A stretch of 45,360 nt of DNA, taken from the NCBI GenBank assembly GCA_015066005.1, contig SVPF01000020.1:1-45360 (forward strand), read 5' to 3'. The position numbers and the translations under genes were made by a program. Below are positions 1-45,360 of this stretch, in pieces (the first letter of the stretch is position 1; the number at the start of each line of letters is the position of its first letter). Under the pieces are notes generated by a model, which was not told the DNA's origin, ran no database searches, and saw nothing but the letters and a program-made list of their open reading frames with translations. Source of the DNA: Oscillospiraceae bacterium (GTDB taxonomy: Bacteria; Bacillota; Clostridia; Oscillospirales; Acutalibacteraceae).

Positions 1-138
1 CGTGTAAAAGAATAAAATCGGTGTCGGCTTTGCCGACGGATTTATATATTGTGCCGTAGGCACACATTTTTTATTATTTATTATTTTTTCTTTATTCTTT
101 TTTCTTTTGGGCGTTAGCCCGATAAACTCCCAATTTAT
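1..138 (-). repeat. Interspersed micro-hairpin element, copy 1 (runs off left edge)
   Basis: Read on the minus strand, this begins with an AAATTGGG..TTTATCG terminus, followed by the short palindromes GGGCTAACGCCC, GTGCCTACGGCAC and GTCGGCAAAGCCGAC separated by A/T-rich spacers. It is nearly identical, in opposite orientation, to the copy at 45236-45360, and closely related to the full copy at 17481-17651. It contains no gene. The left part is cut by the window edge. Confidence 0.8.
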
Positions 139-159
139 TTTATTATCTATTATTAAAAA

Positions 160-190
160 AACGGCTTTGCCCGAAAGGACAAAGCCGTTA
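160..190 (-). terminator. Intrinsic terminator of serS
   Basis: On the minus strand an ACGGCTTTG-type stem of about 11 bp with a small loop is followed by a T run, just beyond the serS stop codon. Confidence 0.8.
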
Positions 191-195
191 AATTT

Positions 196-1491
196 TTATT
201 TGCTTTCAATTTTTTCCTTGCCGCCCATATAGGGTTGTAATGCTTTGGGAATTGAAATGGTGTACTTTTCGCCGTCGAATGAAAGGTTGTTTTCAAGGAA
301 GGCAATTAACATTCTTGGGGGTGCAACAACGGTGTTGTTAAGAGTATGAGCAAGGTACTTCTTACCGTCTTCACCCTTAACACGAATACCCAAACGGCGT
401 GCCTGTGCATCGCCGAGATTTGAGCATGAGCAGACCTCAAAATATTTTTGCTGCTTGGGTGACCAAGCTTCAACATCGTAAGATTTAACCTTTAAATCTG
501 CAAGGTCGCCTGTGCAGCATTCAAGTGTACGAACGGGAATATCCATACTTCTGAAAAGCTCAACCGAATAGCTCCACATTTTGTTAAACCAGTCCATACT
601 CTCCTCAGGCTTGCAAATAACAATCATTTCTTGCTTTTCAAACTGGTGAATACGGTAAATACCGCGTTCCTCAATGCCGTGTGCGCCCTTTTCTTTTCTA
701 AAGCAGGGTGAATAGCTGGTTAAGGTTAAGGGAAGCTTTTCTTCGGGTGTAATTGTGTCGATAAATTTACCAATCATAGAATGTTCGCTTGTACCTATAA
801 GGTAAAGGTCTTCACCCTCAATTTTATACATCATAGCGTCCATTTCTTCAAAGCTCATAACACCGGTCACAACGTTGCTTCTGATCATAAAAGGGGGAAT
901 ACAGTATGTAAAGCCCTTATCAATCATAAAATCGCGCGCATAAGCGAGCACTGCTGAATGAAGCCTTGCAATATCGCCCATAAGGTAATAAAAGCCTTCG
1001 CCTGCAACCTTGCCTGCGGCTTCCTTATCAATGCCGTTAAAGGCAGCCATAATATCGGTGTGGTAGGGAATTTCAAATGTGGGAACGGTTTTTTCGCCGT
1101 ACTGTGTAACCTCAACATTTTCGCTGTCGTCCTTACCGATGGGCACGCTATCGTCCACAATGTTCGGAATCTTCATCTGAATTTCCAAAACCTTTTTGGC
1201 AAGCTCGTCCTCTTTAAGTTCAAGGGCCTTTAATTCTTCAGCCTGTTCGGTAACCAAGCGCTTAGTGGCTTCAGCCTCGTCACGCTTGCCCTGTGCCATA
1301 AGCATACCAATTTGCTTACTAACCTTGTTGCGATTGGCACGAAGCTCGTTTGCGCGGTTATTAACGGCGCATTTTTCGTTATAAAGCGCAATAATTTCGT
1401 CAACTAAAGGAAGCTTAGAATCCTTAAACTTCTTTTTAATGTTTTCTTTCACTAAATCAGGGTTGTCACAAATAAATCTAATGTCCAGCAT
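196..1491 (-). CDS. serS: Serine--tRNA ligase
   Basis: Class II aminoacyl-tRNA synthetase that charges tRNA-Ser with serine in the cytoplasm. From the Met at 1491 it is 431 residues, normal for the family. The N-terminal ~100 residues form the charged coiled-coil arm that contacts the tRNA long variable arm. The catalytic domain follows, with a T-S-E serine-binding motif (LIGTSEHSM), class II motif 2 (CFRKEKGAHG...RIHQF) and motif 3 (NNTVVAPPRMLIAFLE, about residues 385-400). An upstream in-frame Met at 1512 would make the ribosome-binding site GGAGGAG part of the coding sequence, so the Met with that site 6-7 nt upstream is preferred. The TSEHSM and GAHGIEERG segments differ from the common bacterial TAEVP and GSYGRDTRG forms, which suggests a divergent SerRS subgroup. 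It is transcribed alone. Confidence 0.95.
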   Translation of the reverse strand: MLDIRFICDNPDLVKENIKKKFKDSKLPLVDEIIALYNEKCAVNNRANELRANRNKVSKQIGMLMAQGKRDEAEATKRLVTEQAEELKALELKEDELAKKVLEIQMKIPNIVDDSVPIGKDDSENVEVTQYGEKTVPTFEIPYHTDIMAAFNGIDKEAAGKVAGEGFYYLMGDIARLHSAVLAYARDFMIDKGFTYCIPPFMIRSNVVTGVMSFEEMDAMMYKIEGEDLYLIGTSEHSMIGKFIDTITPEEKLPLTLTSYSPCFRKEKGAHGIEERGIYRIHQFEKQEMIVICKPEESMDWFNKMWSYSVELFRSMDIPVRTLECCTGDLADLKVKSYDVEAWSPKQQKYFEVCSCSNLGDAQARRLGIRVKGEDGKKYLAHTLNNTVVAPPRMLIAFLENNLSFDGEKYTISIPKALQPYMGGKEKIESK

Positions 1492-1525
1492 TTTTTCTCC
1501 TCCAAAGGACATAATATATGTGTGA

Positions 1526-1554
1526 ATTATACCACATATAAAAAATTATGTCAA
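1526..1554 (-). promoter_or_regulatory. Consensus sigma-A promoter of serS
   Basis: On the minus strand, TTGACA (1549-1554), a 17-nt spacer and TATAAT (1526-1531). Both hexamers match consensus exactly. No T-box leader fits in the short distance to the gene. Confidence 0.85.
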
Positions 1555-1572
1555 ACCGAAAGGGAATAAAAA

Positions 1573-1815
1573 ATGGAAAATTTTAAAAAGGTTACCAATA
1601 AAACCGAAATGCGCCTTGAAAACATAGAAAAACCGCCCGAAACTGCTGAACAGCAGGTTAATTGTTACGGAACGTATGAAATACAGCCGACGGCCGACAG
1701 GGAAGATATGTATCCTGCAATAGCACAGGGTTTTAATGCGAAAATCGTAAAAAACGATTGCGAAAACGAGGAAAGGCGCGATAACTCCCGAAAAAGTGGC
1801 AAAAAGTATCAGTAA
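1573..1815 (+). CDS. Small hypothetical protein, 80 aa
   Basis: An unrecognised, hydrophilic, charged protein with no membrane segment or known motif. It begins [14 protein letters not shown] and ends with a basic tail ([13 protein letters not shown]). A weak AAAGGGA ribosome-binding sequence lies 7 nt before the ATG. The efp promoter starts 3 nt after its stop, so the two genes are at most loosely linked. No obvious plus-strand promoter is seen in the 80 bases upstream, which carry the serS promoter on the other strand. It may be a real small gene or a chance open frame. Confidence 0.4.
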
Positions 1816-1818
1816 TTC

Positions 1819-1847
1819 TTGACAAAACAGACGGCAACATTTATAAT
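1819..1847 (+). promoter_or_regulatory. Consensus sigma-A promoter of efp
   Basis: TTGACA (1819-1824), a 17-nt spacer and TATAAT (1842-1847), about 40 nt upstream of the efp start. Confidence 0.85.
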
Positions 1848-1886
1848 ATACAGGTAAAAATTTGTTTTTCTGGAGGAAAAATTATT

Positions 1887-2444
1887 ATGATTAGTGCCGG
1901 CGATTTTAGAAATGGCGTTACCTTTGAAGAAGATGGCAACGTGCTTCAGGTTATTGAATTCCAGCATGTTAAACCCGGTAAGGGCGCTGCTTTTGTAAGA
2001 ACCAAAACCAAAAATGTTATTACCGGTTCGGTTATTGAAAAATCCTATAACCCCACCGCTAAGTTCCCCACCGCTTTCATTGAAAGAAAGGATATGGAAT
2101 ATTCTTATCCCGACGGTGATATCTATTACTTTATGGATCAGGAAACCTATGAGCTTGTTCCCATTAACGCAAGTGATATGAGCGACAACTTTAAGTTTGT
2201 TAAGGAAAATATGGTTTGTAAAATTTTGTCCTACAAGGGTAAGGTTTTCGGTGTAGAACCCCCCACATTTGTTGAGCTTCAGGTTACCCAGACCGACCCC
2301 GGCTTTGCAGGCAACACAGCTACTAACGCTACCAAGCCCGCAACTCTTGAAACCGGTGCCGAAATTCGCGTACCCCTTTTCATTAACGAGGGCGATATGG
2401 TTCGTATTGACACCCGTACCGGTGAATATATGGAACGCGCATAA
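1887..2444 (+). CDS. efp: Translation elongation factor P
   Basis: EF-P enters the ribosome E site and relieves stalling at consecutive prolines. At 185 residues it has the standard length. The N-terminal KOW-like domain carries the loop [14 protein letters not shown], with the Lys of PGKG at the position that is modified in some bacteria. Two OB-fold domains follow, ending in the family signature [28 protein letters not shown] in slightly varied form. GGAGG lies 9-10 nt before the ATG. It is followed after 19 nt by the zinc-ribbon gene, with a shared terminator at 2926-2955, so the two probably form one operon from the promoter at 1819. Confidence 0.97.
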
Positions 2445-2463
2445 TTAACGGAGGTATTTTACA

Positions 2464-2913
2464 ATGGATATTTGCGAAAAGATTGCTTATATTAAAGGCT
2501 TGGCTGAAGGCCTTGGTATTGATGACACTACCAAGGAAGGCAAGGTTTTAACCGCTATTATCGATTTACTTGGTGACATTACTGAAGAAATTTGTGACAT
2601 TGAAGACGGCTGCGACGAGCTTATGGAACAAATCGATGCAGTTGACGAGGATCTTTCCGCTTTGGAAGACATTATCTATGAAGATGATAATTGCGATTGC
2701 TGCGACTGCGACTGTGACGACGATTGTGACTGCTGTGAGGATGAGGTTTACGAAATCGAATGCCCCGTTTGCAACGACATTATCTATCTTGATGGCGAAA
2801 TGTTAGAAGAAGAGGGTATGGTTTGCCCCAACTGCGGCACCGAGCTTGAGTTTGATTTTGACGGTTGCGACTGTGACTGCTGTAACTGCGAAGAAGCCGA
2901 AACCGAAGAATAA
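2464..2913 (+). CDS. CD1247-type N-terminal domain protein with acidic Cys-rich centre and zinc ribbon
   Basis: 149 residues in three parts. The N-terminal ~75 residues are an acidic helical domain (MDICEKIAYIKGLAEGLGID...) that resembles the small clostridial CD1247-type family. The middle is extremely rich in Cys and Asp (positions ~78-95, alternating C and D). The C-terminal zinc ribbon has CPVC and CPNCG knuckles about 28 residues apart, followed by a second Cys/Asp tail (DGCDCDCCNC). Metal binding is likely; the function is not known. The gene is well placed for co-expression with efp (19 nt gap, GGAGG ribosome site). Confidence 0.75.
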   Translation: MDICEKIAYIKGLAEGLGIDDTTKEGKVLTAIIDLLGDITEEICDIEDGCDELMEQIDAVDEDLSALEDIIYEDDNCDCCDCDCDDDCDCCEDEVYEIECPVCNDIIYLDGEMLEEEGMVCPNCGTELEFDFDGCDCDCCNCEEAETEE

Positions 2914-2925
2914 TTCTTAAAATTT

Positions 2926-2956
2926 AAAGGCCGTGCCCACTGGTACGGCCTTTTTG
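2926..2956 (+). terminator. Terminator after efp operon
   Basis: A stem AAAGGCCGT/ACGGCCTTT with an inner CC/GG pair, followed by a T run. Confidence 0.8.
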
Positions 2957-2976
2957 AATATGCGAGGAAATTTATT

Positions 2977-3621
2977 ATGAAAAAAAGTAAAATTATTGCA
3001 ATTGCTGTTTTGGCGGTAATTTTTGTTACGGTTTTTACTCTAATGCTTACGGGTGCGCTTTCGGGTATCGAACCTGCTACAGGCAAGCCGCTTTTACATA
3101 CACTTTTAAATCCCAACGCTGAAATGAGTGAATTTATGCATCACTTTACCATTTTTGGTGACACTATTTTGGATGTCTTTATTATTGCGGTTTTAGTGTT
3201 TGTGCCTGTAACAACAAAACAGGTTGGTGTTCCCGTTGCGGCTACTGCAGTTGTTTCAACTGTTTTAAATAAGGTTATAAAGGCAATTGTTGACCGTCCC
3301 CGCCCCGAAGCTGATTTTCGCCTTTTGGAAATTGGCAGCCCCAGCTTTCCAAGTGGCCACGCTATGAATAATGCAGCAATTTACATTGCTATAATGATGT
3401 GCCTTTTACCACTTTGCAAAGCAAAATGGCAAAAGGGTATTGTAATTGCAATTTTCACACTTATTCCGCTTGTAATTGGTATTACCCGCGTTTACTTTAA
3501 TGTTCACTATGCTTCTGACGTGGTTTGCGGCTGGTGTCTGGGCGCTATTGTTGCCCTTGTTATGACCGAGCTTGTGAAACCCGGTCTTACCAATTTTTCA
3601 AAGCTTAAAAAGGGTGCTTAA
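2977..3621 (+). CDS. PAP2-family membrane phosphatase
   Basis: 214-residue integral membrane phosphatase of the phosphatidic acid phosphatase type 2 / haloperoxidase superfamily, acting on lipid or isoprenoid phosphates at the outer membrane face. All three catalytic motifs are present: KAIVDRPRP (about 101-109), PSGH (124-127) and TRVYFNVHYASD (about 169-180, with the nucleophilic His). About five hydrophobic segments are visible, the first at residues 5-28. The gene ends just before ispD. The context of isoprenoid genes makes undecaprenyl-pyrophosphate phosphatase a reasonable guess, but the substrate cannot be read from sequence. Confidence 0.85.
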   Translation: MKKSKIIAIAVLAVIFVTVFTLMLTGALSGIEPATGKPLLHTLLNPNAEMSEFMHHFTIFGDTILDVFIIAVLVFVPVTTKQVGVPVAATAVVSTVLNKVIKAIVDRPRPEADFRLLEIGSPSFPSGHAMNNAAIYIAIMMCLLPLCKAKWQKGIVIAIFTLIPLVIGITRVYFNVHYASDVVCGWCLGAIVALVMTELVKPGLTNFSKLKKGA

Positions 3622-3622
3622 T

Positions 3623-4354
3623 ATGAACATTACCAAGCCCTCGCTTCAATATGAAGTGAACAGCGAAAAAACACAGGGCATTCCTGTTATAGTTGTTGCG
3701 GCGGGCTCATCTACAAGAATGGGTCAAAACAAGCAGCTTATAAGCATTTGCGGTCTGCCCGTGCTTGTGCGCACCTTAAAGGCCTTTCAGCAGTGTGAAA
3801 GTGTTTCAAACATAATTTTGGTAGCTTCAAGTGAAACGGTTTTGGAATATCAAAGGCTGTGCGACAGCTATATGCTTACAAAGGTCAGCGACATTGTTGA
3901 AGGCGGAAGTAACCGTCAGGAATCAGTGCTGTGTGGCATTAACCGGCTTAAAGATAGTGATGAATTTGCGCTTATTCATGATGGCGCCCGTCCGTTAGTA
4001 AGTGAGGACGTTATAAACCGCGTTATTGACGGGTTAAAAAAATATTCCGCTGTAACACCCGTTGTTAAGGTTAAGGACACTATAAAGGAAATTGACCAAA
4101 ACGGTGTGGTTATAAAAACGGTTAAGCGTGACGCCTTGGTGCAGGTGCAAACCCCTCAGGGTGTTAACGTAAAGCAGTACCTTTCAGCAATTAAAAATAA
4201 GGATTTAGGCCTTTTTACCGACGACGTTTCAATTTTTGAAGCGGCAGGATGCAAGGTTTTAACCGTAGAAGGCGATTATAAAAACATTAAAATCACCACA
4301 CCTGAGGATGTGCTGGTTGCCGAAGCTTTTTTGAAGGGGGACAACGTCGAATGA
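3623..4354 (+). CDS. ispD: 2-C-methyl-D-erythritol 4-phosphate cytidylyltransferase
   Basis: Third step of the MEP isoprenoid pathway: joins CTP and MEP to give CDP-ME. 243 residues from the ATG at 3623, which has AAAAAGGG 9 nt upstream. A GTG at 3614 is an alternative start that would overlap the preceding gene. Visible motifs are the nucleotide-binding [11 protein letters not shown] (about residue 23), HDGARPLV and VKDTIKEI with the downstream VQTPQ. It overlaps ispF by 4 nt (ATGA), a translational-coupling arrangement, so the two MEP enzymes are made together. Confidence 0.95.
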
Positions 4355-4818
4355 GAATCGGTCACGGGTACGATGTACATAAATTTTCCGAAAACCGCCG
4401 TTTAGTTATCGGCGGGGTTGAAATCCCTTATGAAAAAGGGCTTTTGGGTCACAGCGATGCCGACGTTTTGCTTCACGCTGTAAGTGATGCGCTTTTGGGT
4501 GCTGCCGCTTTGGGTGATATAGGCAAGCATTTTCCCGACAATGCAAACGAATTTTTAAATATCGACAGCCGCATTTTGCTTAGAAGGGTAGTTGGTCTTT
4601 TAAAGGAAAAGGGCTATAAGGTAGGGAATATTGATGCCACCGTTATTGCACAAAAGCCCAAAATGGCACCGTTTATAGAACAAATGCGCCAAAATATTGC
4701 CGACGACTGCGGCATTGATGTTGGCTTTGTAAATGTTAAGGCCACCACAGAGGAGGGGCTTGGCTTTACGGGTGAATTGTTGGGTATATCAGCCCACGCG
4801 GTTTGCATTATTGAGTAA
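4351..4818 (+). CDS. ispF: 2-C-methyl-D-erythritol 2,4-cyclodiphosphate synthase
   Basis: Converts CDP-ME-2-phosphate to MEcPP in the MEP pathway. At 155 residues it has the usual length for this trimeric enzyme. Metal-site residues are in the N-terminal GHGYDVHKF (Asp8, His10) and in [20 protein letters not shown] (His near 42). The C-terminal signature [12 protein letters not shown] is present. It is the second gene of the ispD-ispF pair, with overlapping stop and start codons. Confidence 0.97.
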
Positions 4819-4860
4819 TAAAAAATAAGAATTCATCATACCCTTAAATGAGGGGATACG

Positions 4861-5289
4861 ATGAAGCCTTATTTTATTTTCACAAAAAGAGGACTGGCCG
4901 TGATGCTGGCGCTGGTTATTTTAGCGCTTATAATTCTCGGCCAATTTTCAACCTTAAATTACAGCCTTTATGATGGGTCAACCCACCGAAAAAGAATGGA
5001 ATATTTAAGCCTTGTCGGTTTAAGGGTGAATGAAACTGCGGTAGCGGTTAAGGAAACTGTTATACCGCAGGAAATTGACGGTAACGCCTCAAAATACAAT
5101 CAAATTCAGCAAAAGGCAGGGTTTGATTTATCAAAATTTTGCGGTAAGACTGCTACGGTCTACAGTTATACTTTAAATGATAATCCGCATAAGGTTGTAA
5201 GCGTTGTCGTGGCTGACGGCAAAATTATTGCAGGGGATATAACCGATTATTTAAGCGGTACGATTGCCCCTATTACAAAGGAAAATTGA
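4861..5289 (+). CDS. DUF4830-type membrane-anchored protein
   Basis: 142 residues with a single N-terminal hydrophobic anchor (about 9-30, LAVMLALVILALIILG). The extracytoplasmic domain contains FDLSKFCGKTATVYSY and a following VVSVVVADGKIIAGDI strand, which matches the DUF4830 pattern of Clostridia. Function unknown. It starts after a GAGGGG ribosome site and its stop directly abuts the ATG of the pseudouridine synthase, so they are probably co-transcribed. Confidence 0.7.
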   Translation: MKPYFIFTKRGLAVMLALVILALIILGQFSTLNYSLYDGSTHRKRMEYLSLVGLRVNETAVAVKETVIPQEIDGNASKYNQIQQKAGFDLSKFCGKTATVYSYTLNDNPHKVVSVVVADGKIIAGDITDYLSGTIAPITKEN

Positions 5290-6000
5290 ATGAAACAAGA
5301 AAGATTTGACAAAATAATATCAACGCAGTTTAATGTTTCCCGAAGGGATGCACGAATTGCCATAAGGCGAGGAAAAGCCACACTGAACGGCAAGGTTTTA
5401 AGGGATTTCGGAACTCTTGTGGATGTTGATTCCGAAATAACCTTTAACGGACAGGCCTTGAATTACAAGCAGTATATTTATATTTTAATAAATAAGCCCA
5501 AGGGCGTTTTGTCGGCCAGCAGCGACAAGAAAAAACAAACTGTGGTTGATTTAGTACCCGAAAATTTAAGGCGGAACGGCCTTTCCCCCGTGGGCAGACT
5601 TGATAAGGACACCACAGGTTTTTTAATTATTACCGATGACGGTGAATTTGCCCACAAAGCAATTTCCCCAAAATATGAGGTTTATAAAAGCTATATTGTA
5701 ACCCTTGACGGAAAGCTGACCGATGATATGGTTAAGGCTTTTGCCGACGGTATTGTTTTGGCAGACGGTACCCCTTGCCGCAAGGCCGAGCTATCAATAC
5801 TTAGTGAGAACATCGCAAGGGTTAAAATCTGCGAGGGCAAATACCACCAAATTAAAAGAATGTTTGGCGTTGTGGGCCTTGGTGTCAACGAGCTTAAAAG
5901 GGAAGCGGTTGGAGGACTCTCATTGCCCGAGGATTTGGAAGAAGGTGCCTGTAAGGAGCTGTCTATGGAAGAAATACAGTCAATATTCACCAATTGTTAA
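5290..6000 (+). CDS. RsuA/RluB/E/F-family rRNA pseudouridine synthase
   Basis: Isomerises a specific uridine in rRNA to pseudouridine. 236 residues. An N-terminal S4-like RNA-binding domain (about 1-55, FNVSRRDARIAIRRGKATLN) is followed by the catalytic domain with GRLDKDTTGFLIITDDG (catalytic Asp at about 104) and the C-terminal CEGKYHQIKRMFG motif. Length and motifs fit the small-subunit-type RsuA group, but RsuA and RluB/E/F cannot be separated here. Start directly adjacent to the preceding stop. Confidence 0.9.
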   Translation: MKQERFDKIISTQFNVSRRDARIAIRRGKATLNGKVLRDFGTLVDVDSEITFNGQALNYKQYIYILINKPKGVLSASSDKKKQTVVDLVPENLRRNGLSPVGRLDKDTTGFLIITDDGEFAHKAISPKYEVYKSYIVTLDGKLTDDMVKAFADGIVLADGTPCRKAELSILSENIARVKICEGKYHQIKRMFGVVGLGVNELKREAVGGLSLPEDLEEGACKELSMEEIQSIFTNC

Positions 6001-6075
6001 CATTTTAACGGCAAAATCACCAAAAGTTAATTTGCAACATTGTCTAGATTTTGCATAGCATTTTGGCAAAGTATT

Positions 6076-6084
6076 TGGTATAAT
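6076..6084 (+). promoter_or_regulatory. Extended -10 promoter of the sugar ABC ATPase
   Basis: TGGTATAAT is a perfect TGnTATAAT extended -10. No good -35 is found at normal spacing. It lies about 65 nt upstream of the start codon. Confidence 0.6.
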
Positions 6085-6147
6085 ACTTGTATAGAATTTG
6101 GAGTAATATGCCCCACATAAAATAAAACAGCACAGGAGACATTAAGT

Positions 6148-7290
6148 ATGGCAAGTTTATCACTTCGTAATGTTTACAAGAAGTATCCCGGCGGCGTAGT
6201 TGCCGTAACAGACTTCAACCTTGAAATTAAGGACAAGGAATTTATCGTATTCGTTGGTCCTTCAGGCTGCGGTAAGTCTACCACTCTTCGTATGGTTGCC
6301 GGTCTTGAAGAAATTTCAGAAGGTGAAATTTACATTGGCGACCGTCTTATCAATGACGTTGCTCCTAAGGACCGCGATATCGCAATGGTTTTCCAGAACT
6401 ATGCACTTTATCCTCATATGACCGTGTTTGACAACATGGCTTTCGGTCTTAAGCTTCGCAAAACTCCTAAGGATGAAATTAAGCGTCGCGTTGAAGAAGC
6501 TGCTCGCATTCTTGATATTGAACACCTTCTCGAACGTAAGCCCAAGGCTTTGTCAGGTGGTCAGCGTCAGCGTGTTGCTTTAGGTCGTGCTATCGTTCGT
6601 GAACCTAAGGTATTCTTACTTGACGAACCTCTTTCAAACTTGGACGCTAAGCTTCGTGCACAAATGCGTACCGAAATTTCTAAGCTTCATCAGCGTTTGG
6701 GTACAACCTTTATTTACGTAACCCACGACCAGACCGAAGCTATGACCATGGCATCTCGTATCGTTGTTATGAAGAGCGGTGTTATCCAACAGGTTGATAC
6801 TCCTCAAAACCTTTACCTCTATCCTTGCAACCTCTTCGTTGCAGGCTTTATCGGTTCACCTCAGATGAACTTCATCGAAGCTAAGCTTCTTAAGGAAGGC
6901 AACGATTTCTTCGTTGAATACGGTACTGAAGATACCAAGACCCGTGCAGGCGTTAAGTTTAAGATTAAGCTTCCCGCAAGCAAGAACAAGGACAACTGCC
7001 TTGAAGCTTATGCAGGTAAGGAAGTTATTATGGGTATCCGTCCTGAAAACGTTCATAACGAACCCGAGCTTCTTGCTGCAAATAAGGATGGTATTGTTGA
7101 AGCAACTGTTGAAGTTACCGAACTTATGGGTGCTGAAACCTACCTTTATATGAACAGTGAAGAACAGGCTATTAACGCTCGTGTTGCTCCTACCAACACT
7201 GCTAAGCCCGGCGACAAGATCGAAATCGCTTTTGAAACCGATAAGATTCACCTCTTCGATAAGGATACTGAGCTTACAATTTGCAACTAA
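6148..7290 (+). CDS. MsmX/UgpC-type sugar ABC transporter ATP-binding protein
   Basis: 380-residue ATPase of the CUT1 carbohydrate ABC transporter family; it powers uptake of oligosaccharides by docking on membrane permeases. Walker [10 protein letters not shown] (about 39-47), Q-loop [10 protein letters not shown], signature [14 protein letters not shown] (about 136), Walker [13 protein letters not shown] and the switch His in VTHDQTEA are intact. A C-terminal TOBE regulatory domain follows from about 240. There is no permease or binding protein nearby. This fits the known orphan, multitask ATPases (MsmX/MsmK) that serve several sugar transporters. The codons are strongly biased towards a small set (CGT, GGT, CTT), unlike its neighbours, which suggests high expression. 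Confidence 0.93.
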
Positions 7291-7309
7291 GCTTAAGTTT
7301 AGTTACACT

Positions 7310-7342
7310 CACCCCAAAGGCATTTGCCTTTGGGGTGTTTTT
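7310..7342 (+). terminator. Terminator of the sugar ABC ATPase gene
   Basis: A perfect 13-bp stem (CACCCCAAAGGCA and its complement) with a 2-nt loop, then five T residues. Confidence 0.9.
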
Positions 7343-7409
7343 GTAACTAACAGTTTTTTATTGTAAAAATTTATTATATATGTTATTCTTTTTATATGAG
7401 GTGACTTTA

Positions 7410-8051
7410 ATGGAAAAGGTAATTGAAAGCTTAAAGAAAAACAATATAAATGTTATAACTGCCGCCACTAAGGCTGAAATTCCCGCAATTGTTGAAGGTA
7501 TGCTTTTTGAAGGGGCCAAAATTGCGGCAGGCGGTTCGGTTTCGGTTAAGGAATGCGGTGTATGGGATGTTATAAATAAACCTTGCTATCGGTTTTTTGA
7601 CCGTAATAAAGAGGGCATAACCCCCGAAGAACAGCAGCAGATTTTTAAAGAGGTTATCGGCTGCGATTTTTATTTTTGCTCAGCAAATGCTGTTACCGAA
7701 AGCGGTGAGCTATTAAATGTTGACGGTTTTTCAAACCGCATTTCAGCAATTGCATTTGGACCTAAAAAGGTTATTATGGTGGTTGGCAAAAACAAAATTG
7801 TAAAAGACCTTAACGAAGCGTTTTTAAGGGTTAAAAGGGTTGCCGCGCCTAAAAACTGCGTGCGCCTTGGCATTGATAACCCTTGCGCAAAATTAGGGCA
7901 TTGTGTCTCACTTTTAAATAACGATAATCCTGCGTTTACCGACGGTTGCCGTAACCCAAGACGTATTTGTGTAAACTACCTTGTAAGCGGCCCGCAACGC
8001 CCCGAAAAGCGTTTAACCGTTATTTTATGCGATGAGGATTTGGGGTATTAA
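7410..8051 (+). CDS. LUD-domain (LutC/DUF162-like) lactate utilization protein
   Basis: 213 residues from the ATG at 7410, which has GAGGTG 6 nt upstream. A longer in-frame reading from 7380 lacks a ribosome site. It belongs to the stand-alone LUD family: a Rossmann-like fold with AAGGSVSVKECGVWDVI near residue 46, FSNRISAIAFGPKKVIMVVG in the middle and a Cys-containing C-terminal third (CVRLGIDNPCAKLGHC). Family members are annotated as lactate utilization proteins from the LutABC complex, but single-gene clostridial versions have no proven function. There are no LutA or LutB genes here. Confidence 0.8.
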   Translation: MEKVIESLKKNNINVITAATKAEIPAIVEGMLFEGAKIAAGGSVSVKECGVWDVINKPCYRFFDRNKEGITPEEQQQIFKEVIGCDFYFCSANAVTESGELLNVDGFSNRISAIAFGPKKVIMVVGKNKIVKDLNEAFLRVKRVAAPKNCVRLGIDNPCAKLGHCVSLLNNDNPAFTDGCRNPRRICVNYLVSGPQRPEKRLTVILCDEDLGY

Positions 8052-8076
8052 GCAAGAATTTTAGGGCGGTGTTGAT

Positions 8077-8994
8077 ATGAATAAAACGAAGAAAATATTA
8101 GTCATTTCAATTTTGGTTGGTCTATTTATTTGTTTTCCGTCTATTTCGGTTTCTGCAAATGCACCTATGCCTGCAGATCATTTGAGTATTTATATTACAA
8201 ATTTGCCCGAGGGTGCGGTGTATGCGGATTTATTAATCAAAATCCCCAAAGATGACTCGAATTATGTTGATTTTCAGTCAAGTGCTTACGGTGATGACAA
8301 ATCACTTGTAAAAGAAATTGCAAACTATTCAAAAGACGGTTACTGTAGCTTTACATTGCATTATAAAAATGCCAAATCTAACATTAAAATAGAACGCGCA
8401 TATAATGAGAATTATATGGTGAAATTTTGTTGTGGTTCTGAATACCGTGAGTATTTAACGCAATATGAAGATTTACTTAATAATTATCGGAATTTTAAAA
8501 TCGCTTTACTGGATAAGGATTATAAAATAATTTCGGTTTCGGATTCAGCAAAATTGCCGAAAGACATACCGTCAATTTCTTTTTATGGCGACGTAGAGTA
8601 TGATGCATTGGAAAATAAAATAGAGGTTGACACGATGGTTAATCCTTATTTTGTGTTTTTTGGTAGTTTTCTATCTATAATTGTTATGATTATATCTATT
8701 GTAACGGAATTTTTAGTTGCTTTGATATTTAGGTTTAAAGGTAAACAGTTATTAAATATACTCAATGTAAATGCTTGTTCACAATTAATAATGAGGACAT
8801 TGTACCTAGTTTTGCCATTCCCGTATTTAATTGAAACGGTAATTCTTGAAGTGATAGTTTATACTGTTGAATTTTTAATTTATAAAAAACGCTTTGCCGA
8901 TGTTAAAACAAGTAAAATTTTAACCTACACAATCGTTGCAAACACCTTTAGTTTACTGTTTGGTATAATTTTGAATACTTTTATGTTTGCCTAA
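8077..8994 (+). CDS. Secreted-domain plus C-terminal membrane protein, unknown function
   Basis: 305 residues. A classical signal peptide (about 1-28, ending VSANA) is followed by an extracytoplasmic domain of about 170 residues and then about four membrane segments (about 190-215, 225-245, 250-270, 285-304). No catalytic motif recognised. It starts 25 nt after the LUD gene with a GGCGGTG-like ribosome site. Codon use is more AT-rich than its neighbours, so it may be recently acquired, but similar signal-peptide and multi-pass proteins are common in Clostridia. Confidence 0.6.
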   Translation: MNKTKKILVISILVGLFICFPSISVSANAPMPADHLSIYITNLPEGAVYADLLIKIPKDDSNYVDFQSSAYGDDKSLVKEIANYSKDGYCSFTLHYKNAKSNIKIERAYNENYMVKFCCGSEYREYLTQYEDLLNNYRNFKIALLDKDYKIISVSDSAKLPKDIPSISFYGDVEYDALENKIEVDTMVNPYFVFFGSFLSIIVMIISIVTEFLVALIFRFKGKQLLNILNVNACSQLIMRTLYLVLPFPYLIETVILEVIVYTVEFLIYKKRFADVKTSKILTYTIVANTFSLLFGIILNTFMFA

Positions 8995-9009
8995 GAAATG
9001 ACAAGCTTC

Positions 9010-9239
9010 AAATTATAGTTTATCGCTTAGTTAAATTGTTATATCTTTGGCTCCCTCTGACGAGGGAGCTGTCACGAGGCACGAGTGACTGAGGGAGAGA
9101 AAAACCGATTTTTGGAGTATTTTATTCTCTCCCTCCGTCTTTTTGCTTTGCAAAAATCCACCTCCCTCATCAGATGGAGGCACAGATTCTACCATAATTA
9201 CGAATTACGAATTTCGCCTAAGCGCTAAACCCCAATTTA
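9010..9239. repeat. Interspersed element, copy 2, with a nested GGCTCCCTC element
   Basis: Bounded by an imperfect inverted terminus: AAATTATAGTTTATCGCTTAG on the left (9010-9030) and CTAAGCGCTAAACCCCAATTT on the right, which resembles the ends of the copies at 17481-17651 and 39270-39313. It fills most of the gene-free stretch 8995-9306. The centre (9049-9182) is a separate palindrome-ended element described on its own. Confidence 0.65.
9049..9182. repeat. MITE-like element with GGCTCCCTC ends
   Basis: Left end GGCTCCCTCTGACGAGGGAG is itself a hairpin; the right end is its imperfect inverted counterpart (CTCCCTCATCAGATGGAGGC). Internal short palindromes include TTTTTGCTTTGCAAAAA. There is no coding capacity. 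Similar sequences are, to my knowledge, common dispersed repeats in gut Clostridia. Confidence 0.65.
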
Positions 9240-9256
9240 ACAATTAAGCACAAAAC

Positions 9257-9288
9257 AAAAACTCCTGCACCGAAGTGCAGGAGTTTTG
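9257..9288 (-). terminator. Terminator of nifJ
   Basis: A stem ACTCCTGCAC/GTGCAGGAGT with a CGAA loop flanked by A and T runs. On the minus strand it follows the nifJ stop by about 20 nt. Confidence 0.85.
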
Positions 9289-9306
9289 TTATATCAGTTT
9301 AGCTGA

Positions 9307-12300
9307 TTACTGCTTGCCGTAAAGCTCAACCAATTTTTCAAGGTGAGCACGACGAGCCTTTGCAGCTTCACTTGCTTGCTCGAAGAGAGCTTCAGCGCGT
9401 TCGGGGAAGGAACGGGTAAGTGAAGAGTAACGAGCTTCGTTAAGGATGAATTCCTTATAATCAGCAGTAGCGGGCTTGCTGTCAAGTGAGAAGGGATTCT
9501 TGCCTTCTGCTTTGAGAGCAGGATTGTAACGGAACATATCCCAATAGCCTGCGGCAACAGCCTTGCGCATTTCGTTCTGGCAGTTAACCATACCACCCTT
9601 AATTGAGTGCATTTCGCAAGGTGAGTAGCAGATGATGATTGAAGGACCGTTGTAAGCTTCAGCTTCCTTAATAGCCTTAAGGGTCTGGTTGGGGTCAGCA
9701 CCCATAGCAACCTGTGCTACGTATACGTAACCGTAAGACATTGCGATTTCAGCAAGGCTCTTCTTATTGATAGCCTTACCTGCAGCAGCGAACTGTGCAA
9801 CCTGACCGATGTTAGAAGCCTTAGAAGCCTGACCACCGGTGTTAGAGTAAACTTCGGTATCGAATACCATAATGTTTACATTTTCGCCGGTAGCAAGAAC
9901 GTGGTCAACACCGCCGAAGCCAATGTCGTATGCCCAACCGTCACCACCGAAGATCCAGATGGACTTCTTAGCGAGGTATTCCTTCTTAGCAAGAACAGCG
10001 GGAGCTGTGGGGCAACCTGCAGCAGCAGCCTTTTCAACCTCAGCAATAAGAGCAGCAGTAGCAGCAGCGTTCTTATTGGTGTCATCAGCAGTTGCAAAGT
10101 AAGCTTCAGCAGCAGCCTTGAATTCGTCAGAAGCCTTGTCAGATTCAGCCATTTCACGAACTAATGCCATAGCACCGTCGCGGATAGCCTTTTGACCAAG
10201 GTACATACCAAAGCCGTGTTCAGCGTTGTCTTCAAAGAGTGAGTTAGCCCAAGCAGGACCGTGACCCTTAGCGTTAGTGGTGTAAGGAGATGTAGCAGCG
10301 GGACCGCCCCAAATTGAAGAACAACCTGTTGCGTTAGAGATGTACATCTTGTCACCGAAGAGCTGGGTTACGATACGAGCGTAAGCGGTTTCAGCACAAC
10401 CTGCGCAAGAGCCTGAGAATTCAAGTAAAGGCTTCTTGTACTGTGAAGTAATGAGGTTAGCGTCGCTTGCAATACCTTCTTTTTCGGTTACGTTAGCTAC
10501 GCAGTAATCGAATACGTCTTGCTCAGCAAGCTGAGATTCCTGAGAAACCATCTTGAGTGAGTTTGTGGGACATTCGCCGATACAAACGCCGCAACCCATA
10601 CAGTCAAGCGGAGAAACGGTAAGAGCGTAAGAATAACCCTTGTTGGTAGCCATCTTTTCCTTAACTGCAACCTTGGTGTTAGCGGGAGCAGCAGCTAATT
10701 CTTCAGCAGAAAGAGCGAAGGGACGGATAGTAGCATGGGGGCAAACGAATACGCACTTGTTACAACCGATACAGGTTTCGTTATTCCATTCGGGAACCAT
10801 AACAGCAACGCCGCGCTTTTCAAAAGCAGAAGCGCCCTGTTCAAAGGTACCGTCAGCGTGGTCGATAAATGCAGAAACGGGGAGAGAGTCACCGTTCATA
10901 AGGCCAACAGGCTTCATAATGCCGTCAACCATCTTAACGAGCTTAGAAGCATCTGCAGTAGCAGCTACAGCAGCATCGTCAGTAGCGTTAGCCCAGTCAG
11001 CAGGTACGTCAATCTTAACATAAGCGGTAGCGCCTGCGTCGATTGCCTTTTCGTTCATTTCAACGATTTCTTTACCCTTCTTCATGAACTTCTGAGCTTT
11101 TTCCTTCATGTAGCCGATAGCTTCTTCAGCAGGAAGAACCTTAGAAAGTGAGAAGAATGCAGACTGTAAAACAGTATTGGTACGCTTGCCAAGACCGATT
11201 TGTGCTGCCAAGTCAATAGCGTTAACGGTGTAAAGCTGAACGTTGTTCTTAGCGATGTAACGCTTAGCTTCAGCAGGCATATGCTTGTCGAGCTCTTCAG
11301 CAGACCACTGGCAGTTGATAAGGAATACACCGCCGGGCTTAACGTCGTTAACCATCTTGTAACCCTTAATTACGTATGAGGGGTTGTGGCAAGCAACGAA
11401 GTCAGCCTTATTGATGTAGTAGGGGCTCTTGATGGGCTTATCACCAAAGCGTAAGTGAGAAATGGTGATACCGCCGGTCTTCTTAGAGTCATACTGGAAG
11501 TATGCCTGAACATACTTGTCGGTGTGGTCACCGATAATCTTAATAGAGTCTTTGTTAGCACCAACAGTACCGTCACCGCCGAGACCCCAGAACTTACATT
11601 CGATAGTGCCTTCAGCTGCGGTGTTGGGAGCTTCTTCTTCATCGAGTGAAAGGCCGGTTACGTCATCGTTGATACCGATGGTGAACTGAGCCTTAGGAGC
11701 ATCCTTAGAAAGCTCGTTATAAATAGCAAAAATGCTTGAAGGAGGAGTATCCTTAGAGCCAAGACCGTAACGACCGCCGATAACGGTGTCAATCTTACGG
11801 CCGGTAGCAGCAAGAGCAGCTACAACGTCGAGGAACAAGGGTTCACCAAGTGAGCCGGGTTCCTTAGTTCTGTCAAGAACAGCAATCTTCTTAACAGTTT
11901 CGGGGATAGCTTCAACCAACTTTTCAGCTGAGAAAGGACGATAGAGGCGAACCTTTACAAGACCAACCTTTTCGCCTGCAGCGGTCATATAGTCGATAAC
12001 TTCTTCTGCAACGTCGCAGATAGAACCCATAGCGATGATAATCTTTTCAGCATCAGCAGCGCCATAGTAGTTGAAGAGCTTATAATCGGTACCAAGCTTA
12101 GCGTTAACCTTGTCCATATATTCTTCAACAATAGCGGGAACAGCATCATAGTACTTGTTGCAAGCTTCTCTGTGCTGGAAGAAGATGTCGCCGTTTTCGT
12201 GTGAACCACGCATTACGGGGTGTTCAGGGTTAAGGGCACGCTGACGGAATGCATCAACAGCATCCATATCGCACATTTCCTTAAGGTCTTCATAATCCCA

Positions 12301-12855
12301 AACCTGAATCTTCTGGATTTCGTGAGAGGTACGGAAACCGTCAAAGAAGTTGATGAAGGGAACACGGCTCTTAATGGTTGCAAGGTGAGCAACTGCGCCA
12401 AGGTCCATAACTTCCTGAGTGTTGGTTTCAGCGAGCATTGCGAAGCCTGTCTGACGGCAAGCATAAACGTCTGAATGGTCGCCAAAAATGTTAAGTGCGT
12501 GTGAAGCTACGCAACGTGCTGATACGTGGAACACGCTGGGGAGTAACTCACCGGCAATTTTGTACATGTTGGGGATCATAAGTAAGAGACCCTGTGAAGC
12601 AGTGTATGTGGTGGTAAGAGCACCTGCATTAAGTGAGCCGTGAACTGTACCTGCAGCACCTGCTTCAGATTGCATTTCGGAAACCTTTACGGTTGTACCA
12701 AAAATGTTTTTTACGCCTTGAGCAGACCATTGGTCAACATAGTCAGCCATCGGGCTGGACGGGGTAATAGGATAAATACCTGCAACTTCTGTGAATGCGT
12801 AAGACACATAAGCGGCAGCATTATTACCGTCCATAGTTTTGAACTTTCTGGCCAT
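9307..12855 (-). CDS. nifJ: Pyruvate:ferredoxin (flavodoxin) oxidoreductase
   Basis: Oxidatively decarboxylates pyruvate to acetyl-CoA and CO2 while reducing ferredoxin, the central step of anaerobic pyruvate use. 1182 residues, the usual size for the single-chain homodimeric enzyme. Order: N-terminal pyruvate-binding domain (YPITPSSPMAD near residue 28), transketolase-like and gamma domains, a two-cluster ferredoxin domain with CIGCNKCVFVCP (about 693) and CMGCGVCIGECP (about 753), and a C-terminal thiamine-diphosphate domain with GGDGWAYDIGFGG (about 970) and the downstream CEMHSIKGG. A fourth-cluster Cys pair lies in SGSCAGCAETAY. AGGAGG precedes the ATG. Codon bias suggests high expression. 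Transcribed alone. Confidence 0.97.
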   Translation of the reverse strand: MARKFKTMDGNNAAAYVSYAFTEVAGIYPITPSSPMADYVDQWSAQGVKNIFGTTVKVSEMQSEAGAAGTVHGSLNAGALTTTYTASQGLLLMIPNMYKIAGELLPSVFHVSARCVASHALNIFGDHSDVYACRQTGFAMLAETNTQEVMDLGAVAHLATIKSRVPFINFFDGFRTSHEIQKIQVWDYEDLKEMCDMDAVDAFRQRALNPEHPVMRGSHENGDIFFQHREACNKYYDAVPAIVEEYMDKVNAKLGTDYKLFNYYGAADAEKIIIAMGSICDVAEEVIDYMTAAGEKVGLVKVRLYRPFSAEKLVEAIPETVKKIAVLDRTKEPGSLGEPLFLDVVAALAATGRKIDTVIGGRYGLGSKDTPPSSIFAIYNELSKDAPKAQFTIGINDDVTGLSLDEEEAPNTAAEGTIECKFWGLGGDGTVGANKDSIKIIGDHTDKYVQAYFQYDSKKTGGITISHLRFGDKPIKSPYYINKADFVACHNPSYVIKGYKMVNDVKPGGVFLINCQWSAEELDKHMPAEAKRYIAKNNVQLYTVNAIDLAAQIGLGKRTNTVLQSAFFSLSKVLPAEEAIGYMKEKAQKFMKKGKEIVEMNEKAIDAGATAYVKIDVPADWANATDDAAVAATADASKLVKMVDGIMKPVGLMNGDSLPVSAFIDHADGTFEQGASAFEKRGVAVMVPEWNNETCIGCNKCVFVCPHATIRPFALSAEELAAAPANTKVAVKEKMATNKGYSYALTVSPLDCMGCGVCIGECPTNSLKMVSQESQLAEQDVFDYCVANVTEKEGIASDANLITSQYKKPLLEFSGSCAGCAETAYARIVTQLFGDKMYISNATGCSSIWGGPAATSPYTTNAKGHGPAWANSLFEDNAEHGFGMYLGQKAIRDGAMALVREMAESDKASDEFKAAAEAYFATADDTNKNAAATAALIAEVEKAAAAGCPTAPAVLAKKEYLAKKSIWIFGGDGWAYDIGFGGVDHVLATGENVNIMVFDTEVYSNTGGQASKASNIGQVAQFAAAGKAINKKSLAEIAMSYGYVYVAQVAMGADPNQTLKAIKEAEAYNGPSIIICYSPCEMHSIKGGMVNCQNEMRKAVAAGYWDMFRYNPALKAEGKNPFSLDSKPATADYKEFILNEARYSSLTRSFPERAEALFEQASEAAKARRAHLEKLVELYGKQ

Positions 12856-12917
12856 TGAAAATTCCTCCTAAAAAAATTTTAATGAGACTGAAATAAAAAA
12901 TACTCTCATACGTAGTC

Positions 12918-12946
12918 ATTATAACAAATTTTTCGCCCTTTGTAAA
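12918..12946 (-). promoter_or_regulatory. Sigma-A promoter of nifJ
   Basis: On the minus strand, TTTACA (12941-12946), 17 nt and TATAAT (12918-12923), about 60 nt upstream of the start codon. Confidence 0.8.
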
Positions 12947-13029
12947 TAGGAAATTATATATAAATATATAAAACGTTAAATAAATAACAATGTTATTTTT
13001 ACAAATTTTAAAATTTTTTAAAAAAGTGC

Positions 13030-13058
13030 TTGACAAATGGAAAAAGGTGTGGTAATAT
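13030..13058 (+). promoter_or_regulatory. Promoter of the 5S rRNA gene
   Basis: TTGACA (13030-13035), a 17-nt spacer and TAATAT (13053-13058), about 27 nt upstream of the mature 5S end. Confidence 0.75.
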
Positions 13059-13084
13059 AGCAAAGTCGCGTGAGGCGATACACA

Positions 13085-13200
13085 GTTGGTGTTGATTGCG
13101 GCGAGGGTCCACCCGTTCCCATACCGAACACGGAAGTTAAGCTCGCTTGCGCCGAAGATACTTGGCGGGAAGCTGCCCGGGAAAATAGGTAGATGCCAAC
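13085..13200 (+). rRNA. rrf: 5S ribosomal RNA
   Basis: About 116 nt with the conserved core ACCCGTTCCCATACCGAACA followed by CGGAAGTTAAG, the CTTGGCGGGAA segment and ends GTTGGTG/CCAAC that pair as helix I. It has its own promoter and terminator and no 16S or 23S gene beside it, so it is a stand-alone copy. Confidence 0.95.
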
Positions 13201-13204
13201 ACAA

Positions 13205-13233
13205 AGAGATGTAACTTAGGTTACATCTCTTTT
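13205..13233 (+). terminator. Terminator of the 5S rRNA gene
   Basis: A perfect 11-bp stem AGAGATGTAAC/GTTACATCTCT with a 4-nt loop, followed by T residues. Confidence 0.85.
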
Positions 13234-13248
13234 CTTTTTATTATTTTA

Positions 13249-13278
13249 AAACGGCGGTCGCAAAAGCGGCCGCCGTTC
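13249..13278 (-). terminator. Terminator of the sigma factor/beta-propeller operon
   Basis: A GC-rich stem ACGGCGGTCGC/GCGGCCGCCGT (one wobble pair) with an AAAA loop; on the minus strand a TTTTAAAAT tract follows. Confidence 0.75.
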
Positions 13279-13289
13279 TTTCGTTTCGG

Positions 13290-15242
13290 CTAAAACAGTT
13301 TTTTAACCTTAAAATCGTTTTCGCCGAACATATACATATATCCGTCTATAAATACACCGCGCTGTAATTCTGATACACCGCTTAGTGAAACATTTGCAAC
13401 CTCTACAAGATTATATCCGTCAAAATAAAGAACGATATATCTTTGCCGTTGCGGCTCGGTTGAATTATATAAATTTACACCAAGCCCGATAAGCTGATTT
13501 TCGCGGTCAATATAGTAAGATTTATATTCGGTTGAATAACCTGCGCTTTGCAGTTCATATTTGCAAAATCCGTTTACACCGTCGTTAGTTTCTTCATAAA
13601 TTTCAACCTTAAAGGTGCTCCAGTCAGCTCTGCCAATGCCTAAAAGCTTGCCGTTTCCAAAGTTTATAAGGGAAGTGGAAAAGCCTTCAATTGTACCTGT
13701 ATCCTTGTAGGTGATGTTGTTTAAGTCAGTAAGGTCGAAGAAGAACACAGGGTCTGACATTTCAATTGAGGTGCAAACATAGGCGGTGGTTTTATCAAAA
13801 CGAACCGATTGCACTTCCTCGTGAGGCGGCGCAAAATCCTTAACCTCAGCAACAACCTTAAAGCTTTTTAAATCCACACAGTAAAGGCTTGCGTTTGACT
13901 GTCCTGTGGCCGTTACCAATATATCAGCCGATACATTTTCACCGTCAGAGTGACGGTTTTCGTAAATGGCGGTGGCATTAGTTGTTGTGACAACCCTTAA
14001 AATGCCTTCGTATTCATCCATACTCCATTGGTCCTTAACGTATCCGCGAAGGGTTACCGAGCCTACCTTTTCAAAGGTGCTTCCGCTATAGCTAAGGCAG
14101 GAAATTTCGGTCATGGAATTGCGAATTTTTTCGCCGTTTTCACCGGTTTTAACATCGGCAAAAACGTGGGTCAGGAAAATATGGTCTTTGGAAACATACA
14201 CGTCTTCCGAATAGGATAAAAATGCCGATGTGCCTTCAAGATTTAATGTTTTTTCATCTAATTTCATTACAACGGTATATCGGGTGCTGTTAAGCTTTTC
14301 GGGGGAAGTAATAAAGCTTGCAGGAATGGTTTTCATACCGTCGCCTGTATTTATTTGCGGTAAGAAGGTGCTTTCATCACCAAAGTTAATATCATTTTTA
14401 TTGAAAACAAATTCGGTTAGTAAAATAAGCTTGCCGTCGGTCAAGCGGGAAGACATATATCCGCCCGTAATTTCAATGCGGTTTTTTTCTGTTATTTTTT
14501 CGGGGTTGCTTACGTCAAGGGCTACCACACCCACGCAAAGCTGTTTATTTTCGTTATAAAACTGTGTAATAACGGTTGCGGTTTTACAGTCGTTTGATAA
14601 ATAAAATTCCCATTTGGTAAGATAATAATTTTGCTTTTCACCGTAAAGTACAATATGCCCAAGCTCTTTGGAATTTAGCCCCTCAATAGAATATACGCGA
14701 AGGGTTTTATTGTCTAAATAATAAATATGTTTGTCGCTCCGTTTAATGCGGTCGGCTTCTATAATGCCCTCAACCTGATTATCGGTTATTTCCTCATAGG
14801 TGTTATCAGTTGATATGTAAAGTTCTTCCTTTGCACCGTCCATACTGCTTTCGGGTGCCGCGCCGTCCATCATATTGTCGTAGTATAAGATATCTTCAAT
14901 TGCTTCGCCTTTAAGGTTAAAGCTGAATAAATCGAATATATTGTTTTTTATAACTTCAAAGTTGTTTTTGTGTTGTGGCTTTTTAAAGGTTAATACATTC
15001 AGCTTTTGAATAATGCCGTAATATTCGCTGCTTGAATAGCGTGAAACATCGGGTGGATTGCTGCTAAAGGGTATAAACAGCCAAAGGTTACCCAAAACGA
15101 GCGCAAAGCAGGCGGCTGCCGCAATTATTGATAATGCAATTCGCTTTTTAGAGATGCTTATAATCTTTGAGTTGGGGTTTGCTTCTTCAAGAAATTTATC
15201 GTCTGTAAGATTTAAGGCTTTAAACCAATTATCTTTTTTCAT
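13290..15242 (-). CDS. Membrane-anchored beta-propeller domain protein, partner of an ECF sigma factor
   Basis: 650 residues. A short cytoplasmic N-terminus (about 1-32) is followed by one membrane segment (about 34-56, IALSIIAAAACFALVLGNLWLF) and a large extracytoplasmic domain of the secreted C-terminal beta-propeller type. The entry motif EGIIEADRIKRSDKHIYYL near residue 148 is typical of that family, and repeated strand patterns (LRVYSI, LLGIGRADWS, MYMFGE) continue to the end. Its start overlaps the sigma-factor stop by 4 nt. This arrangement, with a cytoplasmic tail plus an external sensor, suggests an anti-sigma or sensor role (inference). No recognisable zinc anti-sigma motif is present. 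Confidence 0.8.
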   Translation of the reverse strand: MKKDNWFKALNLTDDKFLEEANPNSKIISISKKRIALSIIAAAACFALVLGNLWLFIPFSSNPPDVSRYSSSEYYGIIQKLNVLTFKKPQHKNNFEVIKNNIFDLFSFNLKGEAIEDILYYDNMMDGAAPESSMDGAKEELYISTDNTYEEITDNQVEGIIEADRIKRSDKHIYYLDNKTLRVYSIEGLNSKELGHIVLYGEKQNYYLTKWEFYLSNDCKTATVITQFYNENKQLCVGVVALDVSNPEKITEKNRIEITGGYMSSRLTDGKLILLTEFVFNKNDINFGDESTFLPQINTGDGMKTIPASFITSPEKLNSTRYTVVMKLDEKTLNLEGTSAFLSYSEDVYVSKDHIFLTHVFADVKTGENGEKIRNSMTEISCLSYSGSTFEKVGSVTLRGYVKDQWSMDEYEGILRVVTTTNATAIYENRHSDGENVSADILVTATGQSNASLYCVDLKSFKVVAEVKDFAPPHEEVQSVRFDKTTAYVCTSIEMSDPVFFFDLTDLNNITYKDTGTIEGFSTSLINFGNGKLLGIGRADWSTFKVEIYEETNDGVNGFCKYELQSAGYSTEYKSYYIDRENQLIGLGVNLYNSTEPQRQRYIVLYFDGYNLVEVANVSLSGVSELQRGVFIDGYMYMFGENDFKVKKLF

Positions 15243-15793
15243 ACAGATATCCCTTCCTTTTTAAGATAATCTTTAAATCGGTTTCGTGTTCTATGTAAGA
15301 TAACGCTGACATGACTTTCGGACATACCCATTTTCTTGGCAATTTCCTGCACGGTTAAAGCGTACCAATAACGGCGCAAAAATATAATGCGGGCGCGGGA
15401 ATCCAAACCTTCTAAAAATGTGTTGATAAGCCTTTTTAAAATAAGCTCATCTTCAACCGAAGCCATACCGTTTGGAATACATTCATAATATTCGTCAATG
15501 GCGGCTTCAAGGTCGTTGTTGCGTTTTTGTGCCTTGTTATAGCCATAACGGTCAAGGGCAAGGTTTCGGGTAATGCGGCCGAAAAAGTACTGCAGCTTAT
15601 TTGGTTTTTCGGGCGGTATTACACGCCAGGCATTGTGCCAGGTGTCGTTTACACACTCGTCGCAGTCTTCCTTTGAACGCAGAACGTTATAAGCGATCGT
15701 GCGGCAATAATTGCCGTATTTTTTATCCGATTCATCAATTGCCGCTTCATTACGGTTCCAATACAGTTCTATTATTTTATTGTCCTCCACCAT
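15239..15793 (-). CDS. RNA polymerase sigma factor, ECF (sigma-70 family)
   Basis: 184 residues, ECF size. Region 2 contains DCDECVNDTWHNAWRVIPP and FFGRITRNLALDRY; region 4 is a clear helix-turn-helix (LTVQEIAKKMGMSESHVSVILHRTRNRFKDYL, about 145-176). Regions 1 and 3 are missing, as expected. It directs RNA polymerase to a small regulon, probably in response to an envelope signal through the overlapping downstream membrane protein. The target promoters and signal cannot be read here. Confidence 0.9.
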   Translation of the reverse strand: MVEDNKIIELYWNRNEAAIDESDKKYGNYCRTIAYNVLRSKEDCDECVNDTWHNAWRVIPPEKPNKLQYFFGRITRNLALDRYGYNKAQKRNNDLEAAIDEYYECIPNGMASVEDELILKRLINTFLEGLDSRARIIFLRRYWYALTVQEIAKKMGMSESHVSVILHRTRNRFKDYLKKEGISV

Positions 15794-15881
15794 GTCACAT
15801 CCCTTACATAAGTTTCAAGGCCTTTCACCTTAATAGACGAAAAATAAACCCAAAATCTTACAAAAATTTTAAAATTAACAT

Positions 15882-15976
15882 AAAAAGCCTGTAACTTTTT
15901 TGAGCTACAGGCTTTCATCATTTCATTAGGCTTTAGGGTGGGCCGATGTTCCTATAACCTCACCGATAATTCTTTA
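15882..15976 (-). ncRNA. Candidate small RNA, about 95 nt, unknown family
   Basis: On the minus strand an extended -10 (TGCTAAAAT at 15982-15990) is followed by a GC-richer stretch with GGTGAGGTTATAGGAACATC and GGCCCACCC, able to form a GGTG/CACC helix. It ends in a terminator stem (AAAGCCTGTA and TACAGGCTTT) followed by TTTT. It lies in the 280-base gap between the ECF sigma gene and mnmE, contains no useful open frame, and is compositionally unlike the A/T-rich flanks. I do not recognise the family. It could also be a leader of the sigma-factor operon ending in an attenuator. Confidence 0.4.
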
Positions 15977-16073
15977 ATTTTATTTTAGCATATATCATAG
16001 GCTTTTTCTACATTTTTTTATAATTGAAAAAATTATATATGTGTGTTAGAATGTCTAAAAAGGAAGTGAAGTA

Positions 16074-17432
16074 ATGTCACGAACAATTGCGGCTATTGCC
16101 ACACCCTTGGGTGAAGGGTCAATAGGTGTTATAAGAATTTCGGGTGATGAGGCCATTGCAGTTGCTGACAAGGTGTTTAAAAGCGTGTCAGGCAAACAGC
16201 TTTGCGAGCTTAAAGGCTATTCTGCCCTTTACGGTAATATTGTAGAAAACGGCAAAATATTAGACGATGCGGTTGCGCTTGTTTTTAAAAATCCCCAAAG
16301 CTATACGGGTGAGGATGTTGTCGAAATTTCGGTGCACGGCGGCAGACTTATGCTTAAAGCGGTGCTTCGTGTCGTTTTGGAAAACGGCGCCTTTATGGCA
16401 GAGCCGGGCGAATTTACAAAGCGTGCCTTTTTAAACGGCAAGCTGGATTTAACCAAGGCCGAAAGTATTATGGGGCTTATCGGCGCTGAAAGTGAAGCAC
16501 AGCTTCGGCTTTCACGTGCGGCGCATATTGGTAAAGTGAGCGAAAAAATTGATAAAATTGAGGCGGATTTAGTATCTGCCGATGCTTCAATTGCTGCTTA
16601 TTCCGATTATCCTGACGAGGATATTGAAGGCCTTGATTATGATAGCTTTTTAAATATGCTTACAAACGCCAAATCGGCTTTGGAGGAAATGCTTTCTACC
16701 TACGATTCGGGGCGCGTGCTTCGTGAGGGTATTGATACCGTAATTGTCGGCAAGCCAAACGTTGGTAAAAGCACCTTAATGAATATGCTAAGCGGCGCTG
16801 ACCGTTCAATTGTTACCGAGGTTGCGGGCACCACCCGTGACGTTATTGAGGACACCGTAACGGTGGGGGACATTAAGCTTCGTTTGGCTGATACGGCGGG
16901 TATTCATAAAACTGATGATAAGGTTGAAAGCATTGGCATTCAGAAAGCGAAAAACCGCATTGATTTGGCGGAACTTGTACTTGCGGTGTTCGACTGCACA
17001 ACCCCACTTGATAATAACGACCTTGAACTGATTGAAAGCATTAAAAACAAAAACACAATTATAATTATAAATAAAACCGATTTGGAAAATAAAATTGATA
17101 TGTCGGTTTTCGAGGGCTTAATGGTTGTGGAAATTTCGGCAAAGCAGGGTACGGGCTATACTGAACTTGCAAATAAAATTGCGGAAATTTCGGGCACGGC
17201 AAACCTTAACCCTGACAGCGCTGTGCTTATTGGCGAACGCCAGCGTGCATGCGCAGCAAGAGCGCTTGATGCGGTAGAGGAAGCGTTAAATTCTTTGACG
17301 GGCGGTCTTACAATGGATGCGGTTGGTGTTTGTGTTGATGATGCCATAGCGGCGTTATTTGAGCTTACGGGCAAGCGCGTAACCAACGCTGTAACCGATG
17401 AAATATTCAAAAAATTTTGTGTTGGCAAATAA
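16074..17432 (+). CDS. mnmE: tRNA uridine-5-carboxymethylaminomethyl(34) synthesis GTPase
   Basis: With MnmG it modifies the wobble uridine of several tRNAs. 452 residues. An N-terminal folate-binding domain (IATPLGEGSIGVIRISG at 5-21) is followed by a helical domain with an inserted G domain: G1 GKPNVGKST (about 225), G3 DTAGIH (about 272) and G4 NKTD (about 335). The C-terminal FCVGK carries the catalytic Cys, here CVGK rather than the more common CIGK. AAGGAAGTGA precedes the ATG. mnmG is not in the window; the gene is followed by its own terminator. Confidence 0.96.
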   Translation: MSRTIAAIATPLGEGSIGVIRISGDEAIAVADKVFKSVSGKQLCELKGYSALYGNIVENGKILDDAVALVFKNPQSYTGEDVVEISVHGGRLMLKAVLRVVLENGAFMAEPGEFTKRAFLNGKLDLTKAESIMGLIGAESEAQLRLSRAAHIGKVSEKIDKIEADLVSADASIAAYSDYPDEDIEGLDYDSFLNMLTNAKSALEEMLSTYDSGRVLREGIDTVIVGKPNVGKSTLMNMLSGADRSIVTEVAGTTRDVIEDTVTVGDIKLRLADTAGIHKTDDKVESIGIQKAKNRIDLAELVLAVFDCTTPLDNNDLELIESIKNKNTIIIINKTDLENKIDMSVFEGLMVVEISAKQGTGYTELANKIAEISGTANLNPDSAVLIGERQRACAARALDAVEEALNSLTGGLTMDAVGVCVDDAIAALFELTGKRVTNAVTDEIFKKFCVGK

Positions 17433-17436
17433 AATT

Positions 17437-17475
17437 AACGGTAGAAGCTTTTTTAAGGCTTCTACCGTTTTTGTT
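17437..17475 (+). terminator. Terminator of mnmE
   Basis: A stem ACGGTAGAAGC/GCTTCTACCGT with a T-rich loop and a following TTTTTG tract. Confidence 0.85.
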
Positions 17476-17480
17476 TGTTC

Positions 17481-17651
17481 AAATTATAGTTTATCGGGCT
17501 TACGCCCAAAAGAATAGATAATAAAGAAGAAATAAGAAAAAATGTGTGCCTACGGCACGATATATAAATCTGTCGGCAAAGCCGACACCGATTTTATTCT
17601 TTATTCTTTCTTATTTATTATTTCATCGCTTCAGCGATAAATCCCAATTTA
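17481..17651. repeat. Interspersed micro-hairpin element, copy 3 (complete)
   Basis: The complete example of the family, about 171 bp. Left end AAATTATAGTTTATCG and right end CGATAAATCCCAATTTA form the terminal inverted repeat. Between them are the hairpins GGGCTTACGCCC, GTGCCTACGGCAC, GTCGGCAAAGCCGAC and CGCTTCAGCG separated by A/T-rich spacers. It ends exactly against the stop codon of the DUF2927 lipoprotein gene (17652). Confidence 0.8.
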
Positions 17652-18365
17652 TCAATAATAAATCTCTCTAATAATCTCTTCGCTTTGCGACATTGTCATA
17701 CCCGGGGTAATGCGTTCGCAGTATAAAAGGCGCATAATACTTTTATCCACATCGGAAAGCTTTTCGACATTTCCCCGTTGGTAAATGATACTGTCTTTTC
17801 TAACCAGTGTGTCCTTTGTGGGACCAAGTATTTGATATACTTCTTCTAAAATGACAGAGCTACGTTCGGTTTGGTCAGTGTCAGTCAAAATATAAACATC
17901 ACCATCGGTTATAGTACTTGTTGCATTATTGTAATTATAGGATGCGTAACCAACGGCGTCTTGTACGGGCACTTCATTTCTGAACTGGGCAAGTCCCAAA
18001 AAATGAATAACCAAATTTGCCTGTGTTTTATCGTGAATTTGCATTATTCCCGGAAAGCCATCAATGTTGTTTAAAAAGTCAAGAAAATCGTTCAAAACCT
18101 CGTAATCAGTCATAGTGGCAACGCCGTCAATGTAAAGCATAATGGGGTCTTGCCATTTAACAACGGTTTGTTTGGCGTGCACATCATATTCACTGCTGAA
18201 GCAAACGTCGTTAAAATAATATGCCATTTTGTCAACACTTACACGGTCGGCATAGTAAACGCTGTGTTTTTCACCGTCATTATTGGAAGGGGTACTGCTT
18301 GTATTGCTGTTACAGCCTGTCAGCAATAAAGAAATTGCAAAAAGTAAAGCTAATAAACGTTTCAT
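17652..18365 (-). CDS. DUF2927-domain lipoprotein
   Basis: 237 residues with a lipoprotein signal (LALLFAISLLLTGC, lipobox Cys at 18), then a low-complexity Ser/Asn linker and a DUF2927-like domain (IMLYIDG near 76, VILEEVYQILGPTKDT near 174, followed by SIIY). The domain resembles degenerate zincin-like folds, but the HExxH motif is replaced by EEVYQ, so proteolysis is not expected. It is anchored outside the membrane; function unknown. Single gene; the plus-strand hrcA promoter lies behind it. Confidence 0.75.
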   Translation of the reverse strand: MKRLLALLFAISLLLTGCNSNTSSTPSNNDGEKHSVYYADRVSVDKMAYYFNDVCFSSEYDVHAKQTVVKWQDPIMLYIDGVATMTDYEVLNDFLDFLNNIDGFPGIMQIHDKTQANLVIHFLGLAQFRNEVPVQDAVGYASYNYNNATSTITDGDVYILTDTDQTERSSVILEEVYQILGPTKDTLVRKDSIIYQRGNVEKLSDVDKSIMRLLYCERITPGMTMSQSEEIIREIYY

Positions 18366-18500
18366 AAAAACACTTCCTTAAAAGTAGAATAGAAGATGCT
18401 ATATAAATTATAGCACATATATTTATTTGTTGCAATAGGTGGAATTTGTGAACAAATTGTAAAAAGGTCAGGGAAAGTCAAAAAACTTTTTAAAAAACTA

Positions 18501-18528
18501 TTGACAAATGGAAAAATACGGGTATAAT
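18501..18528 (+). promoter_or_regulatory. Sigma-A promoter of the hrcA-grpE-dnaK-dnaJ operon
   Basis: TTGACA (18501-18506), a 16-nt spacer and TATAAT (18523-18528), directly upstream of the CIRCE operator. Confidence 0.9.
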
Positions 18529-18535
18529 AAGGTTG

Positions 18536-18562
18536 TTAGCACTCGAAAGGGTAGAGTGCTAA
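18536..18562 (+). promoter_or_regulatory. CIRCE operator (HrcA binding site)
   Basis: TTAGCACTC, 9 bases, GAGTGCTAA: a perfect CIRCE inverted repeat covering the expected transcription start. HrcA bound here represses the heat-shock operon it heads, giving autoregulation. Confidence 0.97.
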
Positions 18563-18583
18563 AACAGATAAGGAGTGAAAATT

Positions 18584-19612
18584 TTGGAGTTAACCCCCCG
18601 TAAACAAGCGGTTTTAAAGGCTATAGTTAAAGCATATATTGAAACCGGCGAACCGGTAGGCTCTAAAATTCTGACCGAGCTTATCGAAAACGCACCATCA
18701 TCCGCAACGCTGCGTAATGAAATGAGCGAGCTGTGCGATTTAGGCTTTTTAGAACAGCCTCACACCTCGGCGGGTCGCATTCCCACAAGCCGTGGCTTTC
18801 AGTTTTACGTTAAAAAGCTAATGCCTATGGGTGAAATTAGCGAAGCTGACAAGGCTTATATTGATAACGCTTTAGAAAATATTTCCGAAATACCCGAAAA
18901 AATACCCGCCGCTGTGGGTAAAATACTTTCGGATATGACAGGCTACCCCGTTATAAGCTGTCTTATGACAAACAGCGAAGCGGCGGTAAAAAGGGTAGAA
19001 GCCTTAAGGGTAAGCCGAAGCACCCTAATGCTTTTGGTTATTACTAATGACGGGCGCACCCGAAACCGAATTGTAAGGCTTTCGCAGGACTTTACACCCG
19101 AAATTATGGAACGCTTTAACACCATAATTGATGAAAAGGTTAAGCGCCGCCCGTTAAGCGAGTTAACACTGGGTTATATGCAAAGCATTATTGCTTCGGC
19201 AGGAATTGACGCCTTCAGCCTTATGCCGCTTTTGACCGCAGTTTTTGAAACGGTTAACGAAATTGATAGCGTGTCACTTGACTTAAGCGGTATGCCAAGG
19301 CTTTATGACATTTCCTCTAATGAGGAGGCCGCGCGCCGTATAATCTCGCTTATCGAACGCCGTGACCCCATAATTTCAATGTTTGAGGAAATTGGCTCGG
19401 GCGTAATTTTCGGAAGCGAAAGCGGCTACAGCGAACTATCAAACGACACCTTAATTGCCGCAAGCTTTGATTCAAATAGCAAATACCGCGGTTACATTGC
19501 TCTTTTGGGACCCAAACGAATTTCCTATGAGCAGGTAATCCCAAGTATTGAATATATAGCCGAAAAAATAGGCAACCTTATTTTAGAGGCACAAAAGGAT
19601 ATGGAGGACTGA
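18584..19612 (+). CDS. hrcA: Heat-inducible transcription repressor HrcA
   Basis: Repressor of class I heat-shock genes. 342 residues from the TTG at 18584, which has AAGGAG 8 nt upstream and gives the family N-terminus MELTPRKQAVLKAIVKAY. A GTG at 18575 overlaps the ribosome site and is less likely. A winged helix (about 1-80, with SSATLRNEMSELCDLGFLEQ and PHTSAGRIPTSRG) is followed by a GAF-like middle and a dimerisation domain ending in GPKRISYEQVIPSIEYIA. First gene of hrcA-grpE-dnaK-dnaJ. Confidence 0.96.
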   Translation: MELTPRKQAVLKAIVKAYIETGEPVGSKILTELIENAPSSATLRNEMSELCDLGFLEQPHTSAGRIPTSRGFQFYVKKLMPMGEISEADKAYIDNALENISEIPEKIPAAVGKILSDMTGYPVISCLMTNSEAAVKRVEALRVSRSTLMLLVITNDGRTRNRIVRLSQDFTPEIMERFNTIIDEKVKRRPLSELTLGYMQSIIASAGIDAFSLMPLLTAVFETVNEIDSVSLDLSGMPRLYDISSNEEAARRIISLIERRDPIISMFEEIGSGVIFGSESGYSELSNDTLIAASFDSNSKYRGYIALLGPKRISYEQVIPSIEYIAEKIGNLILEAQKDMED

Positions 19613-19616
19613 TTTC

Positions 19617-20108
19617 GTGGAAGAAAATAAGGAAAACATAAAGCCCGAAAAAAAGAAAAATAAAAAGGATATTGAAATTGAAAATTTAAAGGCCGAGCTG
19701 GAAGCTAAAAACGATTTACTTCTTCGCACCGCTGCTGAATTTGATAATTTTAAAAAGCGCACCGAACGCGAAAAATCGGCGGTGGCCGAATTTGCAAAGG
19801 CAGGGCTTATAAAACAGCTTTTACCTATTTTAGACAATATTGACCGCGCCGCACTTGCTGAAAAGGGCAGTGAGGATTATATTAAAGGCATTGAAATGAT
19901 TGTCAAGCAGTTTGAAAGCGCCGCTGCAAATTTAGGAATTGAAGAAATTGCAAAGGTTGGCGACACCTTTAACCCCGAGCTTCACGAGGCAGTAATGCAT
20001 ATTGAAGACGAAAATGTCGCTGAAAACACCATTACACAGGTTTTACAAAAGGGCTATAAAATAGGCTCAACCGTTATAAGACCTGCAATGGTTCAAGTAG
20101 CAAATTAA
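19617..20108 (+). CDS. grpE: Nucleotide exchange factor GrpE
   Basis: Exchanges ADP for ATP on DnaK. 163 residues from a GTG start at 19617, with GGAGG 9 nt upstream and a 4-nt gap after hrcA. A long charged coiled coil (about 15-60, with AEFDNFKKRTEREK) is followed by the C-terminal beta domain including FNPELHEAVMHIED and GYKIGSTVIRPAMVQVA. The N-terminus is a lysine-rich tail. Confidence 0.96.
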   Translation: MEENKENIKPEKKKNKKDIEIENLKAELEAKNDLLLRTAAEFDNFKKRTEREKSAVAEFAKAGLIKQLLPILDNIDRAALAEKGSEDYIKGIEMIVKQFESAAANLGIEEIAKVGDTFNPELHEAVMHIEDENVAENTITQVLQKGYKIGSTVIRPAMVQVAN

Positions 20109-21980
<1,872 letters not shown>

Positions 21981-22024
21981 TTTATTGTAAAGATAAGTGT
22001 ATCCGACTGCTTGTACTAAATTAG

Positions 22025-22052
22025 CGGACAGTCGGGGACGCCTGTCCCTACA
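22025..22052 (+). repeat. GGACAGTC/CTGTCCC palindromic repeat unit
   Basis: CGGACAGTCGGGGACGCCTG followed by TCCCTACA, in the dnaK-dnaJ gap. Related copies are at 33535-33561 (inverted) and 35979-36006. The ends GGACAG/CTGTCC pair as a hairpin, which could influence operon mRNA processing. Confidence 0.75.
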
Positions 22053-22076
22053 TATGTAGATATTAGGAGAATTATT

Positions 22077-23237
22077 TTGGCGGATAATAAAAGAGATTAT
22101 TATGAAGTCTTGGGTGTTGACCGTTCGGCATCGGAAGACGAGCTAAAAAAAGCATATAGAAAAGCGGCTAAAAAATATCACCCCGACCTAAACCCCGGTG
22201 ACGCCGAAGCTGAAAAGTGCTTTAAAGAGGTTAACGAAGCGTATGAGGTGCTTTCCGACAAGGAAAAGCGTTCCCGTTATGACCAATTCGGTCACGCAGG
22301 TGTTGACCCCAACTTTGGCGCAGGCGGCGGCTACGGCGGTGGCGGCTTTAACGGTGATTTCGGTGACTTTGGCGATTTGGGCGATATTTTTGGCTCATTC
22401 TTCGGCGGTGGCTTTGGCGGCGGTGGACGTCGTTCCAATCCGAACGCACCGCGCAGGGGTAACGATGCCTCTGCCGCTGTAAATATTTCCTTCGAGGAAG
22501 CCGCAAAGGGCTGTACCAAAACTGTAAAGGTAACTAAAATTGACACCTGTGACGAATGTGGCGGCAGCGGTGCCCAAAAGGGTACTACCTCTAAAACCTG
22601 TCCCGTTTGTCACGGCAGCGGTCAGGTTACCTCAGCCCAGCGCACACCCTTTGGTGTGTTCCAAACCCAAACGGTTTGTAACCATTGTCACGGCAGCGGT
22701 AAGGTTATTGAAAACCCCTGCAGTCGCTGTAACGGCAAGGGAAGAATTCGCCATACTGTTGAAGAAAAGGTTGAAATTCCTGCAGGTATTGATGACGGTC
22801 AGGTAATTAACCTTCGCGGCAAGGGTGACAGCGGTGTAAACGGCGGTCCTTCGGGCGATTTAAGAATAAATGTTAACGTTCGCCCACACCCAATTTTCCA
22901 TAGAAGCGGTTATGACGTATTTTGCGAAATTCCCATTACCTTCGCCGAAGCGGCACTCGGTGCTGATATTACGGTGCCAACCCTTGAAGGTAAGGTTAAA
23001 TTTACCATTCACGAGGGTACACAGCCGGGTGATGAATTCAAGCTTAAGGGTAAGGGTATTCAGCGCCTTAACTATTCAGGTAAGGGCGACCAATATGTTA
23101 AAATTGTGGTTGAAATTCCCAAGAACTTATCACGCGAGCAAAAGGAAATTTTAAGGAATTTCCAAAACACCTCAAGCGATAAAAACTATAAAACACAAAA
23201 AAGCTTTATGGATAAGGTAAAGGATTTTTTTGATTAA
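22077..23237 (+). CDS. dnaJ: Molecular chaperone DnaJ (Hsp40)
   Basis: Co-chaperone that delivers substrates to DnaK and stimulates its ATPase. 386 residues from a TTG start with AGGAGA 8 nt upstream. J domain (about 5-70) with HPD at about 36-38; a Gly/Phe-rich region (about 78-120); a zinc domain with four CxxCxGxG repeats ([32 protein letters not shown]); then the C-terminal substrate-binding domains. Last gene of the heat-shock operon. Confidence 0.97.
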
Positions 23238-23242
23238 AATTA

Positions 23243-23275
23243 AAAGCATCTTCCAAAAAAGGAAGATGCTTTTTG
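23243..23275. terminator. Bidirectional terminator between dnaJ and ktrA
   Basis: A stem AAAGCATCTTCC/GGAAGATGCTTT with an A6 loop and T residues on the plus strand. The converging gene begins its coding end only a few bases away. Confidence 0.85.
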
Positions 23276-23926
23276 TTATTTTGTTATCTTTTTTAAATCC
23301 TCGTTAGAACCAAGCACCAAAAGGTGTTCATTTTCTTTAAAAATGTAATTTGCACTGAAGGGAACAATTTTTTCATTGCTCTTGTAAGCAATAATATTTA
23401 GGTTATATTTGTTGCGAATGTCAAGCTCAATAACGTTTTTACCATACCACTTTTTAGGCGCCGAAATTTCAAAAATAGAATAATTATCAGCAAGGTTTAT
23501 ATAATCAAACACGTTTTGTGAGCATTCAACCCCGGCAATTTTACGGCAGATGTCACGTTCAGGGTAAATTATACGGTCTGCCCCGCTGCGAAGTAAGAAT
23601 TTTTCCTCAATATCGCGGTTTGCAGTGCTGTAAACCCTTTTTGCGCCAAGTTCCTTAAGCAAATCGGTAATTTCAAGGCAGGCTTGAAAATAATCCTCAA
23701 TGCAAACGAAGCAAACATCAAAATCTTCTACGCCGAGACCTTCTAAAACTGTACGGTTTGTACAGTCACAAACAGGGGTCGAAACAACGTTTTTAAAGGC
23801 AGTTTTTAAGCCCTCAAGCTTTGCCTCGTTCATATCAACCGCCATAATTTCACAGCTTTGTTTATTAAGCTCTGCAACCAAGTGGTGACCAAGTGAGCCC
23901 ATACCGATAATTAAAAATGATTTCAT
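23276..23926 (-). CDS. ktrA: Potassium uptake regulatory subunit, KtrA/TrkA family
   Basis: 216-residue cytoplasmic RCK protein that gates a KtrB-type channel in response to nucleotides. One RCK_N domain with the Rossmann glycine motif GMGSLGHHLVAEL (residues 7-19) and an acidic strand end (AVDMNE), and one RCK_C domain from about 135 ending HLLVLGSNEDLKK. The single RCK unit separates it from the double-RCK TrkA at 25415. The start has a GGAGAAAG site and lies 15 nt downstream of the channel gene, so the pair is an operon. The ktrA symbol is by family and context. Confidence 0.85.
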   Translation of the reverse strand: MKSFLIIGMGSLGHHLVAELNKQSCEIMAVDMNEAKLEGLKTAFKNVVSTPVCDCTNRTVLEGLGVEDFDVCFVCIEDYFQACLEITDLLKELGAKRVYSTANRDIEEKFLLRSGADRIIYPERDICRKIAGVECSQNVFDYINLADNYSIFEISAPKKWYGKNVIELDIRNKYNLNIIAYKSNEKIVPFSANYIFKENEHLLVLGSNEDLKKITK

Positions 23927-23941
23927 AACTTTCTCCTTTAA

Positions 23942-25291
23942 TTAGCCAACTGTAATAGATTCTGCAGGGTAGGAAATGGGCGGATTAACGCGTTTTTCAA
24001 ATAGCGCACTTGCAAATGAAACGCTGCCGACTCTACCGCAAAACATTAAGAACATAAGAGCAATTTTTGAAACAGCTGAAAGTGAGGTGGTAACACCCGC
24101 TGTCAAACCAACTGTGCTCATTGCCGAAACGGTTTCCAACACGGCATCGGACAGTGGTATGTTGTCTATCCCGCAAATAATAAGGGTTGCGCATATAATA
24201 AGTGCAAAATTTATTGTAATAATTAAAATTGCTTTTTTGAGAAATTCGGTTTTAATTGTTTTGCCAAAAACTACAACATCACTATTACCGCGAATGGTCG
24301 AAAGCGCGAATGCGATAATAACAAATATTGAAGTGGTTTTAACACCGCCCGCGGTTGAGCCGGAGCTACCGCCAATAAACATAAGAAAAACGGTAAGCAG
24401 TACCGACGACGGTGAAAGACCGGCCATATCAATACTGTTGAAGCCTGCAGTTCGCGGTGTAACCGATGCAAAAAATGCGTTTAAAAGCTTTTGCCCAAAT
24501 GGCATATCCTTTAAAAGATTATTATATTCAAAAATAAAGAAAAGCACTGTGCCAATACCTAAAAGCAAAACCGATGTTAAAATTACAATTTTGCTGTGCA
24601 AATTAAACTTTTTAAGGCTAAAGCGTTTAAGTGCAATATCATCCCAGACTAAAAAGCCCAGACTGCCTATTATTATAAGGGCGGAAATTGTTAGAATAAC
24701 AATATAATCCCCGCTAAAATCCATAAGCGAAACAAAGGGTGTGTTTTCACCCAAAAGGTCAAACCCTGCGTTACAAAAAGCTGAAATCGAATGGAAAACC
24801 GCAAAATAAATACCCTTTGCCACACCAAAATGCTTAATAAAGCTTATGGATAAAAGTGCCGCACCGACAGTTTCAAACAAAATTGTGCCAAGAATTATTC
24901 TTTTAACAAGGTTTGAAAAATTATTAAGCCGAGTTGTGTTAATGGTTTCCGCCATCATAACCTTTTCGCGAAGACCTTTTTTGCGAATTACCAAACGGTA
25001 AAAGAAGGTAGCAATGGTCATATAGCCTAAACCGCCAAGCTGTATAAGTGATAAAATTACTATTTGACCGAACATTGACCAATAGGTAGCGGTGTTTTCG
25101 GCAATAAGCCCAGTCACGCAGGAGGCCGAAACTGCGGTAAAGGCGGCGGTTAAAACAGAGGGGGATTCACCGCTTTTAGTAGAAACGGGAAGCAGTAAAA
25201 GCAATGTTCCCAAGAACACAATGCAAAAATAACCAAGCGCAATAATTTGTAAATGGTTTAATCCCTTACGTTTGATATAATCCCCTCCCAT
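23942..25291 (-). CDS. ktrB: Potassium channel/transporter subunit, KtrB/TrkH family
   Basis: Membrane subunit of a K+ uptake system, 449 residues, with four M1-P-M2 repeats. The four selectivity-filter turns are visible: SCVTGLIA, FCNAGFDLL, TPRTAGFNSID and MSTVGLTAGV. Its position beside a single-RCK gene supports a KtrB-like role. Start: the in-frame ATG at 25291 contains the GGGAGGGG ribosome-like sequence inside its first codons and has no site upstream. No ATG, GTG or TTG follows at a normal distance, so translation may be near-leaderless or begin at a rare codon. Confidence 0.85.
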   Translation of the reverse strand: MGGDYIKRKGLNHLQIIALGYFCIVFLGTLLLLLPVSTKSGESPSVLTAAFTAVSASCVTGLIAENTATYWSMFGQIVILSLIQLGGLGYMTIATFFYRLVIRKKGLREKVMMAETINTTRLNNFSNLVKRIILGTILFETVGAALLSISFIKHFGVAKGIYFAVFHSISAFCNAGFDLLGENTPFVSLMDFSGDYIVILTISALIIIGSLGFLVWDDIALKRFSLKKFNLHSKIVILTSVLLLGIGTVLFFIFEYNNLLKDMPFGQKLLNAFFASVTPRTAGFNSIDMAGLSPSSVLLTVFLMFIGGSSGSTAGGVKTTSIFVIIAFALSTIRGNSDVVVFGKTIKTEFLKKAILIITINFALIICATLIICGIDNIPLSDAVLETVSAMSTVGLTAGVTTSLSAVSKIALMFLMFCGRVGSVSFASALFEKRVNPPISYPAESITVG

Positions 25292-25306
25292 AAAACATTT
25301 GTTATT

Positions 25307-25335
25307 ATTATACTATAAAATATCTGCAAATTCAA
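25307..25335 (-). promoter_or_regulatory. Promoter of the ktr pair
   Basis: On the minus strand, TTGAAT (25330-25335), 17 nt and TATAAT (25307-25312). The predicted RNA start is only about 8 nt before the annotated ATG. Confidence 0.75.
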
Positions 25336-25351
25336 CAGTATAAAAAAAGGA

Positions 25352-25380
25352 TTGTATTATTGGGATTAAAATGGTAAAAT
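25352..25380 (+). promoter_or_regulatory. Promoter of the trkA-trkH pair
   Basis: TTGTAT (25352-25357), 17 nt and TAAAAT (25375-25380), placed back to back with the divergent ktr promoter. Confidence 0.6.
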
Positions 25381-25414
25381 AACGGTATAGTTTAATATTA
25401 AAAGGGAGAACGGT

Positions 25415-26773
25415 ATGAAAATTATTGTAAACGGTTGCGGCAAAATCGGCACAACAATTTTGGCAAATTTGGTCGCCGAAGGGCATGATGTTACTGCTAT
25501 TGATACTAACCCTGAAGTAATACAGAAGTTGACCAATATATATGATGTTATCGGCGTTTGCGGTAATGGTGCGGATAGTGATGTTTTACAGGAAGCAAAT
25601 GCCAAGAATAACGATTTGATTATATCCACAACCTCGTCTGATGAGATTAATATGCTCACTTGTTTTTTGGCAAAGCGTATGGGTGTTGAAAATACCGTTG
25701 CCCGTGTAAGAAACCCCGAATATAACGACAAAAGCCTTAACTTTATTCGTCAACAGCTTGAAATTTCGCTTATAATAAATCCTGAGCTTATGGCCGCTCA
25801 CGAGCTTTTTAATCTTTTAAAGCTTCCAAATGCGGATAAAATTGAAAACTTTTCGGTGCGAAACTTTGAAATTGTGGAATTTAAGGTCAGGGAAGGCTCG
25901 GCCTTAGATGGATTAAAGATATATGAGCTTCGTAATAAATTTAAGGCTAAATTCCTTATTTGCGCTGTTAAACGTGGGGATGATGCCTATATTCCCCATG
26001 GTGATTTCACCCTTATGGCAGGGGATAAAATTGGTGTGACAGCATCTTCATCTGAAATTTTGCGTCTTTTCAGCGAAATGGGTATGAAGCAATCATCTGC
26101 TAAAAAGGTTATGATTTTAGGTGGCAGTAAAACTGCCGTTTATCTTGCAAAACGCTTATCATCGGTTGGAAACTCGGTAACAATCATTGAAAAAAACCGT
26201 AACAAGTGCGAAGAATTAACTGAGGATTTGCCCAAGGTTTTGGTTGTTTGCGGTGATGGTGCTTCTCAGGAGGTTTTAATTGAAGAGGGTCTTGCATCAG
26301 TAGATGCAGTAATCGCTCTTACCGGTCTTGATGAACTGAATATTTTGATTTCGTCCTATGCATATTCGAAAAAGGTGCCAAAGGTTATTGCTAAAATTAA
26401 CAGGCAGGAGCTTATTCCGTTAGCTGAGCATTGGGGACTTGATACTACTATATCTCCACGCAAGGCTATTTCAAATACGGTTGTGCGTTATGCCAGAGCA
26501 CTTGAAAATTCTCAGGGCAGCAGTGTTGAAACCCTTTATAAGCTTATGGATGACAAGGTTGAGGCTTTGGAATTTTCTGTAAAGCAGGGTCTGGACTTTT
26601 TAAACGTTCCGTTTAAGCAGTTAAAGCTAAAGGAAAACATACTTATAGCAGGCATTATTCGCGAAAGAAAGACCATTATTCCCTCAGGTGACGATGTGCT
26701 TTTATCAGGAGATAAGGTTGTAATTTTGGCCGCTAATCAACGAATTAATAATTTGTCAGATATTATAAGGTGA
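25415..26773 (+). CDS. trkA: Trk system potassium transporter regulatory subunit TrkA
   Basis: 452 residues with two complete RCK units in tandem. First Rossmann motif NGCGKIGTTILANLVAEGHD (about 5-24), second LGGSKTAVYLAKRLSSVGNS near 234; each is followed by an RCK_C domain (VREGSALDGL and VKQGLDFLNVPF). Two-unit TrkA binds NAD(H) and controls the TrkH channel on the membrane inside. AAGGGAG precedes the start; trkH follows 7 nt later. Confidence 0.92.
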   Translation: MKIIVNGCGKIGTTILANLVAEGHDVTAIDTNPEVIQKLTNIYDVIGVCGNGADSDVLQEANAKNNDLIISTTSSDEINMLTCFLAKRMGVENTVARVRNPEYNDKSLNFIRQQLEISLIINPELMAAHELFNLLKLPNADKIENFSVRNFEIVEFKVREGSALDGLKIYELRNKFKAKFLICAVKRGDDAYIPHGDFTLMAGDKIGVTASSSEILRLFSEMGMKQSSAKKVMILGGSKTAVYLAKRLSSVGNSVTIIEKNRNKCEELTEDLPKVLVVCGDGASQEVLIEEGLASVDAVIALTGLDELNILISSYAYSKKVPKVIAKINRQELIPLAEHWGLDTTISPRKAISNTVVRYARALENSQGSSVETLYKLMDDKVEALEFSVKQGLDFLNVPFKQLKLKENILIAGIIRERKTIIPSGDDVLLSGDKVVILAANQRINNLSDIIR

Positions 26774-26780
26774 TTAAATT

Positions 26781-28235
26781 ATGAATCGCAAGATGATTTT
26801 TTATATGCTCGGCAAAATATTAGAGCTTGAAGCGGTAATAATGTTTATTCCGCTGATAACATCGGTCATATATGGTGAAAAAAGCATTTGGGCATTTTTA
26901 ATAACCATTGCTTTTGCTTTGCTAGTGGGCATTGCATTGACTCTTTTAAATAAACCGCGTGATAAAACCTTTTTTGCAAAGGAAGGCTTTGTAATCGTTG
27001 CGCTTTCATGGGTGTTGCTTTCGGCCGTGGGTGCACTTCCCTTTGTTATAAGCGGGGAAATACCCAATTTTATTGATGCTTTTTTTGAAACGGTCAGCGG
27101 TTTTACCACAACAGGTGCTACCATACTTTCAAATGTCGAAGGGCTTTCAAAGGGTATTGCAATGTGGCGAAGTCTTACTCACTGGGTTGGCGGTATGGGA
27201 ATACTTGTGCTTGTGGTTGCTATTTTGCCGACCGATTCGGGACGGTCTATCCATATAATTCGTGCTGAAATGCCCGGTCACAGTGTTGGCAAGCTTACGC
27301 CTAAGCTTCGTGTTATGACAAAGCAGCTTTATTTGATATATATTGTACTTACAGCAATAGAGGTTGTTTTTTTGCTTTTCGGCGGAATGCCGTTGTTTGA
27401 TTCATTGGTGCATAGCTTTGGTACTGCGGGTACGGGTGGCTTTGGTATAAAAAATGACAGCATCGCTTCATATAGTCCGTATTTGCAATGGGTAATAACC
27501 ATTTTTATGCTGCTCTTCGGCATAAACTTTAACCTTTATTATCTTTTGCTGGTCGGTAAGCTACGCTCGGCTGTTAAAAGTGAGGAGCTTTGGACTTATG
27601 TCTGTTTGTTTACAGGTGCCACTGCACTTGTTACCTATAATATTTACAGTATGTCGACAAATTTTGCCGAAGCGCTTCGCAATGCGGCATTTCAGGTTTC
27701 ATCAATTATGACCACCACAGGTTATGCTACGGCGGATTTCAATTTGTGGCCCGGTCTGTCAAAAGGAATTTTGTTAATCCTAATGTTTATTGGGGCATGT
27801 TCAGGATCAACTGCGGGCGGACTTAAGATTTCGCGCGTGGTGCTGTTATTTAAGCGTGTTAAATCGGGCGTTAAACATATGATACACCCTCGTTCAACTG
27901 AGGCGGTTCGTTTTGAGGGTAAAAGGGTTGATAACGATACGCTTATGGGTGTTCTTGTTTATTTTGCAGTATATTTTATTTGTTTTACTTCGATTTTGTT
28001 TGTTGTTCTGTTTGAACCGTTTGATCTTGAAACAAGTATATCTGCGGTAGCGGCGTGTTTTAATAATGTTGGTCCCGGATTATCACTTGTCGGGCCAACG
28101 GGTAATTATGGGGTATTTTCATATATTTCAAAAATTATGCTTTCGTTTGCGATGCTGCTTGGCCGACTTGAAATTTTCCCAATGCTTATTTTGTTTTCTC
28201 CAAGTGTTTGGAAAAAACGCCGTGCAAAGTCATAA
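26781..28235 (+). CDS. trkH: Trk potassium uptake membrane subunit TrkH
   Basis: 484-residue integral membrane protein of the TrkH type with about ten membrane segments. Filter turns are TTTGATIL, GTAGTGGFG, MTTTGYATAD and NNVGPGLS, and the family block FIGACSGSTAGGLKISR is present. It partners the TrkA immediately upstream. Together with the ktr pair on the other strand, this locus encodes two potassium systems back to back. Confidence 0.92.
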   Translation: MNRKMIFYMLGKILELEAVIMFIPLITSVIYGEKSIWAFLITIAFALLVGIALTLLNKPRDKTFFAKEGFVIVALSWVLLSAVGALPFVISGEIPNFIDAFFETVSGFTTTGATILSNVEGLSKGIAMWRSLTHWVGGMGILVLVVAILPTDSGRSIHIIRAEMPGHSVGKLTPKLRVMTKQLYLIYIVLTAIEVVFLLFGGMPLFDSLVHSFGTAGTGGFGIKNDSIASYSPYLQWVITIFMLLFGINFNLYYLLLVGKLRSAVKSEELWTYVCLFTGATALVTYNIYSMSTNFAEALRNAAFQVSSIMTTTGYATADFNLWPGLSKGILLILMFIGACSGSTAGGLKISRVVLLFKRVKSGVKHMIHPRSTEAVRFEGKRVDNDTLMGVLVYFAVYFICFTSILFVVLFEPFDLETSISAVAACFNNVGPGLSLVGPTGNYGVFSYISKIMLSFAMLLGRLEIFPMLILFSPSVWKKRRAKS

Positions 28236-28241
28236 AAACAA

Positions 28242-28275
28242 AAACGCTACACTTTAAAAGTGTAGCGTTTTGACT
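28242..28275. terminator. Bidirectional terminator between trkH and asp23
   Basis: A stem AACGCTACACTTT/AAAGTGTAGCGTT with A residues on one side and T residues on the other; it serves both converging genes. Confidence 0.85.
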
Positions 28276-28285
28276 TTTTTGAAAA

Positions 28286-28639
28286 TTATTCTTCAACCTC
28301 TTCGCCGCCGAAAACAATGTCGGCAACAACAACATTAACGCGGGTAACAGCGGTGTTGGTCATGGTTTGAATTTTGTCCTTAACATTTTCCTGAACCTTG
28401 GCAGTAACATCCTTAACCTTTGCTTCCTTTTTAACGGTTATATAAATGCCGATTTGAAGTGCGCCGTTAACGCTTTCAATTTTAATGCCTTGGAAGGGAC
28501 CCTTAGCTTTAACAGCATCCTTAAGGTCATAATTCTTTTTAGCTATGGCGGCTACACCCTCAACCTCAAGGGTAGCAATTTCAGCCATTTTTCTAAGTAC
28601 TTCTGTATTTATTGAAAGTTTTGTTGCATTATCTGCCAT
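28286..28639 (-). CDS. Asp23/Gls24 family envelope stress response protein
   Basis: 117 residues from the Met at 28639, which has GGAGG 8 nt upstream. A longer open frame to 28726 runs through the promoter and is rejected. The family pattern is clear: ISTEVLRKMAEIA-type start, LEVEGVAAIAKK, GALQIGIYITVKKEAKVKDV and VTRVNVVVADIVFG at the end. Members are abundant membrane-periphery proteins tied to cell-envelope homeostasis. It has its own promoter (28706-28733) although it sits directly downstream of the spoIIIA operon. Confidence 0.9.
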   Translation of the reverse strand: MADNATKLSINTEVLRKMAEIATLEVEGVAAIAKKNYDLKDAVKAKGPFQGIKIESVNGALQIGIYITVKKEAKVKDVTAKVQENVKDKIQTMTNTAVTRVNVVVADIVFGGEEVEE

Positions 28640-28705
28640 TTGTGTAACCTCCGTATAAAACTTCTTAATAGATAAGTCGGCAATAAATACCTTGCCCTTA
28701 TTCCT

Positions 28706-28733
28706 ATTATAACACAAATTTTTCATAACACAA
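28706..28733 (-). promoter_or_regulatory. Promoter of the Asp23/Gls24 gene
   Basis: On the minus strand, TTGTGT (28728-28733), 16 nt and TATAAT (28706-28711). It starts within the last codons of spoIIIAH, indicating vegetative expression independent of the sporulation operon. Confidence 0.7.
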
Positions 28734-28741
28734 CAGAATTT

Positions 28742-29269
28742 TTATTTTATTGGAATAATTTTAATTTTTGAAAGCGAAATATCGGTTTGGTTGGTCACAA
28801 TGTCCTGTATTTGCAGGGTGTTTGCGGTTGTTAGCCCTTCACTTTTTACAATAACATTTATTTCATCGTCACTTATAACCGCCAACGCCTTGGAAAAGCC
28901 CTTTGCTTTTAAAAGGTTTTCAATGTTAATTTCGTTATTGGTGTTTTTGGTTATTTTTTCAATTGCAGCTAAGGCCGATTTTTTATCACTATCGGTTAGC
29001 TTTGCGCTTTTTAAAAGCTCTTCAACCTCTTCCAAAGCGGCCTTTCGCACTTTTTCACGGTCGGCCTTAGCTGTTGCAAAATAATCGGCAGCAGTAGCCC
29101 CTGTTTGCACACTTTCACCCTCGGTTTTATTATCAACATAGGTCGATTCGCCCAAATATTTAGTGCTTGTGGGAAGATATTTTGTGTTAAGCCAAATTGC
29201 CGCCGCAAGCGCTAACACCATTACACCTACCACAATTTGACCCTTAGTAAAAACCTTGCCTTTTTTCAT
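28742..29269 (-). CDS. spoIIIAH: Stage III sporulation protein AH
   Basis: Mother-cell membrane protein whose extracytoplasmic YscJ/FliF-like ring domain binds forespore SpoIIQ, forming the channel between the two cells. 175 residues: a short basic N-terminus, one membrane segment (about 10-28), a linker of low complexity (about 40-65), then a ring domain with AEVEELL-type helices and the terminal strand VTNQTDISLSKIKIIPI. The membrane anchor and the last-gene position identify it. Confidence 0.85.
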   Translation of the reverse strand: MKKGKVFTKGQIVVGVMVLALAAAIWLNTKYLPTSTKYLGESTYVDNKTEGESVQTGATAADYFATAKADREKVRKAALEEVEELLKSAKLTDSDKKSALAAIEKITKNTNNEINIENLLKAKGFSKALAVISDDEINVIVKSEGLTTANTLQIQDIVTNQTDISLSKIKIIPIK

Positions 29270-29270
29270 T

Positions 29271-29804
29271 TTAATTTCCTCCTGCGATAAATACTCGTTT
29301 AGATGTAATATTCAAAGCCGATGTAACGGCGTTTTGAATTTTTTCGTTAAGAGCGGGGGTATCACCGCCCTCGCACACAATTGCAACACCCCTGATTTCA
29401 GGCATTTGCTTTGAAACCAAAATTGCCTGCTCGCTGCCGTCGGCATTTTTAACGGTTATGTAGCCCTGCTTCAGCTCGCTTTTTTCTGCTGTGTTGGTGT
29501 TATCATTTTTGCTTTCGCCCGATTCCTCAACCGTGTCTGCATAGTTGTAATTTATACTGCTTTCAAGTGTAATAACAACTGTAACCCTTCTGCTTCCCGA
29601 AATGCTTTTCACAAGACGTGTTATGTCTTTTTCAAGCCCCTCCTTATATTCTTCGGCCGAAAAATCTTCAACAGCCTTCGCAGTTTTTTCATCATTTGTG
29701 CCTATGGATGAAAGAAAAATCAGCGCAATGCCAATTATACCTATTGTTACCAAAACCCGTGGGTTTTTAAGCTTTTCTATATACTTTTTTAAAATGCTAT
29801 TCAT
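29271..29804 (-). CDS. spoIIIAG: Stage III sporulation protein AG
   Basis: 177 residues. One N-terminal membrane segment (about 16-34, VLVTIGIIGIALIFLSSIG), then an extracytoplasmic ring-building domain with SGSRRVTVVITLESSINYNYA and the C-terminal GVAIVCEGGDTPALNEKI and NITSKRVFIAGG motifs typical of AG. It forms the large ring of the feeding-tube complex. It overlaps spoIIIAF by 8 nt and is 1 nt from spoIIIAH. Confidence 0.9.
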   Translation of the reverse strand: MNSILKKYIEKLKNPRVLVTIGIIGIALIFLSSIGTNDEKTAKAVEDFSAEEYKEGLEKDITRLVKSISGSRRVTVVITLESSINYNYADTVEESGESKNDNTNTAEKSELKQGYITVKNADGSEQAILVSKQMPEIRGVAIVCEGGDTPALNEKIQNAVTSALNITSKRVFIAGGN

Positions 29805-30216
29805 TTATAATTTCAACCTCTAAATTTTGCGCTATGCCCTTAAGTGAATTTAAAATTTTGCTTTTTTCTTCTTTTGAAAATATTAAAACCTTACTAATTA
29901 CTATGCTGCCATTATTGTTTTTAGTAGTTAAAACCGAAATTTTTGAAAATTCAATTTCTGAAGCATTAAGGCAGGCTTTTATAACATAACGGGCAGAAGC
30001 CTCATCAATGGCCTGCGTGCCGGCGTTAATGTTTGAGGTATTAGGTTTGAAATCAAGGTTAAAATCAATTTTCAAAGCCGAGGAAATTATAATTAAGGTG
30101 AATGCAAGGCTTAAAACGTATTTAACCGAAGCCTTCATTTGACCGCTTGGGCAAATAATAAAAATAAAGCCAATAAAAATTGCCGAAACACAAAAAGCAA
30201 TAAAAAAGGATTTTAT
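29797..30216 (-). CDS. spoIIIAF: Stage III sporulation protein AF, probable non-AUG start
   Basis: The first conventional start (ATG at 30138) lies inside what should be the first half of the protein. The open frame continues upstream as a hydrophobic segment (SFFIAFCVSAIFIGFIFIIC) followed by PSGQ before that Met, which matches the two-helix membrane N-terminus of AF proteins. No ATG, GTG or TTG exists in this frame between the spoIIIAE stop (30219) and 30138. An ATA at 30216 has AAGGGGG 7 nt upstream and gives 139 residues. The second membrane helix is about 33-52; the remainder is the soluble domain. Start by inference. Confidence 0.7.
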   Translation of the reverse strand: MKSFFIAFCVSAIFIGFIFIICPSGQMKASVKYVLSLAFTLIIISSALKIDFNLDFKPNTSNINAGTQAIDEASARYVIKACLNASEIEFSKISVLTTKNNNGSIVISKVLIFSKEEKSKILNSLKGIAQNLEVEIINE

Positions 30217-30218
30217 AC

Positions 30219-31334
30219 TTATACCCCCTTGCCACCCATAATTACAACTGTAAGCGATATTATAAACATTGCGGCTGTCAGCAGTACTACACCTACTAAA
30301 ACCGAAAGCACGGCATCTACACTTTTTAGAAGTGCGGATATTTTAGGTGTGCTTAGGGAGTCACCTAAAAATGACAGCCCCCAAAGTGCCAGCCGCCACA
30401 TTAAAAGCTCAATTATTATGGGTAAGAAGGTTAAAGCGCAAATCAAAACACCCCAAATACCCACGCTTGACCGTAAAAGCGAAAGGGAAGCGGTAACGGT
30501 TGCAAGCGCTTCAGACAAAACACCGCCCGCCACCGGAACGCTTGAGCCAACAATAAATTTTGCGGTACGAAGGGTAAGGCTGTCAGCCGCGCCGTTAATG
30601 GCCGTCTGAATACTTAAAATGCCCACAAAAACGGTAGAGATAAAGCCCATTATCCAAAGTGAAAGCTTTTTAACACTGTTTGCTAAATTTGTGTTTTGAA
30701 GCAAGGGGGAAACCGATGCCGCTATACTTAAAGAAAGGTGACCGCAGGTAAGGGGTAAAACGGCAAAGTTCGCAATAAATGTAACAAGGTTTGCCGCAAG
30801 CAGTAAAACGCCGCTCATTGAAGCGGAGGTAAGGGCTTTACCGCTTGCCGCAACTATGCCTGCAAACACGGGTATAAAGGCGGTCATAAAGGCGGCGCAG
30901 CCCCGAAGCGCCTCTGCCGCGGCGGTGACTACCGAATAAATTGGTGAAAGCAACGCGGCCGAGACCGCCAAAACGGTGGCAAAGGTAACTGTTTCGGATA
31001 CCCCGTCCTTAAAAGCGGTTGAAATAACCGTGCTTAAAATAATAAGCGCCAAAATAATACCAAAGGCTTTTAAGGGGGTTTTAGCTCCGCTTTTAATAAA
31101 GCTCCAAATATGTAAAAATGCGTTTTCACTGTTTATGGAATTTACCCAATTACTGTCACCTATATCAATTGAAAAATCACTTAAAAAATCTTTGGCATCT
31201 TCGGGTATTTTATTTTCTAATTCATCCATACCGGAAGCGAAAAACTGTTCTTTATAAATATCGGTTTCCTCGGCTGAAACGGCAGTAATAAGGCAAAGCA
31301 TTATTAAAAATATTAAAGCGGCTTTTTTAATCAT
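30219..31334 (-). CDS. spoIIIAE: Stage III sporulation protein AE
   Basis: 371 residues: a signal-like first hydrophobic segment (4-22), an extracytoplasmic domain (about 25-90, ending near FIKSGAKTPLKAF), then about seven to eight membrane helices carrying PVFAGIVAASGKAL, a family-typical segment, and FIVGSSVPVAGGVLSEALAT. It is the polytopic core of the mother-cell SpoIIIA secretion-like complex. Overlaps spoIIIAD by 4 nt. Confidence 0.93.
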   Translation of the reverse strand: MIKKAALIFLIMLCLITAVSAEETDIYKEQFFASGMDELENKIPEDAKDFLSDFSIDIGDSNWVNSINSENAFLHIWSFIKSGAKTPLKAFGIILALIILSTVISTAFKDGVSETVTFATVLAVSAALLSPIYSVVTAAAEALRGCAAFMTAFIPVFAGIVAASGKALTSASMSGVLLLAANLVTFIANFAVLPLTCGHLSLSIAASVSPLLQNTNLANSVKKLSLWIMGFISTVFVGILSIQTAINGAADSLTLRTAKFIVGSSVPVAGGVLSEALATVTASLSLLRSSVGIWGVLICALTFLPIIIELLMWRLALWGLSFLGDSLSTPKISALLKSVDAVLSVLVGVVLLTAAMFIISLTVVIMGGKGV

Positions 31335-31717
31335 TTTATAAATCCTAACGCTAAATCTACAATGTTAATAACAAGCGGTAATGACAGCAAAAAAATACTG
31401 CATTTTCCTACCGTTTCCGAAAGGGAGGCAAGGGTGGTTTGTCCCGCATCCCTGCAAATGTCGGCCGCAAAGCTTGTCACATAGCCAATACCCAAAGCCT
31501 TAAGGGCAACTTTAAAATATGAAAGCTCAATGCCGTAGCTCTCAAGCCTTTGCGAAATGGTGTTTATAGGTGAAATTAAGGTATTAAAAACAAGGTAAAG
31601 GGCTAAAACTGCGGTAATTACGGCAAGTAAAACGGAAAATTCGGGCCTATGCTGGCGAAAAATTACCGCAAAAATTGCCGCAATAATGCAAATAATTAAA
31701 ATTTTGAATATATCCAT
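31331..31717 (-). CDS. spoIIIAD: Stage III sporulation protein AD
   Basis: 128 residues from the Met at 31717 (MDIFKILIICIIAAIF). Upstream in-frame codons lie inside spoIIIAC and are rejected. Four hydrophobic segments and the family block ALGIGYVTSFAADICRDAGQ are present. It is a small membrane partner of AC and AE in the sporulation channel. The AUG immediately follows the spoIIIAC stop (1 nt gap). Confidence 0.92.
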   Translation of the reverse strand: MDIFKILIICIIAAIFAVIFRQHRPEFSVLLAVITAVLALYLVFNTLISPINTISQRLESYGIELSYFKVALKALGIGYVTSFAADICRDAGQTTLASLSETVGKCSIFLLSLPLVINIVDLALGFIK

Positions 31718-31718
31718 T

Positions 31719-31922
31719 TTAAAGGCCGAATAAATCCTTAACGGTGGTAAAAAGCTCGGCCACGGCATTAACAACCATTAAAAGCACCACAACAAGTCCC
31801 GCAAGGGTGGTAAGCATTGCCTGCTCCTCGCGGCCTGAGCGTATCAGCACCTGATTTAAAACCGTTACAATTATGCCGATAGCGGCAATTTTAAAAATAA
31901 AATCAACATCCATGTAATTCAC
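31719..31922 (-). CDS. spoIIIAC: Stage III sporulation protein AC
   Basis: 67 residues with two membrane helices (about 6-26 and 36-55). It carries the family-typical VDFIFKIAAIGIIVTVLNQV start and GREEQAML centre. Directly adjacent to spoIIIAB (31923). Confidence 0.92.
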   Translation of the reverse strand: MNYMDVDFIFKIAAIGIIVTVLNQVLIRSGREEQAMLTTLAGLVVVLLMVVNAVAELFTTVKDLFGL

Positions 31923-32351
31923 CTACAAAAAGAAAATGCAAATAAAAACACCGCTTAAAAAGCCAAGGCTTTTGTAAAGCTTTTGCTGTTCGTTATATTC
32001 ACCTGCCGCAGTTGTAATTAAGCCTTCAAAAAGCGATATATAGGCTTTGCAGCGGTCACATTCCTGCTGCGTGTCACCCTTTCCGAAATCGCTTAAAAAT
32101 TCACACCACAGTGCTTTATCACTCTTTTTTAAATCAGAAAGCGTTTCAGGTGGGGAAGAAAAGCAGGCATTTATAAGCCGTTGCTTGTCACCGCCGTGAA
32201 GCCGAAGCCTTTCCTTAAGCTTTGAAAGTCCGTTTTTAATTGTTTTTAGGCCTTCAAGCCTGTTTTTAAGCGAAACAGCCTTTAAAAAGCCCGCCGCGGT
32301 GCAGGTGCACAAAATAACAATTAACCCAACAGCCTTAAACAGCATTCTCAC
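31923..32351 (-). CDS. spoIIIAB: Stage III sporulation protein AB
   Basis: 142 residues from a GTG at 32351 with AAGGAG 7 nt upstream; an ATG at 32345 is the alternative. A first membrane segment (LIVILCTCTAAGFL, about 9-25) is followed by a long helical cytoplasmic-type domain and a C-terminal membrane segment (SLGFLSGVFICIFF). This topology matches AB, which resembles the type II secretion F protein. It overlaps the end of spoIIIAA by 17 nt. Confidence 0.88.
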   Translation of the reverse strand: MRMLFKAVGLIVILCTCTAAGFLKAVSLKNRLEGLKTIKNGLSKLKERLRLHGGDKQRLINACFSSPPETLSDLKKSDKALWCEFLSDFGKGDTQQECDRCKAYISLFEGLITTAAGEYNEQQKLYKSLGFLSGVFICIFFL

Positions 32352-33258
32352 GGTAAAGCTCCTTCGGGGTAATAATTTGAATTTTGCCGCCAATTATTTT
32401 TGGCAAAACAACCACCTGGTCAATGGCGCCGCTTTCTAAAAGAAGGCGTGTTATTTGGCGATTTTTAAGGTCAAAAAGGCTTTCAATATGCGCGGTGGTT
32501 ATAATTTTTACACCCGACGAAAAGCAAAGGCTTACGGTGTTAAGCTCGTTTATGTTTCCAATTTCATCAAAGGCAATATAATCGGGAAACATTGTGCGAA
32601 GGGCAATTTCGGCGCCGATTGCTTTGTTATCGGTTTGCAGAACATCGGTTGCAAGGCCCAAATCAAGCTGACCCCCGCCCGAAATTTCACCGCGTGAATC
32701 TATAACAGCAATACGGCTTATCCGCCCGTGTTGCCCGTTTGAAAGCTGACGAATAAAATCGCGCAGCAGGGTGGTTTTGCCGCTTGCGGGCGGGCCTGCA
32801 ATTAAAAGCCCTCCACCGCCGTAACGGTTTAAAATTTCATTGGCACAGCCTTTAACTTCACGGCTTATGCGAAGGTTAATTGAGCTTATGTCCTGCATGG
32901 CGCCATTACCCGAAAGCCTGCCGCACACACCCGCCCTGCAGCCGTTTTTCATAATTATAAAGCCCTCTTTAAGCTCGTTTTCGTGGGCGAAAACCGAATC
33001 GTCACACAAAAGGTAAAAGCATTCGTTAATGTCGTTTTCGGTTATGTAAATAAGCCCGTTGCAAAGCGAAAAACAGGTTTGTCCGTCACTTTTTAAAAAA
33101 ACCGTTTCACCTTGAACGGTTAAAGAAAGCGGCAGATTTTTGCGAAGCCTTATTTCTGCTATATTTTGCTGAACGGTGGGGGAAAGATTAAAAAGTGCCC
33201 CCTTAATTTTGGGCGGCAGGGCATATAAAACATTTGATAATGCATCGTTGGTTATCAA
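32335..33258 (-). CDS. spoIIIAA: Stage III sporulation protein AA, secretion-type ATPase
   Basis: ATPase that energises the SpoIIIA complex at the mother-cell membrane. 307 residues from the TTG at 33258, which has GAGGTG 6 nt upstream; the frame can be extended to a TTG at 33297 without a ribosome site. Walker A is LLIAGPPASGKTTLLRDF (about 145-162), with a Walker B-like region at DYIAFDEIG and a downstream His box TTAHIESL. The N-terminal domain includes RLRKNLPLSLTV. First gene of spoIIIAA-AB-AC-AD-AE-AF-AG-AH. A sigma-E promoter is expected upstream, but I could not place one with confidence. Confidence 0.93.
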   Translation of the reverse strand: MITNDALSNVLYALPPKIKGALFNLSPTVQQNIAEIRLRKNLPLSLTVQGETVFLKSDGQTCFSLCNGLIYITENDINECFYLLCDDSVFAHENELKEGFIIMKNGCRAGVCGRLSGNGAMQDISSINLRISREVKGCANEILNRYGGGGLLIAGPPASGKTTLLRDFIRQLSNGQHGRISRIAVIDSRGEISGGGQLDLGLATDVLQTDNKAIGAEIALRTMFPDYIAFDEIGNINELNTVSLCFSSGVKIITTAHIESLFDLKNRQITRLLLESGAIDQVVVLPKIIGGKIQIITPKELYRENAV

Positions 33259-33302
33259 AATTATCACCTCAATAGATGATATGACTGACTTGTCCAAAAT
33301 AG

Positions 33303-33336
33303 AACAACGGGTTGGAAAATTCCAACCCGTTGTTTT
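33303..33336. other. Strong hairpin 45 nt upstream of spoIIIAA
   Basis: A perfect inverted repeat CAACGGGTTGGAA/TTCCAACCCGTTG extended by A-T pairs (about 15 bp), with TTTT on its plus-strand side. No plus-strand gene feeds it, so it may shield or attenuate the spoIIIA operon, or be left over from an older gene order. Confidence 0.6.
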
Positions 33337-33339
33337 AAA

Positions 33340-33700
33340 GAATAAAGAATAAATAATAAAGAATAAATTTGGTGTGCCTTCGGCACCGATGTAAATTAAT
33401 GCGTAATGCGGAATTATTTTAACAATTTATAATGATAACTCGTAGGGGCGATTGTTGATCGCCCGTTTGTGATTTGCTGTATTTTACGGACAATTCGTGA
33501 ATTGTCCCTACATAGTACAAATAAAATTAGGTTTCGTAGGGACAGGCGTCTCGACTGTCCGATAAAATTATACTATATTCACTAATATAACCCGTAGGGG
33601 CGAACTGTGTTCGCCCGTAAAAAATGTGGATGCAAGCGGGCGAACACAGTTCGCCCCTACGATGTGCTACCAATGCAATTGAGCTATAAACCCCAATTTA
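33340..33700. repeat. Cluster of REP-like palindromes (gene-free region)
   Basis: This gene-free stretch holds a fragment of the interspersed family (GGTGTGCCTTCGGCACCGAT near 33371), then a run of hairpins in the pattern GTAGGGGCGA..TCGCCCG (33443-33466), ACGGACAATT..AATTGTCCCTAC (33486-33511), CGTAGGGACAG..CTGTCCG (33535-33561) and the inverted pair 33593-33661. It ends in CTATAAACCCCAATTTA (33684-33700), the terminus seen in the other interspersed elements. No gene is seen in it. Confidence 0.75.
33593..33661. repeat. Perfect inverted pair of a 25-nt REP-like sequence
   Basis: Left arm 33593-33617 (CGTAGGGGCGAACTGTG followed by TTCGCCCG) and right arm 33637-33661 are exact reverse complements over 25 nt with a 19-nt loop. 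Each arm is itself a small hairpin (GGGCGAA/TTCGCCC), giving a BIME-like nested palindrome. Confidence 0.85.
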
Positions 33701-33796
33701 TAACGCAATTGAATTTGCTATACTGTACAAAACTAATTTGAAATTTGTAGTGGTAGGTGTTATGGAATGTTTGAAATGTTTTAAATAAATGTGAAC

Positions 33797-33824
33797 TTGA
33801 AAATTCTATAAAAAAAGGTATAAT
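33797..33824 (+). promoter_or_regulatory. Promoter of the XRE-like gene
   Basis: TTGAAA (33797-33802), 16 nt and TATAAT (33819-33824), about 37 nt before the ATG. Confidence 0.7.
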
Positions 33825-33861
33825 TAAATCAATAAAAGATTTTTTAAAAAGGGGTATATGT

Positions 33862-34380
33862 ATGGGAAGAGTATCAGTTAAGGAAGATAAAAGCATTTAT
33901 CAAATAACCCGAGAAGAAATGCGCGACGAAAACGGCAAACCTTGGAGCCGCGAAAAAGCTGCTGATCAAATTGCGGAAATAGAAAATGGTCGATATAATT
34001 ATTTAGATAAGTACAGGCTTCTTAAAATAGAAGAAGAAACTGTGAAAATAACACCGGAAGACATAGTGGCATTATCTAAAACATATAATAAACCGGAATT
34101 AAGGAATTATTATTGTTGTCATCAATGTGATATAGGTCAAATTGATGCGCCTGAGGTTATTTATAAAGATAACGTACACGAAATTCTAGTGAATATGTCG
34201 GTTTCATTAGAGTCGGTCAACTCTAAAAAGATGCGTTTAATGGAAATTCTAGCCGACGGCAAAGTGGATAAAACTGAAATGGCCGATTTAAATAAAATTC
34301 TTGAGGAACTCGAAAAAATTTCGATGACAGTTGAAGCAATCCAATTGTGGTGCGAAAAAATGAAACTTCTCGGCAGTTAA
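33862..34380 (+). CDS. XRE-like helix-turn-helix protein with Cys-containing middle
   Basis: 172 residues. The N-terminal ~75 residues look like a divergent XRE/Cro-type DNA-binding domain (ITREEMRDENGKPWSREKAA with ITPEDIVALSKTYNKPEL). A short Cys/His cluster follows (YYCCHQCDIGQ), then a helical C-terminal half (EILVNMSVSLESVNS to MTVEAIQLWCEKMKLL). This architecture recurs in clostridial accessory regions as small regulators, often of conjugative elements. The N-terminal helix-turn-helix appears stretched by an Asn/Tyr-rich insertion (GRYNYLDKYR). First gene of an AT-rich island, with AAGGGG before the start and its own terminator. Confidence 0.6.
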   Translation: MGRVSVKEDKSIYQITREEMRDENGKPWSREKAADQIAEIENGRYNYLDKYRLLKIEEETVKITPEDIVALSKTYNKPELRNYYCCHQCDIGQIDAPEVIYKDNVHEILVNMSVSLESVNSKKMRLMEILADGKVDKTEMADLNKILEELEKISMTVEAIQLWCEKMKLLGS

Positions 34381-34389
34381 CACATGTAT

Positions 34390-34432
34390 TTAAAGCGTTT
34401 AGGACTATTAAAATCCTAAACGCTTTTTTATT
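34390..34432 (+). terminator. Terminator of the XRE-like gene
   Basis: A stem AAAGCGTTTAGGA/TCCTAAACGCTTT followed by a T run. Confidence 0.85.
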
Positions 34433-34560
34433 TTGCTATTTTAGCATAAATAGTTAAGTTTATAGTGCTGATGTAATGATTTTTCTTTATACGGTAATGT
34501 TGTATGATAATTATGCAATCAGGAATTGCACAGAATACATTAAAAAGGAATGGATAAAAA

Positions 34561-34677
34561 TTGACTGTTAAAGAACGAATTTTAGTATTGCGCTTATTAG
34601 AAAAGCAAAAGAAAAATCCTGAAGTTGCTAAACAACTTGGAATCAATATTAAAATAACAAATCATACAAAAAAATAA
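34561..34677 (+). CDS. Small protein, 38 aa, TVKER type
   Basis: A TTG-initiated frame giving MTVKERILVLRLLEKQKKNP, then EVAKQLGINIKITNHTKK. GGAATGG lies about 9 nt upstream. The regular helical pattern with VAKQLGI looks like part of a helix-turn-helix and resembles tiny conserved clostridial proteins I have seen without function (recollection, not verified). The island's next gene starts 23 nt later, consistent with co-transcription. Confidence 0.5.
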   Translation: MTVKERILVLRLLEKQKKNPEVAKQLGINIKITNHTKK

Positions 34678-34700
34678 TTAAAGAATAGGAAGTTTTTAAA

Positions 34701-34985
34701 ATGAAAATATTTAATGAAAATGGAGATTTTATTGGAGAATTTACCGAAGCGGCTGGAACCGTTATTGAAAATACTAAAGATACTGTATGTTCGTGGTTTG
34801 AAACCGGCATTTTTTTAGGAATAATAGGTATATTTATATCTCCATTCTGGGCGATATTAGCCATCATAGCATTACTTATTATTAAACTAATTACCGTATT
34901 GTTAAAGTTAATATTAAATTGTGCTTGGTGGATATTTAAAATACCGTTTTGCTTAATATTTTTACATAGATTACCCCAGTTTTAA
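34701..34985 (+). CDS. Small two-helix membrane protein, 94 aa
   Basis: An N-terminal soluble part (about 1-35, MKIFNENGDFIGEFTEAAGT) is followed by two long hydrophobic stretches (about 37-67 and 70-88) rich in Ile, Leu and Trp. No family recognised. AGGAAG precedes the ATG by 8 nt. The strong hydrophobicity and low GC are unlike the core genes of the window. Confidence 0.55.
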   Translation: MKIFNENGDFIGEFTEAAGTVIENTKDTVCSWFETGIFLGIIGIFISPFWAILAIIALLIIKLITVLLKLILNCAWWIFKIPFCLIFLHRLPQF

Positions 34986-35026
34986 AATAAGCCAAAAACA
35001 ATAGAAAATAGGAGTGAATTAATACA

Positions 35027-35242
35027 ATGGAAATGTTTGAAAGGTTTAACACATTAATAGGTGTAGTAATTGGTTGTAACAGTTATGGGTGTTATGTTCG
35101 TGACCAAGAAACTGATAAGGTGGTATTCTACTATGGATGTGGACAAATAGGTGACATGGTTCAATTATCGATAAAAAAGGTCAACTATGAAAAAGAACAA
35201 GTTACTTGTTTGCTTGATTCAGTTATATCATATGCTGCCTAA
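35027..35242 (+). CDS. Small protein with an OB-fold-like pattern, 71 aa
   Basis: 71 residues; LIGVVIGCNSYGCYVRDQET and VQLSIKKVNYEKEQVTCLL have the alternating beta-strand pattern of S1/OB-fold RNA-binding proteins. The function is unproven. GGAG lies 12 nt before the ATG, slightly far. It belongs to the AT-rich island. Confidence 0.5.
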   Translation: MEMFERFNTLIGVVIGCNSYGCYVRDQETDKVVFYYGCGQIGDMVQLSIKKVNYEKEQVTCLLDSVISYAA

Positions 35243-35372
35243 TTTGCAAAATTAGGTAAAAAATACCAGTTTATTTTGCTAACATAATGATTTTTTATAA
35301 TCAACAAAATTATTACAATATAAATGTAGACAAAAGATGTTTACGAAATCAAAATTTAAAGGAGTAATTAAA

Positions 35373-35636
35373 ATGACTAAACAAGACAAAGCGTTAACAA
35401 CGAACATTACTACACAGGAATTCACAAAACAAAATAGTAAATCGAAAAAGCATTATGGCTTGATTGCTGGTATTTTTGGTGTGATGGCTATTTTCTGTAT
35501 ATTAAGCCCTATTGATTTTTTGCCGGATATGTTTTTGGGTTTAGGCCAATTAGATGAAATTATGATGACTTGCGCGTCAATCGTAACAACATGTATGGCA
35601 ATTAAACAAAAATTTACAGCCGAAAATAATGATTAA
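35373..35636 (+). CDS. DUF1232 (YkvA-like) small membrane protein
   Basis: 87 residues from the ATG at 35373, with AAAGGAG 8 nt upstream; upstream in-frame codons have no ribosome site. One hydrophobic segment (about 31-50) runs into ILSPIDFLPDMFLGLGQLDE, the DUF1232 core pattern SPIDxxPD..GxxD. The family is of unknown function and often found beside toxin-antitoxin or stress genes. Confidence 0.7.
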   Translation: MTKQDKALTTNITTQEFTKQNSKSKKHYGLIAGIFGVMAIFCILSPIDFLPDMFLGLGQLDEIMMTCASIVTTCMAIKQKFTAENND

Positions 35637-35669
35637 TCATTGTTTGTACATGACTGTGGGTAATAAAAA

Positions 35670-36020
35670 ATGTTAAGACTTACTGAAAAAGTTATTCAAC
35701 AAATCTTAAATATGAACGAGGGTTTTACTAAAACAACTTATCAAAGTCAAAGAAATTTTAGTGCAGCTAGAAAGTATTTGATTAAGGGTGGAAAACTTTT
35801 AGTTAACTGTGATAGTAAAACCTCTTGGGCGGATAGTGGAAAAAATTATTTTTATGTGGCCGATATTGACCAAACCAGACGATTTCTTAATAAATATTTA
35901 CACTTGTTAAATTTGGGTGATTTGCTTGCGGAGAATAGTAAATGGAATGATGGGAAAATTGTTACGGCAAAGTATTTTCGGACAGTCGAGGACGCCTGTC
36001 CCTACAAAATGTCAATATAA
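35670..36020 (+). CDS. Hypothetical protein, 116 aa, with a C-terminus encoded by a repeat unit
   Basis: Unrecognised. It begins MLRLTEKVIQQILNMNEG and has a basic, mixed helix/strand body (SQRNFSAARKYLIKGGKLLV, FYVADIDQTRRFLNKYL). From 35979 on, codons 104 onward lie in a GGACAGTC/CTGTCCC repeat, which supplies residues TVEDACPYK and then the stop. The native gene end was probably replaced by the repeat insertion. No clear ribosome site before the ATG. Confidence 0.5.
   Translation: MLRLTEKVIQQILNMNEGFTKTTYQSQRNFSAARKYLIKGGKLLVNCDSKTSWADSGKNYFYVADIDQTRRFLNKYLHLLNLGDLLAENSKWNDGKIVTAKYFRTVEDACPYKMSI
35979..36006 (+). repeat. GGACAGTC/CTGTCCC repeat unit inside a gene
   Basis: CGGACAGTCGAGGACGCCTG followed by TCCCTACA, nearly identical to 22025-22052 and to the inverted copy at 33535-33561. 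Confidence 0.8.
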
Positions 36021-36037
36021 TATGATATAAAAAATAA

Positions 36038-36066
36038 AAACGCACCCAACAAAAGTTGGGTGCGTT
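36038..36066. terminator. Bidirectional terminator before gdhA
   Basis: A stem AACGCACCCAAC/GTTGGGTGCGTT with an AAAA loop, serving gdhA (minus) and the island's last gene. Confidence 0.85.
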
Positions 36067-36096
36067 AATTACGCATTACGAATTATGAATTACGAA

Positions 36097-37449
36097 TTAG
36101 TAAGCAACACCTTGTGCGAGCATAGCATTTGCAACCTTTTCAAAGCCTGCAATGTTAGCGCCTGCAACCAAGTCACCTTTCATACCGTACTTTTCAGCAG
36201 CGTTGAGAGATGCTGAGAAGATGTTCTTCATAATCTGCTTTAACTTAGCGTCAACCTCTTCAGCAGTCCAGCTGTAGCGCATAGAGTTCTGGCTCATTTC
36301 AAGACCCGAAACTGCAACACCGCCTGCATTTACTGCCTTTGAAGGAGCAACGGTAACACCGTTTGCCTTAAGTAAAGCAACTGCTTCGTTAGTGGTGGGC
36401 ATATTAGAAACTTCAACATAATATTTTACGCCGTTAGCAATAATTTGCTCAGCTTCCTTAACGTCAACCTCGTTCTGAGTTGCGCAAGGCATAACAATAT
36501 CAACCTTAGTGCCCCAGGGCTTCTGGCCTTCAAAGTAAGGAACGCCAAACTTGTCAGCATAATCCTTAACCTTGTCACGACCTGAAGAACGCATTGAAAG
36601 CATAAATTCAATCTTTTCGTCGGTATTGATACCGTCTTCATCATAAACGTAGCCGTCAGGACCTGAGATGGTAACAACCTTACCGCCAAGCTCGGTAATC
36701 TTTTTAACAGTACCCCAAGCAACATTACCGAAGCCTGAAACTGCAAAGGTCTTGCCCTTAATGGTGTCGCCAAAGGACTTAAGCATTTCGTCTACATAAT
36801 AAACAGCGCCAAAGCCGGTTGCTTCGGGACGGATAAGTGAACCGCCATAGGGAAGACCCTTACCTGTAAGAACGCCTGTAAATTCATTACGAAGGCGCTT
36901 ATACTGACCGTAAAGGTAACCGATTTCGCGAGCGCCTACACCAAGGTCACCAGCGGGAACGTCGGTATCAGCACCGATGTGCTTTGAAAGCTCGGTCATA
37001 AAGCTTTGGCAGAAACGCATAATTTCACCATCGCTGCGGCCGCGGGGGTCAAAGTCACTACCGCCCTTACCGCCGCCCATAGGAAGACTGGTAAGGCTGT
37101 TCTTGAAGGTTTGTTCAAAGCCTAAGAACTTAATAATGCTGGCATTAACTGAGGGATGGAAACGAAGACCGCCCTTGTAAGGACCGATAGCAGAGTTGAA
37201 CTGAACGCGGAAGCCACGGTTTACGTGAACTGCGCCGTTATCGTCAACCCAAGATACACGGAAGGTAATCATTCTTTCGGGTTCTACCATTCTTTCAATA
37301 ATGCCCCACTTTTGATATTCGGGGTTGGATTCTACAACAGGCTCGATAGAAGATAAAACTTCGTAAACTGTTTGATGGAATTCCTTTTCGCCGGGGTTAC
37401 GTGCTTCAACATCGGCGTATACTTTTTTAAGGTATTCTGATTTAAGCAT
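36097..37449 (-). CDS. gdhA: NADP-type glutamate dehydrogenase
   Basis: Reversible reductive amination of 2-oxoglutarate to glutamate; the 450-residue length is that of the hexameric NADP-type bacterial enzyme. Substrate-binding IGPYKGGLRFHPSVN (about 86-100), catalytic Lys in LPMGGGKGGSDFDPRG (about 121-136) and the nucleotide-binding VSGFGNVAWGT (about 230) are intact. C-terminal GVAVSGLEMSQN is present. AAGGAG precedes the ATG. Strong codon bias suggests high expression. Transcribed alone from the promoter at 37492-37520. Confidence 0.96.
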   Translation of the reverse strand: MLKSEYLKKVYADVEARNPGEKEFHQTVYEVLSSIEPVVESNPEYQKWGIIERMVEPERMITFRVSWVDDNGAVHVNRGFRVQFNSAIGPYKGGLRFHPSVNASIIKFLGFEQTFKNSLTSLPMGGGKGGSDFDPRGRSDGEIMRFCQSFMTELSKHIGADTDVPAGDLGVGAREIGYLYGQYKRLRNEFTGVLTGKGLPYGGSLIRPEATGFGAVYYVDEMLKSFGDTIKGKTFAVSGFGNVAWGTVKKITELGGKVVTISGPDGYVYDEDGINTDEKIEFMLSMRSSGRDKVKDYADKFGVPYFEGQKPWGTKVDIVMPCATQNEVDVKEAEQIIANGVKYYVEVSNMPTTNEAVALLKANGVTVAPSKAVNAGGVAVSGLEMSQNSMRYSWTAEEVDAKLKQIMKNIFSASLNAAEKYGMKGDLVAGANIAGFEKVANAMLAQGVAY

Positions 37450-37491
37450 ATATGTATCTCCTTTACATAATAATATATTTTTTATTTTTTT

Positions 37492-37520
37492 AGGATACTA
37501 CCATTTTTTTTAGATGTCAA
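37492..37520 (-). promoter_or_regulatory. Promoter of gdhA
   Basis: On the minus strand, TTGACA (37515-37520), 17 nt and TATCCT (37492-37497). Confidence 0.75.
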
Positions 37521-37540
37521 CAAAAAAATTAAAAAAATAC

Positions 37541-37568
37541 TTGAAATTTACAATTTTTGTGGTATACT
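37541..37568 (+). promoter_or_regulatory. Promoter of the glycine-riboswitch/agcS transcript
   Basis: TTGAAA (37541-37546), 16 nt and TATACT (37563-37568), about 18 nt before the first leader helix. Confidence 0.7.
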
Positions 37569-37585
37569 TATTGGGAACTGAATAA

Positions 37586-37710
37586 GCTATGTGAGGTTTG
37601 CAGAAGGTATTCGACTGTGAACTGATAGCACTTTGGAGAATTCTGTTAAATCAGATGCCGAAGGGGCAAGGCGGTTTTTAACCGTTAATCTCTCAGGCAA
37701 AAGGACAAAG
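37586..37710 (+). promoter_or_regulatory. Glycine riboswitch (single aptamer with upstream helix)
   Basis: The aptamer core at 37631-37710 shows the family segments TTTGGAGAATTCTG, GCCGAAGGGGCAAGGCGG and CTCTCAGGCAAAAGGACAAAG, closed by CTTTG/CAAAG. Upstream, 37586-37629 forms a GCTAT..ATAGC helix enclosing a GTTTGCAG/CTGTGAAC stem, like the partial (ghost) aptamer reported in some single-aptamer glycine riboswitches. The leader controls the glycine/alanine symporter gene and probably acts through the hairpin at 37739-37770. Confidence 0.9.
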
Positions 37711-37738
37711 GTTGTATTTTTTCTTTCTTGTACTTTTG

Positions 37739-37771
37739 CCGAACTGTTTTGCAGTTCGGTTTTATTTTTTT
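37739..37771 (+). terminator. Expression-platform terminator hairpin of the glycine riboswitch
   Basis: CCGAACTG/CAGTTCGG with a TTTTG loop followed by TTTTATTTTTTT, placed 3' of the aptamer and before the gene; the expected on/off hairpin of the riboswitch. Confidence 0.75.
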
Positions 37772-37786
37772 AAAGGAGTTTTAAAA

Positions 37787-39211
37787 ATGGACAAATTATT
37801 AGGAATCGTGCAAACGATTAACGCCTACCTGTCAGACTATATTCTGATTATTTTACTTGTAGGTGCAGGACTTTTCTTCACAGTTGCAACCCGCTTTGTG
37901 CAGGTTCGTTGCTTTGGTGAGGGTATGAAAAAGGTTTTCGGTAACCTGTCCCTTAAGGGTGGTAAAAGCGAAAGCGGTCTTTCGTCCTTCCAAGCGCTTG
38001 CAACCGCAATTGCGGCACAGGTTGGTACGGGTAACATTGTTGGTGCTTCGGGCGCAATTTTAGTTGGTGGCCCGGGCGCAATTTTCTGGATGTGGATTAT
38101 CGCGTTTTTGGGTATGGCAACAATTTATGCCGAAGCTGTTTTAGCACAGGAAACACGCGTTGTGGGCAGTGACGGTCAGGTACACGGTGGTCCTGTTTAT
38201 TACATACGCAAGGCTTATAAGGGTGCCTTCGGTAAAATTTTGGCAGGCTTTTTTGCTGTTGCAACCATTTTGGCGCTTGGCTTTATGGGTACAATGGTTC
38301 AGTCAAACTCTATTGCTGAATCCTGCAACACTGCTTTTGGCATTCCCGGCTGGGTTGTCGGCGTAATTTTGGCAATTATTTCGGCAATAATTTTTGTCGG
38401 CGGTGTAAGCCGTTTGGCATCTGTTACTGAAAAATTGGTTCCCATTATGGCGGTTGTTTTCTTGCTTGGCGGCCTTGTAATTTTGGGTATCAGAATTCAG
38501 TACATTCCCGCAACCTTCGGTATGATTTTCAAATACGCCTTCACACCCTCTGCACTTATTGGCGGTAGCATTGGTTATGCCATTAAAACCGCTATCAGTC
38601 AGGGTGCAAAGCGCGGTCTTTTCTCAAACGAAGCAGGTATGGGTTCAACACCTCACGCACATGCACAGGCAAACGTAGCAAAACCGCATGACCAAGGTGT
38701 TGTTGCAATGATCGGTGTATTTATTGACACCTTCGTTGTTCTTACAATGACAGCTTTAGTTGTTATTTCTTGTCTTTTTGTAGGTGACGGTCCTTTATCA
38801 GCTGCAAACGGTTCAAATTATAAGGCAATTTTGGAATCTTCAGGCATCACAAAAACAAACGCAATGCAAACCGCATTTGGTAATGCATTCGGTAACGGAA
38901 ACATTGGTAATATTTTTATTGCAATTTGCCTTTTGTTCTTTGCTTATTCTACCGTTATCGGTTGGAATTTCTTTGGTAAGGTTAACGTTCAGTACCTCTT
39001 CAAAAACAGCAAGGCTGCTACCGTTATTTATTCGGTAATTGCAATTGTGTTTATTTTCCTTGGCACACTTTTGTCGAACGATTTGGTTTGGGAGCTTACC
39101 GATTTCTTTAACTACTTAATGGTGCTTCCTAACGTGGCTGCTTTAATTCCGCTTTTCGCACTTGTTGTTAAGGCTTCAAAAAGCAATAAGCAAAGCAAAT
39201 TACAAAAATAA
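37787..39211 (+). CDS. Sodium:alanine/glycine symporter (AgcS family)
   Basis: 474 residues from the ATG at 37787, with AAAGGAG 8 nt upstream; a longer frame from 37712 would run through the terminator hairpin. About ten membrane helices and the family blocks GGPGAIFWMWIIAFLGMATI and KRGLFSNEAGMGSTPHAHA. Na+-coupled import of alanine or glycine; the glycine riboswitch ahead of it supports glycine as substrate. Transcribed alone; terminator at 39229. Confidence 0.95.
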   Translation: MDKLLGIVQTINAYLSDYILIILLVGAGLFFTVATRFVQVRCFGEGMKKVFGNLSLKGGKSESGLSSFQALATAIAAQVGTGNIVGASGAILVGGPGAIFWMWIIAFLGMATIYAEAVLAQETRVVGSDGQVHGGPVYYIRKAYKGAFGKILAGFFAVATILALGFMGTMVQSNSIAESCNTAFGIPGWVVGVILAIISAIIFVGGVSRLASVTEKLVPIMAVVFLLGGLVILGIRIQYIPATFGMIFKYAFTPSALIGGSIGYAIKTAISQGAKRGLFSNEAGMGSTPHAHAQANVAKPHDQGVVAMIGVFIDTFVVLTMTALVVISCLFVGDGPLSAANGSNYKAILESSGITKTNAMQTAFGNAFGNGNIGNIFIAICLLFFAYSTVIGWNFFGKVNVQYLFKNSKAATVIYSVIAIVFIFLGTLLSNDLVWELTDFFNYLMVLPNVAALIPLFALVVKASKSNKQSKLQK

Positions 39212-39228
39212 TTTAAACATATAACCTT

Positions 39229-39264
39229 CGCGGTAGAGAAGTAACATTCTCTACCGCGTTTTTT
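39229..39264 (+). terminator. Terminator of the AgcS symporter gene
   Basis: A stem CGCGGTAGAGAA/TTCTCTACCGCG followed by TTTTTT. Confidence 0.9.
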
Positions 39265-39269
39265 GTTGC

Positions 39270-39313
39270 GAATTATGGTTTATCGGCGAGCCTTCACCAT
39301 AACCCCAAATTTA
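39270..39313. repeat. Minimal interspersed element, copy 5
   Basis: Left GAATTATGGTTTATCGGCGAG and right CCATAACCCCAAATTTA are the ends of the same family with almost no interior. The right end contains the FkbM stop codon (39311-39313). Confidence 0.55.
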
Positions 39314-40339
39314 TATAAAATAAAAATTCGTGTCCCAAGCGGGAAGATATTTAAAATGTCGGATGTATAATTTATAATCATTCCTGATATCAAAAACCGC
39401 TTTGGGAATGGTTATAAAATCATCTGTACGGTGGTATGCAGAAATAAGCATTTTGGGTTTACAGTTTAAAATTGTTTGGCTGCCGCCCTTAATGGCCGCA
39501 ACCTCCTCACCCTCAACATCCATTTTAATATAGGTTGGGTTGAAGCCTAAAGAATCAACCGTTACGGCTTTAATTTGGTCCTTACCATCCCCCAAAACTG
39601 AATTCCGTCCACCCAGCATTTTAAAGCTGACGGTTTCGCATTTATCGGAAATGCAGGCATTAATGACGGTTAAATTTTTAATACCTTCGGTATTGCTTAA
39701 AAGCTTTTTAAAGGTTTTTTTGTCGGGCTCAACTGCTAAAATGCTGTCATAATTCGGGCAGTTTTTTGTAAAGCTCAAAACTGTGTCGCCGTTATAGGCG
39801 CCAAGGTCTAAAAAGCGTTCGTTTGAAAGCTTTAAAAATGATGAATATGGCTCGGCCTCATCAACCTGACAGTCAAGCAAATAACCAATTTTACCGCTTA
39901 ATTTATATTTTAAAATATTTTCAAAGGTACGGCGTGAAGCATCATCGGCCAAGCGGTTATATACAAAGCGAAGACTTTCGGCATTTTCCTTCAAAAAGCT
40001 ATAATCAAACAGCCCACCGCCTATGACTGCTACCTCGGGGGCGTAAAGCTCCTGCTCACTTGCAATTTTTAAAATGTTTTCAATAACATCGGGAAGGCTT
40101 GAGCCAAAGCAGAGCAGCACAATCATATCGCCAAATTTTGCTTTAAGTTGGCTATAGCTTGAAATTTTATGCCCGTGGAAAAGCTTATCCCTTACAAAGC
40201 CGTCACTTGCAAAAACACCTTGAAACATAATGCCATTTTCGTTAAGCACATTTATTATTTTGTCGGCACCGTTACCCATACCGTAAAGCACAATGGGCTT
40301 AGTGGCTGTTTTTAAATATTGCCAAAGCTCTGTTTCCAT
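39311..40339 (-). CDS. FkbM-family methyltransferase with N-terminal Rossmann-like domain
   Basis: 342 residues. The N-terminal ~120 residues form a nucleotide-binding-like fold (PIVLYGMGNGADKIINVL, 16-33). The C-terminal domain is an S-adenosylmethionine methyltransferase of the FkbM type: RFLDLGAYNGDTVLSF (about 169-184), ILAVEPDKKTF and PTYIKMDVEGEEVAAIKGG. FkbM enzymes typically methylate sugar hydroxyls, so a role in surface polysaccharide is likely, but the substrate is unknown. No other polysaccharide genes are nearby. Its promoter region backs onto the LTA-synthase promoter. Confidence 0.85.
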   Translation of the reverse strand: METELWQYLKTATKPIVLYGMGNGADKIINVLNENGIMFQGVFASDGFVRDKLFHGHKISSYSQLKAKFGDMIVLLCFGSSLPDVIENILKIASEQELYAPEVAVIGGGLFDYSFLKENAESLRFVYNRLADDASRRTFENILKYKLSGKIGYLLDCQVDEAEPYSSFLKLSNERFLDLGAYNGDTVLSFTKNCPNYDSILAVEPDKKTFKKLLSNTEGIKNLTVINACISDKCETVSFKMLGGRNSVLGDGKDQIKAVTVDSLGFNPTYIKMDVEGEEVAAIKGGSQTILNCKPKMLISAYHRTDDFITIPKAVFDIRNDYKLYIRHFKYLPAWDTNFYFI

Positions 40340-40439
40340 AAAAACCTCTTTAAAATGTGATTACTTATTTTTTTACAATCAATTATAACATTCAGCCCCC
40401 AAAAGCGCAATAAATTAAGAAATATAAATATAAATTTAA

Positions 40440-40468
40440 TTGATTTTTTTATATGAAAGTGGTATAAT
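40440..40468 (+). promoter_or_regulatory. Promoter of the LTA-synthase-like gene
   Basis: TTGATT (40440-40445), 17 nt and TATAAT (40463-40468), about 40 nt upstream of the start codon. Confidence 0.8.
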
Positions 40469-40507
40469 GCAGTGTATCTATGGCTTATGCCGTTTAAGGA
40501 GAAGGTT

Positions 40508-42619
40508 ATGAACCGAAAAATTAGAGGATTGTTTAACTGGACTTTAAGCAAGCTGTATCCTACTGATGAGATTAAGGATGAAATGCTTTCTACACTCAGG
40601 TACGGTGTGCTTTATTTTATTGCTTTGCTTTATTGGGAGCTTTTGCTTCGTTCACAAATCGGCTTTAAGGATATGACATTTTATTTCATTTTCTTTTTGC
40701 CAAGTATTTCTATGCTTTTGGCAACACTTACGGGTTGGTTTAAAAACAAGCTTATGGGCAATCGCATTGTTACACCAATTGTAATGGTGCTTCCATTTGC
40801 TTTTTATGTAAGTCAGCTAATATATTATCGCATTTTTGGCTCGCTGTTTTCCATTTCAATGATGGGTGTCGGCGGGGATGCTATGAAGGATTTCGGCTGG
40901 GCCCTTTGGGACACTATTAAGGACTCTGTTTTGTGGATACTTCTTTGCCTTTTGCCCGTTATTGCCGCAATCGTTTATGCTTATTGCGCCCCTAAGAAGA
41001 TTTTCAAGGGCTTCAGCCTAAAAATGCATCTTGTTTCGCTTTGCAAAACCGTGGTTTTGTGGCTTTTGGCTGTTTTATTGCTTTTACCCTTCGGTACGGG
41101 CGATTTTTCACCCTATCATGCCTACACCTCAAGCCTTATTGATACCGATACCGCTTCAAGTCGCTTGGGTGTTCTAACAAATTCAATTGTTGAGCTTGGC
41201 TATAAGTTCTTTGGCGGCGGCAACCAGGAGGAAAACACACTTGTTGTTCCCGATGCACCGCAGGAGCCCACAGTTGACACCACACCGAATATAATTGACG
41301 GGCTTGATTTTAACGAGCTTAAGCTTTTAACAAACGATACGGGTAAGCAGGCCCTTTGTGATTATTTTGCAGCTTTGAGCGGCACCAATAAGAACGAATA
41401 TACCGGCAGTATGAAGGATTATAATTTAATTTACATCTGTGCGGAAGCATTTTCCTGCTATGCAATTGATGAAACCGTTACCCCCACGCTTTATAAAATG
41501 AGTCAGGGCGGTATCGTGCTTAATAATTTCTATAATTCTTTTAAAAACACCACCACTAACGGTGAATATGCCTTTATGACAGGTCTTTGGCCTGATGTTT
41601 CGCGTGTTGCCAATGCAAACTCAACTGCGGGCAGCTTTGTACAGTCAAAAACAAAGCTTTTACCCTTTTCACTTGGCCATATGTTTGAAGGTATTGGGGT
41701 TAAAACTCACGCCTTCCATAACTTCCGCGGTTATTATTATCAGCGCAACAAAACCCACCCCAATTTAGGTTATACAAGCCTTAAATTTATGGGTCAGGGT
41801 ATGAAGTTTACAACCGCTTGGCCTTCGTCCGACCTTGAAATGATGCAGCAGTCTATCGATGATTATATAAATCAGGAGCAGTTCCACGCTTATTATATGA
41901 CCTTCTCGGGTCACGGTCCGTACTCTAATGCTAATCCCATTGCGGTAAGAAATTATAACACCGTTAATGGCTTGCTGGCAGGCCGTGAGCTTACTTGGGG
42001 CGCTAAGTATTATCTTTCTGCCAATTACGAGCTTGAAAAAGCAATGACCTACTTGCTTGAAAGACTTGAAGCTGCAGGCAAGCTTGATAAAACTATGATA
42101 GTTATCATCGGCGACCATTATCCCTACTACCTTGCCGATAATCATGTAAATTCGCTTGCGGGCAAAACCCTAGAAGCTAATTTTGAAAAGTATAAATCAA
42201 GCTGTATTATGTACTGCCCGGGTATTGAAAGGGTTGAAATTGACCAGCCTGTTTGCAATATTGACATTTTGCCGACAGTGTTAAACCTTTGGGGTATGAA
42301 GTACGATTCACGCTTGCTTCCCGGTACTGATATTTTTTCAAATAACACCCACATTGCAATGCTTTACAACAAGAGCTTTGTTACCGAATATGTAAAGTAT
42401 AACGCGCAAACCGGTGCGGCCGAATGGCTTCCCGCCGCCGAAAAACTTTCCGATTCGGAAAAGAAAAATCATCTTGATTATTGCGTAGCGGTTACAAAAT
42501 CCCGCTATACAGCATCGCTTGATATTATGAAGGAAGACTTCTACCGTTTTGTTATGGATAACATTAAGATTGAGGAGCCCGAAGATACTTCAAGTAATGA
42601 ATCTACAATAAGTCAATAA
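40508..42619 (+). CDS. LTA synthase family protein (membrane sulfatase-fold phosphoglycerol transferase)
   Basis: 703 residues from the ATG at 40508, with AAGGAGAAGG upstream. About five N-terminal membrane helices (up to about residue 200) are followed by an extracytoplasmic sulfatase-type domain. NLIYICAEAF (about 306) gives the metal-binding acidic residue, KNTTTNGEYAFMTG (about 346) the catalytic Thr, FSGHGPY (about 465) a metal/substrate His, and IIGDHYPYYL (about 534) the distal metal ligands. It probably transfers glycerol phosphate to the cell-envelope polymer. No glycolipid-anchor genes are adjacent. Confidence 0.88.
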   Translation: MNRKIRGLFNWTLSKLYPTDEIKDEMLSTLRYGVLYFIALLYWELLLRSQIGFKDMTFYFIFFLPSISMLLATLTGWFKNKLMGNRIVTPIVMVLPFAFYVSQLIYYRIFGSLFSISMMGVGGDAMKDFGWALWDTIKDSVLWILLCLLPVIAAIVYAYCAPKKIFKGFSLKMHLVSLCKTVVLWLLAVLLLLPFGTGDFSPYHAYTSSLIDTDTASSRLGVLTNSIVELGYKFFGGGNQEENTLVVPDAPQEPTVDTTPNIIDGLDFNELKLLTNDTGKQALCDYFAALSGTNKNEYTGSMKDYNLIYICAEAFSCYAIDETVTPTLYKMSQGGIVLNNFYNSFKNTTTNGEYAFMTGLWPDVSRVANANSTAGSFVQSKTKLLPFSLGHMFEGIGVKTHAFHNFRGYYYQRNKTHPNLGYTSLKFMGQGMKFTTAWPSSDLEMMQQSIDDYINQEQFHAYYMTFSGHGPYSNANPIAVRNYNTVNGLLAGRELTWGAKYYLSANYELEKAMTYLLERLEAAGKLDKTMIVIIGDHYPYYLADNHVNSLAGKTLEANFEKYKSSCIMYCPGIERVEIDQPVCNIDILPTVLNLWGMKYDSRLLPGTDIFSNNTHIAMLYNKSFVTEYVKYNAQTGAAEWLPAAEKLSDSEKKNHLDYCVAVTKSRYTASLDIMKEDFYRFVMDNIKIEEPEDTSSNESTISQ

Positions 42620-42633
42620 AACAAAAACCGCCT

Positions 42634-42803
42634 TGGCGTTGTATCCGTAAGGATACAACGCCAGTTTTATTCGCCAATGGCGAGTTCTATTGCTGCGCAG
42701 TTATATTCGGCTAAAAGCCGAGTGTTATTGCCTTCGGCAGTTTATAGGCAAATAAAATATCACTGAAACCGCAAGGTTTCAATAACACTATTGCAAAGCA
42801 ATA
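42634..42803. repeat. Hairpin array A (linker GTNTTAT / ATAACAC)
   Basis: A run of short, mutually different palindromes: TGGCGTTGTATCC..GGATACAACGCCA (42634-42663), TCGCCAATGGCGA (42671), CTGCGCAG (42693), TCGGCTAAAAGCCGA (42707), TGCCTTCGGCA (42729), TGAAACCGCAAGGTTTCA (42764) and TATTGCAAAGCAATA (42789). Most are joined by a 6-7-nt linker, GTTTTAT, GTTCTAT, GTGTTAT or GTTTAT, that appears inverted as ATAACAC between the last two. The first hairpin also serves as terminator for the upstream gene. The rest of the gene-free stretch to 42963 holds two ordinary hairpins. Confidence 0.8.
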
Positions 42804-42913
42804 ATATCACTAATTATTGTTATCTTTGAGATAGGTTATTTTTAAAAGTATGTAACCCACTATGACACTTTCACATTCAATGTGCAAAGTGTCATTCGTT
42901 TTGTGTATATAAA

Positions 42914-42962
42914 AACCGAGAGAGACAACTTCTTTACGAAGGTCTCTCTTGAGGCGTTTTTT
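42914..42962 (-). terminator. Terminator of the inositol monophosphatase gene
   Basis: A stem AGAGAGAC/GTCTCTCT with an internal AACTTCTTTACGAAG segment, then a T run on the minus strand after AAAAACGC. Confidence 0.6.
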
Positions 42963-42963
42963 T

Positions 42964-43752
42964 TTAATTGGCTTTAATTACTTCATTTATAATGCTGTTT
43001 AGCTTTTCATAATTTTCGGTGTTGTTGGCGGCAATAAGTATAGTATCGGTTTTAAAATCTAAGGGTTGCTTATTATATCCGCTAATTATGCCGCCCGCTT
43101 CCTTTAAAATTAAATATGCGCCCGCATAATCCCACGGGCATATTCTGTATTCAAAATATAAATCGCACTTACCACAGGCCAAAAAGCAAAGCTCAACCGC
43201 GCACGACCCCAAACGCCTTACATCACTGCAAAGTGGAAGCGCTTTAAGTATAACATCGGCGCATTGCTTTGCAAATTCCTTGTGGTAAAGGCAAAATGCA
43301 GTGCAAAGTATGGAACGGCTAAAGTCTTTACTTGAAGTGTGAATTCTTTCCCCGTTACAAAATGCACCGCCACCCTTGGTAGCTGTAAAAAGTAAATTTA
43401 AGCGTGGGGCATAAACCACACCTAAAACTGCCGTGTTGTTTTGTAAAAGCCCAACAGAAATGGCACATTCTGCCATACCCCTTGCAAAATTTGTGGTACC
43501 GTCAATTGGGTCAATAATCCACACAAATTCGGTATCAGTATTAACAATGTCGTTTTCCTCACACAAGAAACTGCAACAGGGAAGCAGGTCTTTAAGGTTT
43601 TCCATTAAAAACTGCTGTACATTTAAATCGGCGTCGGTAACAATGTTGGCGGCATCGCCCTTTTCAATAATTGTGGTAGCGGTGTTAAAGTATTTTTCCG
43701 CCGCAAGCCTTACAATTTCACTTACCTTGTTTTGTAATGCAAATAAATCCAT
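42964..43752 (-). CDS. Inositol monophosphatase family protein
   Basis: 262 residues, standard for IMPase/CysQ-like phosphatases that need Mg2+ and remove phosphate from inositol or related sugars. Metal ligands are in CEEND (about 62), WIIDPIDGTTNFARG (about 76-90) and the C-terminal CPWDYAGAYLILKEAGG (about 204). A suhB-like or inositol-specific role cannot be settled. Separate transcription unit. Confidence 0.88.
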   Translation of the reverse strand: MDLFALQNKVSEIVRLAAEKYFNTATTIIEKGDAANIVTDADLNVQQFLMENLKDLLPCCSFLCEENDIVNTDTEFVWIIDPIDGTTNFARGMAECAISVGLLQNNTAVLGVVYAPRLNLLFTATKGGGAFCNGERIHTSSKDFSRSILCTAFCLYHKEFAKQCADVILKALPLCSDVRRLGSCAVELCFLACGKCDLYFEYRICPWDYAGAYLILKEAGGIISGYNKQPLDFKTDTILIAANNTENYEKLNSIINEVIKAN

Positions 43753-43825
43753 AATCTCACCTTGTTAAGAATTATAAAATAATTATAACATATTTCGATG
43801 TAAGAAACAATTGTGTTTTATAAGG

Positions 43826-43846
43826 GCTTCGAATCCCTTTCTCCAT
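43826..43846 (+). other. tRNA T-arm-like remnant
   Basis: GGGCTTCGAATCCCTTTCTCC resembles a tRNA T-arm and 3' acceptor; TTCGAATCCCTTTC is shared with tRNA-Arg at 45073-45149 but in the opposite orientation. The rest of a tRNA is missing. Confidence 0.4.
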
Positions 43847-43851
43847 ATAAA

Positions 43852-43891
43852 AATAAAGAAGCCACAACCTAAAGGTTATAGCTTCTTTATT
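43852..43891 (-). terminator. Terminator of the GNAT gene
   Basis: A stem AATAAAGAAGC/GCTTCTTTATT with an inner AACCT/AGGTT helix; on the minus strand a TTTATTTTTATA tract follows. Confidence 0.75.
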
Positions 43892-43947
43892 GGAAAGGGT
43901 GTACAAATTCAATGCCCTTTGAGTTTTTGATTTATGGGTTCGAACCG

Positions 43948-44442
43948 CTACAGCTTTAAAGATTTTGTTAATATTTTTTGATTGTTCTCTGTGGATATTT
44001 CTCCTGTATCAGAATAATCGTTTGCCAACCAAAAAGGTATTCCTGTAACCGCATCTGCTGTTAACCAAATGTTTTGTACATCTTTTTCTTTGAAGAAACT
44101 TTCACACTTGCCAATAAGTTCTTTGCCAATACCTTTTCGTCTATGAGATTTCTTTACGAAAAGCTCCATTATATATCCCCAGTTAGCTCGAACAACACCT
44201 TTATCTCCTATCTTATCAATCTTAGCATAACAAAAAGCAATAGGTTCATCTTCTAAGAATACAATTTTTAAGAAACGGTTTTCATCAAGTTTATCAATCA
44301 TGCTTTTTGTTATTTTAGGTATAAGCTCTTTTGGGGTTGTAATATTTTGGTGCAAATCAGTCTCCGATATATATTCAACCATTAGGTTACATAGTATTTC
44401 AAAGTGTATTAAATCATCATTTTTAAGTGTAATATATTCCAT
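43948..44442 (-). CDS. GNAT-family N-acetyltransferase
   Basis: 164 residues. The acetyl-CoA-binding motif A is LFVKKSHRRKGIGKELIGKC (about 92-111, R/Q-x-x-G-x-G/A). It is followed by a C-terminal LTADAVTGIPFWLANDYSDTGE segment. Substrate unknown. Base composition is lower in GC than in the core genes; it and the four-helix-bundle gene upstream look like a small accessory pair (gap 12 nt). Confidence 0.75.
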   Translation of the reverse strand: MEYITLKNDDLIHFEILCNLMVEYISETDLHQNITTPKELIPKITKSMIDKLDENRFLKIVFLEDEPIAFCYAKIDKIGDKGVVRANWGYIMELFVKKSHRRKGIGKELIGKCESFFKEKDVQNIWLTADAVTGIPFWLANDYSDTGEISTENNQKILTKSLKL

Positions 44443-44454
44443 TAAATTCCTACT

Positions 44455-44799
44455 TTATATTTTTCCTTTCAAAGTCTTACAGCTTGAAACTAATAATCGC
44501 CTTATGCGACCACAAAGGTTTCTATTCTTTTTAAATATCTCTTCATCAATATTGTTTGTATTAAATAACAGTTGTAACCAACCTTCAGTTTCACTACATT
44601 CTTTTAATGCAATCTCAAATTTTGAAAGCATATCTGCCTTACTTTGCCCGTAATTAGCCTCACGAATATTGGCATAAATACTGCTCGAACTTTTCCGAAT
44701 TTGAAAGATTGTATTAGACGGTGCCTTTATATTTTTACATAGCAATTCAATATCTGTTGCTAATTGTTCTGAATAAACAAGCAAATAATTCTTAGGCAT
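44455..44799 (-). CDS. Four-helix-bundle protein (TIGR02436/S23-like)
   Basis: 114 residues from the Met at 44799, with AGGAAGTGAG upstream; an earlier in-frame Met at 44859 overlaps the promoter and is rejected. It shows the S23-type pattern IRKSSSSIYANIREANYGQS and SKFEIALKECSETEGWLQLL. The family was first found as an rRNA intervening-sequence protein, and stand-alone members occur near mobile and accessory genes. Function unknown. It is likely co-transcribed with the GNAT gene. Confidence 0.78.
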   Translation of the reverse strand: MPKNYLLVYSEQLATDIELLCKNIKAPSNTIFQIRKSSSSIYANIREANYGQSKADMLSKFEIALKECSETEGWLQLLFNTNNIDEEIFKKNRNLCGRIRRLLVSSCKTLKGKI

Positions 44800-44847
44800 A
44801 ATCTCACTTCCTATGTGGGAATTATAGCATAAATTCACAAACAAATC

Positions 44848-45033
44848 AATGCGAAGCATTGTATATCATCAATTCCGCAAGGAATTGCATATCATCAAGA
44901 CGAAGTCTTGTATATCATCATTGCGAAAGATTTTTTATACACACCTAAAGGTGTGATGAGATACAAGGGCGGTTTTGCCGCCCTTAATGATATACAGCCT
45001 AACGGCTGATGATATACCATTGCTTTCGCAATG
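44848..45033. repeat. Hairpin array B (linker TATATCATC / GATGATATA)
   Basis: Short palindromes AATGCGAAGCATT (44848), AATTCCGCAAGGAATT (44871), AAGACGAAGTCTT (44897), ACACCTAAAGGTGT (44941), GGGCGGTTTTGCCGCCC (44967), AGCCTAACGGCT (44996) and CATTGCTTTCGCAATG (45018) are separated by a constant linker. The linker reads (G)TATATCATC in the first half and GATGATATAC in the second half, so the whole array is inverted about its middle (near 44950). A degenerate unit lies at 44920-44940. No protein is encoded. Confidence 0.85.
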
Positions 45034-45040
45034 GATAAAA

Positions 45041-45073
45041 AAATTCGACTTGTCGAAACAAGTCGAATTTTTT
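45041..45073 (-). terminator. Terminator of tRNA-Arg
   Basis: A stem AAATTCGACTTGT/ACAAGTCGAATTT with a CGAA loop and T residues on both sides, immediately 3' of the tRNA on the minus strand. Confidence 0.85.
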
Positions 45074-45149
45074 GGCACGCTGAAAGGGATTCGAACCCCC
45101 GACCCTCTGCTTAGAAGGCAGATGCTCTATCCAACTGAGCTATCAGCGC
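45073..45149 (-). tRNA. tRNA-Arg (anticodon TCT)
   Basis: 77 nt including an encoded CCA. On the minus strand: acceptor GCGCTGA/TCAGCGT, D-arm GCTCAGTTGGATAGAGC, anticodon stem-loop TCTGC-CTTCTAA-GCAGA (anticodon TCT, decoding AGA) and T-loop TTCGAAT. Discriminator base G. Confidence 0.97.
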
Positions 45150-45177
45150 ATAGGGGCTGCTTATTACAGCAAAAACT

Positions 45178-45206
45178 ATTATATCATAATGTTTTAAAAT
45201 AATCAA
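45178..45206 (-). promoter_or_regulatory. Promoter of tRNA-Arg
   Basis: On the minus strand, TTGATT (45201-45206), 17 nt and TATAAT (45178-45183). Confidence 0.8.
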
Positions 45207-45235
45207 GTAAAATATTTGAATGACATTATAAAAAT

Positions 45236-45360
45236 AAATTGGGGTTTATCGGGCTAACGCCCAAAAGAAAAAAGAATAAAGAAAAAATAATAAATAATAA
45301 AAAATGTGTGCCTACGGCACAATATATAAATCCGTCGGCAAAGCCGACACCGATTTTATT
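45236..45360 (+). repeat. Interspersed micro-hairpin element, copy 6 (runs off right edge)
   Basis: AAATTGGGGTTTATCGGGCT at the start, then the hairpins GGGCTAACGCCC, GTGCCTACGGCAC and GTCGGCAAAGCCGAC. Nearly identical, in opposite orientation, to copy 1 at the left window edge. No gene in it. Confidence 0.85.

Follow-up and report, generated by a model that had tools for sequence, protein, structure and literature searches.

Elements that integrate at tRNA genes, as well as elements of the intervening sequence (IVS) type that encode IVP proteins, are already known (PMC4990558, PMC11270868 and PMC10053308). These sources describe IVP genes within insertions in 23S rRNA and heptamer repeats in the IVS of Coxiella (PMC4990558), and note that the IVP family resembles Avd of diversity-generating retroelements (PMC10053308). 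The islands, tycheposons and satellites that integrate at tRNA genes are inserted at tRNA 3' ends and carry variable cargo. The cassettes of integrons, which bear attC sites recombined by an IntI-type integrase, are small units with variable cargo that occur in tandem copies and have ends that vary in sequence with a conserved folding, and REP/BIME elements consist of intergenic palindromes in alternating orientation, the REP palindromes being constant in sequence and associated with a Y1 transposase (RAYT) in the genome. The IVS of 23S rRNA is cut out of its precursor RNA by RNase III.

The locus described here resembles each of these systems in some respects and departs from each in others. 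The window, that is, the whole stretch of 45,360 nucleotides that was analysed, is a complete contig (C15) of the genome of an Oscillospiraceae bacterium (G000; 1.97 Mb, 53 contigs). As in the 23S rRNA IVS with S23p/IVP genes, there is a PF05635 protein, with short repeats ahead of the gene, in an insertion beside a structured RNA gene; unlike the IVS, the window element is not located inside an rRNA gene but follows a tRNA-Arg, at the tRNA 3' end. It differs further in that it has a promoter of its own and a terminator, that its downstream genes are exchangeable and that its hairpins form a directional array. The small variable-cargo units, the tandem copies and the ends that vary in sequence but conserve their folding are shared with integron cassettes, from which the present elements differ in the tRNA CCA target, the own promoter and the multi-hairpin array, and no integron integrase was identified. 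Insertion at a tRNA 3' end, with a precise junction and an empty site in relatives, and variable cargo are features of tRNA-integrating elements, but the two cases that could be sized are 0.6 and 1.2 kb long and lack an integrase gene, and insertion occurs after CCA, without replacement of the tRNA 3' half as in islands. Like REP/BIME, the array contains intergenic palindromes and alternates in orientation; unlike them, its palindromes are variable, its linkers are constant, and it is part of a defined insertion. None of the papers listed by the literature searches shows a system that combines tRNA-CCA cassettes, directional mid-inverting hairpin arrays and IVP genes.

The array (44847-45034), as read from the sequence, consists of seven perfect hairpins and one half hairpin, with nine-base linkers between them that on the plus strand start as TATATCATC and turn to GATGATATA mid-array. 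The first-half linkers on this strand are TATATCATC at 44862 and 44911 and CATATCATC at 44888, and the inverted linkers of the second half are GATGAGATA, AATGATATA and GATGATATA. All units belong to the element strand (minus); their stems and loops are given here in the plus-strand reading. P1 (44847..44861, CAATGC-GAA-GCATTG) continues at its 3' foot into the -35 hexamer of the promoter, P2 (44871..44886, AATTCC-GCAA-GGAATT) has a sequence that mostly recurs in the P2 slot across copies, and P3 (44897..44909, AAGAC-GAA-GTCTT) is flanked on the minus strand by the linkers GATGATATAC and GATGATATGC. The half hairpin, or mid unit (44919..44929, CATTGCGAAAG on the plus and CTTTCGCAATG on the minus strand), is complementary to the 5' arm and loop of D1. 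Then come D4 (44940..44955, CACACC-TAAA-GGTGTG), D3 (44965..44985, AAGGGCGG-TTTTG-CCGCCCTT), after which the minus strand has the linker TATCTCATC, D2 (44995..45008, CAGCC-TAAC-GGCTG), followed likewise by TATATCATT, and D1 (45017..45034, CCATTGC-TTTC-GCAATGG, minus-strand CCATTGCGAAAGCAATGG), the 5' arm and loop of which can also pair with the half hairpin at 44919-44929.

The hairpin array is beyond chance because it folds far better than shuffled sequences and because its linker is enriched relative to the same pattern read backwards. The folding z-score of the stretch 44840-45075, which takes in the terminator as well as the array, is -9.92 on the plus strand and -11.45 on the minus strand, with none of 200 shuffles as good, and the exact linker TATATCATC occurs 59 times in this genome vs 4 times for the backwards-read pattern, these occurrences being mostly single and in unrelated sequence. 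At the gathering score, Rfam yields no match on 43891-45072 and only 5S rRNA, tRNA and a glycine riboswitch in the whole window; the riboswitch aptamer (37623-37718) lies ahead of a sodium:alanine symporter family gene. The first-pass annotation was right to count about seven hairpins, from which it did not separate the half hairpin, and to see a constant linker that inverts mid-array; it knew of no described family with this layout, and Rfam has no match on the array. It took the array for a free-standing design bounded at 44848..45033; the array is, instead, the left-end module of a gene cassette at a tRNA CCA end, to which the terminator (45038-45072), the promoter (44821-44849) and the sequence down to 43891 belong as well.

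Along the minus strand, tRNA-Arg CCA is followed in turn by the terminator, the array, the promoter, the IVP gene, the GNAT gene, the right end and the native terminator. The target is the gene for tRNA-Arg(TCT) (45073..45149), and the element starts immediately after the encoded CCA with a bidirectional terminator-like hairpin (45038..45072; A-tract, 16-bp stem, T-tract), a stem for which the terminator scan of the region made no call. A sigma-70-like promoter, TTGATT-17-TATAAT with a TG extension (44821..44849), is directed away from the array, its TTGATT being the end of the P1 hairpin, 17 bases ahead of TATAAT; the promoter scan finds 3 such sites in the region vs 5.5 expected by chance, and the weight of the promoter call therefore lies in its recurrence in copies. 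The first gene (44455..44799) encodes a four-helix bundle protein of the 23S_rRNA_IVP family (PF05635, 67.3 bits vs a cut-off of 33.8; TIGR02436, 73 bits) with a single sequence relative in the PDB, 2rld, at E <= 0.01, and the second, the cargo gene (43948..44442), matches the profile of GNAT-family acetyltransferases (PF00583). The right end (GGTTCGAACC...GGGCATTGAATTTGTACACCCTTTCCA, 43891..43946) terminates in CCA, as does the tRNA, and is followed by the native tRNA terminator (43852..43890), displaced by the insertion; in a relative, G067, this terminator comes directly after the tRNA CCA.

The orthologous site in G067 and in G071 contains no element: tRNA-Arg ends in ...CAGCGTGCCA|ATAAAGAAG... 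and is followed by the same native terminator as that found at 43890-43852 in the window. Because this terminator abuts CCA in the empty sites and lies beyond the element in the window, 43891-45072 is a 1,182-bp element inserted precisely after CCA. Match coordinates alone suggest that G070 likewise has an empty site, and in G016, G013 and G021 a different sequence follows this tRNA-Arg, with no array within the 150 nt examined. The direction of the change, gain in G000 or loss in the relatives, is one that we infer. Two dispersed repeats are also present in the window, one at 45234-45360, with many matches in G067 and G042, and another at 42662-42811, with many matches in G070. At the same tRNA-Arg site, G042 (L336, G042:C62, about 2420-2440) has a different insert, the terminus of which is a 16-nt copy of the tRNA 3' end located ahead of the same native terminator; this tRNA-Arg site is therefore an insertion hot spot that is not limited to a single kind of element.

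The first-pass annotation proposed a search of the host genome and its relatives, and the array turns out to be anything but a single locus. Within the genome itself, a DNA search detects 9 places at E <= 1.7e-12, the query included, several of them full length. Among 40 genomes, this one included, the strict two-linker pattern is found in 9, from 2 of 16 genera, and a scan of named genomes gives at least 119 stretches. The 80 of these for which titles are listed come from metagenome-assembled genomes named Clostridia, Oscillospiraceae, Ruminococcaceae, Bacillota or similar, with ruminant or deer gut as the habitat where one is given. Most copies keep the order D1-D4, half hairpin, P3-P1, with different stem sequences and some with one unit more or less, so that many loci combine the same linker with different stems, the outcome that the annotation had named as supporting.

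Six of the 9 places in this genome lie directly after a tRNA CCA, namely, that of Arg(tct), Tyr, Arg(cct), Leu(taa), Thr(ggt) and Arg(ccg), and each of these six copies begins at the encoded CCA with an A-tract/stem/T-tract hairpin, followed by D1. In the named set, a sense tRNA gene ends just ahead of the terminator in 53 of 93 distinct arrays (122 matches minus 28 that are too close to a locus edge and 1 duplicate), with 23 anticodon types; in a wider, overlapping set, the end of a tRNA gene is at most 75 nt away in 62 of 108 arrays (117 minus 9 with short flanks). The other 46 of these 108 arrays have no tRNA detected by ARAGORN; many have tRNA-like 3' ends or other right ends, and some have neither. 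Sorted by eye, many of the non-tRNA arrays follow tRNA-like 3' pieces or other CA-ending sequences that look like right ends of preceding cassettes. End-triplet counts are used qualitatively, given that the counter shifts by one base with the A-tract.

Precise insertion is seen at two tRNA loci, the second being tRNA-Arg(CCT) on contig C2, where a 585-bp element with a single ORF of 90 amino acids is absent from G067. At one tRNA-Leu locus, the identity of three relatives to G000 is 82-86% as far as CCA, beyond which all four genomes diverge: G000 and G067 bear this array with different genes, G042 has another inverted-repeat array with a similar promoter-leader, and G016 has something else. 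The junctions have in common CA followed by an A-rich stretch. The repeat-plus-palindrome layout and the many copies could evoke a new CRISPR-like or REP/BIME array, and the first-pass annotation compared the array with CRISPR. This comparison is not useful, as the intervals are hairpins rather than spacers and none of the six proteins scanned (37712 to the window end) is a Cas protein; the palindromes of REP are constant, the opposite of this array, and each of the two copies that could be sized belongs to a precise insertion at a tRNA end, 0.6 kb long in one case and 1.2 kb in the other. The anatomy and the empty sites speak against a CRISPR or a plain REP, and a novel array of either general kind is exceedingly improbable.

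Five stretches from IMG/VR match the array pattern. Contigs L217 and L219 contain the same real array near the contig end, with a tRNA-like 3' end ahead of it in L217, perhaps a provirus neighbouring a cassette. A viral origin was considered and rejected. L218 has two linkers within an open reading frame, a chance-like match, and the second search string has no match in L215 and L216.

Over 117 arrays, in which related arrays are counted more than once, D1 and the half hairpin share a mean of 9.5 contiguous pairs vs 5.2 when partners are permuted, with 0 of 1000 permutations as high, and in 74 of the 117 all 11 bases of the half hairpin pair with the 5' arm and loop of D1. The pairing is kept across the sequence classes CATTGCGAAAG, CAAGCCGACAG, CAAGCCGCAGG, CAAGTCGCAGA and CATTACGGAGT and is the best-supported long-range pairing. 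The proposal of the first-pass annotation that the linkers of the two halves could pair to produce one long branched structure is not supported as stated, although linker-linker pairing is present in the minimum free energy folds. For other linker families, the long-range inverted repeat exceeds all 30 shuffles in only 6 of 17 cases, and in L270 the longest such repeat is composed of linkers, so the D1/half-hairpin design is firmly shown for the TATATCATC family only.

Within the slots, stems vary and yet stay paired, in line with the suggestion of the first-pass annotation that perfect stems of different sequence are preserved, clearly in the P slots and more weakly in D2. Foot-anchored stems of at least 5 pairs are found in 111 of 116 P3 slots vs 49 with permuted partners and in 89 of 97 P2 slots vs 60 permuted, related arrays again being counted more than once; the D3 slot has 56 of 92, and the D2 slot 43 of 107 vs 33 permuted (maximum 38), a modest excess only, in a measure that misses short stems in the D2 and D3 slots. 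Many different stems occupy each slot, and the palindrome is not constant. The loops are polar: G..A loops are present in 105 of 111 D1 hairpins and in 63 of 135 D2-D3 hairpins (T..C in 3, about half being of neither type), and T..C loops in 157 of 202 P hairpins, none of which has G..A, in counts of all hairpins that include related arrays repeatedly. With distinct hairpins counted once, the D2-D3 loops are G..A in 28 of 78 vs 3 of the opposite type, and the P loops are T..C in 41 of 68 vs 0. Loop polarity flips together with linker orientation; because it is opposite in D and P units, the units are directional and the array is composed of two opposite-facing sets.

In the second cassette of L040 (about 2518-2665; L040/L094), D2-D4 are lost and the 5' arm of D1 is fused to the half hairpin, as expected of a slip between two complementary pieces. 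This loss, along with the diversity of stems in each slot, is what would be seen if the palindromes were neutral or selfish, kept perfect by template-switch correction of one arm from the other in replication, in an array that spreads as a functionless repeat. Arm correction alone, however, does not account for the link between D1 and a half hairpin some 90 nt distant, loop bases included, nor does it set loop polarity by linker orientation, and similar designs recur with unrelated linkers; we regard a neutral origin as rather improbable.

Downstream of the arrays, 55 of 111 ends have TATAAT no more than 110 nt from the last linker, a few of these ends being D ends caught by the pattern. The genes that follow vary from copy to copy: of 153 candidate ORFs, 86 proteins were scanned, which cover 72 of the 85 ORFs in first position and 14 of the 68 in second position; they fall into 72 Pfam families, and the commonest among the 25 of these families listed (HTH) has 5 proteins. 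A number of these 86 ORFs are probably located outside the element. An autonomous element, with an integrase inside the cassette, is unsupported in both sized elements, as the window element contains only the IVP and GNAT genes and the 585-bp element only one ORF; beyond these two, the check for a cassette-borne integrase covers the 86 of 153 candidate ORFs and the 25 of 72 families listed. The position of the array, with a terminator-like stem adjoining the tRNA and a promoter directly behind, is also that of a transcriptional insulator, in which the terminator and hairpins would merely block read-through from the tRNA into the cassette promoter and any sequence would serve as long as stems form. 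Such a role leaves unexplained the constant linkers, their inversion, the loop polarity and the covariation of D1 with the half hairpin, and as the whole explanation it appears quite improbable.

The IVP gene is connected to arrays of this general kind well beyond the TATATCATC family. By eye, each of the 5 IVP genes of this genome comes after an array of hairpins or repeats; the five linkers all differ, being TATATCATC, ATGAAAT, AATGATG, ATGAATTG and ATATCGA, and no inversion is visible in the AATGATG array. Hairpin arrays with the ATGAAAT linker are located directly after tRNA genes in L255/L270 (tRNA-Gly) and L256 (tRNA-Gln), with the IVP gene in L270. IVP genes are present in 49 of 61 genomes of the genus, and among 29 loci read out of 30 fetched (one with a short flank was dropped), at least 3 perfect hairpins are present in the 280 nt upstream in 15, vs 5 of 54 random windows taken from these loci; the regions upstream of other ORFs, which make a fairer control, number only 6, and none of them has three hairpins. 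The other 14 of 29 genus genes do not pass the hairpin test, and several of these, by eye, have plain short repeats that invert half way. A sense tRNA gene lies at most 480 nt away in 8 of the 29 loci. In the phylum, 57 of 299 genomes have an IVP match, and matching inverted repeats, judged against shuffles that preserve base composition only, flank 18 of 30 IVP genes (12 did not pass) vs 2 of 28 control ORFs of the same loci; in the window, the inverted halves stand together upstream of the IVP gene. An array precedes the gene in 17 of 18 loci of a biased collection, most of which were fetched by array; the fair, Pfam-based sets are the 5 copies of this genome, the 29 of 30 genus loci and the 30 phylum loci. 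Conversely, most arrays have no IVP gene behind them, and broken IVP copies occur as well, so that IVP is not needed in cis. One of the genes of this genome (L066/L271, G000:C17) resembles a fusion of two IVP types and has internal stops. A figure legend in PMC10910872 that names the 23S rRNA IVP also mentions CRISPR association scores, and our guess is that repeats of this sort lie behind them.

Two of the IVP loci of this genome, L269 and L272, have arrays that, by eye, extend nearly to the start codon, with no intervening promoter, and may be transcribed; in L272 (G000:C11), the IVP gene is flanked on either side by arrays of TCGATATG repeats. The array could play its role as RNA, being transcribed by read-through or in antisense, with the hairpins bound by the IVP protein, as might be the case for Avd of diversity-generating retroelements and for the related IVP proteins encoded in 23S rRNA intervening sequences. 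GNNA loops suit RNA, and L272, where the repeats are on both gene flanks, has by eye a TATAAT-like promoter ahead of the array; the repeats of many loci of the phylum set, again by eye, reach near the start codon. That the IVP family is encoded within rRNA insertions (PMC4990558) and resembles Avd (PMC10053308) would also fit. Against this stand the promoter that comes after the array in the window and in many copies (the 55 of 111 array ends above), the terminator-like stem on the tRNA side, and the split of the G..A loops between the strands, such that one transcript carries them in half of the array only. An RNA-level role is, in our estimate, a possibility to be taken seriously but an unlikely one.

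No recombinase is firmly tied to the cassettes, and only one case is found beside arrays. On contig C39 of this genome, two cassettes are arranged in tandem, and directly before the pair is a large serine recombinase (L266 2-1270, G000:C39; Recombinase PF07508 plus a zinc ribbon), cut by the contig end, with a right-end-like sequence between the recombinase ORF and the first terminator. This single case is a lead to the mobilising enzyme. For large serine recombinases, two-base identity at the crossover suffices, which would suit the shared CA of the junctions. None of the six Phage_integrase matches in the genome has an array in the flanking sequence that was examined; one of these genes (C40) is located just after tRNA-Lys, without this array.

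Taken together, the usual module order is tRNA CCA / terminator - D1..D4 - half hairpin - P3..P1 - promoter - gene(s) - right end (CA-terminal), with exchangeable downstream genes, directional hairpin units and covariation of D1 with the half hairpin. That the element is a mobile cassette we hold with high confidence. The best explanation overall, which we consider probable, casts the array as the left-end module of a small mobile gene cassette whose insertion point lies precisely behind the tRNA CCA. The part assigned to the array itself, recognition as folded DNA, is put forward tentatively. The units would be recognised as folded single-stranded hairpins with GNA or GNNA loops, the D units being presented on one strand and the P units on the opposite strand, and the candidate reader would be the IVP protein and/or a recombinase supplied in trans. 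By analogy with the folded attC of integron cassettes, the hairpin units may serve as the attachment or assembly site of the cassette, while the terminator and hairpins may also shield the cassette promoter from the tRNA gene. Two alternative folds would be available to D1, one closed by its own 3' arm and one in which the half hairpin is the partner. Strand exchange would take place at the short string common to the junctions, CA plus A-rich sequence, a string that would be available at a tRNA gene that encodes its CCA and has an A-tract.

It is conceivable, albeit on the doubtful side, that these cassettes represent a distinct class of mobile elements, in which Avd-like proteins of the IVP family, together with arrays of directional hairpins or short repeats that are specific to the element and invert in the middle, place cassettes at the ends of structured-RNA genes, the targets being tRNA CCA ends here and rRNA helices in the classical IVS. 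If so, the widespread, unexplained four-helix IVP family would acquire a role in mobility and would be tied to a code of folded-strand recognition that is free in sequence and fixed in form, a link to the open question of what the IVP/S23p proteins do. The empty and filled sites, available at base-pair precision, make the mechanism directly testable. On the cassette reading, the odd intergenic hairpin arrays of gut Clostridia belong to a system of gene shuffling whose address in the genome is a common one, the tRNA 3' end, and which leaves the tRNA unharmed.
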